Positions 1 through 64,000 of a stretch of DNA of 64,000 nucleotides are shown piece after piece; within the stretch, counting starts at the first letter, position 1; the number at the start of each line of letters is the position of its first letter. Position numbers and translations under genes: made by a program. The DNA is from an uncultured Ruminiclostridium sp. (GTDB lineage: Bacteria > Bacillota > Clostridia > Oscillospirales > Ruminococcaceae), in assembly GCA_947629925.1 (NCBI GenBank), contig CANRFO010000010.1:1-64000 (forward strand). The letters run 5' to 3'. Under the pieces are notes generated by a model. That model was not told where the DNA came from. It ran no database searches and saw nothing but the letters and a program-made list of their open reading frames with translations.

Positions 1-85
1 TTTTCTTTCTCAACTTTCAGTCAGCTTTTTTATTTACTGCCTTTTGGCTTTTTTGTTGAGTTTTGCTCTTATCTATATTTAATTT

Positions 86-114
86 ATTATACCATATGTA
101 AATGTACTTGTCAA
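86..114 (-). promoter_or_regulatory. Sigma-A-type promoter reading leftward out of the window
   Basis: On the minus strand TTGACA (109-114) and TATAAT (86-91) are separated by exactly 17 bases, a perfect vegetative promoter. It fires to the left, so bases 1-78 are the untranslated leader of a gene outside the window. No start codon with a ribosome site is visible in that leader. Confidence 0.75.
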
Positions 115-142
115 GCGCAAATGAAATTTTTTACAAAATCTC

Positions 143-171
143 TTGAAATCGGCGGCGGGTTTTGCTATAAT
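143..171 (+). promoter_or_regulatory. Promoter of the Fe-S scaffold / GGGtGRT pair
   Basis: TTGAAA (143-148), a 17-base spacer and TATAAT (166-171), about 45 bases before the first gene. Back to back with the leftward promoter at 86-114. The ribosome site AAAGGAG lies near 199-205. Confidence 0.8.
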
Positions 172-216
172 ATTTAAAGGACATTCCAATAAAATCCGAA
201 AGGAGCTTTTAAGAGC

Positions 217-915
217 ATGAGTTGCAGTTATTCACACGAAGTAGAACAAATGTGCGTTGTCACAAAAGGTCCTAAGCACGGCCCCGCTCCCATTCCCGAA
301 GAAGGAAAATGGGTAAAGGCTTATCAGATCAGCGACATCAGCGGTCTTACACACGGTATCGGCTGGTGCGCTCCTCAGCAGGGCACCTGCAAGCTGACAC
401 TGAACGTTAAGGACGGTATTATCGAAGAGGCGCTGGTAGAGACTATCGGCTGCTCGGGTATGACACATTCCGCTGCTATGGCGGCTGAAGTTCTTCCCGG
501 AAAGACCATTCTGGAGGCGCTGAACACCGACCTTGTGTGCGACGCTATCAACGTTGCCATGAGAGAGCTGTTTTTGCAGATAGTTTACGGCCGTACACAG
601 ACCGCGTTCTCCGAAAACGGTCTGCCCATAGGCGCAGGACTTGAGGACCTGGGCAAGGGTCTGCGTTCTCAGGTAGGCACTATCTTCTCCACAAAGGCGA
701 AGGGCGTTCGTTATATGGAAATGGCAGAGGGCTACATAACCTCTCTGGGTCTTGATGAAAACGGTGAAGTTATCGGCTATCAGTTTGTAAAGGTCGGAAA
801 GATGCTGGAGGACATTCGTCACGGCAAGACTCCTGATGAAGCATACAAGGCAAACTGCGGTCAGTACGGCAGATACGACGAGGCGGTCAAGAAGATCGAT
901 CCTCGTGAAGAATAA
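217..915 (+). CDS. NifU-like iron-sulfur cluster assembly scaffold protein (partner of GGGtGRT protein)
   Basis: A 232-residue soluble protein related to the NifU/IscU N-terminal scaffold fold. Seen: an early WCAPQQGTCK segment (Cys 51 and 58) and the TIGCSGMTHSAA segment typical of the cluster-binding loop, plus further cysteines (for example in LVCDA and ANCGQYG). In several Clostridia this family is encoded next to a GGGtGRT protein, as here: the stop is 18 bases before the next start and both share one promoter. The natural inference is transient Fe-S cluster building with sulfur from a cysteine desulfurase; one is encoded far away at 47.8 kb. The exact client is unknown. The start is supported by an AAAGGAG about 11 bases upstream, slightly long spacing. 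Confidence 0.8.
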   Translation: MSCSYSHEVEQMCVVTKGPKHGPAPIPEEGKWVKAYQISDISGLTHGIGWCAPQQGTCKLTLNVKDGIIEEALVETIGCSGMTHSAAMAAEVLPGKTILEALNTDLVCDAINVAMRELFLQIVYGRTQTAFSENGLPIGAGLEDLGKGLRSQVGTIFSTKAKGVRYMEMAEGYITSLGLDENGEVIGYQFVKVGKMLEDIRHGKTPDEAYKANCGQYGRYDEAVKKIDPREE

Positions 916-933
916 GGGAAAGGAGAACAGATC

Positions 934-1932
934 ATGGCTAAATTTGAAGGACAGGAAAGACGCATGAATAAGATCAATGCGTGTCTTGAAACTCTTGGTA
1001 TGAAGGAAATCGAAGAAGCAAGAGATCTTTGCCTTTCCAAGGGAATAAATGTTGAAGAGATAGTTAAGGGCGTTCAGCCTATCGCTTTTGAAAATGCGGT
1101 TTGGGCTTACACTCTGGGAACCGCTATCGCTCTCAAGAGAGGGATAAAGAAGGCTTCCGACGCCGCCGCCGCTATCGGCGAGGGCTTGCAGGCGTTCTGC
1201 GTTCCCGGCTCCGTTGCTGAGAACAGAAAGGTGGGCTTAGGTCACGGCAATCTGGGCAAAATGCTGCTGGAGGAGGACACTCAGTGCTTCTGCTTCCTGG
1301 CAGGTCACGAATCATTTGCCGCTGCTGAAGGCGCTATCGGTATTGCAAGAACTGCAAACAAGGCAAGAAAAAATCCTCTGAGAGTTATACTCAACGGTCT
1401 GGGCAAGGACGCCGCTTACATAATCTCCCGTATCAACGGCTTTACTTATGTTGAGACTGACTATGACATTCCCAACGACGAGCTGAAGATAGTTCGTGAA
1501 GTTGCTTTCTCCGACGGCGACAAGGCTAAGGTTCGCTGCTACGGCGCGAACGACGTTACAGAAGGCGTTGCTATAATGAGAAAAGAGGGCGTTGAGGTTT
1601 CAATTACAGGTAACTCCACTAACCCCACCCGTTTCCAGCACCTTGTAGCAGGCACTTACAAGAAGTGGGCTATCGAAAACGGAAAGAAGTATTTCTCCGT
1701 TGCATCAGGCGGCGGCACGGGACGTACACTGCACCCCGATAACGTTGCGGCAGGTCCTGCTTCCTACGGTCTGACCGACTCTATGGGCCGTATGCACGGC
1801 GACGCTCAGTTCGCAGGTTCTTCCTCAGTTCCCGCTCATGTTGAGATGATGGGACTTATCGGAATGGGCAATAACCCGATGGTTGGCGCTACCGTGGCTT
1901 GCGCTGTTGCGGTTGAAGAGGCTAATAAGTAA
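934..1932 (+). CDS. GGGtGRT family protein
   Basis: A 332-residue protein that carries the family's name motif SGGGTGRTLHPDN near residues 255-267. The family is conserved in anaerobic Firmicutes and some archaea but has no established reaction. Glycine-rich stretches (GLGHGNLGKML, GMGNNPMVGATVA) suggest a nucleotide- or cofactor-binding soluble enzyme, which is inference. It is co-transcribed with the NifU-like gene upstream and has its own good ribosome site (AAGGAGA), so a Fe-S related role is likely by context. It is complete, ending in a strong terminator 25 bases later. Confidence 0.85.
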   Translation: MAKFEGQERRMNKINACLETLGMKEIEEARDLCLSKGINVEEIVKGVQPIAFENAVWAYTLGTAIALKRGIKKASDAAAAIGEGLQAFCVPGSVAENRKVGLGHGNLGKMLLEEDTQCFCFLAGHESFAAAEGAIGIARTANKARKNPLRVILNGLGKDAAYIISRINGFTYVETDYDIPNDELKIVREVAFSDGDKAKVRCYGANDVTEGVAIMRKEGVEVSITGNSTNPTRFQHLVAGTYKKWAIENGKKYFSVASGGGTGRTLHPDNVAAGPASYGLTDSMGRMHGDAQFAGSSSVPAHVEMMGLIGMGNNPMVGATVACAVAVEEANK

Positions 1933-1956
1933 GAGTTAACAGGTTTTAAATATTTA

Positions 1957-1987
1957 AACGTCCCTGCGGTGACAGGGACGTTTTTGT
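1957..1987 (+). terminator. Rho-independent terminator of the scaffold/GGGtGRT operon
   Basis: Perfect 10-bp stem AACGTCCCTG / CAGGGACGTT around a 6-base loop, followed by TTTTTGTTTTT. Confidence 0.9.
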
Positions 1988-2026
1988 TTTTATAATTATT
2001 ACTTTCGGCAGCTTGTTTTGCTGCGC

Positions 2027-2351
2027 TCATAGGAAGATAAAACCTGTTATCAATATTACAGAGACAGCTATGCGGACGATATGGTGCTGAATGTGAAAGC
2101 TTCCGCTTTTAAGACCATTGAAAACTGCGGCGAAACAAATCGCCCCGCAGCCAAACAGTGCAAAAATAAAATCGAATGACTGCTTTGCAATACCGCAAAT
2201 CACTGCGCCTGCTAAAATAAGAGAACCTATTATCATCAGAACCTCCTGGAAAAGCTTTTTTGTCGGCTTTGAACCGTCTGACGGCGGCAAAGCAGTGCAA
2301 AGCGGCGAAAGCGATGCTCAGAATGTAAAGCGCTATTCTTAATATATCCAC
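2027..2351 (-). pseudogene. Small membrane protein gene split by a one-base shift in an A6 run
   Basis: Reading minus from a GTG at 2351 that directly follows the TAA of the amidohydrolase gene, the first frame gives MDILRIALYILSIAFAALHC, a hydrophobic helix, then RFKADKK, after which it turns into basic non-membrane sequence and stops at 2109. One base further on, the second frame continues as KKLFQEVLMIIGSLILAGAV plus two more hydrophobic helices to 2027. The two meet at an A6 run (plus-strand T run 2256-2261); with five As the whole would be one protein of about 107 residues with three or four helices. Alternatively the second part is its own 69-residue gene from the ATG at 2236, which has an excellent AGGAGG five bases upstream. 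No family recognised. Confidence 0.5.
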
Positions 2352-3155
2352 TTAATTGTCCTCCACGCCAAGCAGCTTGCAGGCGGTGTTGTACATCACC
2401 TTTTCCCTGTCCTCGTCGGAAAGGTCGATAGCCTCCATATGTTTAAGCTCGTCAACGACGCTCCACATAGGATAATCCGTGCCGAACATCACACGGTCGG
2501 GGGTGAAGGCTTTGATGTAATCAAGGGCAGTTTCGGGGGAGAGGGCATAGAGGGAGCTGCTGGTGTCAACGTAAACGTTGGGGTTGTCCGCAAGGTAGTG
2601 CTTGCCCTCCGCCCACTCACTCCATGCGCCGAAATGAGCAGCTATGGCTATCAGCTTTGGGAAGTCTTTCAAGGCGTTGGCAAGGCGTTTCGGTGAGGAA
2701 CGGTCGTAGCGATAATCCCCTGTGTGGAACAGAATGGGAAGCCTGCCTTCGGCTGCCTCGTAAATGTCATATGCTTTGCGGTCGTCTATTTTGAAATCCT
2801 GAAAGTCGGGGTGGAGCTTTATTCCCTTTAAGCCGAGGGAAATCGCCCTGTCTATCTCATCTCTTATCTCTTCCCTGCTCATAAGGGGGTGGAGGGAGCA
2901 GAAGCCCACGAACATATCAGGGTGTTCAGAAACGCTTTTGGAGATAAAGTTGTTTATGCTCTGGACCTGGGCGGGGGTTGTGGCGACCGACTGGACAAGG
3001 CACTTTGATACTCCGACTTTGGAATAGAGGTTTATAAGGGAATCCACCGTGCCGTCAAAGTCCATGTGAAGGTCGTAGAATTTGCCGATGTTGACAGACG
3101 CTTTTGCGGCTATCTTTTCGGGGAAAATGTGAACGTGTGCATCAAATATTTTCAA
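2352..3155 (-). CDS. Amidohydrolase family (TIM-barrel metal-dependent hydrolase)
   Basis: A 267-residue protein with the amidohydrolase-2 pattern: DAHVHIFP at the N-terminus (metal ligands His 7 and His 9), FHTGDY and AAHFGAW in the middle, and FGTDYPMW near the C-terminus giving the last metal-binding Asp. This family hydrolyses or decarboxylates small cyclic substrates; the substrate cannot be told from sequence. Cytosolic, no signal peptide. The stop codon abuts the GTG of the small membrane gene downstream (TAAGTG), so those two are translationally coupled. The 267-residue length is normal for the family. Confidence 0.85.
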   Translation of the reverse strand: MKIFDAHVHIFPEKIAAKASVNIGKFYDLHMDFDGTVDSLINLYSKVGVSKCLVQSVATTPAQVQSINNFISKSVSEHPDMFVGFCSLHPLMSREEIRDEIDRAISLGLKGIKLHPDFQDFKIDDRKAYDIYEAAEGRLPILFHTGDYRYDRSSPKRLANALKDFPKLIAIAAHFGAWSEWAEGKHYLADNPNVYVDTSSSLYALSPETALDYIKAFTPDRVMFGTDYPMWSVVDELKHMEAIDLSDEDREKVMYNTACKLLGVEDN

Positions 3156-3193
3156 AACGTCAGCTTCTTTCTTTTTTTATTTTAATGACGGGG

Positions 3194-3667
3194 TCATTCT
3201 TTTAACTTTGTTATTTTCGGAGTTTCATTGGCTATTACATCAATTATGTGGTTTTCAGTATATATACCGTAGTGTTTTCTTTTTGATCTTGTATTTTCAG
3301 AATCAAAATCACAGATAACACTTTCATAATAATCAAGCAGTTTTGATTTTTCAAATATGATCAAGTATTTTCCTTTTCTTATTTCAGAATCATCAAAACA
3401 AGTATAGCTTTCATTTCTGCATTGATAAACAATATACTCATTAAATCTGATCTCATACATATTGTTCAAATCCGCAATCACTCGGGTGGCGTCGGAAATT
3501 ATTTCGTTAAGTAACGGATTATCATAATTCGGTTTGCTTTTTATCGGTACAGGCAAAGCAATAATGATACTAAGCTGATTATCCTGATTTTCAGTTATGG
3601 AAATCACAAATGGAGCAAGTCGGCTGTACTTATTTATTTCTTCGTTTACAGTTCCGAATTCTAACAT
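3194..3667 (-). CDS. Hypothetical protein of the AT-rich cassette block
   Basis: 157 residues, mixed alpha/beta by eye, no signal peptide or membrane segment, no family recognised. Its codons are markedly AT-rich compared with the housekeeping genes around it. It is the last of three unrelated small minus-strand genes that each follow a copy of the same leader (3687-3732 here). AGAGGTAAC before the ATG serves as ribosome site. Cassette position suggests an immunity, antitoxin or phage-defence accessory type of gene, but that is only inference from arrangement. Confidence 0.6.
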   Translation of the reverse strand: MLEFGTVNEEINKYSRLAPFVISITENQDNQLSIIIALPVPIKSKPNYDNPLLNEIISDATRVIADLNNMYEIRFNEYIVYQCRNESYTCFDDSEIRKGKYLIIFEKSKLLDYYESVICDFDSENTRSKRKHYGIYTENHIIDVIANETPKITKLKE

Positions 3668-3686
3668 AACGTTACCTCTAAATCAC

Positions 3687-3732
3687 TATCTGTCTGTTAT
3701 TCTGCTCAATAAAAAATTAAACCGTTCAATTT
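3687..3732 (-). repeat. Cassette leader repeat, copy A
   Basis: Imperfect copy of the leader that precedes each of the three small genes. On the minus strand its core reads TTTATTGAGCAGAATAACAG. It also includes a TTGAACGGTTTAA segment resembling the very end of the gene at 4151-4699, so the repeated unit spans an old gene end plus leader. Confidence 0.7.
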
Positions 3733-3752
3733 GTATAGGAATCAGAAGTTAT

Positions 3753-4094
3753 CTATACAGGAACATTATTTGCATTTATTGATACTGCATCTGTATTTTG
3801 AGTTGCCCAATCAATAACTTTTTCAACAAATTTTGGTGTGATAACATCAGGGATATCAAATGGTAGCAAATATCTGTTCCAAAGCCCATTTGTCCGTTTT
3901 GTTTGAAATATTCTGCCCTTGCTTATCACATAGGGAATTTTTCTTGTTTGAAGCGGACAAGACAAAATCATATATTTATCATTTGACACTATGTTCAAAG
4001 CATTGTCTCCTGTATCGTCGTCCAAAGTAACATACCATATATATGTCTGACCGCCAACAATTATTTTTCGTCTTCCTTTGGTGCGTACGCTCAT
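3753..4094 (-). CDS. Hypothetical protein, middle gene of the cassette block
   Basis: 113 residues beginning MSVRTKGRRKIIVGGQTYIW, with alternating beta-strand pattern (YVTLDDDTGDNALNIVS, YMILSCPL) and a helical C-terminal third (TPKFVEKVIDWATQN). I have an impression of similar orphan proteins across Firmicutes but cannot name a family. No signal peptide, cytosolic. It follows leader repeat copy B and has AGAGG about 10 bases before the ATG. AT-rich like its two neighbours. Confidence 0.65.
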   Translation of the reverse strand: MSVRTKGRRKIIVGGQTYIWYVTLDDDTGDNALNIVSNDKYMILSCPLQTRKIPYVISKGRIFQTKRTNGLWNRYLLPFDIPDVITPKFVEKVIDWATQNTDAVSINANNVPV

Positions 4095-4122
4095 AGTGCA
4101 TAACCTCTGTAAAAATTCGATT

Positions 4123-4167
4123 TATCTGTTTATTCCGCTCAATAAAAAATTTAGCCGTTCAAATTGG
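4123..4167 (-). repeat. Cassette leader repeat, copy B
   Basis: Minus-strand core TTTATTGAGCGGAATAAACA, nearly identical to copies A and C. Its first bases overlap the stop codon of the gene at 4151-4699. Confidence 0.75.
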
Positions 4168-4699
4168 CATTGATCTCTTCCAGTATTTCAACTACTGTTA
4201 TGACCCCGTCTACAAGCATTTCTTCAATGGGCTTTTCATCAGATCTGTCAGAGCCGTTTTCCCAATATAATTCAGCGAGACGCAGATTTTCCGCTTTATC
4301 TGTCCGCCCGTCAAAACACTTTGCAGCATCCCCGATAAAGCAATTACCTTGTATTTCAAGCTTTACAATGCTGTATGTGGGTCTTCCGATCTCTGCAAAA
4401 TATTTTCCCCAGTTTTTTGCCTCTTCAAAGGTTTTTGACACATACAGGCAGCTCATTCTTGACGGGTACTGAGGATATTTCTTTTTGCGCACTTCTTCCA
4501 ATGCCAATTCCCGTAAAGCGACCGAGGTGTGATGTTCTAACTTTGTTTCATCATATTTCTCAGGATTATCATATATATCATTCACAATGGTAAGTTTGTC
4601 ATATACTCTTTGGTATACTCCGCTATGGTGCGAATCGTCAAATATAATCTTTTGCCCGACATACATAGGTCTGTCTGTTACAACATGAAAAGCGTACAT
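4151..4699 (-). CDS. DUF2441-like hypothetical protein, first gene of the cassette block
   Basis: 182 residues starting MYAFHVVTDRPMYVGQKIIF, an N-terminus I associate with DUF2441 proteins, a family without known function whose opening (HVVTD, VGQKIIFD, HSGVYQRV) is reminiscent of ADP-ribosyl-transferase-fold or immunity-type proteins. Later segments SCLYVSKTFEEAKNWGKYF and TYSIVKLEIQGNCFIGDA are well conserved in my recollection of the family. Cytosolic. Placed after leader repeat copy C; terminates inside copy B. Family assignment is tentative; function unknown. Confidence 0.6.
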   Translation of the reverse strand: MYAFHVVTDRPMYVGQKIIFDDSHHSGVYQRVYDKLTIVNDIYDNPEKYDETKLEHHTSVALRELALEEVRKKKYPQYPSRMSCLYVSKTFEEAKNWGKYFAEIGRPTYSIVKLEIQGNCFIGDAAKCFDGRTDKAENLRLAELYWENGSDRSDEKPIEEMLVDGVITVVEILEEINANLNG

Positions 4700-4726
4700 T
4701 TTATCTGTCTCCCAATAAAGTCTGAT

Positions 4727-4761
4727 CTATCTGTTTATTCCGCTCAATAAAGCATTTTACC
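4727..4761 (-). repeat. Cassette leader repeat, copy C
   Basis: Minus-strand core CTTTATTGAGCGGAATAAAC. A second, partial copy (CTTTATTGGGAGACAGATAA) sits between it and the ATG at 4699, so this leader itself looks tandemly duplicated. Confidence 0.7.
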
Positions 4762-4837
4762 ATAAAAAGGGGGCGTTGTCAATCGTGATTCGGAGCAGTA
4801 TTCGGAAAATCATCATTTCGCTTTGCAGAAAAAGCGG

Positions 4838-4866
4838 TTGACAAAAATTTTTCCGTATGGTAAAAT
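4838..4866 (+). promoter_or_regulatory. Promoter of the 4.9 kb unknown gene
   Basis: TTGACA (4838-4843), 17-base spacer, TAAAAT (4861-4866), about 75 bases upstream of the coding start. Confidence 0.75.
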
Positions 4867-4943
4867 AATTCTGTACAGGGGACGGCACCCATTACAAAAA
4901 ACAGCGTACGACAATTCAATATTTCACAAGGGGGAAGATACCC

Positions 4944-6134
4944 ATAGCAAAAAACGTAATTGTGAAGGACGAATTTGGTAATTTTCTCGGTAATACCTAC
5001 CCTAAAAGAGCTAAAGGACTAATAAAAAAAGGGCGGGCTGAGAAGGTCAGTGAGTACGAAATTCGTCTTGTGGACAGTTCAGCTCCGCCCGATACGGAGG
5101 ATAATATGAAACTTTTCAATATCACTGACAACAATAATGAAACCATTACCGTTTCCGCTGAGACAGGCGAAGTCATTGAAACCGCCGCAAGCGACATTCC
5201 CAAAACGCCTGAGACAGGCGAGGTCATTGAAAACACCGCAAGCGACATTCCCGAAACGCCTGAAAAGCAGACTGAAAACGCAGATGAGAAAAAGGCGAAA
5301 ACACTTTTTTTCAACGCAAGGGAATGGAAGCCCAGCAAGGAATACGACAAAACTGTGGCCACCCGTTCCTTTATCACAGACCCGTTCGGAAAGCTGACTG
5401 AGGCCTATATGATAGGCGACTGGGACTGGCACTGGTCGCAGATAGAAACGGCGGAGCTTGTGCTGGAAAAGAATACGGACTATGAATTCGTGTTCTGGCT
5501 CAACGGCGGAGAGAATGACAGAAATCAGGAGACCTGCCGACTTGAGATAGTTTTCGACGCAGATAACGAAAACCGCTCTATCTACAATCTCAACCGCAAT
5601 TTTATCAGGTACGAAAGGCATTATAAGGGCTGGTACCTTTACAGGATACCTTTCAATACGGGCGACGCCTGCTACACAAAGCTGAGATTTGTCGCAATGG
5701 CGGCTTGCGCCACCGTTATGCACGCAGACGAGCCTGAAAGCTATGTAGACCTGCCTGAGGATCCCGCTCCCACGGGACTGCCGCAAAGGCACAACATATT
5801 TTTCGGCGAGGGATTTCCAAGAAACGCCCGCTGGTCGAAGGACGCATTCCCCGATATGAAAGAGGAGCAGCAAAATAAAGCTGATCAGAACACTTTCAAC
5901 GAGGAGCAGCAAAATAAAGCTGATCAGAACACTTTCAACTTTGACTTTTTCGGAGGAGCAGATGCAGATTCCATACGCAGGACAGTTATGGAACGTATCC
6001 AGGAGGAGCTTGAGGACGAGTTCGACGTGGACGATATTGCGGATGAAGTGGCGGAAGAGGTAATGGATAACATTGACGTTGACGCTATAAGAGATAAGAT
6101 AATCCAAAGTATCAGGGACAGTTTTAAGATGTAA
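4944..6134 (+). CDS. Unknown acidic protein with KNVIVKDEFGN start motif and internal duplications; apparent AUA start
   Basis: About 396 residues. The best ribosome site, AAGGGGGAAG (4928-4937), is placed six bases before ATA at 4944, not before any ATG; from there the protein reads IAKNVIVKDEFGNFLGNTYP, matching a lead-in (MAKN-I/V-VKDEFGN..G.TYPKRAKGLIKKGRAE) I recall from other Ruminococcus-type proteins. The first ordinary start is GTG at 4962, which would cut this motif. Then come a linker with two 17-residue repeats, a beta-rich middle domain of roughly 190 residues with conserved aromatic residues (DWDWHWSQIE, YEFVFWLNGGEN, RHYKGWYLYRIP) that resembles a carbohydrate-binding-like sandwich, a 13-residue exact tandem duplication, and a very acidic helical tail (EELEDEFDVDDIADEVAEEV). 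No signal peptide. Function unknown. Confidence 0.7.
   Translation: MAKNVIVKDEFGNFLGNTYPKRAKGLIKKGRAEKVSEYEIRLVDSSAPPDTEDNMKLFNITDNNNETITVSAETGEVIETAASDIPKTPETGEVIENTASDIPETPEKQTENADEKKAKTLFFNAREWKPSKEYDKTVATRSFITDPFGKLTEAYMIGDWDWHWSQIETAELVLEKNTDYEFVFWLNGGENDRNQETCRLEIVFDADNENRSIYNLNRNFIRYERHYKGWYLYRIPFNTGDACYTKLRFVAMAACATVMHADEPESYVDLPEDPAPTGLPQRHNIFFGEGFPRNARWSKDAFPDMKEEQQNKADQNTFNEEQQNKADQNTFNFDFFGGADADSIRRTVMERIQEELEDEFDVDDIADEVAEEVMDNIDVDAIRDKIIQSIRDSFKM
5160..5261 (+). repeat. Two 51-bp in-frame tandem repeats
   Basis: Copies at 5160-5210 and 5211-5261 differ at only a few bases and encode ETGEVIETAASDIPKTP and ETGEVIENTASDIPETP. Located in the linker after the N-terminal motif. Confidence 0.9.
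5862..5939 (+). repeat. Exact 39-bp tandem duplication
   Basis: Bases 5862-5900 and 5901-5939 are identical and encode EEQQNKADQNTFN twice, in frame. Exact identity implies a recent slip or unequal crossover. Confidence 0.95.
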
Positions 6135-6137
6135 TGA

Positions 6138-6176
6138 TACAAAGACCCGTGAGTTTAATGCTCACGGGTCTTTGTA
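6138..6176. terminator. Bidirectional terminator between the unknown gene and sfsA
   Basis: Perfect 16-bp stem (6138-6153 with 6161-6176) around a 7-base loop TTTAATG. Its ends are AAA-rich on one side and TTT-rich on the other, so it can serve both converging genes. The TGA of sfsA (6162-6164) lies inside the stem. Confidence 0.8.
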
Positions 6177-6848
6177 CAGCTTTATCTCAACTTCGCTGTC
6201 GGCGGTCATTGAGTCGGGAGTAACTATGCAGTCCACCGCTTTTATCAGGACGCCCTGTTTTGCGGCGTTTCGCAGAGCCTGCCCGAATTCGGGGTGGGTG
6301 TTGTCATTGGGAGAAAAGGAAGTTACGCCTTTCATCTGGATAATAAAGAGCAGGCAGGCTTTGTAACCGTTACGGGCGGCGTTTATAAGCTCGTTTATGT
6401 GCTTTACGCCGCGAAGAGTGGGAGCGTCGGGAAAAAGGGCTTTTCCCTGTTCCTCCAAGGTCACGCCCTTAACTTCTATGAGCCATTTCTCATCATTACT
6501 CTCAACGTAAAAATCTATGCGGGAGGAGCCGTAGGTGTACTCGGGCTGTATGTATGCGTTCCTGCCGAAACGCTTTCTCAGGTATTCGGCGGCGGCTTTG
6601 TTGGGAGCGGCGCTGTCCATATTTATCAGCAGATCTCCCTTTTGCACGGCGATAAGGTCGAATTTTGTCTTTCGGGCGGGGTTATCGGAAATTTCAAGAT
6701 AAACGGCGGCGTCAGGGGTGAGGAGCTCTTTACAGCGGCCCGTGTTCTTGACGTGGCATATCTCGGTTTTGCCGTTTATTTCAACGTTGGCGATAAAGCG
6801 GTTGGGGCGGGAGATAAATCTGCCGCTTACGATATTGTTGTATTTCAT
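6162..6848 (-). CDS. sfsA: SfsA family DNA/RNA-binding nuclease-like protein
   Basis: 228 residues, the usual SfsA length. Conserved blocks: RFIANVEINGK and CHVKNTGRCKELL in the N-terminal OB-like half, then SSRIDFYVE and WLIEVKGVTLE, which form the Asp and Glu-x-Lys positions of the PD-(D/E)xK-like core, and HPEFGQALRNAAKQGV at the C-terminus. E. coli SfsA was first linked to maltose gene expression; homologues are described as sugar fermentation stimulation proteins with nuclease-like folds. The biological substrate remains unsure. Monocistronic, with its own promoter (6878-6906) and terminator. Confidence 0.92.
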   Translation of the reverse strand: MKYNNIVSGRFISRPNRFIANVEINGKTEICHVKNTGRCKELLTPDAAVYLEISDNPARKTKFDLIAVQKGDLLINMDSAAPNKAAAEYLRKRFGRNAYIQPEYTYGSSRIDFYVESNDEKWLIEVKGVTLEEQGKALFPDAPTLRGVKHINELINAARNGYKACLLFIIQMKGVTSFSPNDNTHPEFGQALRNAAKQGVLIKAVDCIVTPDSMTADSEVEIKLYKDP

Positions 6849-6877
6849 TTGTGTACTTCCCTTTTAGGTTTGGGAAA

Positions 6878-6906
6878 AGTATAGCATTTTATGGGGCGGG
6901 TGTCAA
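6878..6906 (-). promoter_or_regulatory. Promoter of sfsA
   Basis: Minus strand TTGACA (6901-6906), 17-base spacer, TATACT (6878-6883), about 30 bases before the start codon. Confidence 0.75.
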
Positions 6907-6911
6907 GGCAG

Positions 6912-6943
6912 AAAAATAACCCTGCATAAAAATTATGCAGGGT
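6912..6943 (-). terminator. Terminator of spoVT
   Basis: 11-bp stem ACCCTGCATAA / TTATGCAGGGT, three-base loop, followed on the minus strand by TATTTTTC. Confidence 0.85.
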
Positions 6944-6954
6944 CATTTTTTGAT

Positions 6955-7497
6955 TTATTCTTCCATCTGCTTTGAAAAGTACATCGCCGCAGCCTGAACA
7001 AGAGCGGTCTGCTCGGGGCTGGCGTATTCGTTGCCCTCGCCGTCAAGCATCATCACCGCGCCGCTGACGTCACCCTGCGAAATAATGGGGGCGCAGACAA
7101 TGGCGTATTTATTAACGCCTTCTATCGGCATGAGCCTGTTGTCCTCATAGGAACGGTAAATATGGCTTTTGCGCTGCTCGATAAGGTCCTCAAGAGAACC
7201 TGACACGCGGCGGTCAAGTACCTCCTTTTTCTGCATTCCCGACACCGCTATGACGTGGTCGCGGTCGCATATCGCCGCAGGACAGCCGCCTATTTTTGAT
7301 AAGACCTCGGCATACTGCGCGGCAGTGGAAGAAATTTCCCCGATAGGAGAATATTTCTTGAATATAACTTCACCGTCCACGTTAGTGTATATTTCCAACG
7401 GGTCGCCTTCGCGTATCCTCATTGTGCGTCTTATTTCCTTTGGAATGACTACTCTTCCGAGGTCGTCTATTCTTCTGACTATTCCTGTCGCTTTCAT
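6955..7497 (-). CDS. spoVT: Stage V sporulation protein T, AbrB-family regulator
   Basis: 180 residues with the SpoVT two-domain plan: an N-terminal AbrB swapped-hairpin DNA-binding domain (MKATGIVRRIDDLGRVVIPK, through about residue 50) and a C-terminal GAF-like domain (about 60-175; ICDRDHVIAVSG, YAIVCAPIISQGDVSGAVMM). In Bacillus it is a late forespore-specific regulator of spore maturation and germination genes; the presence here marks the organism as an endospore former. Length and both domains are intact. It stands alone between the terminators at 7603-7633 and 6912-6943. Confidence 0.95.
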   Translation of the reverse strand: MKATGIVRRIDDLGRVVIPKEIRRTMRIREGDPLEIYTNVDGEVIFKKYSPIGEISSTAAQYAEVLSKIGGCPAAICDRDHVIAVSGMQKKEVLDRRVSGSLEDLIEQRKSHIYRSYEDNRLMPIEGVNKYAIVCAPIISQGDVSGAVMMLDGEGNEYASPEQTALVQAAAMYFSKQMEE

Positions 7498-7602
7498 ATT
7501 TCAAAGTTTCCTTTCATTTATAGGTTGTTGTATCAGTATTCTTTGCAAAGCGTTGGGAATTATTCGGTTTTTTGGCGGAAGGTGGTTAAAGTTTTTTTGT
7601 AA

Positions 7603-7633
7603 ACAAAAAACGCAGATAAAAAATCTGCGTTTT
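7603..7633 (-). terminator. Terminator of the tubulin/vWA operon
   Basis: Stem AAAACGCAGAT / ATCTGCGTTTT with a five-A loop and a T tract on the minus strand, ten bases after the stop of the 1448-residue gene. Confidence 0.85.
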
Positions 7634-7642
7634 TCATTTTGT

Positions 7643-10600
7643 TCAGTTCGGCTTTACAACATCATCGTCGTTCTGCGCTTCAAATTCTTCCTGATGGTTT
7701 ACAGGCGGAAGAGGCTTTTTGCTGTGGGAAAATCCTATCATGGTCATTGTTCCGCAGAAAGCGGGGTCAAGAGGCAGGACTGTGTTCATGAACGGCGTGG
7801 GGTTCGTGAGAACGGTGCCTGTTGAGAAAGGATAGTTCGCACGATAACGCAAAAATCCGTATCCGTACTCGTCATTACGGCAGGAAGCGTATATTTCCTC
7901 ACGTTTTGCCACGGCAGGCTCATTTATCAGATATGCATACTGTATCTCCGCCCATTTCGCCATGCCTTCGTAAACCTCAAGGCTCATGGACTGACCGTAC
8001 CTTTGCTTTATGTCATGGTCGTTCCAGTAAATATACTGCCAGATATGAGTAAGCTCATGCGCCATGGTAAGCATTGTTGACATTCTGGGGGCGCCGTTTT
8101 CCATATAAAGGCTGTAACCGTTCTTATCCCTGACGGCAATGCCCAAGGCTCTTCCGTCCCGCTGCGGAGAAGGCACTGATCTTTGACCAAGACGCTGCTG
8201 CATCGTCTTTGCGCTTGCGGCTTCAACACGGATACCCACATTTATCTTTATGCCGAAAAATGCTTCCATGTTTCGTTTTACGTCCTCAAATACCTTTCTG
8301 AACTCGGCGGCGGTCTTAATGGCTGTTCTGCTGCAGCTCAGGCAGCGGTCCCTTCCGTCAAGCAAGGTCTCATACTCAACTCCGTATATCTCCGTGCCGC
8401 AGAAATCACAATACCTTGAACCTGCCCGATCAGGTCGGAACATCGACTCGGTCATCTTTGCCATGCTGCGACTTTCTCTCGCCTTTTTCAAGGGATTTTT
8501 GTCAAATCCGAGAGCGGTAAGATAATCAAGTGCCGCCGCCGTGTCCATGCAGGAAGGTTCGCTTTCAAAACCGAACAGAGTGTAGCAGCGCTTACTGTAT
8601 GGGCGGCGAAGGAATATTTCCCCATTCCGCGGCGCAGGCGCCGCAGGTCTGTCGGCGTTCTGAGCGGGAGCAGCGCCTTGAGGTATCTCGTCTGTTACCT
8701 TATAAGTCACGGCGTTGGGGTCTTTTATGCTGTCAGCGCTCAATCGCCCTGTAAGCACCTGAGCGACTACATCGGGGGGAGGAGTTTCAAACGGGTTTTT
8801 GCCGCGTTTTCTGCCAAAGAAGCCGCGTACCTTTCCGAAAAAGCCGTCGCTGCTCTTTATTGCTTCCGCATCGTCTGCAAAAGCAATAGGCAAAGCAGGT
8901 GCGGAAGGCTTAGTATCGCTGTTTTTCAAAGACTCGGCGTGCCAGCAAAGGTAGTCCTGAATTATGCCGAGGATACGTTCAAGATTTCTCTCCACCGCAA
9001 TAATAAGTCCCAGATCAAGCTGGCTGTCTTCAATAATATAAATGCATTTATCGGCTTTTATCTTATATGTAAGCGGTTTTGCCGTGACCTCTTCCGTGAT
9101 GAAGGAATCGTCGGTGACAGCACAGATATAAGGCTGATTTTCGGCAAAAAGAGTTCTGAAAACTTCGTTCAGCAGCACCGTTACGGTATAGCGGACAGTA
9201 TCGCTGAGTTTTCCGTCAGCTTCGGGAAGCTGTATCCTGAGTATTTCCTTTCCGCGGTAAAAGCGGTCGGGGATACTGCTTTCATCGCCTTCAAACAGTA
9301 TTTTCCTTGCTGTGGAAAAGTCGTTGTAGGATATCATACGGTAATAGCCGTAGGTCGATACTGTTATGTCGGCGTACTCCTTTATGACTTTTATGCCTGA
9401 AATGCTTTTCCCTGTTCCTATGCGCCCGAAGGGTCTTGTGCCGCTTACGGTGTATTTGCGTAGCTGACGATATGAGGGACGCCCGTCGATATGGTCGGAA
9501 GCTCGGCGGATAATAACGTTCCCGTCAGCGGTAAGATACTGCATTTCGTAATATTTGCCGCCAAAGGTAAAATACTGACCCGGCAGGTATTTCTGATAAA
9601 TATGCCCGACAAGCTCGCTGCCAAGATAGCTAGTACCGTCATTTTCATCTTCGGCAACATATCCTGCGGAAAAAAGACCGCTTACGCAGCTTTCTGTAAA
9701 CGACTGACTGCGGATAGAATATACATACTCGGCTTTTCCCTGCTTCAAATCAAATTTCTTTTCGGTATTTATCAAAGAAATACCGTAGCTTTCGCCTGAA
9801 ATCGTCATTTTTATTTCTGCCGCAGTCTCCACGTCATAGCGATAATTGCCTGACAACGCGCTGTACTCGGAAAGTGAAGCGCAGCAGCTGAATATTTCGT
9901 ACCAAAGCTGCTTTTTAATGTCAAACACCTTTATTCCCAGAAGAGAAAGTTCTTTTTCTATCGTGGATTCACTGACGGGAGCGGTACTCATCATAAGGAT
10001 AAGCTTTAATGCAGTGTTTCGGTTCGTTTTGGCATAATCTGGAACGATGAACGGTATCGCCTTGGGGTCGGCTTCAAACACCTGTGCGTTATCCGCCATA
10101 TAATCTTTCAGCAGGTAATTCGAGGAGATTATGTTGATAAATCCCTGCTCAGTGGAGCGCGTTAAAAATTCGCGGAGTATCTCAAACATATTGAAGGATT
10201 CGTCCTCAACGGTGAGATAGTTGTTTTTCTTCACTTCGGCAGACCAGAAATCAGGCGTTACATGAAAATGCTCGTCCATGGATTCCTGACTTGCGGGAAG
10301 TCCCGCGTATTTCATAAGGTCGTAATAATACTGCTTGTTTATCCAGCTTATATCGGTGACGGGAAAAGCGTCACCGCCGTACCAGCCTGTGTTTGAGACC
10401 TGATTCTTCAATGCGGCAAAGGACAGCTCCGTGCCCAGTCCCAGATACCTTGAAACTCCCGGAATAAGCCTGTGGTGCAGATAATCGCCGTCGGCTTCCC
10501 AGCACATATAGGAAGATGTTCCGCTATGGCGCCTGATGGCTGAAACCTCGGAAAGATCGGTCATAAGGATATGGGACATCGCGTCAACAAGACCGTCGCA

Positions 10601-11989
10601 GTTTTTGTCGCACATACAGTAAACGGCGTTTTTCATGCACTGTTTAACTATAAGGTTAAGCCCTGTCTGAGCCGTTGATATAAGCTTTGACGGCTCGATT
10701 ATAACTATAAAGCCGACTTTTGAAAGGAACGACGCATTATCGGAACACAATCCGTTTTTCGGTATGTCGCGGCGGGGCAGTATGGCGATATCAGGCTCGT
10801 TTTTGCCGCTTCCGAGAATGTCTATGTTCCACATGGAGGGAATGTTGGTAACAGCTTCTATGCCCTTTTCGAGCCATTTTCTTATATCATCCTCGACAGC
10901 GTGCCTTCCCGGGATCACAAGGACCTTTCTGTGGCGTAAAAGCTGCCTGTTCATCGGATAAAATGCATACGGTATAAGGTCGTAATAGAACGGGTCGTTA
11001 AAAAGGACGCTTTTTTCGTTAAGCAGGTCAAGAGATGAATTTATATAGTTATGGTCAAGCTCAAATCCCGCCGAGTTCAAAGAGCGGATATATGACGCAA
11101 AGCTTATGACCTTGGGGTCCTCGCTCAGCTCAAGCTCTCTTATTATCTCGTCATTAGTGGCAGGAGGAAGGAAGCTGCTGCTCACATCAGTGCTTTCGGC
11201 AAGAAGTTTATCCCCGAACAGCGAACGGAGGAATTTTCTGAGAAGAGAATAATTGACCGTCTTGAATGAGTTTTCGTCCTCACCGAGAAACGTTATATAC
11301 TCACGCTTCGTTGTACCGCCAAGGTAGAAATAAAGCTCTCCGACGATAAGAACGCCCAGTACAGGGTGAAAAACCGACATAGGCATACCGTCAATATGAA
11401 GCTGACGGCTGACAAACATCATCAGCACGGAAATAACTATCGCCGCAAAGTAAAATATTTTCAAAAATCCCCGTGCCTGAACATTGTTTTCTATGAGGCA
11501 CCAGCTGTTCCTTTCGGGGAAAAACTCGTAAAAAATGCTCGCTGCGGCTGAGTGAAGGCGGCCGTCAGTTTTGACGAACTTTGCCATCAGATAAGTGCAA
11601 AACTTTTTGATAAGAAGATAAAGCCCAATCGCAGCAGTATCCGTTATAAAAACTATCCACACTTCAAGGTCAATACTTTTCGTAATTCTTAGGAGGAAGG
11701 CGCCGATCTGCATAAATACCGAACCTACGCCCCATCGCGGAACGAACGGGAGATCGGCCACCTTAGCTATTGCCCACGGAACGGCGTTTATAAAACGAAT
11801 GAGCCAGTTCTCAGCAAATGTTGAAACAGCCATTATAACGCCGACATAAACCAACGCGATAACTGGCATGAAAAACTGCTTACTGCGCCCCGCTCTTTCA
11901 ATATTGGCTTTCTCATTCACAAAGCAGAGAAAAACAAACGGAAGGATAGCAGCGACCATTATCAAGGCGTTAAAAAGAAAGTCAGTCAT
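7643..11989 (-). CDS. Giant membrane protein with degenerate helicase-like centre and C-terminal LIM-like zinc finger plus HEXXH peptidase (DA1-like)
   Basis: 1448 residues, last gene of a four-gene operon. Seen: about five membrane helices in the first 230 residues (for example LIMVAAILPFVFLCF, PVIALVYVGVIMAV, IFYFAAIVISVLMMFV); a long central region, roughly 300-1000, with blocks such as VLVIPGRHAVEDDIRKWLE, DIAILPRRDI, FIVIIEPSKLISTAQTG and YFTFGGKYYEMQYL, which feel like a superfamily-2 helicase that lost its Walker motifs; a basic/proline linker; CDFCG...CLSC, a treble-clef pair like the LIM finger of plant DA1; then MAHELTHIWQ with downstream EVYEGMAKWAEIQ, a gluzincin-type zinc site. 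The layout LIM finger, then HEXXH, then EG matches DA1 peptidases. Start overlaps the upstream stop by 8 bases. The peptidase call is firm on motifs; the helicase resemblance is weak inference. Confidence 0.8.
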   Translation of the reverse strand: MTDFLFNALIMVAAILPFVFLCFVNEKANIERAGRSKQFFMPVIALVYVGVIMAVSTFAENWLIRFINAVPWAIAKVADLPFVPRWGVGSVFMQIGAFLLRITKSIDLEVWIVFITDTAAIGLYLLIKKFCTYLMAKFVKTDGRLHSAAASIFYEFFPERNSWCLIENNVQARGFLKIFYFAAIVISVLMMFVSRQLHIDGMPMSVFHPVLGVLIVGELYFYLGGTTKREYITFLGEDENSFKTVNYSLLRKFLRSLFGDKLLAESTDVSSSFLPPATNDEIIRELELSEDPKVISFASYIRSLNSAGFELDHNYINSSLDLLNEKSVLFNDPFYYDLIPYAFYPMNRQLLRHRKVLVIPGRHAVEDDIRKWLEKGIEAVTNIPSMWNIDILGSGKNEPDIAILPRRDIPKNGLCSDNASFLSKVGFIVIIEPSKLISTAQTGLNLIVKQCMKNAVYCMCDKNCDGLVDAMSHILMTDLSEVSAIRRHSGTSSYMCWEADGDYLHHRLIPGVSRYLGLGTELSFAALKNQVSNTGWYGGDAFPVTDISWINKQYYYDLMKYAGLPASQESMDEHFHVTPDFWSAEVKKNNYLTVEDESFNMFEILREFLTRSTEQGFINIISSNYLLKDYMADNAQVFEADPKAIPFIVPDYAKTNRNTALKLILMMSTAPVSESTIEKELSLLGIKVFDIKKQLWYEIFSCCASLSEYSALSGNYRYDVETAAEIKMTISGESYGISLINTEKKFDLKQGKAEYVYSIRSQSFTESCVSGLFSAGYVAEDENDGTSYLGSELVGHIYQKYLPGQYFTFGGKYYEMQYLTADGNVIIRRASDHIDGRPSYRQLRKYTVSGTRPFGRIGTGKSISGIKVIKEYADITVSTYGYYRMISYNDFSTARKILFEGDESSIPDRFYRGKEILRIQLPEADGKLSDTVRYTVTVLLNEVFRTLFAENQPYICAVTDDSFITEEVTAKPLTYKIKADKCIYIIEDSQLDLGLIIAVERNLERILGIIQDYLCWHAESLKNSDTKPSAPALPIAFADDAEAIKSSDGFFGKVRGFFGRKRGKNPFETPPPDVVAQVLTGRLSADSIKDPNAVTYKVTDEIPQGAAPAQNADRPAAPAPRNGEIFLRRPYSKRCYTLFGFESEPSCMDTAAALDYLTALGFDKNPLKKARESRSMAKMTESMFRPDRAGSRYCDFCGTEIYGVEYETLLDGRDRCLSCSRTAIKTAAEFRKVFEDVKRNMEAFFGIKINVGIRVEAASAKTMQQRLGQRSVPSPQRDGRALGIAVRDKNGYSLYMENGAPRMSTMLTMAHELTHIWQYIYWNDHDIKQRYGQSMSLEVYEGMAKWAEIQYAYLINEPAVAKREEIYASCRNDEYGYGFLRYRANYPFSTGTVLTNPTPFMNTVLPLDPAFCGTMTMIGFSHSKKPLPPVNHQEEFEAQNDDDVVKPN

Positions 11990-14384
11990 ACAATTCCTCC
12001 CTTACGATCGTGACGCTTTTCAGATAGTCAACGGGAAGATCTGAGTTTGAACCCGCATAAGACGAATATACAGACTTATGCCGCTCGGGATACGGAAAGT
12101 CGTAGGAATAGGTCTTGTTTACGGAAAAGTCGTACTCGAACGGCGCGGTGTCGGAAGGCAGAGTGGTATCGAAATTGATATAGCGGTCAAAGTCCTTGGC
12201 TATTTCTTTCATCTTTTCCTCTATATCGTACTTATGCTTTCTGAGAATGTTGCGCCTTGTATAGAAGGAATCGCCTGTGTAATCCAAAACGGAAAAGCTT
12301 CTCATAACACCGCAGGCATGACTGAGATATGAAGAAAAAGCGCCCATGCTTTCCTCGGTTTTGTTTACTGTATTTTCTATCGTGCTGTTAAACAGTTTAA
12401 GCCGTTTTATAAGCTTTTTCCGCATCACGACAAGGAAAACTATGCCTGAAGCGATGAACAGCAGGACTGCGGAGAGTATCATCAGCGATGAAGCTCCGAA
12501 GGAAAATCTGCTTATGTCGCCTGACGAAGAATTATTATGTGAGGGGACAGCACTGCCGAGTCCATTAAAAGAAGGAGAAACGGACAAGGAAGGAAAATGC
12601 TCCTTAACAGCGGCAAGAACGGCTTCCTCCAGCGCAAAGCCGCAGCTTATGCTTTCTTTATCGGCAGCGACGCTGTCCACATATTTTTCGTAATCGTTGT
12701 TGAGCACAAAGAAAGAGATGAAGCCGAAAAGAAACGCCAGCAGTGCGACAAGTCCGACAAACACCGTCTTTTTTCTTGTCATTCGCTGAGAAATAAAGCG
12801 GTCTATTACGGCGCTTTCGTTTTTCAAGCGCTCACTGAAAGAATTTGTGTCAAAAATGCGGGTGGTTTTTGAATCAACCATGCTCTGTTCTTCTTCCTGA
12901 AGCTTGAACATGACGTCGTCGCGCTGAAACTCGCCCATCTGTAAGATACGCTCGTCACCGATAAAGCTGTTCGGGGAGAATTGCTCCGATACCGCTCTTT
13001 TTACGGCGCGGCGAGGTTCGCGGAGATAACGCGTGAACTGCTTTTCTATTGAGCGGTACTGTTCTTCCCAAGGGGTCGTTCTGTTCTTCGGGCAGTTTGC
13101 GGACAGACCTATACCGCTCGTGTCGGCATACAGCTTTGAACGGTCGAACTCTCCGTCTATGGTGACAGGTATGCTGACATCGCTTTCAAAAAGGCTTTGT
13201 GAGGTCTTATTGTCTATCCTGCCCTTTAAAAATTCGGACAGCACAGCTTCGTCCTCGTCAAGCTTAGCAAGTGTTGAACGAAGCTTTGCAAAATAATCGC
13301 GGCAGAAGTTACCGATAGCTTCGTAATCAAATTCGGCGTCGGCACGGTATACGCGGCGGCTGTTCAAAGAGGAACATAAAGCGTCGTTTCCCGCCATAAC
13401 AAGCAGAAATGAAATAAAACGTATGCGGTCGGAAAGATACTGTTTGTTTTCCTCAGGAAGAATGTCAAAAAGGACAAATTTAAGCTTATCCGAATACAGG
13501 TTAAACTCGGAGAAACGGGAATATCTGTTTTCGTCCTGCTCAGCCCATATTGCGCTTCGGTTTGCGGTATCAAAGTCGAAAGTTCTCGGAGAAATGCACA
13601 AAACTTCAGCAGGCGGTGTATCATCAAGAGAAAAGCGCTCATAAATGCTTTCAAGCAGTTTATTTTTTCTTGTGTTCTCAACGGTACATTCGCACAGCTC
13701 AGGGTCGGAATAAAGAGGGTCTCCGCCGCCCAGAAGCTTAACAAAAGGAAGAACGTTTTCTGCGGAGATAATGTTTATCACAGAGGCGACATCTTTTTTC
13801 AGGACGGCTTCAAGCAAAAGCTCTGTCCGCTCATCGCTTCCTGTAAATTCCTTCAGTCTGTCCATGCCGTAGGTCCTGAGTCCGCCTGTTACAAAAGAAA
13901 GGTCAAGAGCGTCGAGCTGGACGCGAAGCATATACTCATACAAAGGCATTTTTCCCGATGAAACGTTCTCATAAAGATCCTCGTCGGTGATAACGGAGCG
14001 GAACTCGGAAAGTCCGCATAAAGCGGTGGTAAGCTGCGTCAAAGGATTTTCAGCCGCTTTTTCAAAGCACGCCAACCTTTCCGCCATACGCTTTTGCAAA
14101 GCGGGAAAATCATCATTTTTCACGCTGTCGTAATCATTCCCGCAGACGGTATAATCAAAAGGATTGCGGCATTCTATGTTGTCCTGATTCACGATTATGG
14201 CGCGCCATTCGTCTTTTTTTGATATAAGAGAATATATGTTCTCAGGAAGCATTTCTTCCAGAGAGCTGCCCTCACGGTTCCACTCTGTAAGGACTATCTC
14301 CTCGGAAAAAAGAGGGTCCAATAACATTCTGAAACGTTGGAACAGATCAAGTATGTCCCGTTCCGCTATTATGACGGTAAACAC
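11982..14384 (-). CDS. Two-pass membrane protein of the tubulin/vWA operon
   Basis: 800 residues with no family I can name. A large, probably cytosolic N-terminal part (about 1-535, starting MFTVIIAERDILDLFQRFRM), two hydrophobic helices at about 540-562 and 630-654 that enclose a roughly 68-residue, serine/asparagine-rich outer loop, and a C-terminal cytosolic part (about 655-800) with a basic stretch RKKLIKRLKL and a helical, possibly coiled segment (RKHKYDIEEKMKEIAKDFD). Sited between the tubulin-like gene (34 bases upstream) and the giant peptidase gene, which it overlaps by 8 bases. I infer a membrane platform for the tubulin-like protein. The start is backed by AAAGGAGGTGAAG upstream. 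Confidence 0.75.
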   Translation of the reverse strand: MFTVIIAERDILDLFQRFRMLLDPLFSEEIVLTEWNREGSSLEEMLPENIYSLISKKDEWRAIIVNQDNIECRNPFDYTVCGNDYDSVKNDDFPALQKRMAERLACFEKAAENPLTQLTTALCGLSEFRSVITDEDLYENVSSGKMPLYEYMLRVQLDALDLSFVTGGLRTYGMDRLKEFTGSDERTELLLEAVLKKDVASVINIISAENVLPFVKLLGGGDPLYSDPELCECTVENTRKNKLLESIYERFSLDDTPPAEVLCISPRTFDFDTANRSAIWAEQDENRYSRFSEFNLYSDKLKFVLFDILPEENKQYLSDRIRFISFLLVMAGNDALCSSLNSRRVYRADAEFDYEAIGNFCRDYFAKLRSTLAKLDEDEAVLSEFLKGRIDNKTSQSLFESDVSIPVTIDGEFDRSKLYADTSGIGLSANCPKNRTTPWEEQYRSIEKQFTRYLREPRRAVKRAVSEQFSPNSFIGDERILQMGEFQRDDVMFKLQEEEQSMVDSKTTRIFDTNSFSERLKNESAVIDRFISQRMTRKKTVFVGLVALLAFLFGFISFFVLNNDYEKYVDSVAADKESISCGFALEEAVLAAVKEHFPSLSVSPSFNGLGSAVPSHNNSSSGDISRFSFGASSLMILSAVLLFIASGIVFLVVMRKKLIKRLKLFNSTIENTVNKTEESMGAFSSYLSHACGVMRSFSVLDYTGDSFYTRRNILRKHKYDIEEKMKEIAKDFDRYINFDTTLPSDTAPFEYDFSVNKTYSYDFPYPERHKSVYSSYAGSNSDLPVDYLKSVTIVREELYD

Positions 14385-14418
14385 AGCTTCACCTCCTTTG
14401 CCTGATATTTTTGCGTTT

Positions 14419-17400
14419 TCAGCTCTTTATAAGCTCTCTCAGCTCTTCTATCTTATCAACAAAGTTGAATGTGCGGAGCTTTTCAAGCTTGTTGCTCACC
14501 TTGCGGAAGGCGATATTTACAACACGGTTGTCGCTTATGTCGGTGTTCCTGCGCAAAGAATCGCCTACGTTATAAGCGTCGTTTTTAAAGTTGCGGACAA
14601 AGAGACGGAACTGCTCCTCAAGAAGTTTGGAAAGGAAGGGAGCTTTATCCGATTCCTGCTCGTAGCGGTCAACTTCCTCCTCAAGCACCTTTATGACGCT
14701 GTCCGTCATTATGGCAAGCTCGTTGTCGTCAAGCTTTGCGCGCGGAAGCGAATTGTAATAAGCAAGGGGTATCTCAAAGAGGCTTGTGGGAGCGGCGTGT
14801 ATGTCGCCCACCTCAAAGCTCATCACGTCGCGCATGAACGCGCTTTCGTTGTATCTGTGGTTAGCCTGCTCGTCATACTTGCGGCGTTCCTTTGCCATAG
14901 ACTCGATCTTTGCCACGGAAGCCCTGTCTCTGTAAAGAGAATCAAGCACCTCGTAAAATTCGTCGCACTCGGTCTCGTTTGAAACGATAAGAGCGGTAAG
15001 CTCGCCCTCTGTGTCCTCCAAAGCGTAAATGCGCTTAGCAGAGTCGTATTTTGAGGAGGGATGTGTTCTCAGCATTCCGTGAACGACGCCGTATATCAAG
15101 GCGGAGTGTATTTTCATCATTTCCTTGTTATGTTCGTCCATGGATATTTCAGGCATTTCCGTGATGGAATCCCAGCGTTTGTCTATGTGAAGGGAGATAG
15201 TGGCGCATTTGGTGGAATCGGGACCTATCTTTTTTATATAATCGTGATAAGCCTTGTAATAAATACCGCTGTCATCACTGCTCTGACCGTCGCTTGCGCA
15301 GGCTTCGGGACTTCTGAAGCGGGCAAGCTTATCGGGAGTGATGTTGTACAGGGCGTTGAAAAATCTTATTTCGTATTTTGATACGGAATCGGCGGCTCTC
15401 GGTGAAATGCCGATAGATTCGAGAGTTTGCTTCACGTTGAACTCCCTTATATCGTCAAGCGATTTATTATAAGCGCACAAAGGCACGTCGCGAGGCTCGT
15501 TGAAATTCGCGCAGCTGATACCGGGCGAGGCAAGCTTTCTTCCTGAATCGACAGTGTCTTTAAGATAGCTGTAACGGCTCTCGTCGCTTATTACAGGAAC
15601 GACTATGTCCTCGTCGGGACCTTTGAGGCTGTTTTCGTTTATGAACGCCTGAAGCTTCTGCTCGGTTATTATGGCGCGGATTATGTTAAGGTTTATCACC
15701 TCGTCGCAATCACGGCGGATAGATTCTCTGAAATAATCAAGGACAACGTCGTCGAAAATATCGGTTTTTACATAACTTCCGTAGGTGTCATAAGCGGCAA
15801 GACGGTCGCACTCGGCATTTTTCTTTATGTTCTCGAAGATCTGTGCATTAAGCTTATCGGGGAGCAGCAAGCCTTCGCTTCCTTCGGGACACATATCCAT
15901 AAGCATATCCAGCTGTTCCCTTGTGGCGCAGACGTTGCGCACACTGTCGCCCTTATTGAATTTAAGCTTCTGCACTATCTCGTCCTTGCGGCGGGATAGA
16001 GATACCACCTTTGCCTCAAAGCTGTTGAAAAAGCGCTCAAGCTCGGCGCAAAGCTGTGCTACATAGTTTCTTGCGACATCATATGCCGCTTCCTTTATCA
16101 CTTCGTCACGATAAGCGTTGACTGCGGAAACATAGGCGGGGAAAAGCTCGTTCAGCTTATTCCAGAGAGGATTGAACCCGCCCGATATTTTGTCTATGAG
16201 TCCCAGATCCATGTTTTCTATTGCACAGACCTGATCGAAGTTTCGCTCTTTTTCCTTTGAATAACGGGCTTTTACGTCAAAGAAATCTTCGTTGTCCGCC
16301 TGAGGGGAATATATCATAAGCTGCCTGAACGCATCTTCAGCGCGGCTCTTGCTCTTTTTGTACCTTGCGTCCATATTGTTCTTCAGCAGGTACAGCATGT
16401 AACGCATGGCGTTGGGGTGCATCGCTCCATCGTTTGAACGGAGGAGCCTTTCGATATGGAAAGGCTTTACGTCCTGACTTGTGATCGCAGGGGCGTCGTA
16501 CATGAGCGAGCGGGCTTTGGATTTTGCAACAGAAGCGGCGCGGCTCTTTACTATGCTTTCATAGCTTCTGACTGCCGCAAGATTTTCAACGGCATGACCG
16601 CGATCCTCTTCGTTGGAATCGTACTGCTTTTCAATAGCAAGGCTGTTGACGGTTATCATAAGACCTTTTATTTCAGGCATTTTGAGAAATTCCTTCAGCA
16701 GTTCGTTTTCATACTGCTTCAGGAAGTTGTTCACGGTCTTCAGGGTCTCCTCCTCGACCTTTTCGGGGTCGTTGGAAAGATAGCGCTTTATATCGTTATC
16801 AAAACGCTTTTCGCCGCGGTTTACCTCAGCTATGTAAATTTCGCTGAGCTCTGGGGCGGGTTCGTTGGAAGTGGCGCGCTTTTTCTTGAACTCGGCTCTC
16901 GCCTCGGAATATTTCTTGTCGTACTTTATCCATTCGCCCACGGTGTCGCCGTCGCCTATTCTGTCCATAGCGCGGCTGTAAGCGATATAATCGGCTATGT
17001 CTTCATAAGGGTATCTGACAACGGAAGCGCCTATGCCGCCGAAACGGTTTCGTCCCAGATTATCACCGTTGGAGACTTCCTTGATTATGTTATCCTCCAT
17101 GGAAAAAGCGTCGCGTTGCATTGGACCGATATTTTGCTCATAAAGGCTTCTTGCGGCAAAATCCTTATACTGGTCGAGCGTCTGCATACTCTCCTGGCTC
17201 TGGTCAACACGGTCAAGAAGAAAACAGAAATCAAAGGGAAGATTATCAAGGCGCTCAACGCCGCTTGATGTGGTGGGTATGTCGATATGAAGGTCGTCAA
17301 AACGCTCAAGGTCTTTTCTCACTCCGCAAAATCCGCTCGCCTTTATCATAAAGGCGTTTATTTCCTTTACGGTAGCGTAACCGTTCCTGCGCAGGCTTTC

Positions 17401-18024
17401 ACGTTCCACCTCGGTTTTTATTACTGTATCCATAACGCCGGGCAAAAGCAGGAAGCCGCGGACTATAAGAGATTTCTCACGGTAATGCTTCTGAAGATAT
17501 TTACGGACCATCATGCCCACCGTCATGGCAATACCTGAACCTGTACCGCCGCAGGCAGATGAAACAACGATAACGCGAAGCGCCTGTTTCAGTTCCTCGC
17601 CGTCCTTGAGGAAAAGGCTGTCTATGGCTTTATAGAGCTTTTGTATCTCGCCTGTTTTTATCGTGGCATTAAGGGCAAGGCGGGAAATGGCTCTCACCTG
17701 ACCTGCGCCTTCAGAAACCGTTTTTGAATACATGGTGGTATTATTTGGGAACCATTTCAGGCGGGCGTCGTCGTCATGTCTAAGATAATCTAAAACGGTC
17801 TGGGGAGATGAGGTCTGTATAAGGGTGACATTCGCCTTGGAGCCCTTCACCCCGCGCAGGTCGTTCACATTTGTATCCATAGCGACAAAGCGGATATTAC
17901 CCGTTTCGCCGTCCCTGCACATTTCCGCTATGCGCGTGATTATTTCGGAACCGATACCGCCCACTCCTATAAACAGAGTTGCGGAAGTCTTATTGATACC
18001 GACTTTCTCAGGTGCGTAATTCAT
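14419..18024 (-). CDS. Tubulin/FtsZ-superfamily protein (Tubulin_2-like), 1201 residues
   Basis: The N-terminal domain shows the tubulin-superfamily nucleotide site: FIGVGGIGSEI (residues about 18-28, the first glycine-rich loop) and SSACGGTGSGIAMTVG (about 155-170), which is the tubulin signature GGTGSG. Between them FVAMDTNVNDL and SEGAGQVRAIS fit other loops. The remaining 900 or so residues are mostly helical and without membrane segments. FtsZ itself is about 350-400 residues, so this belongs to the long tubulin-like families found beside von Willebrand A genes; such pairs have been proposed to form a membrane-remodelling system. It probably assembles on the membrane with the vWA and two-pass proteins encoded in the same operon. 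24 bases separate it from the vWA gene; a good GGAGGAAG ribosome site precedes it. Confidence 0.88.
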   Translation of the reverse strand: MNYAPEKVGINKTSATLFIGVGGIGSEIITRIAEMCRDGETGNIRFVAMDTNVNDLRGVKGSKANVTLIQTSSPQTVLDYLRHDDDARLKWFPNNTTMYSKTVSEGAGQVRAISRLALNATIKTGEIQKLYKAIDSLFLKDGEELKQALRVIVVSSACGGTGSGIAMTVGMMVRKYLQKHYREKSLIVRGFLLLPGVMDTVIKTEVERESLRRNGYATVKEINAFMIKASGFCGVRKDLERFDDLHIDIPTTSSGVERLDNLPFDFCFLLDRVDQSQESMQTLDQYKDFAARSLYEQNIGPMQRDAFSMEDNIIKEVSNGDNLGRNRFGGIGASVVRYPYEDIADYIAYSRAMDRIGDGDTVGEWIKYDKKYSEARAEFKKKRATSNEPAPELSEIYIAEVNRGEKRFDNDIKRYLSNDPEKVEEETLKTVNNFLKQYENELLKEFLKMPEIKGLMITVNSLAIEKQYDSNEEDRGHAVENLAAVRSYESIVKSRAASVAKSKARSLMYDAPAITSQDVKPFHIERLLRSNDGAMHPNAMRYMLYLLKNNMDARYKKSKSRAEDAFRQLMIYSPQADNEDFFDVKARYSKEKERNFDQVCAIENMDLGLIDKISGGFNPLWNKLNELFPAYVSAVNAYRDEVIKEAAYDVARNYVAQLCAELERFFNSFEAKVVSLSRRKDEIVQKLKFNKGDSVRNVCATREQLDMLMDMCPEGSEGLLLPDKLNAQIFENIKKNAECDRLAAYDTYGSYVKTDIFDDVVLDYFRESIRRDCDEVINLNIIRAIITEQKLQAFINENSLKGPDEDIVVPVISDESRYSYLKDTVDSGRKLASPGISCANFNEPRDVPLCAYNKSLDDIREFNVKQTLESIGISPRAADSVSKYEIRFFNALYNITPDKLARFRSPEACASDGQSSDDSGIYYKAYHDYIKKIGPDSTKCATISLHIDKRWDSITEMPEISMDEHNKEMMKIHSALIYGVVHGMLRTHPSSKYDSAKRIYALEDTEGELTALIVSNETECDEFYEVLDSLYRDRASVAKIESMAKERRKYDEQANHRYNESAFMRDVMSFEVGDIHAAPTSLFEIPLAYYNSLPRAKLDDNELAIMTDSVIKVLEEEVDRYEQESDKAPFLSKLLEEQFRLFVRNFKNDAYNVGDSLRRNTDISDNRVVNIAFRKVSNKLEKLRTFNFVDKIEELRELIKS

Positions 18025-18048
18025 TGAAACTTCCTCCTTGATCTATTG

Positions 18049-20268
18049 TCATTTATGTCTCAGCTTGCAAATCAGTGTTGATACGGGGGATTCCTCGGTG
18101 CCTCCGCGAATGGTGATAAGGGCGTTCTTTATGTCCTGCTCCAGCGGTTTTGACGCGGCGCTCGGCGGCACTCCCCTCTTTATCCATTTTCCTGAGCCGT
18201 CAGGTATGTACTCGGTGGCTCCTATCGTTATTGAATAAGCGTTGGCGGAAGAAACTCCCGTCACGCGTATGCGCCTGTCCTTTGATTTGGTGAAGCGCTT
18301 GTCTATCGGCTTTAATGTCAATCTTGCGCTGCACTGCGCCGAATAATCGACCTCGTTGGGGGTGGATATGACCAAAGACTTGTTTTTGCGGGAATATTTC
18401 ACCGCAGCGCGGAGATTTTCTATCTCCTCGTCCTGAAAATCAAGCTCGAAACGGGTCGAACGAGGCTCCAGCATAACGCTCTTGGGCAATGTCTTGCGGG
18501 TCATTATAAACAAAAACGTGAGCAGAGCCAATCCCAGCAGTACGAGCCAGATGAGCCAGCGCCAGAAGCGGTCGTACATGCGTATCTCAAAATAAGATGA
18601 CGCGTCGTCTGACATCTCCTGACCGTAAGGGTCAAAGAGAGAAGCCTTCGCATTTATGCGGTAAAAACCTGTCGGAGTATCGTCGGCGCCTTTGATATAC
18701 ACATTTACAGCCGATTCTCCGTAAACAGGCTCGGTCTCAAAGCTGAGCTCAGGCGAAAAAGCTATGTCGAGCTGAAGCTCGTCAAGCTGCTCATCAGTAA
18801 GAGGTGCGCCGTCAAGGCTTAATGTAAGCTTTACAGGCTGCCAGCTGTCACGGTCGGTGGTCTTGTACCACGAGAGAGGCTGCGTTACGTCCGACGACAG
18901 GCGGAGAGTACCCGCAGGCGGAGGAGCTATCTTTAAAGGCTGAGGTATAGCGTCGGTGCCTTCGGAGGTTATAGTATAATCTTCAAGATAAGTTCCGTAT
19001 GCGGTTATAAAAGTGCTGTCATCAGGCTCAAGGGTTATCTTTCCTCCGTTGGGGACTTCTATCGGGTCTTTTCCCAACTGACGGACAGAAGCGATAAGGT
19101 AAACATCGCCGCCCATAAGCACGGAATTTGTGACATCTTCGCCTGTAACATTGTCAACGATACAATAATTTAATATGTAATCGCCTGTGGGAATTTGGGA
19201 GAACGGGTCTATCGGAACACCTTCAAGGTCGGTAAGCTCTATGGCTATATCAACATCAGGGTCGTAGAACACCTGGACCGACTCGGCTCCCGAACAGTCA
19301 AGAGTATATGTTCCCTTGGGGCAGGAATCGAAAGTCACGACCTGACCTGCAAGGTCGGTATCCACTGCCGCGTCTTCATAGCCCAACGCCTTTATTTCGC
19401 TGTATTTGCGCTGACCGCTGTCCTGAAGGACGGGGATCGTTCTTCCGTTCTCATCTGTAAGAGAAACTATCTGCGCGCCGCTTCCCTGCGCAAAAACAAG
19501 CAGTTTTCGCATTGAAAGGTCAAGAGTAAGCGTATTTCCCGCAAGATATCCCGCGGGAAGCTCCACTCGTCTGAAAATGGAGTTGCAGATAGATATAAGG
19601 TCGTCTTTAAGGCTGGTATCGGTAGACTTCTTGGCATAAAAGCCTTTGGATTCGTCGGAAGCAAGCATTGTGGCTTCGCCAATGCCGAGATACTGCACCT
19701 TTACATTTCCGTCGGCAAGAGAAGAAAGTTCCGCCTGAAGGTCGATATTTTCCTCGCCCGCCCAGATCGTGCGCTCACGCTCGTTAAACGCTCCGTCCGT
19801 AAGGACTATCAGCCATTTTTCAGAAGCGGCGGAGGTCTTTAAACCGTCATATGCCTCTCTTACAGGGGCAAGAGGAGTATTTGACGGGTGAACGGTATAG
19901 AGATCGCTTATTTTATCGACATCGCTCAAAGAAGTTATTTCAAAAGGCGCGTAGCTTCCGCCCGTTTCGGGGCGCGAACCGTCAGTAGTGACCTCCCACA
20001 TGGGATATACCGTAAGGCGATCGCCGCCTTTATAATCCAGCATGGAAGCAAATATTTCCATCGCGTATTTGGCACGGCACCACGCCTTGCTCCCGTCGGC
20101 GTACATAGAGCCTGAATTGTCAAATACAACGGCAATATCATAGGTCTTTTCGACCTTACTTATACCTGCGCCTGCGGCGTTCAGCGGAAACGCCGATACT
20201 GCGCAGAACAATGCGGCTGCTGCAAGTACGGATATGCCCTGCCGCAGGAATTTTTTTATATACATCAT
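18049..20268 (-). CDS. Secreted, membrane-anchored von Willebrand factor A domain protein
   Basis: About 740 residues. Signal peptide at the N-terminus, then a vWA domain from about residue 43: VVFDNSGSM gives the DxSxS metal site (residues 52-56), Thr in SNTPLAP (about 133) and Asp in VLTDGAF (about 160) complete the MIDAS, so metal-dependent ligand binding should work. Beta-sandwich segments follow outside the cell to about 565, then one membrane helix (about 569-591) and a cytosolic tail of 150 residues with a beta-rich fold. It would connect an outside signal to the tubulin-like partner inside. First gene after the promoter at 20420-20448. Two other ATGs lie within nine bases; I chose the one best spaced from AAAGGA. 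Confidence 0.88.
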   Translation of the reverse strand: MMYIKKFLRQGISVLAAAALFCAVSAFPLNAAGAGISKVEKTYDIAVVFDNSGSMYADGSKAWCRAKYAMEIFASMLDYKGGDRLTVYPMWEVTTDGSRPETGGSYAPFEITSLSDVDKISDLYTVHPSNTPLAPVREAYDGLKTSAASEKWLIVLTDGAFNERERTIWAGEENIDLQAELSSLADGNVKVQYLGIGEATMLASDESKGFYAKKSTDTSLKDDLISICNSIFRRVELPAGYLAGNTLTLDLSMRKLLVFAQGSGAQIVSLTDENGRTIPVLQDSGQRKYSEIKALGYEDAAVDTDLAGQVVTFDSCPKGTYTLDCSGAESVQVFYDPDVDIAIELTDLEGVPIDPFSQIPTGDYILNYCIVDNVTGEDVTNSVLMGGDVYLIASVRQLGKDPIEVPNGGKITLEPDDSTFITAYGTYLEDYTITSEGTDAIPQPLKIAPPPAGTLRLSSDVTQPLSWYKTTDRDSWQPVKLTLSLDGAPLTDEQLDELQLDIAFSPELSFETEPVYGESAVNVYIKGADDTPTGFYRINAKASLFDPYGQEMSDDASSYFEIRMYDRFWRWLIWLVLLGLALLTFLFIMTRKTLPKSVMLEPRSTRFELDFQDEEIENLRAAVKYSRKNKSLVISTPNEVDYSAQCSARLTLKPIDKRFTKSKDRRIRVTGVSSANAYSITIGATEYIPDGSGKWIKRGVPPSAASKPLEQDIKNALITIRGGTEESPVSTLICKLRHK

Positions 20269-20349
20269 ATTCATCCTTTATCGCGCTTATGACCCTGAAT
20301 GTCCTGCAAAGCCGTTTGTAATAAGCTTTGCGTCTATCCTTCAAATATT

Positions 20350-20367
20350 TTCCGCCGATTGGCGGAA
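20350..20367 (-). promoter_or_regulatory. Leader hairpin of the tubulin/vWA operon
   Basis: Perfect 7-bp inverted repeat TTCCGCC-GATT-GGCGGAA in the roughly 140-base leader, between the promoter and the vWA start. No riboswitch fold recognised. Apart from this hairpin, the promoter and the terminator-like repeats, the 315-base gap 20275-20589 holds nothing I can name. Confidence 0.5.
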
Positions 20368-20419
20368 AGCTTGCTTTTCGGTAAAAATTCATATTTTAAA
20401 AGTATGTATTTTCTGTTTA

Positions 20420-20448
20420 ATTTTAACATAAAAAGCGGCTTTTGTCAA
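20420..20448 (-). promoter_or_regulatory. Promoter of the tubulin/vWA operon
   Basis: Minus strand TTGACA (20443-20448), 17-base spacer, TAAAAT (20420-20425). Confidence 0.8.
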
Positions 20449-20459
20449 TATAAGCCGCT
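20434..20459 (-). promoter_or_regulatory. Inverted repeat overlapping the -35 box (operator or terminator)
   Basis: 8-bp arms AGCGGCTT / AAGCCGCT flank ten bases that contain the -35 hexamer; the near arm sits in the promoter spacer. It is followed by TTTTT on the minus strand, so it may instead end read-through from the SDR gene. Confidence 0.5.
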
Positions 20460-20547
20460 GTTTTTCGATATTTTTTTGATTAAATTTTACTTTTTTGCAA
20501 AAATTCGCAAAATTTGTCAAAATTTATGTTATTTTGCTGTTTTTTAC

Positions 20548-20580
20548 ATAAAAATACCCCGAATCATTAAAAATCCGAGG
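20548..20580 (-). terminator. Terminator of the SDR gene
   Basis: 7-bp stem CCTCGGA / TTCGGGG (two wobble pairs), then TATTTTTATG on the minus strand, directly after the stop codon. Confidence 0.65.
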
Positions 20581-20589
20581 TAAATTTTT

Positions 20590-21342
20590 TTATTTTCCGT
20601 AAGGGCTGTCAAATTCTTTATGGACCTTTTCTACCATTTCTTCGAGGGTCATTCCTGTAAAGTAGGGGGCGTTAAGGTATCTTCCTGATTTTTTGTCGTC
20701 GGCAAATACTCCCGCAACTATTCCCGGGATCGCGCTTTCGGGAGCGTTGGGGGCGTTTGGTCCGCCAAGGTCGGTGCGGCACCAGCCGGGGTCGGTAAGG
20801 TTTATCATAACGTCAGTCCCCTCAACTGTTGAGCCAAGGTCAATTGTCACCTTGTCGAGGGCGGCTTTGCTGGCGGAATAGCCCGCCTGCTGAGGCTCAA
20901 GGCGTATGCCGCTGGTGGTGTTGAGTATCCTGCCGAAGCCGCGCTCTATCATTTTTGGCAGGAAGTGATAGCATATCATTATTGGAGCGATGGTGTTTAT
21001 CTTGAAGCTCTCGGTGTAGTCGCTTACAGGGGTGCTGAAATAATCGCTGCGGTAGGCTATCTGTACGCCTGCGTTGTTCAGCACGATGTCCACCTGAACG
21101 CCCAAGGCGTCGATGTCCTTCAGCATTTTTTCAACTGCGTCAAGGTCGGATAATTCTGCCTCAAAGGCGTAGGCTTCAACTCCCAGCGCTTTCACCTCCG
21201 CAAGAAGCTTTTCCGTGTGGGAAAGACTTCTTGAATGGAGAATGAGGTTGCAGCCCTGCTGCGCCATAAATTTAGCGGTAAGGCAGCCTATCCCTCTTGC
21301 GGCGCCTGTGATTAACGCCCATTTTCCTTTTACATTGGTCAT
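20590..21342 (-). CDS. Short-chain dehydrogenase/reductase
   Basis: About 250 residues, classical SDR size. ALITGAARGIGCLTA is the TGxxxGxG cofactor loop, NNAGVQIA the structural NAG motif, and SGIRL...YSASK the catalytic Ser, Tyr and Lys. Oxidises or reduces an unknown alcohol/ketone with NAD(P). I start at the ATG of MTNVKGKWALIT because AACGGAGGAAAAAGCT precedes it; an upstream ATG would add about seven residues and run toward the neighbour's stop. Lies downstream of the DUF4358 lipoprotein and GH26 genes on the same strand, with its own terminator. Confidence 0.9.
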   Translation of the reverse strand: MTNVKGKWALITGAARGIGCLTAKFMAQQGCNLILHSRSLSHTEKLLAEVKALGVEAYAFEAELSDLDAVEKMLKDIDALGVQVDIVLNNAGVQIAYRSDYFSTPVSDYTESFKINTIAPIMICYHFLPKMIERGFGRILNTTSGIRLEPQQAGYSASKAALDKVTIDLGSTVEGTDVMINLTDPGWCRTDLGGPNAPNAPESAIPGIVAGVFADDKKSGRYLNAPYFTGMTLEEMVEKVHKEFDSPYGK

Positions 21343-21359
21343 AGCTTTTTCCTCCGTTG

Positions 21360-21821
21360 TCATATTTCTTGCAGCAGAGCCTGCTCCGCTGCTGCCGCTT
21401 CCTCGTGGCATATGAGATATACCACGTTCTTTTCACTGCCCACTACCGTTGCTTCGGCAGAGGCGACCTGATTGGGATAAAACGCAAAATCGTCTATCAG
21501 CGACTGCCTGCGGTTTTCAAGGGCGGTTTTCAGCTGTGCTTCGGCGCCGTCCTTTACAATCAGGATTATGATTTCACTCACGTCAACGCTGAGCATTTGC
21601 TGATATACGGCAAAGTCCGTCACCTGCGACAGATCAATGCCTATATTTTCGGCTATATCATCCTTGTCTGTCACTTCCACAAGCCGGGGAAATTCTATGC
21701 TGTTCTGCACAGTCTGCGCAAGCTGAGTGGCAGTCTTGTCCGTTGCGGCGGGCGCGGACGAGCAGGCGGAAAATGTGAATATGAGCAATATTGCCGTTAA
21801 TACAGAAAGAAATTTTTTCAC
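21360..21821 (-). CDS. DUF4358-type lipoprotein
   Basis: 153 residues. Signal peptide with lipobox FSAC (Cys about 20), an alanine/threonine linker, then a small alpha/beta domain (FPRLVEVTDKDDIAENIGID, EIIILIVKDG, LENRRQSLIDDFAFYPNQ) that matches my picture of DUF4358, a lipoprotein family common in Clostridia with unknown function. Surface-attached on the outer face of the membrane. Its ATG overlaps the TGA of the GH26 gene by four bases, so the two are translationally coupled. Confidence 0.8.
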   Translation of the reverse strand: MKKFLSVLTAILLIFTFSACSSAPAATDKTATQLAQTVQNSIEFPRLVEVTDKDDIAENIGIDLSQVTDFAVYQQMLSVDVSEIIILIVKDGAEAQLKTALENRRQSLIDDFAFYPNQVASAEATVVGSEKNVVYLICHEEAAAAEQALLQEI

Positions 21822-22954
21822 AGCCCGAAACGCTCCTTCATAAGATCTTTTACATATTTTTCGTTTTGCTCCGTGTACCAGGGGAGCTTGTCGAGGGTCA
21901 AGCAGTAATCGTTATCAAAATAGGACTTTAACATTCCCTTTGTGAACTGCTTAGGATTGTACACGGGAAGTCCCTTTTCGTCAAAGACGGGGCGATGATC
22001 CTCGCCTACGGCGTACACAAATCTTCCCCACCAAGGGAGCCACCAAAGCCACTTTACCTTATCTATCCGCAAGATGTCGGGGTCGGGCAGGAAACAGCAC
22101 TCGGAAAGCGCCGCCATTTTGCCGTGAGTGTAGGAGGTAACTTCTTTGTATCGGGCAAGCTGGGAGGTGTGGTCCTGACTGTGGTACAATTCGGGATAAA
22201 TGTCCTCGCCGCATATGTCATATGTGTTGGGGGCAACCGCCATTTCGGGGCTTTGACCGTTCCAGACCCAGATGAGATTATTCAGCTTGTGGTAGTTGTT
22301 AAAGCGGTCAAAGATGATGTACCACAGCTTTTTATATGCTGCGGCGGACTCGCCGTTGTCGTTGTCCCTTTTTCCCCACCAGAACCAGTTCCCTGCCGCC
22401 TCGTGGAGAGGGCGCCATAAAACGGGTATGTCCTCACGCTGAAACTTTTTCAGTTCCTCCGCTATCATATCAATGCGGGAAATTGCGAAGGCGTACTCGG
22501 CAGTTCCCTCCGTTACGGCTTTCAGCAGGTCGAAGCTTGTTTTGCGGTCGTAATTTGTGGTTTTGTAATAAAACGACCAGACGCAGTTTTCAAGGTCGTT
22601 CATATCATCGGGAGCGTACCAGTGCCAGCACATTGTGATGATACAGCCTGTTTCTTTCGCCCACTTTATGGCTCTTTCCACCTGTCCGTCGCCCTTTTTC
22701 TTGTCGATGTCCATCATATCGTAGCCGCGGACGGCGGGAAGTCTGCCTGTTTCACGGTAATATACGGCGTCCTCAAGCTCGGCGGCCTGAAGATACTGCT
22801 GCCCTGTAAGTATATTTTTGCCGTAAATGCTTTTCAGATACGCCCAAAGCTTTTTTGTATTTTCACTTGGGTCGCTGCACACAAGCGTATCTGGGTCGGG
22901 AGCTTTGGCGGAAAGCTGCTTTAACAGGGCGTTTATGTCGGTTTTGTATTCCAT
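21818..22954 (-). CDS. Glycoside hydrolase family 26 (beta-mannanase-like)
   Basis: About 378 residues. GH26 hallmarks: LWRPLHEAAGNWFWWG carries the acid/base Glu preceded by His, and KMAALSECC carries the likely nucleophile Glu; ITMCWHWYAPDD and LIWVWNGQSP are further barrel strands. The family cuts beta-1,4-mannan and related links. No signal peptide is visible from the start chosen (MEYKTDINAL with AGGTGAG upstream), so it may act in the cytosol on imported oligosaccharides. An alternative upstream start would only add basic non-signal residues that overlap the thrS terminator. Confidence 0.88.
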   Translation of the reverse strand: MEYKTDINALLKQLSAKAPDPDTLVCSDPSENTKKLWAYLKSIYGKNILTGQQYLQAAELEDAVYYRETGRLPAVRGYDMMDIDKKKGDGQVERAIKWAKETGCIITMCWHWYAPDDMNDLENCVWSFYYKTTNYDRKTSFDLLKAVTEGTAEYAFAISRIDMIAEELKKFQREDIPVLWRPLHEAAGNWFWWGKRDNDNGESAAAYKKLWYIIFDRFNNYHKLNNLIWVWNGQSPEMAVAPNTYDICGEDIYPELYHSQDHTSQLARYKEVTSYTHGKMAALSECCFLPDPDILRIDKVKWLWWLPWWGRFVYAVGEDHRPVFDEKGLPVYNPKQFTKGMLKSYFDNDYCLTLDKLPWYTEQNEKYVKDLMKERFGL

Positions 22955-22978
22955 ATTCTCACCTGCCGTATTGAAAAC

Positions 22979-23012
22979 AAGGCTCAAATCCTGACAGGAA
23001 TTTGAGCCTTTG
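22979..23012 (-). terminator. Terminator of thrS
   Basis: Long stem AAGGCTCAAAT / ATTTGAGCCTT with an inner extension TCCTG/CAGGA region, then TTGTTTTC on the minus strand. Sits just before the GH26 start. Confidence 0.8.
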
Positions 23013-23018
23013 TTTAAT

Positions 23019-24929
23019 TTACAGAATAGTTTTTTCGTCAACTTCCTTTTTGAGCATTGCGCAAAGCTCGTCAATGCTCATCTTGCCAAGGTCGCCTCTC
23101 TTGCGGCAGCGAACGGAGGCGTTGCCCTCCTCAACTTCGTTGTCGCCGATAACAAGCATATAATTTATCTTCTTGACCTGCGCCTCTCTTATCTTGTAGC
23201 CTATCTTTTCATTTCTGGTATCTATCTCGTAGCGTATGCCTATGTTGTCGAGCGCCTGCGCTATCTTGTCGCAGAAGTCGTTGTGGCGGTCGGCTATGGG
23301 CATTATCTTCACCTGAACAGGGTTCAGCCAAAGCGGGAATTTTCCCTCGAAATGCTCTGTGATAACGCCGATAAAGCGTTCGATAGAACCGAGGACAACA
23401 CGGTGTATCATTACGGGACGGTGTTTTTCGCCGTCTGCGCCTGTGTATTCCAGATCAAAGCGCTCGGGCATCTGCATATCAAGCTGAATTGTGCCGCACT
23501 GCCATGTTCTTCCGATAGAATCGGAAAGGTGGAAGTCCAGCTTAGGTCCGTAGAATGCGCCATCGCCCTCGTTTATGGTATAGGTCTTTCCCATGGCCGT
23601 AATGGCTTTTTCAAGAGTTTCGGTGGCAAAATCCCAAGTTTCCTTTTCGCCGATGTGATCCTCGGGCATGGTGGAAACTTCTATCTCATATGTCAGTCCG
23701 AAAGTGGAATAAACCTCGTCGAACAGACGGACTACGCCTTGTATCTCGCTCTCCACCTGATCCCATGTCATAAAGATGTGAGCGTCGTCCTGAGTGAAGC
23801 AGCGCACACGGAAAAGTCCGTGCAGAGTGCCTGACAGCTCGTGACGGTGAACAAGTCCCAGTTCAGCCATACGCAAAGGCAGGTCGCGGTAGGAATGAGG
23901 GGACAGCTTGTATACCAACATTCCGCCTGGGCAGTTCATAGGCTTTACCGCGTAATCCTCGCCGTCAATGACGGTGGTGTACATATTGTCCTTGTAGTGA
24001 TCCCAGTGACCGCTCCTGTGCCAAAGCTCCTGATTGAGTATCATAGGAGTTGAGATCTCAACATAGCCGTATCTCTTGTGGACTTCTCTCCAGTATTCAA
24101 GCAAAGTGTTGCGCAAAACCATACCTTTTGGCAGGAAGAAAGGAAAACCGGGGCCTTCCTCCATTAAAGCGAACAGTTCAAGCTCTTTGCCCAGCTTTCT
24201 GTGGTCGCGCTTTTTCGCCTCTTCAAGCATTGTAAGATAAGCGTCAAGCTCGGACGCCTTAGGGAAAGCTGTTCCGTAGATACGGGAGAGCATTTTGTTT
24301 TTCTCGCTGCCGCGCCAGTATGCGCCTGTGCAGGAGGTGAGCTTGAACGCCTTTACAGCGGAAACGTTCATCAGGTGAGGTCCTGCGCAAAGGTCGGTAA
24401 AGTCGCCCTGACGGTAAAAGCTGATCTGCTCGCCCTTGTCGGCGTGTTCCTTGCAAAGCTCAACCTTGTATATCTCGCCCTGTTCCTCCAGAGTCTTCAT
24501 CGCCTCTTCGGGAGAAAGATAGAACTGAACAGGTTCCAGTCCCTCTTTCACTATCTTTTTCATCTCCGCCTCTATCTTTTCCAGATCCTCGGCGGTGAAA
24601 GGAGTTTCCACGTCAAAATCGTAATAAAAGCCGTTGTCTATGGCGGGTCCTATCGCCAGCTTCACGTCGGGGAAAAGTCTTTTTACAGCCTGAGCGAGAA
24701 TGTGGGAGGCGGTGTGGCGAAACGCCTTTTTTCCGTCCTCGTCGTCAAATGTCAGTATTTCAAGAGAAGCGTCACTGTCAATGCAAGTTCGCAGATCACA
24801 CACTTTTCCGTTTATTTTTGCGGCACAGGCGGCTCTTGCAAGTCCTGCGCTGATGTCCTTGGCGATGTCGTAGGCGGTCATACCGTTTTCATATTCCTTT
24901 ACAGCGTCGCCTTTCAATGTGATACGCAT
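23019..24929 (-). CDS. thrS: Threonyl-tRNA synthetase
   Basis: 636 residues, normal length. TGS domain at the N-terminus (GMTAYDIAKDISAGLARAAC), the editing domain with HTASHILAQAV, and the class II catalytic core with motif 2 (FRVRCFTQDDAHIFM) and motif 3 (GSIERFIGVITEH), followed by the anticodon-binding domain (PVQVKIMPIADRHNDF). Charges tRNA-Thr and clears mischarged Ser. Zinc ligands are consistent with NCPGG and related His/Cys. Ribosome site CGGAGG before the ATG. Its leader is only about 45 bases long, too short for a T-box. Confidence 0.97.
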   Translation of the reverse strand: MRITLKGDAVKEYENGMTAYDIAKDISAGLARAACAAKINGKVCDLRTCIDSDASLEILTFDDEDGKKAFRHTASHILAQAVKRLFPDVKLAIGPAIDNGFYYDFDVETPFTAEDLEKIEAEMKKIVKEGLEPVQFYLSPEEAMKTLEEQGEIYKVELCKEHADKGEQISFYRQGDFTDLCAGPHLMNVSAVKAFKLTSCTGAYWRGSEKNKMLSRIYGTAFPKASELDAYLTMLEEAKKRDHRKLGKELELFALMEEGPGFPFFLPKGMVLRNTLLEYWREVHKRYGYVEISTPMILNQELWHRSGHWDHYKDNMYTTVIDGEDYAVKPMNCPGGMLVYKLSPHSYRDLPLRMAELGLVHRHELSGTLHGLFRVRCFTQDDAHIFMTWDQVESEIQGVVRLFDEVYSTFGLTYEIEVSTMPEDHIGEKETWDFATETLEKAITAMGKTYTINEGDGAFYGPKLDFHLSDSIGRTWQCGTIQLDMQMPERFDLEYTGADGEKHRPVMIHRVVLGSIERFIGVITEHFEGKFPLWLNPVQVKIMPIADRHNDFCDKIAQALDNIGIRYEIDTRNEKIGYKIREAQVKKINYMLVIGDNEVEEGNASVRCRKRGDLGKMSIDELCAMLKKEVDEKTIL

Positions 24930-24959
24930 TGTCAGTTCCTCCGTTATTTTTTATTTCTG

Positions 24960-24978
24960 TATTGGTTTAATACCAATA
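24960..24978 (-). promoter_or_regulatory. Palindrome at the thrS transcription start
   Basis: 7-bp arms TATTGGT / ACCAATA around TTAAT, lying immediately after the -10 box. Positioned like an operator. Confidence 0.45.
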
Positions 24979-24979
24979 T

Positions 24980-25008
24980 ATTTTATCACTTTAATGCTTA
25001 ATTGTCAA
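24980..25008 (-). promoter_or_regulatory. Promoter of thrS
   Basis: Minus strand TTGACA (25003-25008), 17-base spacer, TAAAAT (24980-24985). Confidence 0.8.
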
Positions 25009-25020
25009 TAGATGTAAACG

Positions 25021-25047
25021 ACCCCTGCCAAGATTTTCGGCAGGGGT
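25021..25047 (-). terminator. Terminator after the NapH-like gene
   Basis: 9-bp stem ACCCCTGCC / GGCAGGGGT directly after the stop codon at 25054; only a weak T tract follows on the minus strand. Confidence 0.7.
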
Positions 25048-25053
25048 TTGAAT

Positions 25054-25878
25054 TTACAATTTCAGCGCCTTTTGCGGGCAGGAATCCACGCATTTAAGGC
25101 ATAAAATACATTCGGTGCCGTTGGCTCTTTTGCGGGAATTGTCGGTCATATCCACGTTCATAGGGCATACCTTTCTGCATTTGCCGCAGGAAACGCATTT
25201 TTCGCCGTCGCATTTTATATGCATAAGGGAAAAATAACTCATCGGCTTTAAAAAGACGGTCACGGGGCAAAGGTATTTGCAGAAGGCGCGGTTGTCTTTA
25301 AAAGCTATTGCAAGAATTATCCCAAAGACGTAGTAAAGAATATTGCCGATAATGAACGCCCGGAAAATTATCCCAGCAGTATTTGGTATCTGCAACAAAA
25401 ACAAAGCTGCTACAAAAATCAGGGAGACAGCAAAGGTGATGTATCTTATCCAGCCTATTCTTTTGCGGGGAGCGGATGGCTGCTTAAAGGGCAGAAGATC
25501 AAGTATCATAGCCGTCCAGCAGGCGTAACCGCACCAGCCTCTGCCGAAAATAAGCGGTCCGAATATTTTTGCCACCGCATAATGTATAGTTGCCGCCTCA
25601 AACACGCCTGAGAAAAGATAGAACCAGAAACCCTCTATCTGCATATTCTCGCCGTCTATAAAACCGAGGTACAGCAGCATATAAAGTCCTACGCCAAGCT
25701 GAACAACAAGGCGGGCGTACTTGAAATGCACTGAGTAAAGGAAAAGTCCCAGCGCTATGCAAATGCCGATATATGTGAAATTAAAGAGGTAGAAGACGTT
25801 GTCAAGCGCAAGCCGGAGCGTTATCGCCACGGTTTCAAATATCGCAAGCATAATAAGCGGGGCGGCCAGCTTTTTCAT
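25054..25878 (-). CDS. NapH/NosR-like membrane protein with two 4Fe-4S clusters
   Basis: About 274 residues. Six or so hydrophobic helices, a GRGWCGYACW motif between helices and a CKYLCP motif at the end of the membrane part, then two ferredoxin clusters CVSCGKCRKVCP and CILCLKCVDSCP in the C-terminal domain. This is the NapH/CcoG-type quinol- or flavin-linked electron transfer architecture across the membrane. I start at MKKLAAPL since the stop of the histidine kinase (TGA at 25880-25882) overlaps the longer candidate and GGAGGAAAG precedes this ATG; translation is coupled to the kinase. Its redox partner is not encoded next door. Confidence 0.85.
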   Translation of the reverse strand: MKKLAAPLIMLAIFETVAITLRLALDNVFYLFNFTYIGICIALGLFLYSVHFKYARLVVQLGVGLYMLLYLGFIDGENMQIEGFWFYLFSGVFEAATIHYAVAKIFGPLIFGRGWCGYACWTAMILDLLPFKQPSAPRKRIGWIRYITFAVSLIFVAALFLLQIPNTAGIIFRAFIIGNILYYVFGIILAIAFKDNRAFCKYLCPVTVFLKPMSYFSLMHIKCDGEKCVSCGKCRKVCPMNVDMTDNSRKRANGTECILCLKCVDSCPQKALKL

Positions 25879-25879
25879 C

Positions 25880-28501
25880 TCACTTCTTTCCTCCAAGATA
25901 CTTATGCAGGGTATCGTTGAGGACGTCCATATTCAGCGGCTTTGCGATATGGTCGTTCATTCCGCATTCAAGCGCCTGCATTTTATCCTCGTTGAAAGCG
26001 TTGGCGGTCATGGCTATTATCGGTATGGAGGCAAGAGCGGGGTCGTCAAGCGCCCTTATCGCTCTTGTGGCGTCATAGCCGTTCATTATAGGCATCTGAA
26101 CGTCCATAAGGATAAGGTCGTAATAACCCGCAGTTGATTTTTTCACCTTGTCTACCGCAACGGTGCCGTCCTCGGCGGTCTCGACCACAAATCCGCCCTC
26201 GGTAAGTATCTCGTAAGCTATCTCGCGGTTAAGCTCGTTGTCTTCAACAAGGAGCAGGCGTTTGCCTTTATAATCCTTGTCTTCTGAGGGAATAACGGGT
26301 TCCTCGGTCTTTTGTTCAAGCTGTCCTATTGCGGAAAGGAGCGTATCTCTCAGGGTGGAGAGGAAGATAGGCTTGTTGCAGAAGGCGGTGACGCCCGCCT
26401 GCCTTGCCTCATCCTCAATGTCCGTCCAGTCGTAGGCGGTGAGGATTATTATAGGAACGGTTTCACCCACGGAATTTCTTATCCTGCGGACAACTTCTAT
26501 ACCGCTTATGTCGGGGAGCAGCCAGTCGATGATATATGCGCGGAATTCGTCAGCAAGCTCCTTAGCCTGTTTTGCATGGAGAATGGCTTCCTTGCCTGAC
26601 ATTGTCCATTCGGCGCGAAGTCCAAGCTGTACCAGCATTTTTGTAACGCTGTCGCATACGGTGTAGTCGTCGTCAACTACAAGGGCGTGGAAGCCCTCAA
26701 GCTCCTTTATGATCCCGACGGGACGGCGCTCTGAAACAAGACGCAGTTCGATATTAACGATATACTCGGTGCCCTTGCCCTGCTCGCTTTGAACTTCTAT
26801 CGTTCCGCCCATCATATCTATGATGTTCTTGGCGATAGGCATTCCAAGCCCTGTACCTTGGATACCGCTGACGGTGGAGTTCTGCTCTCTTTCAAAAGGC
26901 TCAAAAACGTGCTCCACAAATTCGGGGCTCATTCCTATGCCCGTGTCCTTTACTCTTATTTCGTAAGCGGCATAGCCCTCGGGAGCGCCTGGCTTCTGCT
27001 TTATGGTAAGGGAAACGGCTCCGCCTGCGGGAGTGAATTTTATGGCGTTGCTCAGCAGGTTCAGCAGCACCTGGTTCATATGGAGCTTGTCGCAGTAAAC
27101 GTCCTCGTCTATAACGTCTATGGTGTCCATATAAAAGTCGAGCTGCTTTGACTTCATCTGGGTCATAAGGATATTGCGCAGGTCGCGGAGCAGGTCGGGC
27201 AGGCTGCACTCAACTTCCTCGATATAAACTCTGCCGCTTTCGATACGGCTCATATCCAGAACGTCGTTTATAAGGCTGAGCAGGTGATTGCTGGAAGAAA
27301 GTATCTTTGAAAGATAATCACGGACCTTTTCGGTATTTTCCGCATTTGCCGCCGCAAGGGTAGTGTAGCCGATTATGGCGTTCATAGGCGTGCGTATGTC
27401 GTGGGACATATTTGACAGGAACATTGTCTTTGCACGCTCGGCGTTTTCCGCCTTGATAAGGCGTTCCTCAAGAACAGCTTTTTCAAGGGTGACTCTCGTG
27501 TTGCGGATAGTCCAGATAAGATAGGAGATGAGGATCACCGCTTCAATGACCGCTATGATAAAATATACATTCCTTATTTTGTAAAGATTGGCAAAGGCTT
27601 CGTCTTCGGGGACTGTAACGGCGGCTGTCCACTGGTTCTGACCGTTGGCGCCGTCAAGCTGCCATTTGTCCGACTGAAGAGGAGCGTAGTAGAAATACAG
27701 GTATTCATTGGTGGTGTTGGAATAGATAACAGCATAGCCCTGCTTTCCCGTTTTGATCTCGTCTACCACCTGTTCCCAGCTTTTGTCGCCCTTCACCTGA
27801 CGCTCTTCATCATCTATCTTGCCAAGCTGATCGTGCCATGTGTCCATTATGAAATCTCCGTTGCTGCGGTCGATTATGTAGACGCTGGCGGTGCCGTTGT
27901 AGATGTTGCTGATGTTAAGATTTTGCGGCAGCTTCTGGAGGTTGGTGGTCATATAAAGCATAGCCACCGTTTCTCCGTTCTTAACGATGGGGACGAAATG
28001 GCGGATTATGTAGGTCTGATCGTCGGGGTTTGAACCCACGGACATTTTTCTGTCGGTGACGTGTTCTCCCAGCGCAGCTTCCACATCAAAGCGTATGGAA
28101 TCCACATTGGACGCGTCGAACTCGTTTCCCTCGCCTGAAATTATCAGATCCCCCGGCAGGAGAAGATTAAGGTTTTTTGCCGTCATAATGGGGGAAAGAC
28201 GTCCCATTATCTCTTTCATGGTCTCGGAGCTGAAATCCTCCTCCAGTTCCAAAAGCTTTGCTACCGAACGCAGAGCATTGCTGTCGCTCGCCAGCTTGTT
28301 CCCTATGCCGTCGATAACGGTATTTACGCCCTCCTGCATACGCTCAAGACAGCGCTGCTCAGTTATCTGTGTTATTCTTATATATGAAACGACCATAACG
28401 ACTACTGTTAACAGTATCGTTATTAAAGCGGCGATTATGCTTTTCTCACGGAGCTTGCTGTTTTGCAGGTCGATCTTCTTGTTTTTACGTTCTGATCTCA
28501 T
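25880..28501 (-). CDS. Hybrid sensor histidine kinase with two receiver domains
   Basis: 873 residues. Membrane helix at about 21-44, an extracellular dCache-like sensor (about 45-305), second helix (about 312-333), HisKA with the phospho-acceptor in SNMSHDIRTPMNAI (His about 367), HATPase (NLLSNAIKFTP, DTGIGM, GTGLGM), then two receiver domains: LVVDDDYTVCDS...YIIDWLLPD (about 617-735) and LLVEDNELNREI...LILMDVQMP (about 753-868). No output domain, so it must signal by phosphotransfer or protein contact. It is co-transcribed with the NapH-like gene, suggesting it senses a redox or nutrient cue. Own promoter at 28543-28571. Confidence 0.93.
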   Translation of the reverse strand: MRSERKNKKIDLQNSKLREKSIIAALITILLTVVVMVVSYIRITQITEQRCLERMQEGVNTVIDGIGNKLASDSNALRSVAKLLELEEDFSSETMKEIMGRLSPIMTAKNLNLLLPGDLIISGEGNEFDASNVDSIRFDVEAALGEHVTDRKMSVGSNPDDQTYIIRHFVPIVKNGETVAMLYMTTNLQKLPQNLNISNIYNGTASVYIIDRSNGDFIMDTWHDQLGKIDDEERQVKGDKSWEQVVDEIKTGKQGYAVIYSNTTNEYLYFYYAPLQSDKWQLDGANGQNQWTAAVTVPEDEAFANLYKIRNVYFIIAVIEAVILISYLIWTIRNTRVTLEKAVLEERLIKAENAERAKTMFLSNMSHDIRTPMNAIIGYTTLAAANAENTEKVRDYLSKILSSSNHLLSLINDVLDMSRIESGRVYIEEVECSLPDLLRDLRNILMTQMKSKQLDFYMDTIDVIDEDVYCDKLHMNQVLLNLLSNAIKFTPAGGAVSLTIKQKPGAPEGYAAYEIRVKDTGIGMSPEFVEHVFEPFEREQNSTVSGIQGTGLGMPIAKNIIDMMGGTIEVQSEQGKGTEYIVNIELRLVSERRPVGIIKELEGFHALVVDDDYTVCDSVTKMLVQLGLRAEWTMSGKEAILHAKQAKELADEFRAYIIDWLLPDISGIEVVRRIRNSVGETVPIIILTAYDWTDIEDEARQAGVTAFCNKPIFLSTLRDTLLSAIGQLEQKTEEPVIPSEDKDYKGKRLLLVEDNELNREIAYEILTEGGFVVETAEDGTVAVDKVKKSTAGYYDLILMDVQMPIMNGYDATRAIRALDDPALASIPIIAMTANAFNEDKMQALECGMNDHIAKPLNMDVLNDTLHKYLGGKK

Positions 28502-28542
28502 TGTTTACCTCACCCATAATTTTCAGAAGACTATACATTTTT

Positions 28543-28571
28543 ATTTTATACTATTCGTCGATATTTGTCAA
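28543..28571 (-). promoter_or_regulatory. Promoter of the hybrid histidine kinase
   Basis: Minus strand TTGACA (28566-28571), 17-base spacer, TAAAAT (28543-28548). Confidence 0.78.
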
Positions 28572-28598
28572 TAGCGGAAACGCGTTCGACAAAATAAA

Positions 28599-28620
28599 AA
28601 AGACAGGCTCACCTGTCTTT
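28599..28620 (-). terminator. Terminator of the GNAT/tcdA/HAD group
   Basis: Perfect 9-bp stem AAAGACAGG / CCTGTCTTT, four-base loop, TTTATTTTG after. The GNAT stop codon lies in the loop. Confidence 0.85.
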
Positions 28621-29109
28621 CAGAAACATATGGTAACCGTGTCCCTCGGGGGTCTTGCGGTAGGGTATGAAGCCTGCGGAGGTAAAGCATTTTATTGAGG
28701 CGGTGTTAAAATCGTAGATGTCCTCAACATAAAGCTCGGTATAGCCAAGCTCTTTTCCGCGCTGTACAAGGGCGTTTACTACGGCGATGCCTGTTCCCTG
28801 ACCGCGAAAGCGCTTTTCTCCTATCAGAATGGGCATATCGTCGCGGCAGAATGTCACGTCGCCTATGGGGAGCCAGCGTTGTTCCTCAAAAATCTCTATG
28901 AAATACAGCTCGCCCTTGCGCTCAAGATATTCGTACATATCTGCGATTTTTTCCAAGGTGTAGGGAGCGGGAGAACTTCCTATCAGGCGGAGAGTTTCGG
29001 AGTCGGAGTACCAAGGGAGCGCAAAGTCGTAAGAGCCGCTGTATTTGTGCAGGCGGAGATGGTCGTTTATCTGTATTATTTCAGGCTGAGGAATGTTGTT
29101 TATGGGCAT
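28609..29109 (-). CDS. GNAT family N-acetyltransferase
   Basis: About 166 residues. EKRFRGQGTGIAVVNALVQR is the acetyl-CoA pyrophosphate loop (R/Q-x-x-G-x-G), followed by LYVEDIYDFNTASIKCFTSAGF, the usual strand-helix end of GNAT folds. Substrate unknown; similar proteins acetylate antibiotics or ribosomal/other amines. I chose MPINNIPQ as start because AGGAGTG lies six bases upstream, and longer versions would translate the repeat tail of the previous gene. Last gene of a four-gene minus group. Confidence 0.85.
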   Translation of the reverse strand: MPINNIPQPEIIQINDHLRLHKYSGSYDFALPWYSDSETLRLIGSSPAPYTLEKIADMYEYLERKGELYFIEIFEEQRWLPIGDVTFCRDDMPILIGEKRFRGQGTGIAVVNALVQRGKELGYTELYVEDIYDFNTASIKCFTSAGFIPYRKTPEGHGYHMFLKDR

Positions 29110-29122
29110 TTTTTCACTCCTG

Positions 29123-30115
29123 TCACCTGATACTGCGCATAGCGCTGCGGTAGTAAAGGATAAATGCAGCTCTGCGGTAGTAAAGGATAAATGCGCCAAG
29201 GAAGATATAAGTCAAGGCGGCGAATATAGCGTTCAGCGCAAGGAGTATACCGCTTGATACGAATGACTGATACGCCTGATATATCTCAAAAACAGCAATT
29301 AAAAAGTTTATCACAGCAACGAATACGGAAATGGTGTAAACGGGCACTCTATACTGCACCGCACGGCGCATAACGTCGGCAGTGGAAAGGAGTTTTATCT
29401 GATACACCAGCAAAAGGACTATGAACGCTGCCAAAAGCAAAAATCCGAATATAACGTCCATCTGTCCCGTGATGCCTGCTGTCGCCATACCCAATGCTAA
29501 AAGCAAAATGCAAAGCAGAGCTGCCAGAATGTACAAGACGAGCTGGAAGATGAGCACGCCTTTTATCAGCTTTATTCCGCCTGCGGTAAGTCCCTCTTTT
29601 TTGCGGCGGGAGGAAATGCAGGTCATCCACATTCCGAGAGCGATAAGAACGGCGGGAAGCTGTAATGCGATGTAGAAAAGGTATGCGTATTCGCTGATAA
29701 TGCCTATCTCCTCTCTGTAACCGTCAGTTGCGGAGGATAGGATAGATCTTATATTTATGCTTAAAATCTCGATATTGTCAATAATATAAGCAAAATAGCA
29801 CGCAAGTCCCGCTGTCAGCGCAATTGCCGAAATAAGCAGCAGGGGCGAACGGAATACTTTTTTTATAGCGTCGGATATTTGCTGAGGGGTAGCCATTTGC
29901 GGAGGAGCGACAAATTCCTGCGGCTGCGGGGTCTGCTGATAATCCTCAGGGGTTACTTCGGACATAGCTGCGCCCTGATGAGGCGAGAGAAACGGCTGAG
30001 CCTCCTGCGGCGGGAGGGGAGTTACTTCCGTTACGGGAGGAACGGCAGGCGCGCCGCAGTTTGGGCAGAATTTATCGTTTTCACCTGTCTGTTTTCCGCA
30101 TTGTGAACAGTACAT
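29123..30115 (-). CDS. Zinc-ribbon membrane protein
   Basis: About 330 residues beginning MYCSQCGKQTGENDKFCPNC, a two-CxxC zinc ribbon, then a proline/glutamine-rich linker (about 35-85), and five or six membrane helices (for example PLLLISAIALTAGLACYFAY, FQLVLYILAALLCILLLALG). Function unknown; such proteins are frequent in Clostridia. Start chosen at the zinc ribbon with AAAGGAG upstream. The C-terminus carries a 27-bp in-frame duplication (AFILYYR twice), so the tail has recently grown. Confidence 0.8.
   Translation of the reverse strand: MYCSQCGKQTGENDKFCPNCGAPAVPPVTEVTPLPPQEAQPFLSPHQGAAMSEVTPEDYQQTPQPQEFVAPPQMATPQQISDAIKKVFRSPLLLISAIALTAGLACYFAYIIDNIEILSINIRSILSSATDGYREEIGIISEYAYLFYIALQLPAVLIALGMWMTCISSRRKKEGLTAGGIKLIKGVLIFQLVLYILAALLCILLLALGMATAGITGQMDVIFGFLLLAAFIVLLLVYQIKLLSTADVMRRAVQYRVPVYTISVFVAVINFLIAVFEIYQAYQSFVSSGILLALNAIFAALTYIFLGAFILYYRRAAFILYYRSAMRSIR
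29145..29194 (-). repeat. 27-bp in-frame tandem duplication
   Basis: 23 bases beginning CTGCGGTAGTAAAGG occur at 29145-29167 and again at 29172-29194, period 27. Encodes the duplicated AFILYYR-x-A at the end of the zinc-ribbon protein. Confidence 0.9.
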
Positions 30116-30128
30116 AGCGGTTCTCCTT

Positions 30129-30839
30129 TCATTTATTGAGATCTGCAAGGTCCTTTATTATTTCTCCCGCTATGATAAGTCCCGCAGCGGAGGGGACGAA
30201 AGGGAGAGAGGCGGGTATCGTCTTTCCGTTTTCGGTGATGATTTCAAGGGGAGTTCGGGGAGGTTCCTTTGAATATACCACCTTTAAGCTGTCGATACCG
30301 CGCTTTCTGCATTCGTAGCGCATTGTTCTGGCAAGAGGGCAGACGGAGGTCTCATATATGTCCGCAACCTCAAGGGCGGTGGGGTCGGTCTTGTTCCCTG
30401 TTCCCATACAGCTTATAACAGGAGTGTCTGCGGCTTTGGCGAGGGTGATTATAGTCAGCTTTGCGGTCACTGTGTCAACTGCGTCGGCAACATAGTCATA
30501 GCTTGAAAAGTCAAAGCTGTCCGCTGTTTCGGGGGTGAAAAAAATATTGTGAGCGGTGACTTTGCAGTTCGGATTTATGTCAAGTATGCGCTCTTTTACA
30601 ACGTCGGTCTTGTATCTGCCCACGGTGCTGTCAAGGGCGCAAAGCTGGCGGTTGATGTTGGAAACGCTCACCTTGTCGCTGTCGATTATGTCTATCGCTC
30701 CGATACCGCTGCGGGCAAGAGCTTCGGCTATGTAGCTGCCCACTCCGCCAAGTCCGAAAAGGGCGACTCGGCAGGAGGACAGCTTTTGAAGCGCTTCCTG
30801 TCCTAAAAGGAGCGCTGTTCTTGAAAATCTTTCTTCCAT
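30129..30839 (-). CDS. tcdA: tRNA threonylcarbamoyladenosine dehydratase (ThiF/MoeB superfamily)
   Basis: 236 residues with the E1-like adenylation fold: VALFGLGGVGSYIAEALARS binds ATP, DIIDSDKVSVSNINRQLCA is the Asp/Asn-Arg block, and DAVDTVTAKL follows. Length and the C-terminal PPRTPLEI and SLPFVPSAAGLIIAGEI segments match TcdA (YgdL/CsdL), which converts t6A37 in tRNA to the cyclic form using ATP. Other ThiF-like roles are possible, but the context has no ThiS or MoaD. Follows the HAD gene by 22 bases. Confidence 0.88.
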   Translation of the reverse strand: MEERFSRTALLLGQEALQKLSSCRVALFGLGGVGSYIAEALARSGIGAIDIIDSDKVSVSNINRQLCALDSTVGRYKTDVVKERILDINPNCKVTAHNIFFTPETADSFDFSSYDYVADAVDTVTAKLTIITLAKAADTPVISCMGTGNKTDPTALEVADIYETSVCPLARTMRYECRKRGIDSLKVVYSKEPPRTPLEIITENGKTIPASLPFVPSAAGLIIAGEIIKDLADLNK

Positions 30840-30861
30840 TTTTTCTCCGTATTTATCCGTT

Positions 30862-31548
30862 TTATGTTTGACTTTCTGCGAATGATATAAGGTCTTTCAG
30901 GCTGTGTATCGTCCATTCGTCGGTATTTTCCCCGCTGCGGTCTATAAGAAAAGAGGTGAAGCCCTGCTCTCTTGCTCCGTCCACTTCGGGCTTATAATCA
31001 TCTACATAAATGCTTTCACTTGCGGAAACATTCTGCGCTTTTAGGGCGGCGTTAAATATTATCGGACTCGGCTTTCCTGCGCCTACTAAAGAGCTTGTAG
31101 TAAAAGAAGTGAAATATTCGGCAATTCCCAGTTGACGCAGAGTGTATTCCAGCGAGGGAGAGGTGTCGCTTATCACGCCCATTTTGTAGCCGTGAGAGCG
31201 AAAATATTCCAATGTTTCGACTGTTTCGGGGAATAATAAGCGGTCGTTATTGCACCACAATTCGTTAAACAAAAGCTTTGCCTTGCCGTCGGTATTTTCG
31301 GTTACGCCTTCTTCGATCAAAAGGTATTTGTAATAGCGTCTGAAAAAGTCACGTTCGTCATCAAGGGTCCTGTACCACGGAGTTCTTCCCTCAGAGGCAA
31401 GCTCAAACAGCTTCATCATTTTTTCATACGGCAGGGACAGCGGGTGACCGCTCCAACCGCTTACTGTGATGTCACGCCATTTTTCCTTTTCCTTGTTGAA
31501 ATAGGTAAGCGTGTTGTCACGGTCGAAAAATACAGCTTTGTAATGCAT
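30862..31548 (-). CDS. HAD-superfamily hydrolase
   Basis: 228 residues. VFFDRDNTLTYF holds the nucleophile Asp and the +2 Asp; GVISDTSPSLEY is the Ser/Thr motif II; GKPSPIIFNAAL the Lys motif III; YVDDYKPEVDGAR the acidic motif IV. A helical cap lies between motifs I and II. Phosphatase on an unknown small phosphate ester; the cap pattern fits the haloacid/phosphoglycolate branch. First gene after the promoter at 31580-31608 and likely co-transcribed with tcdA. Confidence 0.87.
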   Translation of the reverse strand: MHYKAVFFDRDNTLTYFNKEKEKWRDITVSGWSGHPLSLPYEKMMKLFELASEGRTPWYRTLDDERDFFRRYYKYLLIEEGVTENTDGKAKLLFNELWCNNDRLLFPETVETLEYFRSHGYKMGVISDTSPSLEYTLRQLGIAEYFTSFTTSSLVGAGKPSPIIFNAALKAQNVSASESIYVDDYKPEVDGAREQGFTSFLIDRSGENTDEWTIHSLKDLISFAESQT

Positions 31549-31579
31549 ATTTTACCTCAGATACGGTGTTGTTTACTAC

Positions 31580-31608
31580 ATTATATTATTTATGAAAGGG
31601 CTTGTCAA
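31580..31608 (-). promoter_or_regulatory. Promoter of the HAD/tcdA group
   Basis: Minus strand TTGACA (31603-31608), 17-base spacer, TATAAT (31580-31585). Confidence 0.82.
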
Positions 31609-31613
31609 GGCTG

Positions 31614-31652
31614 AAAAAACTGACCTTCGCGTTTTGGCGGCGCGGCGGTCAG
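31614..31652 (-). terminator. Terminator of the UmuC/YolD pair
   Basis: 6-bp stem CTGACC / GGTCAG, with further GC pairing in the loop, then TTTTTTC on the minus strand. Overlaps the YolD stop codon. Confidence 0.7.
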
Positions 31653-31990
31653 TCTTTTTCTATGCTGAAAAGGTCGTCAAAGGATATCCTTTCTGTACCT
31701 ATCTGAAGAGTTCGCGACGAAGGCTCGAAGGACAGAAGCGTTCCTGATAAAGTGATATATTCTCCGTCAAAAAAGTACACGACGGTTATTTTATCGCCTT
31801 TTTCTATCTCGTTCAGACGTTTGTTGAGAAGCTCGGTCTCGTCCTCCGACAGCTCTTTCCTGGGGATCTTCAGCAGCTGCCTTTCCTTTTTTGCAAGCGC
31901 CTGTCCGAGACCTGTCACTGCCGCAAAAGGCATGAACTGTTTTGCTCGCTCGCTTACGGGCATAGGCATGCGGGGTTTACTTTTCGCCAC
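31649..31990 (-). CDS. YolD-like protein, partner of the Y-family polymerase
   Basis: 113 residues. SERAKQFMPFAAVTGLGQAL and LNEIEKGDKITVVYFFDG are the core of the YolD-like family, which is regularly encoded directly after UmuC/UvrX-type polymerases in Firmicutes, as here with a 14-base overlap. Its suggested role is an accessory, UmuD-like factor, based on pairing, not biochemistry. Cytosolic. Confidence 0.88.
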   Translation of the reverse strand: MAKSKPRMPMPVSERAKQFMPFAAVTGLGQALAKKERQLLKIPRKELSEDETELLNKRLNEIEKGDKITVVYFFDGEYITLSGTLLSFEPSSRTLQIGTERISFDDLFSIEKD

Positions 31991-33242
31991 TTTTATGTCC
32001 TCCTATCTGTCGGTTGCGGTCGCGGGCTGTTGCCGCTTCCTCCAAGTCCATTCCTTTTAAAATGGCGTTTTTGCCGTACTTTTTCTTCACTTTCAAAACA
32101 GTTTTTCTAAGCTCCTTATTTCTGTCGATAATATCGTCGTTCTCAAAAAGACCGATCTGGCGCTCGCCGCTGTCTGGAATAACGTTGTTGCAGCAGACGT
32201 TCATGCGGCGGACAGGCTTATCACGGTCAACTATCCTGTCGTAAACGGAAAGAACGGCGGGAATTATCACAAGGTCGGAACTCGTGTGGCTGTCCAAAGA
32301 GGCAGTTCCTTTGGCTGAGGGGAGCTTCAGGGAATTTGAATAACCAATACTGATGGTGACAGAGCCTGCGGCGACCTCCTTTTCCGTCATATCAAGACAA
32401 AGCCCGTCAAGCATTTCTTTCAGGACAAGGCGGGCTTCTTCAAAGGTGTAGTCCCTCATAAGCACCTGACCTGAGGTAAGGCTGTTCACTTTCGGAGCGT
32501 AGGCTTTTATATCGGATATAGTCGTGGGTTCCCTGCCCCATGCGTGGTCTATGAGAAGCTCGGCGTCTATGCCGAAAATGCGGTAGAGCAGGTCTGTATC
32601 GGTATTCGCGACGTCGCGCATGGTAAAGATATAATGCTGAGCCAAGGTATCCGCCGTTCCCTTTCCTATCCGCCAGAAATCAGTAAGGGGCTGATGGTCC
32701 CAAAGAACGGCGCGGTAGCTTTCTTCATCAAGAGTACCGATAAAATCGGCGGCATGCTTGGCGGTTATGTCAAGAGCTATTTTTGCAAGATAAAGGTTGG
32801 TACCTATGCCGCAGGCGGCTCTTACTCCCACTTCCTCGTATATCCTGTCCATAAGCATTACCGCCATTTCTTTGGGCGTCATATGGTAATGCTTCAGATA
32901 ATTTGTAACATCAAGAAAAGCTTCGTCGATGGAATAAACATGTATGTCGTCCTTGGAGATATAGCGAAGGTAGATGCCGTATATCTCGGCGGCATAGTCG
33001 ATATATTTCTGCATACGAGGCTCAGCCATGATATAGCTGATATTTTTCGGTATCTCAAAAACACGGCAGCGGTTATGGACTCCAAGAGCCTTCATGGAGG
33101 GAGAGACAGCAAGGCAGATGGTTTTTTCCGAGCGCTCAGGGTCGGCTACAACAAGATTTGTCGTCATAGGGTCAAGTCCGCGCTCAACACATTCTACTGA
33201 GGCGTAGAAGGACTTTAAGTCTATACATAGATATGCGGGCAT
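31977..33242 (-). CDS. Y-family translesion DNA polymerase (UmuC/UvrX type)
   Basis: 421 residues. YLCIDLKSFYASVECVERG holds the first metal-binding Asp, and YSIDEAFLDVT the catalytic Asp-Glu pair; KIALDITAKHAAD and RIGKGTADTL (helix-hairpin-helix) follow, and the C-terminal little-finger region contains SVTISIGYS. Replicates past damaged bases. The pairing with YolD and the divergence from plain DinB place it with UmuC/UvrX/ImpB proteins, often SOS-controlled; I could not identify a LexA box by eye. Start by MPAYLCID. Confidence 0.92.
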   Translation of the reverse strand: MPAYLCIDLKSFYASVECVERGLDPMTTNLVVADPERSEKTICLAVSPSMKALGVHNRCRVFEIPKNISYIMAEPRMQKYIDYAAEIYGIYLRYISKDDIHVYSIDEAFLDVTNYLKHYHMTPKEMAVMLMDRIYEEVGVRAACGIGTNLYLAKIALDITAKHAADFIGTLDEESYRAVLWDHQPLTDFWRIGKGTADTLAQHYIFTMRDVANTDTDLLYRIFGIDAELLIDHAWGREPTTISDIKAYAPKVNSLTSGQVLMRDYTFEEARLVLKEMLDGLCLDMTEKEVAAGSVTISIGYSNSLKLPSAKGTASLDSHTSSDLVIIPAVLSVYDRIVDRDKPVRRMNVCCNNVIPDSGERQIGLFENDDIIDRNKELRKTVLKVKKKYGKNAILKGMDLEEAATARDRNRQIGGHKSGEK

Positions 33243-33298
33243 TTTCTGCGCCTCCTTCTGATCTTATTTTTTGCGGCTGATACTGTTTTATGCCGCTT

Positions 33299-33652
33299 TT
33301 ACTCATACTCAGCCTGAAGTCCGTCTGGTATCTCGGTCACGCTCTGCTCTTTGAGCAGGATAGCGCCGCCGTCGGTGGTGAGGTAGCTTACGAGCCATTC
33401 TTCGGCGGGGAAGCCTTTATACATACTTACTCTGTCGTTTGTATCGCCGTTTACATAGCCTATCTGCTGTGAGCAGTCGCTTTTTGAAACGACGCAGAAA
33501 GGAAAATATGTTCTGTCCTCCCATATAACGGCGTATTTTCCGTCACGCTCCGTTCCCTGCATATTTATTAAATCAGCGGTCGGAGTTTCGGCGCAGGAGG
33601 TAAATGTCATAAGAAAAATAACGGCAAATAAGGCAGTAAGTAATTTTTTCAT
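33299..33652 (-). CDS. Small lipoprotein of unknown function
   Basis: 117 residues. Signal peptide MKKLLTALFAVIFLMTFTSC with lipobox FTSC; mature part of about 97 residues is polar and beta-rich (YAVIWEDRTYFPFCVVSKSD, EEWLVSYLTTDGGAILL) with one Cys pair possible. No family recognised. Upstream lies the triple 109-bp repeat, whose first copy supplies a TATAAT-like -10 (33689-33694) for this gene. Ribosome site AAGGAAGAAA before the ATG. Confidence 0.75.
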   Translation of the reverse strand: MKKLLTALFAVIFLMTFTSCAETPTADLINMQGTERDGKYAVIWEDRTYFPFCVVSKSDCSQQIGYVNGDTNDRVSMYKGFPAEEWLVSYLTTDGGAILLKEQSVTEIPDGLQAEYE

Positions 33653-33685
33653 AAGATTTCTTCCTTATCATTTATTATGTTGTTA

Positions 33686-33794
33686 GTTATTATAACATAA
33701 AAAGAGCATTTTGCAAAGCAAAATGCGATTCCTCTGAACCGTTAAAATGTTCTCAAACATCAAGATAAAATTCTTCCTCTTTCCGCTGTTTGAG
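33686..33794. repeat. 109-bp repeat, copy 1
   Basis: Starts GTTATTATAACATAAAAAG and contains the hairpin GCATTTTGC-AAA-GCAAAATGC. Differs from copy 2 by single bases. Confidence 0.9.
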
Positions 33795-33903
33795 GTTATT
33801 ATAACATAAAAAGAGCATTTTGCAAAGCAAAATGCGATTCCTCTGAATCGTTAAAATGTTCTCAAACATCAAGATAAAATTCTTCCTCTTTCCGCTGTTT
33901 GAG
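33795..33903. repeat. 109-bp repeat, copy 2
   Basis: Same content and orientation as copy 1, with the identical hairpin. Confidence 0.9.
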
Positions 33904-34000
33904 ATTATTATAACATAAAAAAGCATTTTGCAAAGCAAAATGCGATTCAACTAAATCGTTAAAATGTTCTCAAACATTAAAATGATATTTTTCCTGCGGC
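33904..34000. repeat. 109-bp repeat, copy 3 (diverged, truncated)
   Basis: Keeps the TATAA element and the perfect hairpin, but has substitutions after it and loses similarity near 34000. Together with copies 1 and 2 it fills most of the 411-base gap between the lipoprotein gene and the coat genes. Confidence 0.85.
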
Positions 34001-34063
34001 GGTGAATATTTCAGCCTTTGAGCGGCACAATAACAACATAAAATTTCACTCAGGAGGTATTCT

Positions 34064-34237
34064 ATGACAAACAAGGAACTGCTTTATATTGAGGACGCGC
34101 TGGGACATGAACAGTATTTTCAGTCAAAGTGTCAGCAGACCGCCGCTCAGCTTCAGGACGCGGAGCTGAAAACCTGCGTTCAGCAAATGGCGCAGAAACA
34201 CAGCCAGATCTTTCAGAGCTTTTACGGGCTTCTGTAA
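34064..34237 (+). CDS. Small CotF-like spore coat protein, 57 residues
   Basis: A 57-residue gene, MTNKELLYIEDALGHEQYFQ... to ...IFQSFYGLL, with an ideal CAGGAGG eight bases before its ATG. The helical pattern and the words ELLYIEDALGHEQ and QMAQKHSQIF resemble the short partner proteins encoded next to CotF-type coat genes in Clostridia. Probably a spore-coat or ferritin-like helical-bundle component. Followed after 17 bases by the 81-residue CotF-like gene. Confidence 0.78.
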   Translation: MTNKELLYIEDALGHEQYFQSKCQQTAAQLQDAELKTCVQQMAQKHSQIFQSFYGLL

Positions 34238-34254
34238 TAAAAGGAGGGTACAAA

Positions 34255-34500
34255 ATGAGCGATAAAAATCTTATGGAAGATATTCTGCTTCTGGAAAAGG
34301 GCGGTTGCGACCTTTTCATGCACGGGACTATCGAATCGTCCACCGACAATGTGCATCAGGCGTTCAGCTCGGCGCTGACGCAGTCGCTTTGCATGCAGGA
34401 CGACATTTACGACAAAATGTCACAGAAGGGCTGGTATCAGACCGAACAGGCAGAGCAAAACAAAATAAACACCGTAAGGACAAAGTTCAGCGGACAATAA
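34255..34500 (+). CDS. Spore coat protein, CotF family
   Basis: 81 residues: MSDKNLMEDILLLEKGGCDL, FMHGTIESSTDNVHQAFSSA and LCMQDDIYDKMSQKGWY are the standard CotF-family sequence, a two-helix ferritin-like unit found in the outer coat of spores. AAAGGAGGG precedes the ATG. The QKGWYQTEQAEQNKI segment is the usual C-terminal signature. Forms a two-gene coat operon with the gene upstream. Because spore coat genes are normally sigma-K controlled, the absence of a vegetative promoter in front is consistent, though I could not confirm a sigma-K box. Confidence 0.9.
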   Translation: MSDKNLMEDILLLEKGGCDLFMHGTIESSTDNVHQAFSSALTQSLCMQDDIYDKMSQKGWYQTEQAEQNKINTVRTKFSGQ

Positions 34501-34503
34501 TGA

Positions 34504-34530
34504 GATCCCCCGTTCAGACGGGGGATCTTT
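34504..34530 (+). terminator. Terminator of the coat gene pair
   Basis: 9-bp stem GATCCCCCG / CGGGGGATC, six-base loop, TTTCTT. Confidence 0.9.
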
Positions 34531-34539
34531 CTTATAAGA

Positions 34540-37515
34540 TCATTTGAACATATCGGCAGGGTCGTCGGGCTTAGGCAGGAGATCCATACAGGGAGCCTTC
34601 CCCTCTTTTATAAGCTCAAGCATTACGTCTACGATCTTAGGGTCGAACTGAGTGCCTGAGCCTTCTTTAAGCTCCTCGACTATCGCGTCTGGATCCATAT
34701 TGCCCTGATAGCAGCGGACGCTGGACATGGCGTCATATGAGTCGGCAACGCAGATTATTCTGGCAAAAAACGGGATCTCATCGCCCTTTAATCCTTCGTT
34801 ATAGCCCTTTCCGTCGTAACGCTCATGATGATAGCGGGCACCGTCGCTTATTCCCGGAAGAGAGGTAAAGTCCTTGAGTATCTCTCCGCCCATGGTGGGA
34901 TGCTGCATAATAAGTCTGCGCTCCTCGGGAGTAAGCTTTCCGGGCTTGTTAAGAATATAATCTGGGATACCTATTTTTCCTATATCGTGGAGCAGGGCGA
35001 TATAATAAATGCGCTCCTGTTCGTCTTCGGACATCTTCAGCTTCTTTGCTATTTCAAGAGTGTAGCGGGCGACTCTTTCGGAATGGCCCTTGGTGTATCT
35101 GTCCTTTGCGTCTATCGTGTTGGCGAAGGTCCTCATCGCCTGACCGATAATGTCGCGGTATTCCTGCTGGCGGCGTTTCAGGCGCTTTGTCTTTGCATGG
35201 ATAACGGCAACTATGACGATCAGGACAAGCAGAACAAAGACCACCGCTATGATGAGCCAGAACCACGGGCGTTCCCACGGCAAATAATTCTTATGCACAG
35301 GAATGGACAATGAATGGACGACCGTCTGTCTGTCGGAGCCGAGGACTTCAAGGCGGAACTCGTAATTGCCGCCTGAAAGATTGGTGTAGCTCGCGCTCAT
35401 TTCACGGTCGTTTAAAAGCGTGTACGCTTTATCGTCAAAGCTGACAAGCTGATACCTGACGTAAACATCTTTTCCCGAAAATGAGAGGGGTGCAAAGTAA
35501 AAGGTAAGACGTGTGGTATCACCGCTTACATCTATTCTTTGAGGCAATTCGTAAACATTATCGTCCGCAGCGACCTGATTTACAACCACGCTTATGTCGG
35601 TATCTTCTTCGTTGAGCGAATCAAGGTCAAGTATCGAAAGACCGTTCGCGGTACAAAGATAAAGCACCCCGTCATGCATATCGTTCCATGTGTTTGCATT
35701 CAGAGAACCTGTGAGCCCGAAAGACGAGCCGAGTATATTTACGGGAGTTTCCTCGCCCGAAAGGAGCTTCTCTTTATTGAGAACATTTATGCCGTTGCTC
35801 TGCATAAGCCATATCTCATCATCTACCAGCGTCATGTCGAAAATGCTGCCTGCGCTTTTTGAATAGTTGTTCAAAAGCGTGAAAGTGCTGAAGTCCCAGT
35901 AGAACAGGCTGTTCCCCGCACTGATGAACATTCCGCTCCCGTCATCGTCAAGGACCATTCTGAGTACCACGCCTGAAGAAAGACCTTCATCAAAGCTGTA
36001 ATGCGTCACTTTTCCATCTTTTAATGCATAAATGCCCTGTCCGTCGCTTCCCGCGTACAATGTGCCGTCGGCGCCTTCGCAAAGCGAAAGGATAACAGGA
36101 TATGTCAGTCCGTCTACTTCGGTATATGTCCTGTAAACCTTTTCGTCACGGATAATGTTCACTCCTGACTGAGTGGAAACAGCTATATCGCCGTTTGAAA
36201 GCTCGATTATATGCCTTATCTGAGCGCTGCTGAGACCGTCCTCCGCAGAAATAGAAGTGATACGGTTCTCGCCGCGCTTATTCTCGTACATTACAAGACC
36301 GTTGTTATAATATGTACCTATCCATAAAACGCCGCGGCTGTCGCAGAGAATGTTCCTCACTCTGTCGCCTTCCAGCATTTCGGTAAGCTCGTTCTCTACG
36401 GGAGAATAGTTCTTGTCAAGCACTATCAGTCCCGTATCGGTGCCGATGTAGTAATTCCCGTCGCTTCCTGCCGCAACTGCATTCAGGGAGGTGGAAACAA
36501 GCCCCGCAGCTATATTCGGGGTGGAATACAGACCGTTTACAAGATGTATAACGCCGTAGCTTGTGGAGGCGATCCAGATATTGCCCTCGTAGTCAAGGAT
36601 TATCCTGTTGGCGGCGGAAGCGTGTTCAACGTTCACAGTATGCCAGTCGCCGTCGCTGTCAACATATCCGATGCCGTTTATGGCGGCGCCCCAGATGTTT
36701 CCGTTTTCATCGGCGCACATATCGTTATAGGTGGAGATACCGCCTGTCGAATACTCGGTCAGGCTGAAGGAATCAGCGGAATAATCCGCGTTTTTAAAAT
36801 CAACTTTATATATGTAATTGTCGCCTGTTCCGATGTAAATGTTTCCCTGAGCGTCGGAAACGGCGCTGTACAGATCTGATTTAAGATACTTTGAGGATTC
36901 AAAGGTAAAGATCACCTCATCGTCCTTTATAAGCTCGGCTATGCCGTCGTCAAGGCATGCCCATAAAACGCCGTTTTTATCCACAGGCACGTTATAAACA
37001 GTCATGCCGAAAACACGGTCGTTCACCTTTTCAAGCTTTCCGTCGCCGACTTTTGCAAGCCCTGAAGTGGTTCCTACATAAATCGTGCCGTCCTTGCCCT
37101 CGGAAAAACATCTTACCGACAAAAACAGGTTTTTATCCTCATGAGTATATAGGGAAAAAGTATTGTTCTCAAAAAGATAAACGCCCATATCGTTGGTGCC
37201 TATCCAGAGCCTTCCCTTACTGTCCTCAAAAAGAGCACGGATACTTGACGACGCGATACCGCCGCTTTCGGAATAATTTCTGAAAGTGGTACCGTCATAA
37301 CGGATAAGCCCGCCGTAGCTTCCTATCCAGATATAGCCGTCGGAAGCCTGAAGAACGGTGTTCGCTTCACCGGTCGGAAGTCCGTTTGTGTCATTGTATT
37401 CCTGCACTACCCAGTTTTTAAGGGGAGAATCCTCGTAGGCAAAAGCGGGAGCCGCACCCATGATCATCACCGACAGGGAGAATACAATCAGAAAAAACGA
37501 TTTAAAAATTTTCAT
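34540..37515 (-). CDS. Periplasm-facing propeller sensor fused to an HD-GYP domain
   Basis: 991 residues. Signal peptide; a run of two-component-regulator propeller repeats (many copies of the pattern DGYIWIGS, GRLWIGT, GNIWIAS over about 30-650); a Y_Y_Y beta-sandwich (about 660-735, FAPLSFSGKDVYVRYQL); one membrane helix (about 748-770); and a cytosolic HD-GYP domain with HSERVARY, LLHDIGKIGIPD and RYHHERYDGKGY. Such propeller-plus-Y_Y_Y sensors normally drive histidine kinases; here they drive a cyclic-di-GMP-type phosphodiesterase instead. All HD-GYP metal residues are present. Monocistronic with promoter at 37594-37622. Confidence 0.92.
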   Translation of the reverse strand: MKIFKSFFLIVFSLSVMIMGAAPAFAYEDSPLKNWVVQEYNDTNGLPTGEANTVLQASDGYIWIGSYGGLIRYDGTTFRNYSESGGIASSSIRALFEDSKGRLWIGTNDMGVYLFENNTFSLYTHEDKNLFLSVRCFSEGKDGTIYVGTTSGLAKVGDGKLEKVNDRVFGMTVYNVPVDKNGVLWACLDDGIAELIKDDEVIFTFESSKYLKSDLYSAVSDAQGNIYIGTGDNYIYKVDFKNADYSADSFSLTEYSTGGISTYNDMCADENGNIWGAAINGIGYVDSDGDWHTVNVEHASAANRIILDYEGNIWIASTSYGVIHLVNGLYSTPNIAAGLVSTSLNAVAAGSDGNYYIGTDTGLIVLDKNYSPVENELTEMLEGDRVRNILCDSRGVLWIGTYYNNGLVMYENKRGENRITSISAEDGLSSAQIRHIIELSNGDIAVSTQSGVNIIRDEKVYRTYTEVDGLTYPVILSLCEGADGTLYAGSDGQGIYALKDGKVTHYSFDEGLSSGVVLRMVLDDDGSGMFISAGNSLFYWDFSTFTLLNNYSKSAGSIFDMTLVDDEIWLMQSNGINVLNKEKLLSGEETPVNILGSSFGLTGSLNANTWNDMHDGVLYLCTANGLSILDLDSLNEEDTDISVVVNQVAADDNVYELPQRIDVSGDTTRLTFYFAPLSFSGKDVYVRYQLVSFDDKAYTLLNDREMSASYTNLSGGNYEFRLEVLGSDRQTVVHSLSIPVHKNYLPWERPWFWLIIAVVFVLLVLIVIVAVIHAKTKRLKRRQQEYRDIIGQAMRTFANTIDAKDRYTKGHSERVARYTLEIAKKLKMSEDEQERIYYIALLHDIGKIGIPDYILNKPGKLTPEERRLIMQHPTMGGEILKDFTSLPGISDGARYHHERYDGKGYNEGLKGDEIPFFARIICVADSYDAMSSVRCYQGNMDPDAIVEELKEGSGTQFDPKIVDVMLELIKEGKAPCMDLLPKPDDPADMFK

Positions 37516-37593
37516 GCACGTTACCTGCCTTACGGCAGTTCTCCTTTGTTATACGGTCAGAACCTCTCTGAATGTTCATAATTATACATGATA

Positions 37594-37622
37594 ATTATAC
37601 CAATATACACATTTTTTGTCAA
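37594..37622 (-). promoter_or_regulatory. Promoter of the propeller/HD-GYP gene
   Basis: Minus strand TTGACA (37617-37622), 17-base spacer, TATAAT (37594-37599). A small hairpin CTGCC-TTAC-GGCAG (37525-37538) sits in the leader just before the start. Confidence 0.8.
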
Positions 37623-37682
37623 GTAAAACAAAGTTAAAACACAATTAAAAAGAAGAATGAAAGGAGCAGGGCGGCAAAATCG

Positions 37683-37720
37683 GAAAAAATAAAAATCGGC
37701 AGGGTAAAAACCTCTGCCGA
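37683..37720 (-). terminator. Terminator of rpmB
   Basis: 9-bp stem around TCGGCAGAGG / CCCTGCCGA with TTTTTATTTTTT on the minus strand. Confidence 0.85.
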
Positions 37721-37750
37721 TGTTTACATATTTACGGTTTTACAGGTAAA

Positions 37751-37939
37751 TCAGTTAGCTCTCTGAACCTTGCCGGAACGCAGGCATCTGGTGCAAACGT
37801 TCACTCTGCAGGGAGTACCGTTTACGACAGCCTTTACTTTCTGGACATTGGGCTTGAATGTTCTGTTAGAGCATCTGTGTGAGTGAGAAACCTTAATACC
37901 GAAAGTGACACCTTTTCCGCAGATATCGCATTTTGCCAT
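37751..37939 (-). CDS. rpmB: Ribosomal protein bL28, zinc-binding form
   Basis: 62 residues from MAKCDICGKGVTFG. Contains CDICGKG and CTRCLRSGK, the two CxxC pairs of the zinc-binding (C+) form. SHSHRCSNRTFKPNVQ is the conserved basic core. A large-subunit component near the E site. Start fixed by AGGGAGGTG ribosome site; a longer reading would add 25 leader residues. Confidence 0.97.
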   Translation of the reverse strand: MAKCDICGKGVTFGIKVSHSHRCSNRTFKPNVQKVKAVVNGTPCRVNVCTRCLRSGKVQRAN

Positions 37940-37985
37940 TGGTGAGCACCTCCCTTTCAACAAAGTTAATTTCAAATACTGTAAT

Positions 37986-38014
37986 ATTATAGCAGATAAG
38001 CTGTAAAAAATCAA
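37986..38014 (-). promoter_or_regulatory. Promoter of rpmB
   Basis: Minus strand TTGATT (38009-38014), 17-base spacer, TATAAT (37986-37991). Confidence 0.75.
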
Positions 38015-38048
38015 GTCTTTTTTACAAATTTTTATTTTTATTTCCTGT

Positions 38049-39047
38049 TCAGTTCCAGAAGGGTTCCTTTTCCTCCTTGCGGGGACGGGTCATAAGATTT
38101 TTTACCGCCTCGATCGGAGAGATATGAAGGAAACATACGTTATAAAGCTGGTCGATTATAGGCATCTGGACGTTCATCTTCTCGGCGAAGCTGTGGGTTA
38201 TCTTGCAGCAGCCGTAGCCCTCGACGGTCCCCACCTGCTCGATCGCCTTTTCGACCTGCTCGCCTTTTCCTATCAGCAGCCCCGCTCTGTGATTGCGGGA
38301 ATGCATTGAGGTACAGGTAACTATCAGGTCGCCCACGCCTGCAAGACCTGTGAAAGTTTCCCACTTGGCGCCCATGGCTACTCCGAGGCGGGTTATTTCG
38401 GTAAGTCCCCTTGTCATAAGGGCGGCAAGGGTATTGTCGCCCAAGCCCATTCCCTCGGCTATGCCGCAGCAGAGTGCTATCGCATTTTTCAGCGCAGGAG
38501 CGGCTTCACAGCCGATAACGTCATCGCTGAGGTAAACGCGGAAGGTTGGGCTCATCATGACCTCCTGTATATACGCGGCTACGGCATGGTCATTACAAGC
38601 TACGACCACCGAAGTGGGAACACTGCGGGCAACTTCTTCGGCATGGCACGGTCCCGCCATAACTACAACGGGATTATTCGGTATCTCCTCAGAGATCACT
38701 TGGGAAAGGCGGTTATATGTATTTTCCTCCCAGCCCTTTCCCACGTTGAGCAAAACAGTTCCTGAAGTAATATAAGGAGCGACTCTTGAAGCGGCTTCCC
38801 TTACAAATGCGGAAGGTATCGCAACTATAACTACGTCTGCGCCGCTGACGCAGGCGGGGTCGGTGGTAAAGGCGATGCTTTCGGAAAGCTTTACTCCGGG
38901 AAGAAGCTTTTTATGTTCCCTGTCCTTCAGAATAGCGTCTATCTCATTCTGATACTTTGACCAGCAGGTAACTTTATGTCCGTTTTTATCCAGCATTACC
39001 GCAAGAGCGGTACCGAAGCCGCAGCCGAGAACGGTTATGTTTGCCAT
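38049..39047 (-). CDS. gpsA: NAD(P)-dependent glycerol-3-phosphate dehydrogenase
   Basis: About 332 residues. Makes sn-glycerol-3-phosphate, the backbone used by PlsY next door. Seen: ITVLGCGFGTALAVM cofactor loop, MAGPCHAEEVARSVPTSVV, APALKNAIALCCGIAEGMGLGDNT with the catalytic Lys, and GVGDLIVTCTSMHSRN. The glycine loop is one residue shorter than the usual GxGxxG of GpsA. Start at MANITVLG with AAGGAGC upstream. Last gene of der-plsY-gpsA. Confidence 0.93.
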   Translation of the reverse strand: MANITVLGCGFGTALAVMLDKNGHKVTCWSKYQNEIDAILKDREHKKLLPGVKLSESIAFTTDPACVSGADVVIVAIPSAFVREAASRVAPYITSGTVLLNVGKGWEENTYNRLSQVISEEIPNNPVVVMAGPCHAEEVARSVPTSVVVACNDHAVAAYIQEVMMSPTFRVYLSDDVIGCEAAPALKNAIALCCGIAEGMGLGDNTLAALMTRGLTEITRLGVAMGAKWETFTGLAGVGDLIVTCTSMHSRNHRAGLLIGKGEQVEKAIEQVGTVEGYGCCKITHSFAEKMNVQMPIIDQLYNVCFLHISPIEAVKNLMTRPRKEEKEPFWN

Positions 39048-39063
39048 AAAAATGCTCCTTTCC

Positions 39064-39735
39064 TTATGTATCGGTTTTCGAGGTCTTTTGTCCAAGCTTT
39101 TTTTCGGTATGATTCATAAGGCGCTTTATATTATCATGGTGCATAAATATTATCAGACCGCCTATCACAGCGCTTAAAACAGTATTTGCTACAACGCTCG
39201 GATTATGCTCTATAAGACCGAATATAAGCACGGCAACAGGATAAAGCGCCGCAGCTATGCAGGAACCGAGGGAAACATAGCGGGTGGCTGCAACTATAAC
39301 GGCGAAAATTCCCAGAAGGATAACGGCAGGCACCCAATTTATCGCAAGAAGAACAGCTACCGTCACAAGAACGCCTTTTCCGCCTTTAAAACCGTAATAT
39401 ACGGGGAAAACATGTCCCAGTATAGCGGAAACGCCTGAAGCGTAAAGCGCCCACTCGTAGCCTTCAGAGGCGTTTCTTGCGTCGATCCCGACAAGGTACT
39501 TGAAACACAGCCAGACGATTATGACAGAAAGCACGCCTTTTGCAACGTCCCCAAGCAGGACGAAAAGCGCCGCCGCCTTTCCCTGCGTTCTGTAAGTGTT
39601 GGTAAGTCCCGCGTTGCCGCTTCCCATTGTCCGTATGTCTTTACCTGTCTTTAACCGTGTAACGATGATGGCGCTGTTTATCCCGCAGAGAAGGTAAGGC
39701 AGGATAATCATGACCGCAAAGCATATTATAAGCAT
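39064..39735 (-). CDS. plsY: Acyl-phosphate:glycerol-3-phosphate acyltransferase
   Basis: About 223 residues, five or six membrane helices. GSGNAGLTNTYRTQG, VLLGDVAKGVLSVI and VFPVYYGFKGGKGV are the three signature motifs of PlsY, which acylates glycerol-3-phosphate at position 1. C-terminal cytosolic tail KKLGQKTSKTDT. The supply gene gpsA follows by 16 bases and der precedes by 21, so this is a phospholipid-plus-ribosome operon seen across Firmicutes. Confidence 0.95.
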   Translation of the reverse strand: MLIICFAVMIILPYLLCGINSAIIVTRLKTGKDIRTMGSGNAGLTNTYRTQGKAAALFVLLGDVAKGVLSVIIVWLCFKYLVGIDARNASEGYEWALYASGVSAILGHVFPVYYGFKGGKGVLVTVAVLLAINWVPAVILLGIFAVIVAATRYVSLGSCIAAALYPVAVLIFGLIEHNPSVVANTVLSAVIGGLIIFMHHDNIKRLMNHTEKKLGQKTSKTDT

Positions 39736-39756
39736 TTTTGTTCTTTCTCCCAAAAA

Positions 39757-41073
39757 CTATTCGTCGCCGCGTTCTCTTGCAATAAAACGTATGGGCGTTC
39801 CGTCAAGCCCGAAGGCTTCGCGTATCTGATTTTCAATGTATCGCTGATAGGAAAAATGGAAAAGGTCTTTTCTGTTGCAGAAGCAGACAAACGTAGGAGG
39901 CTTGACTGAAGGCTGAGTCATGTAGTAAAGCTTCAGGCGCCTGCCTTTGTCGGTAGGAGGCTGCACTCTCGCAACAGCATAGCTGAGCAGCTCGTTCAGT
40001 TTTCCCGTTGAAATTCGGCGGGCGTTCTGCTCGGCAGTGTAATTTATAAGCTGAAACAGTTTGTCCAGTCTTTGCCCCGTTTTTGCGGAGATAAAAACAA
40101 ACGGAGCGTAGGACATAAAGCTGAAATCGACCTTCAGCTTTTCAAGAAATTCCTTCATCGTGTTATTGTCTTTTTCTATCAGATCCCACTTGTTCACAGC
40201 GATAACGGTGGCTTTTCCCTGTTCATGAGCGTAGCCCGCTATCTTACTGTCCTGCTCGGTGAAGCCTTCCTCGGCGTCGATCATCATAACGCACACGTCC
40301 GCTCTGTCCACCGCCATATACGCTCTCAGCACACTGTAATGCTCAACGCTGTCGTTTACTTTCGATTTGCGGCGTATGCCCGCTGTATCTATAAGCACAT
40401 ACTTTGAACCGCCGCGTTCTATTATCGTATCTACTGCGTCACGGGTCGTTCCCGCTATGTCGGAGACGATCATGCGGTTTTCACCTGCAAGCTTATTCAC
40501 AAGAGAAGATTTTCCCGCGTTGGGCTTACCGATAACGGCGACTTTTATATATTCCTCATCATAGCCGTCATCATCTGTTTCGGGCAATTTGTCAAATACC
40601 TCGTCCAGCAGGTCGCCTGTCCCGTGACCGTGAACGGAAGAAACAGCTATGGGGTCGCCAAGTCCAAGATTATAAAACTCGTATATTTCGGGGGGAACGT
40701 CGCCTATCCCGTCGCATTTGTTCACACACAGCACAACAGGCTTTCCGCTTTTCCGGAGCATTTGCGCCACGTTTTCGTCGGAGGCGGTGACGCCTGTTTT
40801 TATATCGGTGACGAAAATTATCACATCGGCGCTGTCTATGGCGAGCTGAGCCTGCTCCCTCATCTGAGAAAGGATAATGTCCTTGCTCTCAGGCTCTATC
40901 CCGCCTGTATCCACGAGCATGAAACTGCGGTTTCGCCACTCCGCTTTTCCGTAGATACGGTCGCGGGTGACGCCGGGGGTGTCGTCTACTATGCTCATGC
41001 GCTTTCCGACTATTTTATTGAAAAGAGTGGATTTGCCCACGTTGGGGCGTCCGACGACTGCTACTAATCTCAT
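39757..41073 (-). CDS. der: Ribosome-assembly GTPase Der (EngA)
   Basis: 438 residues with two GTPase domains: GRPNVGKSTLFNK with NKCD (first) and GKPNAGKSSLVNK with NKWD (second), each with a DTPGV or DTAGI switch, and the KH-like C-terminal domain ending FRFLARERGDE-like. Needed for 50S subunit maturation. Normal length. First gene of the operon, with a promoter at 41117-41146. Confidence 0.97.
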   Translation of the reverse strand: MRLVAVVGRPNVGKSTLFNKIVGKRMSIVDDTPGVTRDRIYGKAEWRNRSFMLVDTGGIEPESKDIILSQMREQAQLAIDSADVIIFVTDIKTGVTASDENVAQMLRKSGKPVVLCVNKCDGIGDVPPEIYEFYNLGLGDPIAVSSVHGHGTGDLLDEVFDKLPETDDDGYDEEYIKVAVIGKPNAGKSSLVNKLAGENRMIVSDIAGTTRDAVDTIIERGGSKYVLIDTAGIRRKSKVNDSVEHYSVLRAYMAVDRADVCVMMIDAEEGFTEQDSKIAGYAHEQGKATVIAVNKWDLIEKDNNTMKEFLEKLKVDFSFMSYAPFVFISAKTGQRLDKLFQLINYTAEQNARRISTGKLNELLSYAVARVQPPTDKGRRLKLYYMTQPSVKPPTFVCFCNRKDLFHFSYQRYIENQIREAFGLDGTPIRFIARERGDE

Positions 41074-41116
41074 CTGATGTTCCCTTTACAATATATCTTT
41101 GTTTCCATACAGCTTT

Positions 41117-41146
41117 ATTATACTATATTTGTGTGCCGTATGTCAA
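41117..41146 (-). promoter_or_regulatory. Promoter of der-plsY-gpsA
   Basis: Minus strand TTGACA (41141-41146), 18-base spacer, TATAAT (41117-41122). Confidence 0.8.
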
Positions 41147-41156
41147 TTATATACGC

Positions 41157-41192
41157 AAAAAATCAAGCGCCAGCTTTCCGCTGACGCTTGAT
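41157..41192 (-). terminator. Terminator of rpmF
   Basis: 13-bp stem (41162-41174 with 41180-41192, one wobble pair), loop TTTCC, TTTTTT on the minus strand. It lies only ten bases before the der promoter. Confidence 0.9.
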
Positions 41193-41202
41193 AACGGATA
41201 AA

Positions 41203-41388
41203 TTACGCTTCTTCGTGGGAAATTACTTCCCTGCCCTTGTAATAACCGCAGTTGCTGCAAACTCTGTGAGGAGCCTTCAGCTCGCCGCAGTTAGTGCAGC
41301 GGGATAAAGCAGGTGCTTCCAGCTTCCATACCTGTCCGCGTCTTTTGTCACGCCTTGCCTTGGATACTTTTCTCTTTGGAACTGCCAT
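41203..41388 (-). CDS. rpmF: Ribosomal protein bL32, zinc-binding form
   Basis: 61 residues from MAVPKRKVSKARRDKRR, with CTNCGELKAPHRVCSNCGYY, the two CxxC pairs of the zinc form. Start chosen by GGGAGGTGC ribosome site. In many bacteria rpmF sits beside phospholipid genes, and here it is next to der-plsY-gpsA. Confidence 0.97.
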   Translation of the reverse strand: MAVPKRKVSKARRDKRRGQVWKLEAPALSRCTNCGELKAPHRVCSNCGYYKGREVISHEEA

Positions 41389-41457
41389 TATTTGCACCTC
41401 CCTCTCAAATTCAAAATAGTTATGTGATTCGGTAAACCGAATTTAGGCACGAATGGT

Positions 41458-41486
41458 ATTATAACATAACTGTTTTGATTTGTCAA
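41458..41486 (-). promoter_or_regulatory. Promoter of rpmF
   Basis: Minus strand TTGACA (41481-41486), 17-base spacer, TATAAT (41458-41463). Confidence 0.82.
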
Positions 41487-41502
41487 TACCTGTCAGGAAA
41501 AT

Positions 41503-41904
41503 TTACAGATATTTTTTTATGGAATCGGGAAGGGCTTCCACATCGGCGGAAATGGTGAATACAACATTGGTGTTTTCACTTATGGCGGCGATGCGCTCGA
41601 ACATTTCGCCTACCTTATTGAAATCTCTTCCCACTATTCTCAGAACGCCGTCTACGAAAATATCGGTGCAGTCGTAGTCGGAAGCAAGTATACCTGCGAT
41701 AAAGCCGTAAAGGTCGTCATAATCGGCGATCTTGAAATCTTCGATGTTTATAAGACGGATCTTGTGATAAATGTCGATGTTCAGAGATGAACCTATCTGT
41801 ATGGCAACGACGTTGCCCTTGCTTTCCTTTTCAGCCTGATGGATAGCGTCGATCAGTATTTTGGTCTTGCCTGTACCTTTTTTTCCGGGAATAAGTCTAA
41901 TCAT
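41503..41904 (-). CDS. Small P-loop ATP-binding protein
   Basis: 133 residues. RLIPGKKGTGKTKILID is a Walker A motif near the N-terminus and DCTDIFVDGVLRIVG a Walker B-like strand; VVFTISADVEALP may supply the sensor residue. Too short for a full AAA+ or PilT unit, so perhaps a nucleotide-binding switch. The same small protein is a familiar neighbour of pgi in Ruminococcus-like genomes in my recollection. Ribosome site GGAGGAC before the ATG. Function unknown. Confidence 0.75.
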   Translation of the reverse strand: MIRLIPGKKGTGKTKILIDAIHQAEKESKGNVVAIQIGSSLNIDIYHKIRLINIEDFKIADYDDLYGFIAGILASDYDCTDIFVDGVLRIVGRDFNKVGEMFERIAAISENTNVVFTISADVEALPDSIKKYL

Positions 41905-41960
41905 TGTGATGTCCTCCGTTTATATATATTCATTAAGGAGCGTTCCGCTCCGGATGTACA

Positions 41961-43298
41961 TTAAGAAAGTTTTGCCTCAAGCTCGGACTTTCTGTCCTCA
42001 TAGCCGGGCTTTCCCAGCAGAGCGAACATATTTTTCTTATAGCTCTCGACGCCGGGCTGGTCAAAAGGATTTACACCCAGTATGTAACCTGAAACGGCGC
42101 AGGCTTTTTCAAAGAAGTATATCATATAGCCCAGTTCGTACTCGTTAAGCACGGGAGCTTCAAGGACAATGTTGGGAACGTTGCCCTCGGTATGAGCCAG
42201 AATGGTCCCCTCAAACGCCTTCTGATTTACTACGGACATATTCTGATTTGAAAGGAAGTTCAGACCGTCGCCGTTATCGGGGTCGTCCTTCAGGAAAAAT
42301 TCCTTCTGAGGCTTATCAAAATGGACCACCGTTTCAAAAAGTATGTTGGAACCGTCCTGAATAAACTGTCCCAGAGAATGAAGGTCGGTGGAGAAAACGG
42401 CTGAGGTGGGGTAAATGCCCTTTCCGTCCTTGCCTTCGCTTTCGCCGAAAAGCTGCTTGAACCACTCGTTCATCATGGCGAAGCTGTTTTCATATGCAAC
42501 AAGCATTTCAGCCTTAAAGCCTTTGCGGTAGAGGGCGTTGCGGATGACCGCATATTTAAGGCAGTCATTCTTTTCCATATCGGTATCGACAAGCTCGTTC
42601 TGCGCGGCTCTCGCGCCTTCCATAAGAGCGTCGATATCGCAGCCCGCGCAGGCGATCGGGAGAAGTCCGACAGCGGTGAGTACGCTGTATCTTCCGCCTA
42701 CGTCATCGGGGATAACGAACGTTTCGTAGCCCTTGCGGTCGGAAAGCTCCTTCAGAGTGCCTCTCGCTTTATCGGTGGTGGCGTAGATCCTTTCCTTTGC
42801 GCCTTCAGCGCCGTATTTTTCCTCCAGAAGCTCGCGGAATACACGGAAAGCCAGAGCAGGCTCGGTAGTGGTACCTGACTTGGAGATGACGTTTACGGAA
42901 AAATCCCTGCCTTCTACAAGGGAGATAACTTCATTAAGATAAGTAGGGCTTATTGAATTGCCGACAAAATATATTTCGGGGGTATCTTTTTTAAGCGAAT
43001 TGTACAAAGAGGAACGGAGAGCCTCGATAGCGGCTCTTGCTCCCAGATAGGAACCGCCGATACCTATGACGATAAGCACGTCGCTGTCGCTCTTTATCTT
43101 TTCGGCAGCTTTCTTTATGCGGGCAAATTCCTCTTTATCATAATTTGTGGGGAGATTTACCCAGCCGAGAAAGTCGTTTCCCAGACCTGTTTTTTCATCG
43201 ACGGCTTTTTCCGCAGCGGCTGCCGCGGAGGCAAGGCCCTTATATTCATTTTCCCCGACAAAGGATCTCAGGTATTTTACGTTAAGTTTCAGTGACAT
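41961..43298 (-). CDS. pgi: Glucose-6-phosphate isomerase
   Basis: 445 residues, the shorter bacterial form. [18 protein letters not shown] and [16 protein letters not shown] are the sugar-phosphate binding loops, [16 protein letters not shown] the second signature, and [16 protein letters not shown] the C-terminal catalytic Lys motif. Interconverts glucose-6-P and fructose-6-P in glycolysis. Cytosolic. Own promoter at 43365-43393. Confidence 0.97.
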
Positions 43299-43364
43299 TT
43301 CAAAAGCTTCCTTTCGTTAAAACTTTTACGCGTTCTACACGGCATTCTTTTTCTATGCACTTTA

Positions 43365-43393
43365 ATTATACCTTTTTTTAAATCCTTTTTCAA
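43365..43393 (-). promoter_or_regulatory. Promoter of pgi
   Basis: Minus strand TTGAAA (43388-43393), 17-base spacer, TATAAT (43365-43370). Confidence 0.82.
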
Positions 43394-43429
43394 GATGTTT
43401 CTGACGGGAAAAGTGTTTTTAGGCAGATA

Positions 43430-43477
43430 TAACAAAATTTTTTGTTAACTTTTGACATATCGTACAAGATGTCAAAA
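43430..43477 (-). terminator. Pair of inverted repeats at the end of dacF
   Basis: TTTTGACAT / ATGTCAAAA (43450-43458, 43469-43477) overlaps the stop codon, and TAACAAAA-TT-TTTTGTTA (43430-43447) follows it. Likely terminator, though the T tracts sit inside the second repeat. Confidence 0.4.
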
Positions 43478-44638
43478 AGTAAAAAGACCTTGTATCACCA
43501 TCATAAGACTTACAAGAAAAGTCTGTTCCTCTACGGAGGCGGAAGCGGTGACCTGCGTCACGAAAAGAGTGTCGTCTCCCAGCAGGACTATTATTTTCCC
43601 TGCGCTGTCGCCTTTGTTCACAGGAGCTTTCAGCTCTGAACGTATGTCGTAAAGATATTTTATCTCTTTTCCGCCGTCGCGGGGGACAAGGCACTGCTGA
43701 CCCGTTTCAGGTGCTATGGGAACAGTCTTTTCAACGCCGCCGCTTACGGAAATGTCTTTAAGCTGCTCACGGTCGTATTCGGGAACGAACATTCTGAAGC
43801 CTTCAAAGCCGTAATCAAGAAGCTGTTCGGCGATCTCAAAACGGGCTTCGTCCGTCTGCGCTCCGAGTACAACGGCTATAAGCTCCATATCGCCGCGCTT
43901 CGCAGTCGCGGTAAAACAATATCCCGCATTGTCGGTCGTGCCTGTTTTTAATCCTGTTATGCCGTCATAGGAAAGGAGCTTGTTTGTGTTTAAAAGCTGC
44001 GTGGCGCGGTCTGTTCCCTCTCTGACATATGTGAGGCGGGTCAGGAGAAATTCATCATAATAATCGTATTTGCGAAGTTCCGCCGCCATTTTCGCCACGT
44101 CTGCCGCCGTGGAAAAATGTCCTTCGGCGTCCAGTCCCGAACAGTTCACAAAATGAGTATTCGTCATTCCCAGTTGGGCAGCTCTTGAGTTCATGCGTTG
44201 GACAAAGGCTTCTTCCGTTCCCGCGATATGCTCCGCAAGGGCGACGCAGGCGTCGTTTGCGCTACTTATAACTATTGAGCGGGTTATGTCGTAAATGCTC
44301 ATTTCCTCGCCCTCGTTGAGCCATATCACGGAGCCGTCCATGGAAAAGGCGTGTGCGGAGGCGACCACCGTATCCTCCATGGAAAGACGTCCCGCGCTCA
44401 TTTCCTCGGCAGCTATGAGCAGAGTCATTATTTTCGTTATGCTGGCTATCGGAAGCTTTTCGTCGGGATTCTGACAAAAAAGCACCTGCCCCGTGGAGGC
44501 TTCCGCAAGAATGACCGACTTCGCGGGATAAGCGGAAGGTACGGCTCCCTCCTTCGCTTCCTCGGCAGAAACAGGCAGTAAAGAGATAAACAGCGCAAAT
44601 GCGGTAAACAAAGCTGTAATTCCCCGTAAAAAAGTCAT
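43472..44638 (-). CDS. dacF: D-alanyl-D-alanine carboxypeptidase, S11 family (DacF-like)
   Basis: 388 residues. Signal peptide, then SITK (Ser about 66, Lys 69), SAND (about 126) and KTGTTDNAG (about 231): all three penicillin-binding signatures are intact. Trims the terminal D-Ala of peptidoglycan stem peptides, outside the membrane. A beta-sandwich C-terminal domain (about 290-370) and a final hydrophobic stretch LVSLMMVIQGLFTF that could bind the membrane. In sporulating bacteria such genes also shape the spore cortex. Monocistronic. dacF is used for this S11 group; a dacB-like role cannot be excluded. Confidence 0.9.
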   Translation of the reverse strand: MTFLRGITALFTAFALFISLLPVSAEEAKEGAVPSAYPAKSVILAEASTGQVLFCQNPDEKLPIASITKIMTLLIAAEEMSAGRLSMEDTVVASAHAFSMDGSVIWLNEGEEMSIYDITRSIVISSANDACVALAEHIAGTEEAFVQRMNSRAAQLGMTNTHFVNCSGLDAEGHFSTAADVAKMAAELRKYDYYDEFLLTRLTYVREGTDRATQLLNTNKLLSYDGITGLKTGTTDNAGYCFTATAKRGDMELIAVVLGAQTDEARFEIAEQLLDYGFEGFRMFVPEYDREQLKDISVSGGVEKTVPIAPETGQQCLVPRDGGKEIKYLYDIRSELKAPVNKGDSAGKIIVLLGDDTLFVTQVTASASVEEQTFLVSLMMVIQGLFTF

Positions 44639-44675
44639 AATATGCTCCTTTCAGAAAAACATGATATTTGATAAA

Positions 44676-44703
44676 CACTGCGAATATGAGGTCTTTCGCA
44701 GTG
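44676..44703. repeat. Inverted repeat in the divergent dacF region
   Basis: Perfect 9-bp arms CACTGCGAA / TTCGCAGTG with a ten-base centre, about 40 bases before dacF. Another hairpin AGCCGCA / TGCGGCT (44761-44780) precedes the plus-strand gene. Operator or leader structure. Confidence 0.45.
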
Positions 44704-44809
44704 ATGTCCTAAGTTATTTTTATGTATAAGCTGACGGTTAAATGCAAAAGATAAAACGAAAAGCCGCAGGTAAGTGCGGCTCAGATCAGATAAACGACGG
44801 AGGGACGAT

Positions 44810-45325
44810 ATGACAAGACCTGAATCTCCCATTATAAGAGAAATCATAAAGCTTACTCTGCTTTTCCTTATGGGAGGAATGATTTATTTTGCAATAGAAG
44901 TGGCGGTGAGAGGTTACAGTCACTGGTCGATGTTCATTGTGGGAGGGCTTGCTTTTGTCTGTGTAGGCGGGATAAACTGCTATTTCGACAGGAATATGCC
45001 GCTGGCACAGCAGATGCTTTGCAGCGCGGTGATAATAACACTTCTGGAGCTTGCGGGCGGGCTTATCGTGAATGTGTGGCTGGGACTGGACGTGTGGGAT
45101 TACAGCGACGTGCCGTTTAACTTTATGGGGCAGATATGCCCGAAGTTTTTCGCCGTGTGGTACTTTTTATCGGCGGCAGGGATACTTCTGGACGATTTTT
45201 TCAGAGCAAGAATGTTCGGTGAGGCGAAGCCGAAATATGTGTTGTTTAAACGGAGAGAAGCAAGAACAAGGTACTTCACCGTGAAAAACAGCGCTTCGGA
45301 AAAAGCTGCCGAAGGCAAGGGCTGA
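44810..45325 (+). CDS. ABC-transporter-permease-like small membrane protein
   Basis: About 171 residues, four membrane helices (LTLLFLMGGMIYFAIEVAV, MFIVGGLAFVCVGGINC, MLCSAVIITLLELAGGLIV, FFAVWYFLSAAGILLDDF). The helix order and the segment LELAGGLIVNVWLGLDVWDY with FMGQICPKFFAVWYFLS match the putative ABC transporter permease family (PF06541-type) of Firmicutes, whose members in fact lack an ABC partner and have no known function. Start at MTRPESP by GACGGAGGG upstream. Basic C-terminal tail. Confidence 0.82.
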   Translation: MTRPESPIIREIIKLTLLFLMGGMIYFAIEVAVRGYSHWSMFIVGGLAFVCVGGINCYFDRNMPLAQQMLCSAVIITLLELAGGLIVNVWLGLDVWDYSDVPFNFMGQICPKFFAVWYFLSAAGILLDDFFRARMFGEAKPKYVLFKRREARTRYFTVKNSASEKAAEGKG

Positions 45326-45336
45326 AAAAACAATAA

Positions 45337-45415
45337 CGGTAAGCGAAAAGCCGCGCTGACACAGGAAACACAGGTTTCCTATGGCAGGGCGGCTAAAACG
45401 CTTACCGCATTTTTT
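45337..45415. terminator. Elaborate bidirectional terminator
   Basis: Nested stems: CGGTAAGCG / CGCTTACCG outside, GCCGC / GCGGC inside, and an AGGAAAC-ACAG-GTTTCCT tip. T tracts follow on both strands, so it ends both the plus gene and the NlpC-like gene. Confidence 0.8.
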
Positions 45416-45433
45416 ACATAAGATTACATAAAA

Positions 45434-46024
45434 TCAGGTTATGCTTATGCCTGTAACAAAAGTGCTTTTCCAATAATCGGAGGTTATGTCGGCGATACGG
45501 ACGTCCTGCCCCGGCATGGGGGAATAAACAAGCTGACCGTTTCCGATGTAAATACCGCCGAAATCGGGGTTCCCGCTGTCGGCAGTGCAGAAAAAGGCAA
45601 GATCGCCGATCTTAAGCTCGTCATAGTCGATATGCGTACCCATCGCCGCCTGATCGGGAGTAAGGCGGGGACAGTTCACAAAGCCGTTTTCACGAAGCAC
45701 ATAATAGATAAAGCCCGAATTATCAAATCCATCTGTCGGGGACGCGGAGTTTTCCGCAAAGGGAACGCCGATAAGCGCTTCGGCAGTCTGTGCGATCTTC
45801 ATGCCCAGATCGTCGGGGTCTTCATCGGGAACGGTGGTTTCTTCCGATGAGGACGTTGTTGAAGTAAGCTCCTGAGCAACAGGAGGCGTGGTTTGTTCGG
45901 TAGTTAGCTCTTCGGGAGCCGTGGTGGTATCGGTGACTTCATCGGGTGGGTTATCGTTATTGCAGGCGGAAAATGTAAAAAGTATGAAAACAGCCGTCAC
46001 AAGATACAAAAAAAGCTTTTTCAT
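45434..46024 (-). CDS. NlpC/P60-like lipoprotein with lost catalytic residues (pseudoenzyme)
   Basis: About 196 residues. Lipobox FSAC (Cys about 21), a threonine/glutamate-rich linker (about 22-70), then an NlpC/P60 fold (about 71-196): IAQTAEALIGVPF, GFDNSGFIYYVLRENGF, LKIGDLAFFCT, FGGIYIGNGQLVYSP. In working enzymes the first block reads GFDCSG; here Asn 102 replaces the nucleophile Cys. The catalytic His before GIYIG is Phe 155, and the third polar residue is Tyr 167. So the peptidoglycan peptidase cannot work in the usual way, yet the fold is otherwise well kept, suggesting cell-wall binding. Start at MKKLFLYLV with AAAGGAA upstream. Confidence 0.85.
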   Translation of the reverse strand: MKKLFLYLVTAVFILFTFSACNNDNPPDEVTDTTTAPEELTTEQTTPPVAQELTSTTSSSEETTVPDEDPDDLGMKIAQTAEALIGVPFAENSASPTDGFDNSGFIYYVLRENGFVNCPRLTPDQAAMGTHIDYDELKIGDLAFFCTADSGNPDFGGIYIGNGQLVYSPMPGQDVRIADITSDYWKSTFVTGISIT

Positions 46025-46296
46025 TTTAAAATTCCTTTTCTCAGGAGCTGCGGGAAACAAAGCGGTCTATTTTAATATTTAACGCGCAGCGGATATTTTG
46101 TTTTTTTAAACAATTTATATATAAACGGAAAAACCGTCGTTTTTTAAAAGAACACAGATTTTTCCTGTCAAAAGCTATTTTACTTTGAAAAAGCAGAAAA
46201 GTCAATAGAATTTAACAGGATTTTGCGTTTTCAACAAATAAGGGACTGCTTTTGCAATCCCTTTTGTATTTATTTTGCGTTTTTTGACGCTTTTTG

Positions 46297-47637
46297 TCAC
46301 ACGGTGAGACGTCCGTTGCCGCTTATCTGAAGGAGAAGTATCTGTTCCTCCGCGCCTGTGTCGGCGTTTATATAGACAAGTATCTGTCTGCCGTCGTCAT
46401 CGGTGCAGTAAAACTCGTAGCAGTAACGCTCGTTCATGCCATCCGAAGGAATCACGCAAAGCTTTGAGTCGATTATATCAAGGCTTGAGGAAAGCATAGA
46501 AAGGGCGTCTTCCTCGGTAAGCTGAGGAGTTCCCAGCTCACGGTCGGTGTGGTTGGTGATATAGCCGCGGGCGTCAAAGCTTACTATCTCGCCGTTGTCG
46601 AGAGCTACTCCGACTTTTATAAGGTCGGTGTAAAGGGTCACGTCGTCCTGTTCGCCTGCAAAGTTGCAGATACAGGTGCCGCCGTTTATTTCGTAGTAGG
46701 TTTCCGTTACTTCGTCTATTCCGAGAGATTCAAGGTATTCCTTTGCTTTTTCGGTGGCTTTTGCGGCGGAAAGAGTTTCCGTTCCGACGGCGCGGTATTT
46801 TAGCATATAGCTTACAAATCCGCCCTGTTTGGTGACGGAAGCTACTGCGTCGGCGCTTTCAAATACAAAGGAGGGCATTTTTCCTCCCTCTTCGCCTGTC
46901 ACCGTGAGCGACTGCTCCCCGCATGCCGCCTGAGCTTTCATCATAGCCTGCTCGAGGGTTATCACCTTTTGTCCCTCAAGCATAAGCGGGTTCTTTTCAA
47001 GGATATGGTCTGAAAAAGGTCCGTCGTATATAAGGGTGGGATAATTTGAAAAGCCCTCCTCAAAATCGGTGAATCCTTCGGTGACATTTACAGCGGAAAC
47101 TCCGTTTGAAGCGCTTTCTGCGTCGCTGAAGCTCAGCTCTCCGTCTTCGATGCGCTTTTCGACCTTCCACATTTTTCCGCTCAGGTCGTCCGCATAGCCG
47201 TAAAGAGTTTTAAGATTGTTTCTTTCTTCATCGGTCAGCGCTTCCCCTCCTGCAAATTTTGCTGAAAGAGACTGACTGTAATTGCCCACCTGCGACAGGA
47301 ATTTATAGGTCTGCTCAAGATCCAGCTCCTCTACGGGGAGCTGGGAAAGAGCCGCCTTGGCGTTTGCCGCTTCGTTCCAGAGCTTGCCTGAAAGTTTTCC
47401 CATCATAGCGGGGGAATTTGAATAAAGTCCTTTGTTAAGGGTGGTCTTTATATTGTCAAGGCTCAGCGAAAGATCTTCCACTGCCCGCATATAGCCGTAC
47501 TGGAGCTGCATCTGCGTGACGTCGGCTCGCCCCTTGTTCTGTATGGCAAGGGCTGCCAGAAGCAAAATCGCGGCGGTGAGGAAGCTTATTATCCTCACAA
47601 AGGCGCGGGTAGTCAATGTAACTGTATTTCTTTTCAT
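46297..47637 (-). CDS. ypeB: Germination protein YpeB
   Basis: 446 residues. One N-terminal signal/anchor helix, a helical region (VEDLSLSLDNIKTTLNKGLY, NAAKAALSQLPV-like), then PepSY-type beta repeats in the C-terminal half (ITLEQAMMKAQAACG, LTEEDALSMLSSSLDI, ILVYINADTGAEEQIL). This is the YpeB plan, the partner that holds the spore-cortex lytic enzyme SleB in the spore. No sleB gene lies next to it; the neighbour is the degenerate NlpC/P60 lipoprotein. No further promoter recognised. Confidence 0.9.
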   Translation of the reverse strand: MKRNTVTLTTRAFVRIISFLTAAILLLAALAIQNKGRADVTQMQLQYGYMRAVEDLSLSLDNIKTTLNKGLYSNSPAMMGKLSGKLWNEAANAKAALSQLPVEELDLEQTYKFLSQVGNYSQSLSAKFAGGEALTDEERNNLKTLYGYADDLSGKMWKVEKRIEDGELSFSDAESASNGVSAVNVTEGFTDFEEGFSNYPTLIYDGPFSDHILEKNPLMLEGQKVITLEQAMMKAQAACGEQSLTVTGEEGGKMPSFVFESADAVASVTKQGGFVSYMLKYRAVGTETLSAAKATEKAKEYLESLGIDEVTETYYEINGGTCICNFAGEQDDVTLYTDLIKVGVALDNGEIVSFDARGYITNHTDRELGTPQLTEEDALSMLSSSLDIIDSKLCVIPSDGMNERYCYEFYCTDDDGRQILVYINADTGAEEQILLLQISGNGRLTV

Positions 47638-47750
47638 GGTTTTTGTCCTTTCTCGGTATTTGTATAGGAAAATTAAAACGGTAATTTTTATGGGTCAGAG
47701 TTATTTTTCTTTATATTTGCAAAAATATACCGTTTTTCCCGTTCCAAAAT

Positions 47751-47779
47751 TTGACGTTTGGATAAGTTTGTGTTATAAT
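47751..47779 (+). promoter_or_regulatory. Promoter of the cysteine desulfurase to SpoIID operon
   Basis: TTGACG (47751-47756), 17-base spacer, TATAAT (47774-47779), about 45 bases before the start codon. Confidence 0.85.
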
Positions 47780-47823
47780 GTATGATTGGATATTAATGAC
47801 AGTATATATCGGAGTTTGTTTTT

Positions 47824-48906
47824 ATGATATATTTTGACAATGCGGCTACGACTAAACCCTGTGCTGAAGCGGTCAGAGCGTTTGAAAACTGCGGCTTCGG
47901 CAATCCTTCCTCCCTTCACGGGCTTGGCGTTGAGGCGGAGGCGGTTTTAAAGGATACAAAAAACGCCATACTTAAAAAGCTGGGCAAAGAGGGGGAGGTG
48001 TACTTCACCTCAGGGGCGACCGAAAGCAACAATCTTGCCGTTTTCGGCACGGCAAACGCGCTGAAAAGACGGGGCAACAGGATAGTTACCACCGCGATAG
48101 AACATCCAAGCGTTGCCGAGCCTATGAAAAAGCTTGAGGAACAGGGATTTGAAGTGGTAAGGCTGAAGCCCTGCGAGCATGAGGACTTTGAAAAGGCGAT
48201 AGCTGACGCTGTTGACGAAAAAACTATCCTTGTAAGCTTTATGTCGGTCAATAACGAAACAGGATTTGTTATTGACTCGAAAAAAGTCTATAACGAAGTC
48301 AAAAAGAAGTTTCCGAAGTGCGTCGTTCATTCGGACGGAGTACAAGGGTTCTGCAAGGTCCCGATATATGCGGATATCATCAGCATTTCTGCACACAAGA
48401 TACATGGATTCAAAGGCGTAGGCGCACTTTATAAAAGCAAGGAAACAAGACTGCTGCCCACCGTTTACGGGGGAGGTCAGCAGGGGGGGCTGCGCTCGGG
48501 GACCGAGCCTGTGGAGCTTACAGCGGCTTTCGGGGCGGCGGTAAGGGCTTATCCCGAAGATCTGTCCTGTTTCTCGGAACTTAAAGCACATCTTCTGAAG
48601 CTTCTTGGCGAAGCAGACGGAGTTACAATAAACAGCAGGAACTCGGTCGACAACATAGTGAACTTTTCCGTTCAGGGGGTAAGAAGCGAGATAATGCTCC
48701 ATTTCCTTGAGGAAAGAGAGATATATGTGTCAAGCGGCTCCGCCTGCTCAAGAGGAAAGATAAGCCCTGTCACTGCGGCGCTGGGAATAAGCCCTAAGGA
48801 CGCTGACAGCGCGATAAGAGTAAGCTTTTGCAGGGATAATACCGTAGAAGAGATAAATGCGCTGGCAAAAGGGATAGCGGACGGTATAAAAAGATTCAGA
48901 AGATAA
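47824..48906 (+). CDS. Cysteine desulfurase (IscS/NifS family)
   Basis: 360 residues. Fold type I PLP enzyme: YFDNAATTKPC, FTSGATESNNLA, SAHKIHGFKGVG with the PLP Lys (about 192), and SSGSACSRG with the persulfide-carrying Cys (about 308). Takes sulfur from cysteine and passes it to acceptors. The next gene is thiI, so the likely acceptor is ThiI for tRNA 4-thiouridine. Shorter than IscS, in the NifZ/IscS-like branch that often sits beside thiI in Firmicutes. Confidence 0.94.
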   Translation: MIYFDNAATTKPCAEAVRAFENCGFGNPSSLHGLGVEAEAVLKDTKNAILKKLGKEGEVYFTSGATESNNLAVFGTANALKRRGNRIVTTAIEHPSVAEPMKKLEEQGFEVVRLKPCEHEDFEKAIADAVDEKTILVSFMSVNNETGFVIDSKKVYNEVKKKFPKCVVHSDGVQGFCKVPIYADIISISAHKIHGFKGVGALYKSKETRLLPTVYGGGQQGGLRSGTEPVELTAAFGAAVRAYPEDLSCFSELKAHLLKLLGEADGVTINSRNSVDNIVNFSVQGVRSEIMLHFLEEREIYVSSGSACSRGKISPVTAALGISPKDADSAIRVSFCRDNTVEEINALAKGIADGIKRFRR

Positions 48907-48949
48907 ATTTTCAGAAAATTTTCATAGATCATATAAAGGAATTTAACAT

Positions 48950-50146
48950 ATGGAAGTTATAATGGCAAAGTACGGCGAGATCGCTCTGAAGGGACTGAAC
49001 CGCAGCAATTTTGAGGATCTGCTGGTAAAAAATATAAAAAGAAGGCTTAAAGCCGTTGGCGATTTTGAGATAACAAGAAGGCAGTCCACGGTCTATATAA
49101 AGCCTCTTTCGGAAAACGCGGACATAGACGAGGCTTTGAAAAAGGTGAGCCGCGTTTTCGGAATCGCCGCGGTGCAAAAGTCGCTGGTCCTCCCGAAGGA
49201 TATGGACGAAATAATAAAGCAGGGGATACCTTACCTGAAAGATGAGCTGGAAAAGGCAAAAAGCTATAAGGTGGAGGCAAAGCGTTCCGATAAAAGCTTT
49301 CCCCTTACAAGCCCGCAAATACAGCAGGCGCTGGGCGACGCCATAACCGACGCTTTTCCCGACCTTCCCGTCGATGTGCATGAACCCGATATGACGGTGC
49401 TGGTGGAGATAAGGGACAAGGGGGCTTATGTCAATGCCCGCAAAATACCTGCCGTCGGCGGTATGCCCGTGGGCAGCAACGGAAACGGGCTCGTGCTTTT
49501 GTCAGGCGGGATAGACAGCCCTGTTGCCGCTTATATGATGGCTAAAAGAGGGCTAAAAGTTGACGCGGTGCATTTTCAGAGCCCGCCCTATACCTCGGAG
49601 CGCGCGCTGCTGAAGGTGGAGAGCCTTTGCGAAAAGCTGACGGAATACTGCGGCGACATAAGGTTCTACTGCGTTCCTTTCACAGAAATACAGGAGGCGC
49701 TGAGAGATAACTGCGACGGGGATTATTTCACCGTAATAATGCGCAGGCTTATGCTGAAGATCGCCAATACGCTGTGCGATAAAGGAAGCTACGGCGCTCT
49801 CATAACGGGCGAAAGTGTGGGGCAGGTTGCAAGTCAGACCCTCGCCGCAATAAACTGCACCGACAGAGCGGCAGAATATCCTGTTCTTCGTCCGCTGGTG
49901 GGTATGGATAAAAAGGAAATTGTGGAAATTGCAAGAAAAATCGACACCTTTGAAACTTCTATACTGCCTTATGAGGACTGCTGTACTGTATTCACCCCGA
50001 AGCACCCGCGTACTAAACCGAGAGTAAAAGACGTTATCGCCGAAGAGGAAAAATTTGACTTTGCTCCGCTGATAGAAAAGGCGATAAACGGCATTACCAT
50101 CACGGATTTCAAAATCGGAGGAGAAAGACGGGTCGTTGAGAAATGA
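48950..50146 (+). CDS. thiI: tRNA 4-thiouridine synthetase ThiI
   Basis: 398 residues. Ferredoxin-like and THUMP domains (EVIMAKYGEIALKGLNRSNF to about 165), then the PP-loop ATP pyrophosphatase domain with LLSGGIDSPVAAYMMAKRG (about 183-201) and ALITGESVGQVASQTL. The rhodanese extension of the E. coli form is missing, as usual in Firmicutes, so the active persulfide must be delivered by the cysteine desulfurase encoded 44 bases upstream. Modifies U8 in tRNA. The stop codon overlaps the next start (ATGA). Confidence 0.95.
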   Translation: MEVIMAKYGEIALKGLNRSNFEDLLVKNIKRRLKAVGDFEITRRQSTVYIKPLSENADIDEALKKVSRVFGIAAVQKSLVLPKDMDEIIKQGIPYLKDELEKAKSYKVEAKRSDKSFPLTSPQIQQALGDAITDAFPDLPVDVHEPDMTVLVEIRDKGAYVNARKIPAVGGMPVGSNGNGLVLLSGGIDSPVAAYMMAKRGLKVDAVHFQSPPYTSERALLKVESLCEKLTEYCGDIRFYCVPFTEIQEALRDNCDGDYFTVIMRRLMLKIANTLCDKGSYGALITGESVGQVASQTLAAINCTDRAAEYPVLRPLVGMDKKEIVEIARKIDTFETSILPYEDCCTVFTPKHPRTKPRVKDVIAEEEKFDFAPLIEKAINGITITDFKIGGERRVVEK

Positions 50147-50658
50147 ACAGGGATATTGACAAACAGGCGGCAATTGTAGTAAAATTATTGTCGAAAGCGG
50201 GCAAAAAAACCGCCACTGCCGAAAGCTGCACGGGAGGTCTCGTTTCCGCGGCGCTCACATCGGTAAGCGGTTCGTCGGAAGTGTTTGACATGGGAGTTTG
50301 CAGTTACGCAAACGAGATAAAGAACAAGCTTCTCGGCGTGCCTGAAGAAATACTGGAAAAATACGGAGCCGTTTCGGAACAGACGGCAAAAGCCATGTCC
50401 GAAGGCGCTGCCAAGCTGGCGGGAGCCGACTACGCGGTTTCAACGACAGGCATAGCGGGACCCACCGGCGGCACTGCGGAAAAGCCTGTGGGGACTGTAT
50501 GGATAGGCGTTTACAGCAGGAATGAAGGAAGCCGCGCGCAGATGTTCCTGTTTTCGGATAAGGGCTGTCCTGACGGAATGACGCCGAGAGACTTCATAAG
50601 AGAGCAGGCAGTGCTTAAAGCGCTGGAGCTGCTGACGGAAAAGATAAAAGAAAACTGA
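50143..50658 (+). CDS. pncC: Nicotinamide-nucleotide amidohydrolase (CinA C-terminal domain)
   Basis: 171 residues, standing alone as the CinA_C domain. TAESCTGGLVSAALTSVSGSS and GIAGPTGGTAEKPVGTVWIG are the signature blocks; hydrolyses NMN to nicotinic acid mononucleotide, a salvage step for NAD. The ADP-ribose pyrophosphatase half of full CinA is absent. Overlaps the thiI stop by four bases. Confidence 0.92.
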   Translation: MNRDIDKQAAIVVKLLSKAGKKTATAESCTGGLVSAALTSVSGSSEVFDMGVCSYANEIKNKLLGVPEEILEKYGAVSEQTAKAMSEGAAKLAGADYAVSTTGIAGPTGGTAEKPVGTVWIGVYSRNEGSRAQMFLFSDKGCPDGMTPRDFIREQAVLKALELLTEKIKEN

Positions 50659-50679
50659 CTCTGTTCAAGGAGGAACAAA

Positions 50680-51768
50680 ATGGCAAGCTATACGGTACGA
50701 CCGCCTCTTGTACGAAGCAAGGGAAAACAAAAGGGTCCTTTCGTGCGCTTTCTTATGTCCGTTTTCCCTGTAAAAGGCGACGAAGCGTTTGAGATAATAA
50801 GAAAGATCATATTCATCGGAGCTGTAATAGCGTTTATCATCACAGGCGGTTCCCTGCTGAACGACGTGTTCGGGGAAATGAGACAGATGTACATTGTATC
50901 GGATCAGATAAAAAATGACAAGAGCAACGGTACAATGAACCTTACGCCTGAAGAAGTCAGGGAGATCGAAAGCTCAAAGCCTTATATACGCGAGGACCTT
51001 ATGGGGCTTTACGCCAAGAACAACGATCTTGTGGGCTGGATAAACATAGGCGGCGATCAGAAGATAATAGATGAGGCAGTGGTACAGACGGACAACAACG
51101 ACACCTATCTTACCACCGATTTCTACGGAGCTTACAGCAAATCGGGCACTATCTATATAGATCACCGCTGCAAGTTCGGCGCTGACGGAAGCGCACCCAA
51201 TTTTATCGTTATGTACGGGCATAACACTTACTCCTCAACGATGTTCTCCAAAATGACAAGATATTATTACAACAAGGACGACTCAAATTCTCAGACTTGT
51301 CTTACCAGCTTCTACACCGCTCACCCGACGATAACCTTCGACACTCTGGCGGAGGAAGGGACATACAAGGTGTTTGCAGTCTGTCTGTTCAACACTGAGG
51401 AACGGTACGGCGAGGTGTATAATTATCTTCGCAGAGGCGCTTCGTTCACAAGCGCAGATGATTTCAACAACTATGTGCTGGATATTATGGACAGGAGCGT
51501 TATCCTCACCGACGTAGACCTGACTTACGGGGACGAGATAATCTGCGCCTCCACCTGCTACTTCCCATGGGGAATGGACGTTGAAAACGTAAGGTGCGCG
51601 GTCTTCGCAAGAAAAGTCAGAGACGGAGAAAGTCCTGAGGTGGATACCTCCAAGGTGACGAGAAATTACTACTGGAAAGGCTGGCAGCAGGCGATAGACG
51701 GAAATCTGTGCGGAAACGGTCAGCGCGTATGGGATTACAACAAATATCTTCTTTCCTATAACGGATAA
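50680..51768 (+). CDS. Class B sortase, first of three
   Basis: 362 residues. Cytosolic tail, then one membrane helix (about 43-57), and a sortase fold with MYGHNT (catalytic His 181), ICASTCYF (Cys 293) and RCAVFARKVR (Arg 305): all three active residues are present. Just before the helix it carries SVFPVKGDEAFEIIRKIIF, a motif repeated in its two neighbours. Sortases attach secreted proteins with sorting signals to peptidoglycan. No LPXTG/NPQTN-type substrate is seen in this window. Starts with AAGGAGGAAC ribosome site. The two other copies follow head to tail. Confidence 0.92.
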   Translation: MASYTVRPPLVRSKGKQKGPFVRFLMSVFPVKGDEAFEIIRKIIFIGAVIAFIITGGSLLNDVFGEMRQMYIVSDQIKNDKSNGTMNLTPEEVREIESSKPYIREDLMGLYAKNNDLVGWINIGGDQKIIDEAVVQTDNNDTYLTTDFYGAYSKSGTIYIDHRCKFGADGSAPNFIVMYGHNTYSSTMFSKMTRYYYNKDDSNSQTCLTSFYTAHPTITFDTLAEEGTYKVFAVCLFNTEERYGEVYNYLRRGASFTSADDFNNYVLDIMDRSVILTDVDLTYGDEIICASTCYFPWGMDVENVRCAVFARKVRDGESPEVDTSKVTRNYYWKGWQQAIDGNLCGNGQRVWDYNKYLLSYNG

Positions 51769-51809
51769 AAATTACAGATAAATATTTGAATGTTCGTAGG
51801 AGGTTAATT

Positions 51810-52925
51810 ATGGCTGAACATCTCAAAGAAAAAGAAAAAAATGCTTTCGTGAGGATATTTATTCCCACAAAAGGCGACAGCACGGGAACGATCATAAGGA
51901 AGGTCATCTTCATAGTTTCTATAATCGTGGTGATAGCCTGCGCGGCTTATATCATCACGGACTATACAACAAGAGCAGCTGATACCAAGCAAAACGAAGA
52001 GATCGTAGAAAAAATGGAGATGAACGCTTCAGGGACTTTCTCCATTGAAGAAAAAAAGGTGGAGGAAATAAAGGAAGAGGTCCCGCAGATACTGGATAAA
52101 TTTATTGATCTTTACGCCGAAAACAGCGACCTTGTGGGCTGGATAAAGGTGGGACACTATATCAACTATCCTGTACTGATGAATGAAGAGGTAACGGACT
52201 ATTATCTGCACCGCAACTTCTACAAAGAGGACAGCTTTACAGGCTCCATCTTCTGCGATAACCATGTTCTTCCGTTCACCGACGCAAACAATCTGGTGAT
52301 CTACGGTCACGACATGCTCTCAGGCGAATATTTCGGAACGCTCACATGCTATGACCCTTACTCCAACTCAGGCGGCGGACTTAATTTCAACGGAGATTTT
52401 ATCGGATATTATAAACAGTATCCTACTATTCAGTTCGACACGCTCTGGGAGGAAGGCACATACAAGATCTTCGCGGGAATATATATAAATACCGAGGAAA
52501 AAGACGGTTATCCCTATCCATACTACCGTAAAAGAATGTTCAAGAATGAACTGGAATTTATGGATTTCATGGGGAATATAATGGACAGGAGCACATTCTA
52601 TACAGGCGTCGATGTTGAATACGGCGACCAGATAATCACACTGTCCACCTGCTGCTACACGATAGGCAAAGATGTCGACGCGCGTTTTGCGCTTTTTGCA
52701 AGAAAAGTGAGAGAAGGCGAAAGCCCTGAGGTAGACGTAGACAAAATAACCATCAATCCCAGCCCGCTGTTTTTTGATACATACTATGAGAGAATGGGAG
52801 GCTCATGGGAAGGAAGAAACTGGGATCTTTCACTTGTAAAGAACTTTGATAAATATTCAGATCAGATAGACAGCCTCGACGAAAAGGAGCCTGAGGAATC
52901 ATCACAGTCAAAACCCACAATTTAA
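51810..52925 (+). CDS. Class B sortase, second of three
   Basis: About 371 residues. RIFIPTKGDSTGTIIRKVIF stands before the membrane helix (about 32-49). IYGHDM (His 167), TLSTCCYT (Cys 281) and RFALFARKVR (Arg 292) complete the active site. Start chosen at MAEHLKEKE behind TAGGAGGTTAATT; a longer reading starts 24 bases earlier without a ribosome site. Acidic C-terminal tail (KEPEESSQSKPT). Confidence 0.92.
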   Translation: MAEHLKEKEKNAFVRIFIPTKGDSTGTIIRKVIFIVSIIVVIACAAYIITDYTTRAADTKQNEEIVEKMEMNASGTFSIEEKKVEEIKEEVPQILDKFIDLYAENSDLVGWIKVGHYINYPVLMNEEVTDYYLHRNFYKEDSFTGSIFCDNHVLPFTDANNLVIYGHDMLSGEYFGTLTCYDPYSNSGGGLNFNGDFIGYYKQYPTIQFDTLWEEGTYKIFAGIYINTEEKDGYPYPYYRKRMFKNELEFMDFMGNIMDRSTFYTGVDVEYGDQIITLSTCCYTIGKDVDARFALFARKVREGESPEVDVDKITINPSPLFFDTYYERMGGSWEGRNWDLSLVKNFDKYSDQIDSLDEKEPEESSQSKPTI

Positions 52926-52943
52926 GGAAGGTGCAATCACAAA

Positions 52944-54023
52944 ATGCCTGAATTTGAACCGGTAAAGAAGAAAAAAAGCAAAAGCAGAAAAAAACAGTCC
53001 GTGCTTCAGACACTGTTTCCCTGCAAGGGTGACTCAAAAAGCGAAATACTGAGAAAAATCGTGTTTTTGCTGGCTATTCTGGTGCTTATTTCCGCCACTA
53101 TAATCATAATTTGGTTCTATTTCGTGCGCTCGGAGAATATTACTAATGAAATGAAGGAAGTGCAGGATATGAGGGGCGAACCCTCAAACGATGTTATTTC
53201 CATCAACATCAACTACAAAAACGAGGACGGAAGCACAGAGGAAAGAGAAGTTGAGATCCTTGAGGAATACGCGGAGCTGTATAAGGAAAACAACGACATG
53301 GTGGGATATATTGAAATATATCCATGGGTGAACTATCCTGTCGTGCAGACCACCGACAACGATTTTTACCTTAAACACAATTTCAGGCAGGAGCCTACCG
53401 CAAACGGCACTATTTTCGCCGATTACGAGGTCCCTATAACCGTAGACTCTACTCCCGCAAATACCATAATCTACGGACACAACCTTATAACAAGAAATAT
53501 GTTTGAACCGCTTTCCTATTACAGAAAAGGTCTTGGTACGCAAAGCGGGTTCGATTTCCTTAAAGAACACTACCTCGTAAATTTTGATACTTTATATGAA
53601 AAAAATCAGTATTTCATCTTTTCTATCTTCCTTACCAATACCACCGAAAACTTAGGCGAAGTGTTCAAGTATCAGCAGAATGTAAGCTTCAATACCAAAA
53701 GCGAATTTGACAATTATGTGGCCGAATGTCTTGACAGGAGCTACTACTACACCGGCGTAGACCTTGAATACGGCGACGAGCTGCTGACTCTCTCCACCTG
53801 CGACTTTTCAATGTTCTCGGATATGAGGCTCGTCGTTGTGGCAAGGAAAGTGAGAGATGACGAAAGCAATACCCTTGATACCAACGCTTTCATCGACAAC
53901 AGCGGTTTTGACGAAAACGGAAACGTAAAGCGCAAGATGTTTGACGCTTACTATAAGAGCAACTACAACCAATGGGCCGGAAGGCAGTGGGACACCTCAT
54001 GGATAAAGGACTTTGAGGGATAA
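52944..54023 (+). CDS. Class B sortase, third of three
   Basis: 359 residues. Very basic tail (KKKKSKSRKKQ), TLFPCKGDSKSEILRKIVF, membrane helix (about 39-60), then IYGHNL (His 179), TLSTCDFS (Cys 286) and RLVVVARKVR (Arg 295). Active site intact. Spacing to the next gene is 21 bases. With the two upstream copies it forms a tandem paralogue array; protein identity is moderate, so they are old duplicates with probably different substrates. Confidence 0.92.
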   Translation: MPEFEPVKKKKSKSRKKQSVLQTLFPCKGDSKSEILRKIVFLLAILVLISATIIIIWFYFVRSENITNEMKEVQDMRGEPSNDVISININYKNEDGSTEEREVEILEEYAELYKENNDMVGYIEIYPWVNYPVVQTTDNDFYLKHNFRQEPTANGTIFADYEVPITVDSTPANTIIYGHNLITRNMFEPLSYYRKGLGTQSGFDFLKEHYLVNFDTLYEKNQYFIFSIFLTNTTENLGEVFKYQQNVSFNTKSEFDNYVAECLDRSYYYTGVDLEYGDELLTLSTCDFSMFSDMRLVVVARKVRDDESNTLDTNAFIDNSGFDENGNVKRKMFDAYYKSNYNQWAGRQWDTSWIKDFEG

Positions 54024-54044
54024 GACGAAACCGAAAGGACATTT

Positions 54045-55376
54045 ATGAGAAAATCATCGATCGTGCAGATAACCATAGCGCTCGTAATAGCGCTTGGTTA
54101 TGTATATTTGTTCGGCGTTACGGGACGGGTGGAAAACGTGCCTGAGGGTGAGACGACAAGTGAGGAAATAACTGTTCAGGCAGAGGAAACTACCACCGCA
54201 GCGGCGCCTGAGACAAATACGGCTCCGCAAAAGAAAAAACCCGATATATCCTTCCCGATGTACACTTCGCTTAATCTGGACAATGACATAACGCAGGGAG
54301 GAATAAACCTTGCGTTTGTGGAAGAGCTTGCGGAAAATATAAGCCCATTGTCCGACGGCGCGGCGGTGACGGCAGGGCTTGCGGCTCAGGAAGAACCTGA
54401 TGAATCCGAACCCGAAGAAACGGAAGCCGCAGCGACCGAACAGGAAACTACTACAACGACCACCGAAGAGACCACTACTACCACGGAAGAAACCACGACA
54501 GAAGAAACGACTGCCGAAACCGAAGAAGAAACGACAGAAGCGACCACTGAAGCTTCAAACGAAACTTCAAGCGGAATGACTTTCAAGGTTTACGACCAGA
54601 TAACAGGTTCATATGTAACAGGCGACGCAAAGGATATTCTGGCGCAGGTGGTAATGGGCGAAATAAGGGACGTGTTCAACGAGGAAGCTATCAAGGCTCA
54701 GGCTGTCGCGGCGTATACATATATCAAGAATTACAACGATTCAGGCGATGTTCCCAATGTGGCGATGGCAGCTCCCAGCGAAAAAATGAGAAAATGTATT
54801 GACGAAGTGTTCGGTCAGGCTGTTTACTATAACGGAAGGCTTATTCAGGCGGTGTACAGCGCTTCTACCGCGGGATATACCGCTTCGTCCCTTGCCGTGT
54901 GGGGAGTGGATTACCCATACCTGCAAAGCGTAAAGAGCGAACAGGACGCATACGACCCCTACTACGGACGCACTAAATCCTTCTCCTCTGAATATATCAA
55001 GGACTGCGTAAAGAAAACTACGGGGATCGAGCTTACGGGCGATCCGTCAACGTGGTTCCAGATACTCGACTATGTGGACAATGTTTATGTGGGGACAATA
55101 AGCGTCGGCGGGCAGACGACTTACATAAACAGCAGCGGAAAACAGCGCACAATAACAGGCCGTACAATGAGGGAGGTCATACTGGATTACGAAATTTATT
55201 CCTCATGCTTTGATCTGGATTACGACCCGTCCTCGGATCAGTTCACATTCACTACCTACGGATACGGTCACGGAGTGGGACTGAGCCAGTACGGAGCGCA
55301 TTATCTTGCCGAGATCTACGGATATGACTACAAACAGATACTGGCATTCTACTTCCAAGGCACAACGGTACAGTAA
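54045..55376 (+). CDS. SpoIID/LytB-domain protein with threonine/glutamate-rich linker
   Basis: 443 residues. N-terminal anchor helix (about 5-23), a long T/E-rich linker (about 110-180, dense in ETTT repeats), then a SpoIID domain (about 190-440): LAQVVMGEIRDVFNEEAIKA, AVAAYTYIKN, YSASTAGYTASSLAVWG, and GYGHGVGLSQYGAHYLAE at the end. SpoIID is a lytic transglycosylase acting on denuded glycan; this family shares the two-motif active region. The T/E linker resembles a cell-wall-spanning stalk. Last gene of the sortase operon. A role with the sortases in surface assembly is inference. Confidence 0.9.
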   Translation: MRKSSIVQITIALVIALGYVYLFGVTGRVENVPEGETTSEEITVQAEETTTAAAPETNTAPQKKKPDISFPMYTSLNLDNDITQGGINLAFVEELAENISPLSDGAAVTAGLAAQEEPDESEPEETEAAATEQETTTTTTEETTTTTEETTTEETTAETEEETTEATTEASNETSSGMTFKVYDQITGSYVTGDAKDILAQVVMGEIRDVFNEEAIKAQAVAAYTYIKNYNDSGDVPNVAMAAPSEKMRKCIDEVFGQAVYYNGRLIQAVYSASTAGYTASSLAVWGVDYPYLQSVKSEQDAYDPYYGRTKSFSSEYIKDCVKKTTGIELTGDPSTWFQILDYVDNVYVGTISVGGQTTYINSSGKQRTITGRTMREVILDYEIYSSCFDLDYDPSSDQFTFTTYGYGHGVGLSQYGAHYLAEIYGYDYKQILAFYFQGTTVQ

Positions 55377-55472
55377 AAATAATTTAACTGCGGCTTATAA
55401 AGTGAGCTATCCACAAAGAAGTTTTCACATCAAATGTTTAAGGCAATAATCGTCGGCTGATGTAAAAAAGAA

Positions 55473-55512
55473 AAGAGCAGTATCGTTTAATTGCGATACT
55501 GCTCTTGTTTTA
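55473..55512 (+). terminator. Terminator of the sortase operon
   Basis: 13-bp stem AAGAGCAGTATCG / CGATACTGCTCTT, eight-base loop, GTTTTATTT. The rest of the gap 55377-55622 shows nothing else. Confidence 0.9.
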
Positions 55513-55622
55513 TTTAGATATGATATAGCCGCTCTGTCTGCTGTTAAAGTGTGTTACAAAAAGACCACAGCAAAAATCTGTCATTGTCAAAGCTTTTTTC
55601 AGCAAAACGCAGAAAATCAAAA

Positions 55623-56321
55623 TTACATTCCTGTCAATTCTTTGCTACCAAAGCCTCCTCCCGCTTTCCTCAAAAGCAGCGCCGTATAATGCCCCGCGCA
55701 GACAAACGTTCCCATAACTGCAATACAGTCCGACAGGTACAAGGCAAGCGGCTCCTCAAGGTCAAAGAAAACAAAATGGATCTGCAAAAACATATATCCC
55801 GTAAAATTTCGCTTGATAAAAGCGTAAATGCCGTATGCGGCGATAAGCAAGCCGATCAGGCGTACCGTCCATTTGCGGACAGGCGAGCGCTTTTTGAAGA
55901 GCCACCCCGCCATATTTGTTATGCTGCTCCAATGCAGACCCAAATGCAGTGACAAAAACACAAATCCCCAGTATGCGCACAGCATATGCAATGTTTGTGC
56001 CTGCGCCTGCCAGGGTCTGCCGCCGAGGAACGTGAAAACCGTTCGGGAAAGCAGTACGCCGCTTATCATCGAGCCGAGCATTGTGAGCAGTACAAGCAGC
56101 ACCGCCGCTGTCTGAGCTGCGCGATAGGGGGTGTACTTGCCTTTAAACAGCGCTTTGCTCCACCTTACGTTTAAGATATGGTGGAAAATGAACAGTGCGA
56201 AGATACCAACGCCGAGCCATTCGTGCGCGCTTTCGCCCACTAAGCTGTACGCCATAAGCAGCAGCAGGACGGCGGTCATAATTACATCTGTTAGAATTTT
56301 CAGAAATTGTTTTGTTTTCAT
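55623..56321 (-). CDS. DUF4405 cytochrome-b-like membrane protein
   Basis: 232 residues, about five membrane helices. Histidines at regular helix positions (GESAHEWLGVGIFALFIFHH, TLHMLCAYWGFVFLSLHLGLHW) are the likely haem ligands of the DUF4405 family, a membrane cytochrome-b561-type fold. Such proteins can move electrons across the membrane. It is the last gene on the strand direction of a ten-gene redox and esterase cluster, ten bases after a flavodoxin. C-terminus GFGSKELTGM. Confidence 0.82.
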   Translation of the reverse strand: MKTKQFLKILTDVIMTAVLLLLMAYSLVGESAHEWLGVGIFALFIFHHILNVRWSKALFKGKYTPYRAAQTAAVLLVLLTMLGSMISGVLLSRTVFTFLGGRPWQAQAQTLHMLCAYWGFVFLSLHLGLHWSSITNMAGWLFKKRSPVRKWTVRLIGLLIAAYGIYAFIKRNFTGYMFLQIHFVFFDLEEPLALYLSDCIAVMGTFVCAGHYTALLLRKAGGGFGSKELTGM

Positions 56322-56330
56322 TTTTTTGAT

Positions 56331-56825
56331 TTACAACTTTCTGACCTTTGCTATCCATTCGTCGATTTTTTCCTGAGGGGTCTCCAGATGATCTTTTCCT
56401 GACGAGTCAAACTGTATCTGCATCTCACAGGCAAATTCTGCGCCTTTGCATATTTTTTTGATATCATCTATAACGTGACCAGGCCAGCCGCCGTTAGTCA
56501 TAAAGGGAACGACCGTCTTTCCCGTCCAGTCCTGACCGCTCAGATATGTAAGCATAGCGGGAGCCATAGTGTACCACCATGTAGGAGTGCCGACCGCCAC
56601 AACGTCATACTCGGAAATTTTGAAAGCCACGGGCTTTATTTCAGGCTTAAAGCCGCTGTTCACTTCACGCTTTCCCTGAGCTACCACCTCATCATAGCTG
56701 CCGTCATACGGCTTTGAAGTCTCAATACGTTCAATATCAGCGTCAGTGACTTGCTGAAGCTGTTCGGCTATCCTTTTTGTGTTTCCGTTCGACCACGAAT
56801 AATATACGATAAGAATTTTTTTCAT
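56331..56825 (-). CDS. Flavodoxin, cytosolic
   Basis: About 164 residues. ILIVYYSWSNGNTKRIAEQL is the FMN phosphate loop, VVAVGTPTWWYTMAPAML the isoalloxazine loop, and TVVPFMTNGGWPGHVIDDI follows. One-electron FMN carrier. Start at MKKILIVYY by TGGAGGATACA. No signal peptide, unlike the related flavodoxin at 62151-62831. Confidence 0.9.
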   Translation of the reverse strand: MKKILIVYYSWSNGNTKRIAEQLQQVTDADIERIETSKPYDGSYDEVVAQGKREVNSGFKPEIKPVAFKISEYDVVAVGTPTWWYTMAPAMLTYLSGQDWTGKTVVPFMTNGGWPGHVIDDIKKICKGAEFACEMQIQFDSSGKDHLETPQEKIDEWIAKVRKL

Positions 56826-56845
56826 TGTATCCTCCAGGTTATATT

Positions 56846-57907
56846 TCAATCAAAAAATATCGGCAGCGCATTGTAAAGATATTCCTGCACCGCGTCAAAA
56901 TCGTGATAGCCGCCGTCCTTCTGATAGAACACATAATGTTCGGGAGTAAACACGTCGGGTCTTGCAAGCATTTCATCAGCCTGCATGAGCGTCTGGCTTT
57001 TTACCGCGTCCTGCGTTCCCACCGCGTGATAAATAAAATATCCCCGTTTGTCAAGATCGTTTTCCTTTACAAGCTGTTCTATAAAATCAACGTTCTTTTC
57101 AGTCTGAAAATCCCCGTAAGTGCCGTAATACCAACAGGAACCGCTCATAGGCAGGAAGTATTTTATATAATCATAGTCATAGCAGAATTCCAGCCACGTT
57201 GTGACCGAACCAAGGGAAAATCCGCCGAAAACACGGTGATCACGGGAATTTGCTAAATCTTCAGCACTGGTTGAATTCGCATAAGTGTGAAATTTTCCCT
57301 CAACAGTCGGCATAAGGTTCTCCTCAAAGTCACGGTGAAACTCGCGGAACTCGGCTATCGAGCTGCTGAAGTCAGTGCTGCTGTTTTTGTTGTAAAAGGT
57401 GGCAGATACGATGATAACAGGCGGGATATCCCCTTTTTCAATAAGGTTGTCAAACATATTTTTCGTGGGCGTATATTCAAAGTATTCCCCCGCGTGACCG
57501 CCCCAGCCGTGCATTAAGTAGATAATATCATATCGGGTCGAGCTGTCGTTTTCATCATAACCGTAAGGCAGATAGACGTACGCCGTTTTGGTTATCGGCG
57601 AGCTGTCACGCAAATAATCAAGAGAATTATACTGAAGCTCCACCACCTCGCCTTGCTTTTCGGCGGGCTGTTTGTATTCGGCGGGAACAGCTGTTGTAAA
57701 TCCCGTCTGAGGGATTGAAACAGGTGCGGTTTCAGAGTTGCTGTCAACTGTTGCTGACGAATTAACGTCAGCTGCCGAACTCTCTGAAACTGCCAAATTT
57801 TCCGATTTACCGGCGCTTTCAGTTGAACTTTCACTTGCATTGTTTTGACAACCCGCAAGCGATAACGCCATAAATCCCGACAAAAACATACTAAAGACCT
57901 TCTTCAT
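56846..57907 (-). CDS. Esterase lipoprotein (feruloyl-esterase-like alpha/beta hydrolase)
   Basis: 353 residues. Lipobox LAGC (Cys about 20), a serine/alanine linker (about 21-75), then an alpha/beta hydrolase: KTAYVYLPYGYDEND, IIYLMHGWGGHAGEY (oxyanion), FGGFSLGSVTTWLEF with the nucleophile Ser, and GYHDFDAVQEY with the catalytic His. Similar to carbohydrate esterase family 1, which frees ferulate or acetate from plant polysaccharide; surface-anchored, consistent with a gut fibre degrader. Fitted between flavodoxin and alcohol dehydrogenase. Confidence 0.88.
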   Translation of the reverse strand: MKKVFSMFLSGFMALSLAGCQNNASESSTESAGKSENLAVSESSAADVNSSATVDSNSETAPVSIPQTGFTTAVPAEYKQPAEKQGEVVELQYNSLDYLRDSSPITKTAYVYLPYGYDENDSSTRYDIIYLMHGWGGHAGEYFEYTPTKNMFDNLIEKGDIPPVIIVSATFYNKNSSTDFSSSIAEFREFHRDFEENLMPTVEGKFHTYANSTSAEDLANSRDHRVFGGFSLGSVTTWLEFCYDYDYIKYFLPMSGSCWYYGTYGDFQTEKNVDFIEQLVKENDLDKRGYFIYHAVGTQDAVKSQTLMQADEMLARPDVFTPEHYVFYQKDGGYHDFDAVQEYLYNALPIFFD

Positions 57908-57916
57908 TGCAACTCC

Positions 57917-59074
57917 TTAACAACATTCGTTCAAAACTTCAAGCAACTCCGCTTTTGTGAATTTTTTGCAGCAGCCGCCTGTTATTACCGTACTGTCCGC
58001 TATCGCCTTAAAATCAGCGTTTGAAATACCCATTTCAGAGAATTTTGTCGGTAGCCCAACTTCTTTGATGAAATCAGCAAGCGCATTTATAAATTCCTCA
58101 GCAAGCTGACGTTCACTTTTGCCATCGGGAGAAATTCCCCACACATTCACCGCCAGCCGAGCGAATTGTTTTTCAGCCTCGGGCAGCATATGACGGTACA
58201 AAACAGGGTGAATGACGGCAAGCCCCTCGCCGTGATTGCAGTTTGTGTATGCGCCAAGCTGATGCTCCAACATATGCGCTTGAAAATCCGTTGTCTTGCC
58301 GATCTTCAGCATACCGTTTTCAGCCATTGCTGCCGCCCAGATAAGCTCACTGCGCGGGTTTATGTCGTTGGGAGCTTTAAGCGCTGCGCGAAGATTTCGG
58401 ATAATATTTCTCTGGCAAGCCTCGTTTATCTCGTCTGAAAGATTTGTTTCTCTCGGACTTCCCATATAGGTCTCCATACAGTGTGAAAGTGCGTCAAATG
58501 AACCTGATATCACCTGTTTCATCGGCATTGTCATTGTATAAGCGGGGTCTAATATCGCAAAATCATAAAACGCTCCCCACAATGCACCCTTTATCTTCTT
58601 TTCCTCGTGGGTGATGACTGCGCCGTTATTCATTTCCGCGCCTGTTCCGAACGCCGTGACCACCGCTCCCATAGGGATAAACTCGTTTGGGCGTTCCTGC
58701 TTTTCATTTTCAAATTCCCACAGATCGTCACTTATTTTTGCCTGTGCGGAGACCACCTTACAGCAGTCTATAACGCTCCCTCCGCCGACAGCGAGAATGA
58801 AATCCACCGCATTTTCCTTGGCGAGCTGTGCGCCCTCCTGCACCTTTTTGTAAGTGGGATTTGACATTATCCCTGAAAATTCGGTGACGTTCTTTCCTGC
58901 GGCTTTCAGTATGCCCATAAGCTCGTCATACACGCCGTTTTTCTTTATTGAGCCGCCGCCGTAGGCAAGCATAACGTTTTTGCCGACTTTATTAAGTTCG
59001 GCGGGCAGATTCTTTTCTGCCGCCTTTTCGCCAAAATAGACCTTTGTGGGATAACTGTATGTGAATGCGTTCAT
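57917..59074 (-). CDS. Iron-containing alcohol dehydrogenase (butanol dehydrogenase-like)
   Basis: About 385 residues. AYGGGSIKKNGVYDEL and AVGGGSVIDCCKV are the NAD(P) loops; FDALSHCMETY, HMLEHQLGAYTNCNHGEGLAV supply Asp and three His that bind iron. Reduces aldehydes to alcohols in fermentation. YqhD/BdhA subgroup. Start at MNAFTYSYPTK after GGAGGTAAAG. Confidence 0.92.
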   Translation of the reverse strand: MNAFTYSYPTKVYFGEKAAEKNLPAELNKVGKNVMLAYGGGSIKKNGVYDELMGILKAAGKNVTEFSGIMSNPTYKKVQEGAQLAKENAVDFILAVGGGSVIDCCKVVSAQAKISDDLWEFENEKQERPNEFIPMGAVVTAFGTGAEMNNGAVITHEEKKIKGALWGAFYDFAILDPAYTMTMPMKQVISGSFDALSHCMETYMGSPRETNLSDEINEACQRNIIRNLRAALKAPNDINPRSELIWAAAMAENGMLKIGKTTDFQAHMLEHQLGAYTNCNHGEGLAVIHPVLYRHMLPEAEKQFARLAVNVWGISPDGKSERQLAEEFINALADFIKEVGLPTKFSEMGISNADFKAIADSTVITGGCCKKFTKAELLEVLNECC

Positions 59075-59131
59075 CTTTACCTCCGTATTTTTCAAGCGGC
59101 GCACCGAAATTTTCACGGTACGCCGCAGGTC

Positions 59132-59977
59132 TTATTTGAATCTTCCGTGCAAAGCTCTTACAAAATTCGGGTCGAAGTGGTCAACTATCTCGCTGTGACC
59201 GATGTCCATTTTTGCGATCGCCGCCATATCCTCGTCCGACAGTGTGAAGTTCCAGATGTCCATATTCTGCTCCATTCGCTCACGGTGAACGGATTTGGGA
59301 ATTACCACAACGCCCCGCTGTACGTTCCAGCGGAGGACGACCTGTGCCGCGGATTTGCCGTATTTTGCGCCTATCTCTGTCAGCACGGGATCTGTGAAAA
59401 TGCCGTGCTTTCCCTCCGCAAAGGGTCCCCACGCCTCGGGAGTCACCTCATATTCCTTCATCAGCTTCAGCGCGTTTTCCTGCTGGAAGAAGGGGTGCAG
59501 CTCCACCTGATTTACCGCGGGAATAACCTCCACAGTTTCGCAAAAATCAGCTAAAACGTGGGGATAGAAATTGCACACGCCGATAGCGCGGATACGACCC
59601 TCTTTATAGAGTTCCTCCATAGCTCTCCATGCGCCGTAATAGTCGCCCATAGGCTGATGTATGAGATACAGGTCGAGATATTCAAGCCCCAGCTTTTTCA
59701 GTGAGCTTTCAAAAGCCTGCTTTGCCTTGTCGTAGCTTGCGTCAGATACCCACAGCTTTGTTGTGATGAACAGGTCCTCGCGGCAGGCGCCGCTTTTCTT
59801 TATCGCCGCGCCCACAGCCTCTTCGTTCATATAAGCCGCCGCCGTGTCAATGAGCCTGTAACCTGTGCTTATTGCGTCAAGCACCGCCTGCTCACATTGT
59901 TTGGGGTCGGGGACTTGGAAAACTCCAAAGCCCTCCATAGGCATTTTTACGCCGTTGTTTAAAATCGTGCAGTCCAT
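59132..59977 (-). CDS. Aldo/keto reductase, cytosolic, first copy
   Basis: About 281 residues. YRLIDTAAAYMNEEAVG (Asp, Tyr), FITTKLWV (Lys) and LYLIHQPMGD (His) form the AKR tetrad; PKSVHRERMEQNMDIWNF binds NADPH. AKR5-like (2,5-diketo-gluconate reductase) length and motifs. Start at MDCTILNNG after AGGAGGATAATT. 29 bases after a second aldo/keto reductase gene. Confidence 0.92.
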   Translation of the reverse strand: MDCTILNNGVKMPMEGFGVFQVPDPKQCEQAVLDAISTGYRLIDTAAAYMNEEAVGAAIKKSGACREDLFITTKLWVSDASYDKAKQAFESSLKKLGLEYLDLYLIHQPMGDYYGAWRAMEELYKEGRIRAIGVCNFYPHVLADFCETVEVIPAVNQVELHPFFQQENALKLMKEYEVTPEAWGPFAEGKHGIFTDPVLTEIGAKYGKSAAQVVLRWNVQRGVVVIPKSVHRERMEQNMDIWNFTLSDEDMAAIAKMDIGHSEIVDHFDPNFVRALHGRFK

Positions 59978-60006
59978 AATTATCCTCCTGAATTTATTCT
60001 GCTTTA

Positions 60007-60858
60007 TCAGTCCGCAGGCTGCCATGAACCAAGACTTGCCTCCTGCTGCTCAAGCGTCATATTGTAGAAACGCTTGTGGTAGTCAAGCTTCTTGATCTCA
60101 GCCATTTCCTCTGCTGTAAGTTCAAAATCAAAAATGTCAAAATTATCTCTCATATGCTGAATATTCGTTGTTTTAGGGAACACGATATTTCCCTCCTGAA
60201 TATGCCAGCGAAGAATGATCTGGACGTTGCTCTTACGGTATTTTTCTGCCAGACGGGTAAAAAGAGGCTCGCTGATAAGTCCCTTGTCGCCATGACCTAT
60301 GGGATACCAGCTTTCAATGACCGTGCCGTATTTTGCGATACGCTTTTTCAGTTCATTCTGCGGATAGTACGGATGACATTCGACTTGCAGAACAGACGGC
60401 TTTATCTCGGCAAATTCACAGATTTCCTCAAGACGCTCGCTTTCAAAATTGCTTATTCCGATAGAACGGACTTTACCTGCTTTTACCGCTTTTTGCATAT
60501 CCTTCCAAGCGCCAATATAATCCCCGAACTGCTGATGTAAGAGGAGGAGGTCGATGTAGTCTGTGTCGAGCCTTGCAAGCATTTTTTCAATAGCTTTTTC
60601 GGTTTTGCCCTCGCCGTATTCGCTTGGCCACAGCTTTGAAGTTATCCATATTTCCTTTCTGGGAACACCGCTTGCCCTGACCGCCCTGCCGACGCTTCTT
60701 TCATTCTGATAAGCGTGTGCGGTATCTATGTGGCGCACTCCCATTTTCAGCGCATTAAGTACGGCGTTGTACGTCATTTCTCCCTCGGGGACCTGATATA
60801 CGCCAAGCCCGAACTGCGGGATCTCCGTACCGTCATTTAGTTTTAAATAAGTCTGCAT
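60007..60858 (-). CDS. Aldo/keto reductase, cytosolic, second copy
   Basis: 283 residues. VRHIDTAHAYQNERSVG, WITSKLWPSEYG and LLLLHQQFGD give the catalytic Asp, Tyr, Lys and His; FPKTTNIQHMRDNFDIFDF the NADPH clamp. In this region it resembles the lipoprotein-type reductase at 62853-63995 (WPSEYG; IIRWHIQEG; SWYPIGHGD vs CWYPLGHGD) more than its immediate neighbour, pointing to duplication inside the cluster. Confidence 0.92.
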   Translation of the reverse strand: MQTYLKLNDGTEIPQFGLGVYQVPEGEMTYNAVLNALKMGVRHIDTAHAYQNERSVGRAVRASGVPRKEIWITSKLWPSEYGEGKTEKAIEKMLARLDTDYIDLLLLHQQFGDYIGAWKDMQKAVKAGKVRSIGISNFESERLEEICEFAEIKPSVLQVECHPYYPQNELKKRIAKYGTVIESWYPIGHGDKGLISEPLFTRLAEKYRKSNVQIILRWHIQEGNIVFPKTTNIQHMRDNFDIFDFELTAEEMAEIKKLDYHKRFYNMTLEQQEASLGSWQPAD

Positions 60859-60870
60859 AATAAATCCTCC

Positions 60871-61386
60871 TCAAATTGAATTTTTCGCCCATTGTGAAAT
60901 TATTTTTTCCGACCTTGCCGCGTCTGCGCCGCGCACTGCAAGACCTTTTCCAAACTCCGCGCCCTTGCAGATGTTTTTAATGTCACGCTCGCTGCCGCCA
61001 AGTCCGCTGCCCTCGTGGGTCATCAGCGGGAGCACCTTTTTGCCTGTGAAATCAAGCCTTTCAAGCTGAGAAAAGATCGCCAAAGGGAAAGTTCCCCACC
61101 AGCACGGTCCACAGACGAAAATGTTGTCGTACTGCGAAATATCCTGCAAATATTTTTGAAGCTCGGGTCTGGCGTTTTCATGCAATTCCCGCTTTGCCTC
61201 CTCAATGCAGATGTTATAGCTTTCGGAATAGGGATTTACCGTTTCGACCCTGAACATATCTCCGCCCACGGCTTTTTGGATAAACTCCGCCGCAATTTCC
61301 GTGTTGCCCTTTTCCAGAATTTTTAAAGACCCGTTTACATAATTCTCGCCTTTGCGGGAGTAATAAATGATAAGATTTTTTGACAT
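60871..61386 (-). CDS. Flavodoxin with inserted phosphate loop
   Basis: 171 residues. LIIYYSRKGENYVNGSLKIL then KGNTEIAAEFIQ: the phosphate loop has an insert compared with the plain flavodoxin at 56331-56825, as in the flavodoxin NAD(P)H-type branch. IFVCGPCWWGTFPLAIF and VLPLMTHEGSGLGGS follow. FMN carrier, cytosolic. Located between a reductase and an esterase gene. Confidence 0.88.
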   Translation of the reverse strand: MSKNLIIYYSRKGENYVNGSLKILEKGNTEIAAEFIQKAVGGDMFRVETVNPYSESYNICIEEAKRELHENARPELQKYLQDISQYDNIFVCGPCWWGTFPLAIFSQLERLDFTGKKVLPLMTHEGSGLGGSERDIKNICKGAEFGKGLAVRGADAARSEKIISQWAKNSI

Positions 61387-61404
61387 TAAAATTCCTCCTG
61401 AAAA

Positions 61405-62175
61405 TTATTTTGAAAACAGCCAACCCATAATATCCTCATCATAAGCCGCAAGTCCACCGCCGCCGTGTTCGTTGCTCACTCCACGGTCGGTAAAATACTT
61501 GTGTTCCTTGATGTCAAATGTGACGAGCTGTGAGATCTCGCCTTCCGAAAGTCCCTTGCTGCGGTAAATTTCCGTCAGTCTGTCATAAGCCTGCTGTGAC
61601 GGCTCAGAGCCGTAATACTCGTCATTTTCGCCCACAAAAATGTACACGGGAGTTCTGCTGTCCGCAAGGGTTTCAAGCTCGCCGTCCCATTGGGAACTGA
61701 CGTGAAGATACGCCGTAAACAGCTCGGGACGCTTTCCCATAACTATCGACATTGTTTCGCCGCCGCCTGAATAGCCGTCGGCATAGACCTTTTCACGGTC
61801 GATGTTGTAGGCGTCCAGAAAGTATTCCAGAAGCGCAATCGTCTGATTTGCGGAGGTTTCGCCCCAGTCGGAAAGCTGAGGGGCGACAACTATCATTTTG
61901 TTGTTGTAATTCTGCGCCTCAAAGCCGAATGCCTCCGATTTCAGATTTTGCGCCACGCCCTGAAAATACAATCCCTCATATCCCGGTAAAGTAAAGAACA
62001 GCGCGTAAGGCTCGCTGCCGTCATAGCTTTCGGGGATATAGACGTTGTAATGTATATCCCCGTTGGAGGGTGAGTGATAGACGTTGTCAATGACAAAGCC
62101 GTTGTAGGTTTCGGTCCCGACTTCAACATTATAATTTTTGTCAGGGCCCTTTATAGCCCCAAGCTGTCTATCCAC
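61405..62175 (-). CDS. Alpha/beta hydrolase esterase, likely formed as one protein with the upstream flavodoxin
   Basis: About 256 residues from a GTG at 62175, overlapping the flavodoxin lipoprotein gene by 25 bases and lacking a signal peptide and a spaced ribosome site (AAGGA touches the GTG). Core: IHYNVYIPESYDGSEPYALF, LPGYEGLYF, DGYSGGGETMSIV with nucleophile Ser, VGENDEYYG acid, and EHGGGG with His. Related to surface esterases. The first codons share bases with the flavodoxin's end (DSLGL); adding one G to the G4 run near 62165 would fuse both readings into one lipoprotein. So the start, or the frame, is doubtful. Confidence 0.7.
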   Translation of the reverse strand: MDRQLGAIKGPDKNYNVEVGTETYNGFVIDNVYHSPSNGDIHYNVYIPESYDGSEPYALFFTLPGYEGLYFQGVAQNLKSEAFGFEAQNYNNKMIVVAPQLSDWGETSANQTIALLEYFLDAYNIDREKVYADGYSGGGETMSIVMGKRPELFTAYLHVSSQWDGELETLADSRTPVYIFVGENDEYYGSEPSQQAYDRLTEIYRSKGLSEGEISQLVTFDIKEHKYFTDRGVSNEHGGGGLAAYDEDIMGWLFSK

Positions 62176-62831
62176 TCCTTAACTGTGCTTTCGTCCGCTC
62201 TCGACTGAAAACGCTGTCCCTCAAGCCAGTTGCCTGTGCCAGCCTCTTCGGCGAGAAGCGTACCGCTGCTGCCAAGTCCTGATGTTGAGGACGTGCAGAA
62301 AGGAATGACCGTTTTGCCTGAAAAATCGTTAGCTTTTACAAAGCTGTTTGTGGGCCACGCCGCTATTCCCCACCAGATCGGATAGCCGATAAATACCGTG
62401 TCATATTCCGCCCAGTTGTCAACAGTCGTCGTTGTGAGTTCAACATCGCGTAAACTCTCGTCGTCATGCTCACGGCTGACACGGCTGTCGGGGTCTGTCC
62501 AGTTCAGATCGTCGCTTGTGTACGGCTCTGTGGGCGTTATCTCAAACAGGTCCGCTCCCGTTGCGGAAACGATATAGTCCGCTATCGCTTTCGTATTCCC
62601 CGACGCCGAATAAACCACCACAAGCGTTTTGCCGTCATCACTCGGCGTTTCGTTTGGTGTGCTGTTCGCCGAGGTTTCATCATCAGAGGAGCTTGTGGGT
62701 CCTGCCGCCTCGCTTTGCGTTTCACTACTTTGTGAGCTTTGTGGATCATCGGGAGGATTTGCCGTGCTTTCACAGCCCGACAAAGCAAATACGAGCATAA
62801 CGCTTAAAATTCCTGCAAATAACTTTTTCAT
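62151..62831 (-). CDS. Flavodoxin-domain lipoprotein (extracytosolic)
   Basis: 226 residues. Lipobox LSGC (Cys about 20), a Ser/Thr-rich spacer (about 21-67), then a flavodoxin fold: VVVYSASGNTKAIADYI is the FMN loop, VFIGYPIWWGIAAWPTNSFV the second loop and PFCTSSTSGLGSSGTL the third. A flavodoxin displayed outside the membrane is unusual, since FMN carriers normally serve cytosolic enzymes. AAAGGAG before the ATG. Followed, with overlap, by the esterase gene. Confidence 0.87.
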   Translation of the reverse strand: MKKLFAGILSVMLVFALSGCESTANPPDDPQSSQSSETQSEAAGPTSSSDDETSANSTPNETPSDDGKTLVVVYSASGNTKAIADYIVSATGADLFEITPTEPYTSDDLNWTDPDSRVSREHDDESLRDVELTTTTVDNWAEYDTVFIGYPIWWGIAAWPTNSFVKANDFSGKTVIPFCTSSTSGLGSSGTLLAEEAGTGNWLEGQRFQSRADESTVKEWIDSLGL

Positions 62832-62852
62832 GTCAAAAATCTCCTTTATAAA

Positions 62853-63995
62853 TTATTCCGCAAACTCTCCGTCCCATTCTCTCGGCGGGCTTGTAAACAT
62901 TCCGCCCATAAAATCGTAATTCAGATTGAAATACCGACCCGACTCGCCCTGATCCATCGCTCTTATCTGCTCCATTTCTTCATCGGTCAGCTCAAAATCG
63001 AAGATCTCAATATTTTCCTGAATATGGTCGGGATTCGTCGAGCCGGGGATCACAGAGAATCCCTCCTGAATATGCCAGCGAATGATAATCTGCACCACGC
63101 TCTTGCCGTGCGCCGCCGCAATCGCCTCGAGCGTTTCAGCGTTCAGAAGCCGCTGATCTCCATGCCCCAGCGGATACCAACATTCCACCTGAATGTTATA
63201 CTGCTCGGCAAGCTCGCGGGTTTCCAACCGCTGTGCAAACGGGTGACATTCGATTTGCATGATCTGCGGCTTGATTTCCTGCTCCATAATGGCGTTAAAA
63301 GCGTCCATGCGGTTGTCGAAATTGCTGATACCGAGGGCGCGGATTTTGCCCTCGCGGTATGCCCGCTCCATATCCTGCCAAGCCGCAACGATCGTGTCTA
63401 TGTCGCCCGCAGGGTGATGCAGATAAACCAAATCGAGATATTCAACGCCGAGGCGGTCGAGCATTTGATCTATGGCGTTATAAGCGTCGCCGTATTCGCT
63501 CGGCCACAGCTTGTCCGTAATCCAGATTTCCTCACGCGGCACACCGCTGTCTATAATCCCCTGACCGACGCCGCGCTCCTGAAGATAGCCGTGCGCGTCG
63601 TCAAGATGGCGATACCCCGACCCAAGGGCAGCGGCGACCGCTTCACGGGAAGTCTGATTGAGAACGCCTAAGTCGCCGTTTTCAAGACTTTGAATCTGTG
63701 TGCCAAGTCCAAACTGCGGCATCTGCACGCCGTTATTAAGTGTAATCAGAGGGACGCCTTCGACGGAGGTGATGTCAGAAGCGTCTGCCGGACCGTTGCC
63801 GGGTGCTTCCACGGAATATTCCTCCATGTTCGGTTCATCGACCTCGGGCGTATCTGTTGTTTCCGCAGAACCGGGGTTTTCAGTTTCGGAGTTTGCGGAA
63901 GCAGGATTTTCAAGCGTTTCAACCGTTCCCGTACCGCAGGCGGCAAGGGAGAGGACGAGTGCAAAGGTTAAAAATAGTGCAAGAAGTTTTTTCAT
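62853..63995 (-). CDS. Aldo/keto reductase lipoprotein (extracytosolic)
   Basis: 380 residues. Signal peptide with lipobox LAAC (Cys 20), an acidic linker (about 21-78), then a complete aldo/keto reductase: RHLDDAHGYLQE (Asp 132, Tyr 137), ITDKLWPSEYG (Lys 162), VYLHHPAGD (His 193) and GSTNPDHIQENIEIFDF for NADPH. The enzyme domain is intact, yet the export signal would place it where NADPH is not normally free. Its ribosome site, if any, is beyond the window edge. The first gene visible of the cluster. Confidence 0.88.
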   Translation of the reverse strand: MKKLLALFLTFALVLSLAACGTGTVETLENPASANSETENPGSAETTDTPEVDEPNMEEYSVEAPGNGPADASDITSVEGVPLITLNNGVQMPQFGLGTQIQSLENGDLGVLNQTSREAVAAALGSGYRHLDDAHGYLQERGVGQGIIDSGVPREEIWITDKLWPSEYGDAYNAIDQMLDRLGVEYLDLVYLHHPAGDIDTIVAAWQDMERAYREGKIRALGISNFDNRMDAFNAIMEQEIKPQIMQIECHPFAQRLETRELAEQYNIQVECWYPLGHGDQRLLNAETLEAIAAAHGKSVVQIIIRWHIQEGFSVIPGSTNPDHIQENIEIFDFELTDEEMEQIRAMDQGESGRYFNLNYDFMGGMFTSPPREWDGEFAE

Positions 63996-64000
63996 AAGGT

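Follow-up and report, generated by a model that had tools for sequence, protein, structure and literature searches.

The stretch of DNA analysed here (the window) covers 64,000 nucleotides of a contig from an uncultured Ruminiclostridium sp. and contains four tightly packed open reading frames on the minus strand, at 7643–20274 (-). These encode a vWA protein, a tubulin-superfamily protein, a protein with two transmembrane (TM) segments (TM2) and a large membrane protein with a peptidase end (PEP). New here is the recognition of this constant four-gene subtype of the FtsZl1-vWA systems, with a putative metallopeptidase output and with accessory effectors that can be named, which connects a bacterial relative of tubulin with channels of CASTOR/DMI1 type and with TIR-LRR proteins. 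The gene order in distant bacteria and the channel- and immune-type neighbours suggest a surface-triggered alarm or defence response, not ordinary division. Our leading reading, held tentatively and at somewhat less than even weight, is that this FtsZl1 (Tubulin_2)-vWA subtype is a membrane-spanning module for sensing and proteolysis, most likely in conflict or defence. This makes a broad prediction of 'membrane remodelling' specific enough for experiments.

Within the window the vWA gene (18049–20274, -) is followed by the tubulin-superfamily gene (14419–18024, -), the TM2 gene (11982–14384, -; GTG start) and the PEP gene (7643–11989, -). The C-terminal peptidase module of PEP, residues 1181–1448, was delimited by motifs and alignment (7646–8449, -). 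The spacings are 24 bases between vWA and tubulin and 34 between tubulin and TM2, with an 8-base overlap of TM2 and PEP, as the first-pass annotation had them (-8 to 34 bases); median gaps across related loci are 26, 33 and -8 bases. Its proposal of a single operon is supported by the shared order and strand in relatives. Its expression signals stand as candidates by consensus. The promoter at 20448–20420 (-), TTGACA-17-TAAAAT with TG ahead of the second hexamer, matches 11 of 12 consensus positions, and such sites are only modestly more frequent in the scanned region than chance would give (27, compared with 19.1 +/- 4.2 in shuffles). The proposed terminator corresponds to a 12-bp palindrome at 7606–7634 (-), possibly bidirectional, which was scored on the plus strand and belongs to a class of sites found at chance level (22, compared with 21.8 in shuffles). 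Both calls therefore rest on position and not on site counts.

The tubulin-superfamily protein has 1201 residues and comprises a Tubulin_2 domain (residues 17–352) with GGTGSG and a long C-terminal part; no TM segment is predicted in it. The match to Tubulin_2 (PF13809) at 1.8e-54 and the motif confirm the original assignment, and GGTGSG is present in all 64 tubulins compared (63 loci and the window). When the profile of these tubulins was aligned with 16 FtsZ sequences by hhalign, the match (E 3.3e-5, probability 72.5%, 105 columns) was confined to what we take to be the T1–T4 part of the nucleotide domain. For the C-terminal part, which in FtsZl1 is a coiled-coil or alpha-helical region, profile searches gave nothing better than weak matches to helical proteins, the best at 0.0028. 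A canonical FtsZ is encoded in the window genome as well. The Tubulin_2 domain, the GGTGSG motif and a vWA neighbour with DxSxS bear out the suggested kinship with FtsZl1 of Makarova and Koonin. For FtsZl1, the main text of their paper also reports likeness to FtsZ over T1–T4 only, T6–H7 being not alignable (PMC2875224).

The vWA protein (741 aa) has a signal-peptide-like segment (13–31), a vWA region with DNSGS, one TM segment (574–592) and a cytoplasmic tail. By the positive-inside rule, the charges flanking the TM segment predict that the vWA domain lies outside. Its Pfam vWA match is weak (0.0054, below cut-off) and a PDB profile search gave no match at 0.1. Residues D52, S54, S56, T133 and D160 are invariant in 18/18 aligned homologues, in a placing that we take to be that of the MIDAS site. 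DxSxS is present in 59 of 64 vWA proteins (63 loci and the window); in the other five (L035, L053, L063, L092 and L099) the N-terminus is absent from the available pieces. The signal-peptide-like start, the single TM segment and the invariant metal-site residues uphold the description of a secreted, membrane-anchored vWA protein. TM2, called a two-pass membrane protein from the start, is 800 aa long and has an N-terminal region of about 540 aa and two predicted TM helices (543–561 and 635–653), both of its ends being predicted, from charges by the same rule, to lie inside. Profile searches with TM2 found no significant known domain, the best match to PDB profiles being 0.088.

PEP (1448 aa) consists of N-terminal TM segments, probably about five, a large middle region, and a C-terminal zinc motif followed by a metallopeptidase motif. 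The positive-inside rule predicts that its body, including the middle region, is cytoplasmic. The module contains C1194, C1197, C1216 and C1219, HELTH at 1311–1315 and E1341. Across PEP proteins the zinc motif and HE[LM]TH are present in 64/64, from loci partly chosen on HELTH, and the glutamate downstream of HExxH, the presumed third ligand, in 63/64, L048 having DG where EG is found elsewhere. In an alignment of the modules of 14 loci, C, HELTH, W, Q and E are invariant in all 14. With HExxH, a downstream glutamate and zinc-ribbon-like cysteines, the PEP end is a putative zinc metallopeptidase. At 18/80 loci the peptidase stands as an open reading frame of its own after the membrane and middle part. 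This favours a functional connection between them; some of these splits may be assembly frameshifts. A further C-terminal part is fused to PEP in 12 loci and separate in 11 others (23/80 in the profile table), and is transglutaminase-like by Pfam (L027 at 2e-11, L088 at 6e-7, L041 at the cut-off).

Is the PEP end a member of the DA1 family, as had been proposed together with a LIM label? Presumably it resembles the DA1 LIM-peptidases in its series CxxC...CxxC, then HExxH...EG. The metallopeptidase motif HExxH...E stood up to analysis; the DA1 assignment did not, in that the Pfam DA1-like family (PF12315) had no match at E<=1 in hmmscan and in the window genome, and nothing beyond the CxxC...CxxC motif was found for LIM. 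We know of no counterpart in DA1 LIM-peptidases to the PEP middle region and TM segments. Against PDB profiles, the best match of the peptidase module was a ribosomal zinc ribbon (0.0088), residues 215–1414 gave nothing at E<=1, and full-length PEP gave one match at 0.061. The middle region was also aligned by hhalign with a DEAD-helicase profile of five sequences, presumably RecQ-like (5/30 DEAD loci met the motif filter); the E-value was 0.029 and the probability 1.7%, compared with E-values of 0.083–0.5 for five controls, so that the helicase-like label first given to the protein is no more than a possibility, in the form of a dead helicase-like fold. A P-loop-like string in the window PEP, GRIGTGKS, was rejected as not conserved: Walker A (GxxxxGK[ST]) occurs anywhere in 4 PEP, 1 vWA, 0 TM2 and 0 tubulin proteins, of 64 each.

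The set of four genes is retained far more faithfully than chance allows. In the family, a PEP relative was found in 5/148 genomes, the window genome included, with the same gene order around it (in G052 it is split over contigs and in G066 the contig stops before vWA). A five-sequence PEP alignment was then used to scan genome_contigs (one genome per species, 84,980 species), with selection partly on HELTH; 194 relatives were confirmed and the locus counts cover 80 of them. With the four genes recognised by an iterated profile per protein, scored on all open reading frames of these 80 loci, vWA-tubulin-TM2-PEP was found in that order on one strand at 63. Of the 17 others, 16 have no more than 386 bases between their first recognised gene and the end of a contig. 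The remaining one, L098 (6951–22085), carries the two membrane genes, its PEP having both HELTH and the zinc motif; a 3018-aa open reading frame with 5 predicted TM segments follows them, and the 6.9 kb upstream contain no tubulin or vWA gene. The pairwise distances of the four proteins also correlate (Mantel r 0.69–0.90, n 58; six loci with an incomplete or split vWA gene were left out).

Because the first scan was selected partly on HELTH, a second search was made with the TM2 profile. It found TM2 in at least 15/394 genomes of the order, the window genome included; this is a lower bound because the threshold of 1e-8 missed G094, from the same 394-genome draw, whose divergent operon is L027. 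In a phylum sample there were 2/398, both already in the first set. Besides the window, the search yielded 14 loci, all with tubulin and PEP and 13 with vWA (L148 is cut). Nine lie on contigs of the first set (L135=L057, L136=L049, L138=L064, L140=L042, L141=L038, L143=L083, L146=L058, L147=L036 and L148=L093), and the five new ones (L137, L139, L142, L144 and L145) each carry the complete set. Every PEP C-terminus present (12/12, 3 of them on new contigs) contains HELTH and the zinc motif, and no TM2 copy without tubulin and PEP was seen among the 14 loci. The first-pass annotation had asked whether homologues of the two membrane genes are mostly apart from the tubulin/vWA pair. They are not; the two genes belong with the pair in a fixed order, with L098 as the one real exception.

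How does this set relate to described systems? Makarova and Koonin predicted the FtsZl1-vWA systems in 2010 and proposed membrane remodelling as their role; Jekely, a reviewer of the paper, suggested that FtsZl1 could serve in transport and/or signalling (PMC2875224). According to the main text, those systems share with the window operon an N-terminal FtsZ-like nucleotide domain with a long C-terminal part, a secreted or membrane vWA neighbour with DxSxS (intact in most members), and uncharacterised membrane proteins; the window operon differs in that its set of four genes is fixed and includes a metallopeptidase fusion. The words 'peptidase' and 'channel' are absent from that main text, and Additional files 5–6, which list neighbour families, may include TM2 or PEP without a function. 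The four window proteins gave no GTPase, protein kinase or OmpA matches, and we found no experimental study of FtsZl1-vWA systems in the open-licence PMC literature. Kaur et al. (2020) interpret DO-GTPase/GAP1-N2 tubulin-vWA systems of firmicutes and actinobacteria as conflict systems (PMC7159879). These also combine a tubulin with a C-terminal extension, a vWA protein and membrane proteins. In contrast, no DO-GTPase or GAP1 match was found in the four window proteins, nor in their four neighbours (SpoVT, SfsA, the open reading frame at 4962–6134 and a dehydrogenase). Two genomes of the same bacterial family carry other FtsZl1 loci whose neighbours do match DO-GTPase2, above the cut-off at L029 and below it at L030; in the tree the tubulins of these two loci do not fall within the four-gene set.

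Clustering of flank open reading frames gave a RyR-domain family of about 600 aa, a CASTOR-type family of about 700 aa, a family of 154–180 aa with one N-terminal TM segment (9/80 loci), and TIR-LRR proteins. The CASTOR-type profile matches the chains of the plant ion channels CASTOR (4.7e-17) and DMI1 (1.1e-16) in the PDB, and 8/15 family members match Castor_Poll_mid at 0.01, which makes this accessory a putative channel of CASTOR/DMI1 type by profile. It differs from the plant channels in being bacterial and in adjoining a tubulin-vWA-peptidase operon, and it has no match in the window genome. The RyR-domain family matches a RyR chain at 1.1e-13. CASTOR-type genes occur in 8/394 genomes, 4 of them with the system (p 8.8e-5); the four full-length matches are all in system genomes and on the contig of the system, one of them 6 kb away (p 1.4e-6), and the other four are partial and in genomes without it. 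The RyR family, present in 41/394 genomes, was found in 9/15 with the system and 32/379 without (p 1.9e-6; 10/16 and 31/378 with G094 added), and its gene is on another contig in 6/9 RyR-positive system genomes.

TIR matches were found in 18/470 flank open reading frames, spread over 16/80 loci, and are denser in co-directional downstream runs (9/101) than elsewhere (9/369; p 0.006). The flanks carry about 27 TIR open reading frames per Mb, compared with 0.60 per Mb in 31 relatives, a rough comparison since two different profiles were used. Four accessory classes (CASTOR/DMI1-type channel, RyR-domain channel-like, TIR-LRR and transglutaminase-like) were counted anywhere in a sampled locus, on either side or fused to PEP. 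Where a locus extends 3 kb or more downstream (n=63), a channel or TIR gene is present in 36, any of the four classes in 38, and neither channel nor TIR gene in 27; in the set from the TM2 search, a channel or TIR gene is present in 5/14 sampled stretches. From every downstream run up to four genes were taken, counted from its start, which gave 89 proteins (of 101 run open reading frames; one 3018-aa neighbour was left out). Eight of these match TIR_2. Some of the 89 match PADLOC families, 58 in all, and those listed (25 of 58) include models for TIR (matched by up to 4 members), mad8 (3) and DrmC (2) as well as many with a single match. The longest arrangement, at L051 (1606–22653), is co-directional and runs vWA-tubulin-TM2-PEP-171-aa family-CASTOR-RyR-TIR/LRR-transglutaminase-like. 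At L056 (16810–24412) two very large open reading frames, of 1667 and 832 aa, lie downstream, the second with a TIR match. No accessory gene stands beside the window operon; neither a CASTOR nor a RyR match was found in the window genome, whose one TIR gene lies elsewhere than the operon. The core must therefore be able to act without accessories.

The locus is subject to gain and loss. In the same-genus genome G919 the flanks are 91–96% identical, and a segment delimited by blastn block edges at window positions 7527–20582 (no strand) is replaced by an unrelated 2.5-kb cassette (L161:10693–13205) with MarR, two flavodoxin-like, TSCPD and glutathione-peroxidase genes. Among the genomes listed for the order sample, 12 others belong to the same genus and none of them has a TM2 match, and the operon is patchy in the order as a whole. 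The G+C of the segment (0.473) and of the rest of the window (0.474) give no compositional sign of recent transfer. In a quick tree of tubulin domains (47 rows, SH-aLRT only), 40/41 four-gene rows form one group. The L027 tubulin pairs with an Azospirillum plasmid tubulin beside this group, so that the four-gene label needs two changes on the tree; the set may still have had one origin. The Treponema tubulin pairs with a Peptococcaceae row (support 100). The L107 (Eggerthellaceae) and L095 (Lachnospiraceae) tubulins also pair (96), and this was given no weight because of a long-branch-join warning. The operon records are titled Bacillota, actinobacteria, Treponema and two 'Proteobacteria', and many titles name a gut or rumen source; the isolates Pseudoflavonifractor sp. 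An44 and Faecalicatena contorta ET51 are among the records from the PEP scan. Since the rows are mostly metagenome bins, cross-phylum placements may be mis-binned contigs; this may apply to L091, a 'Proteobacteria' record whose tubulin falls among Bacillota rows.

What might such a module do? In the model that we infer for complex formation, polymerisation, signalling order, substrate and defence, the vWA domain would bind a ligand outside via its metal site and pass its state through the TM helix. The tubulin-like protein would then assemble inside, GTP-dependently, on TM2 and PEP, and the assembly would gather and switch on the cytoplasmic zinc metallopeptidase of PEP to cleave a cytoplasmic target. 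Where accessories are present, the output could reach an ion channel, of CASTOR/DMI1 or RyR-domain type, or a TIR-LRR protein, which would stop cell physiology, most likely as a conflict or defence response. A more specific version is doubtful: that this is a tubulin-based immune complex in which the vWA receptor nucleates tubulin assembly, which acts through the metallopeptidase to open the channel or free the TIR-LRR effector. If true, bacterial relatives of plant symbiosis channels would gain a role in prokaryotic immunity.

The membrane remodelling proposed for the FtsZl1 family by Makarova and Koonin (PMC2875224) would have filaments of the tubulin-like protein on the inner face, with TM2 and PEP as anchors, bend or pinch the membrane, the peptidase being regulatory. 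FtsZl1 membership and the predicted membrane location of vWA, TM2 and PEP agree with this. However, the operon is patchy and replaced in a close relative, a canonical FtsZ is encoded in the same genome, the FtsZ region beyond T4 that forms filaments is not alignable, and channel and TIR-LRR accessories do not fit, so that we consider remodelling unlikely here. The CASTOR-type channel, RyR-domain and TIR-LRR accessories point more to sensing and conflict or defence. An export complex of the vWA and TM proteins, in which the peptidase processes cargo for inter-bacterial competition, would account for the peptidase and transglutaminase-like domains and for the 154–180-aa family, but no exporter ATPase is found among the four proteins, Walker A being conserved in none, and no cargo gene was recognised; this seems very improbable.

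The distinction between defence and other uses of surface sensing is finer. Signalling of surface contact or envelope stress, unrelated to phage, would have the vWA domain sense wall, mucus or neighbours, with proteolysis and ion flux shifting the cell state. A predicted extracellular vWA domain with an intact metal-site motif, ion-channel accessories, the gut or rumen sources and Jekely's suggestion (PMC2875224) all suit this reading, which is possible and on the unlikely side, as TIR-LRR accessories and locus gain and loss are more typical of conflict systems. The variable, effector-like companions and the gain-loss pattern of the operon are like those of conflict systems, and Kaur et al. 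(2020) interpret tubulin-vWA-DO-GTPase relatives in that way (PMC7159879). Against the defence reading, none of the PADLOC-DB families matches the four window proteins at E<=1, the loci with neither channel nor TIR gene are many, and the RyR gene is often on another contig. Additionally, the TIR enrichment may mean merely that variable islands are shared. We therefore keep sensing and proteolysis in conflict or defence as a tentative preference.

Searches for a mobile origin and for more distant FtsZl1 loci gave several further observations. A phage origin was rejected (73 PEP pattern matches in viral_contigs, 0 confirmed), as was a plasmid origin, the tubulin search of plasmids giving 7 records, distant only. 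Among phage records the tubulin search gave one match, L117 (MT836542.1), a 9.8-kb unverified 'Bacteriophage sp.' with vWA and tubulin genes of this type, probably a fragment of bacterial DNA. L028 and L031 are further genomes of the same family with other FtsZl1 operons. On the Azospirillum ramasamyi plasmid (L115, 513435–545033) an FtsZl1 locus encodes a TM protein of 710 aa, a protein of 1118 aa and a vWA protein of 897 aa. The 710-aa protein was rejected as a TM2 counterpart, having no similarity to TM2, and the 1118-aa protein lacks a peptidase end and shows a weak alignment to PEP (E 0.0041, probability 8.3%); this alphaproteobacterial locus is possibly a distant version with another gene order. 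On the Thermus oshimai plasmid pTHEOS01 (L116), genes for TROVE, vWA, tubulin-like and hypothetical proteins are immediately followed by one annotated as brxL (BREX).
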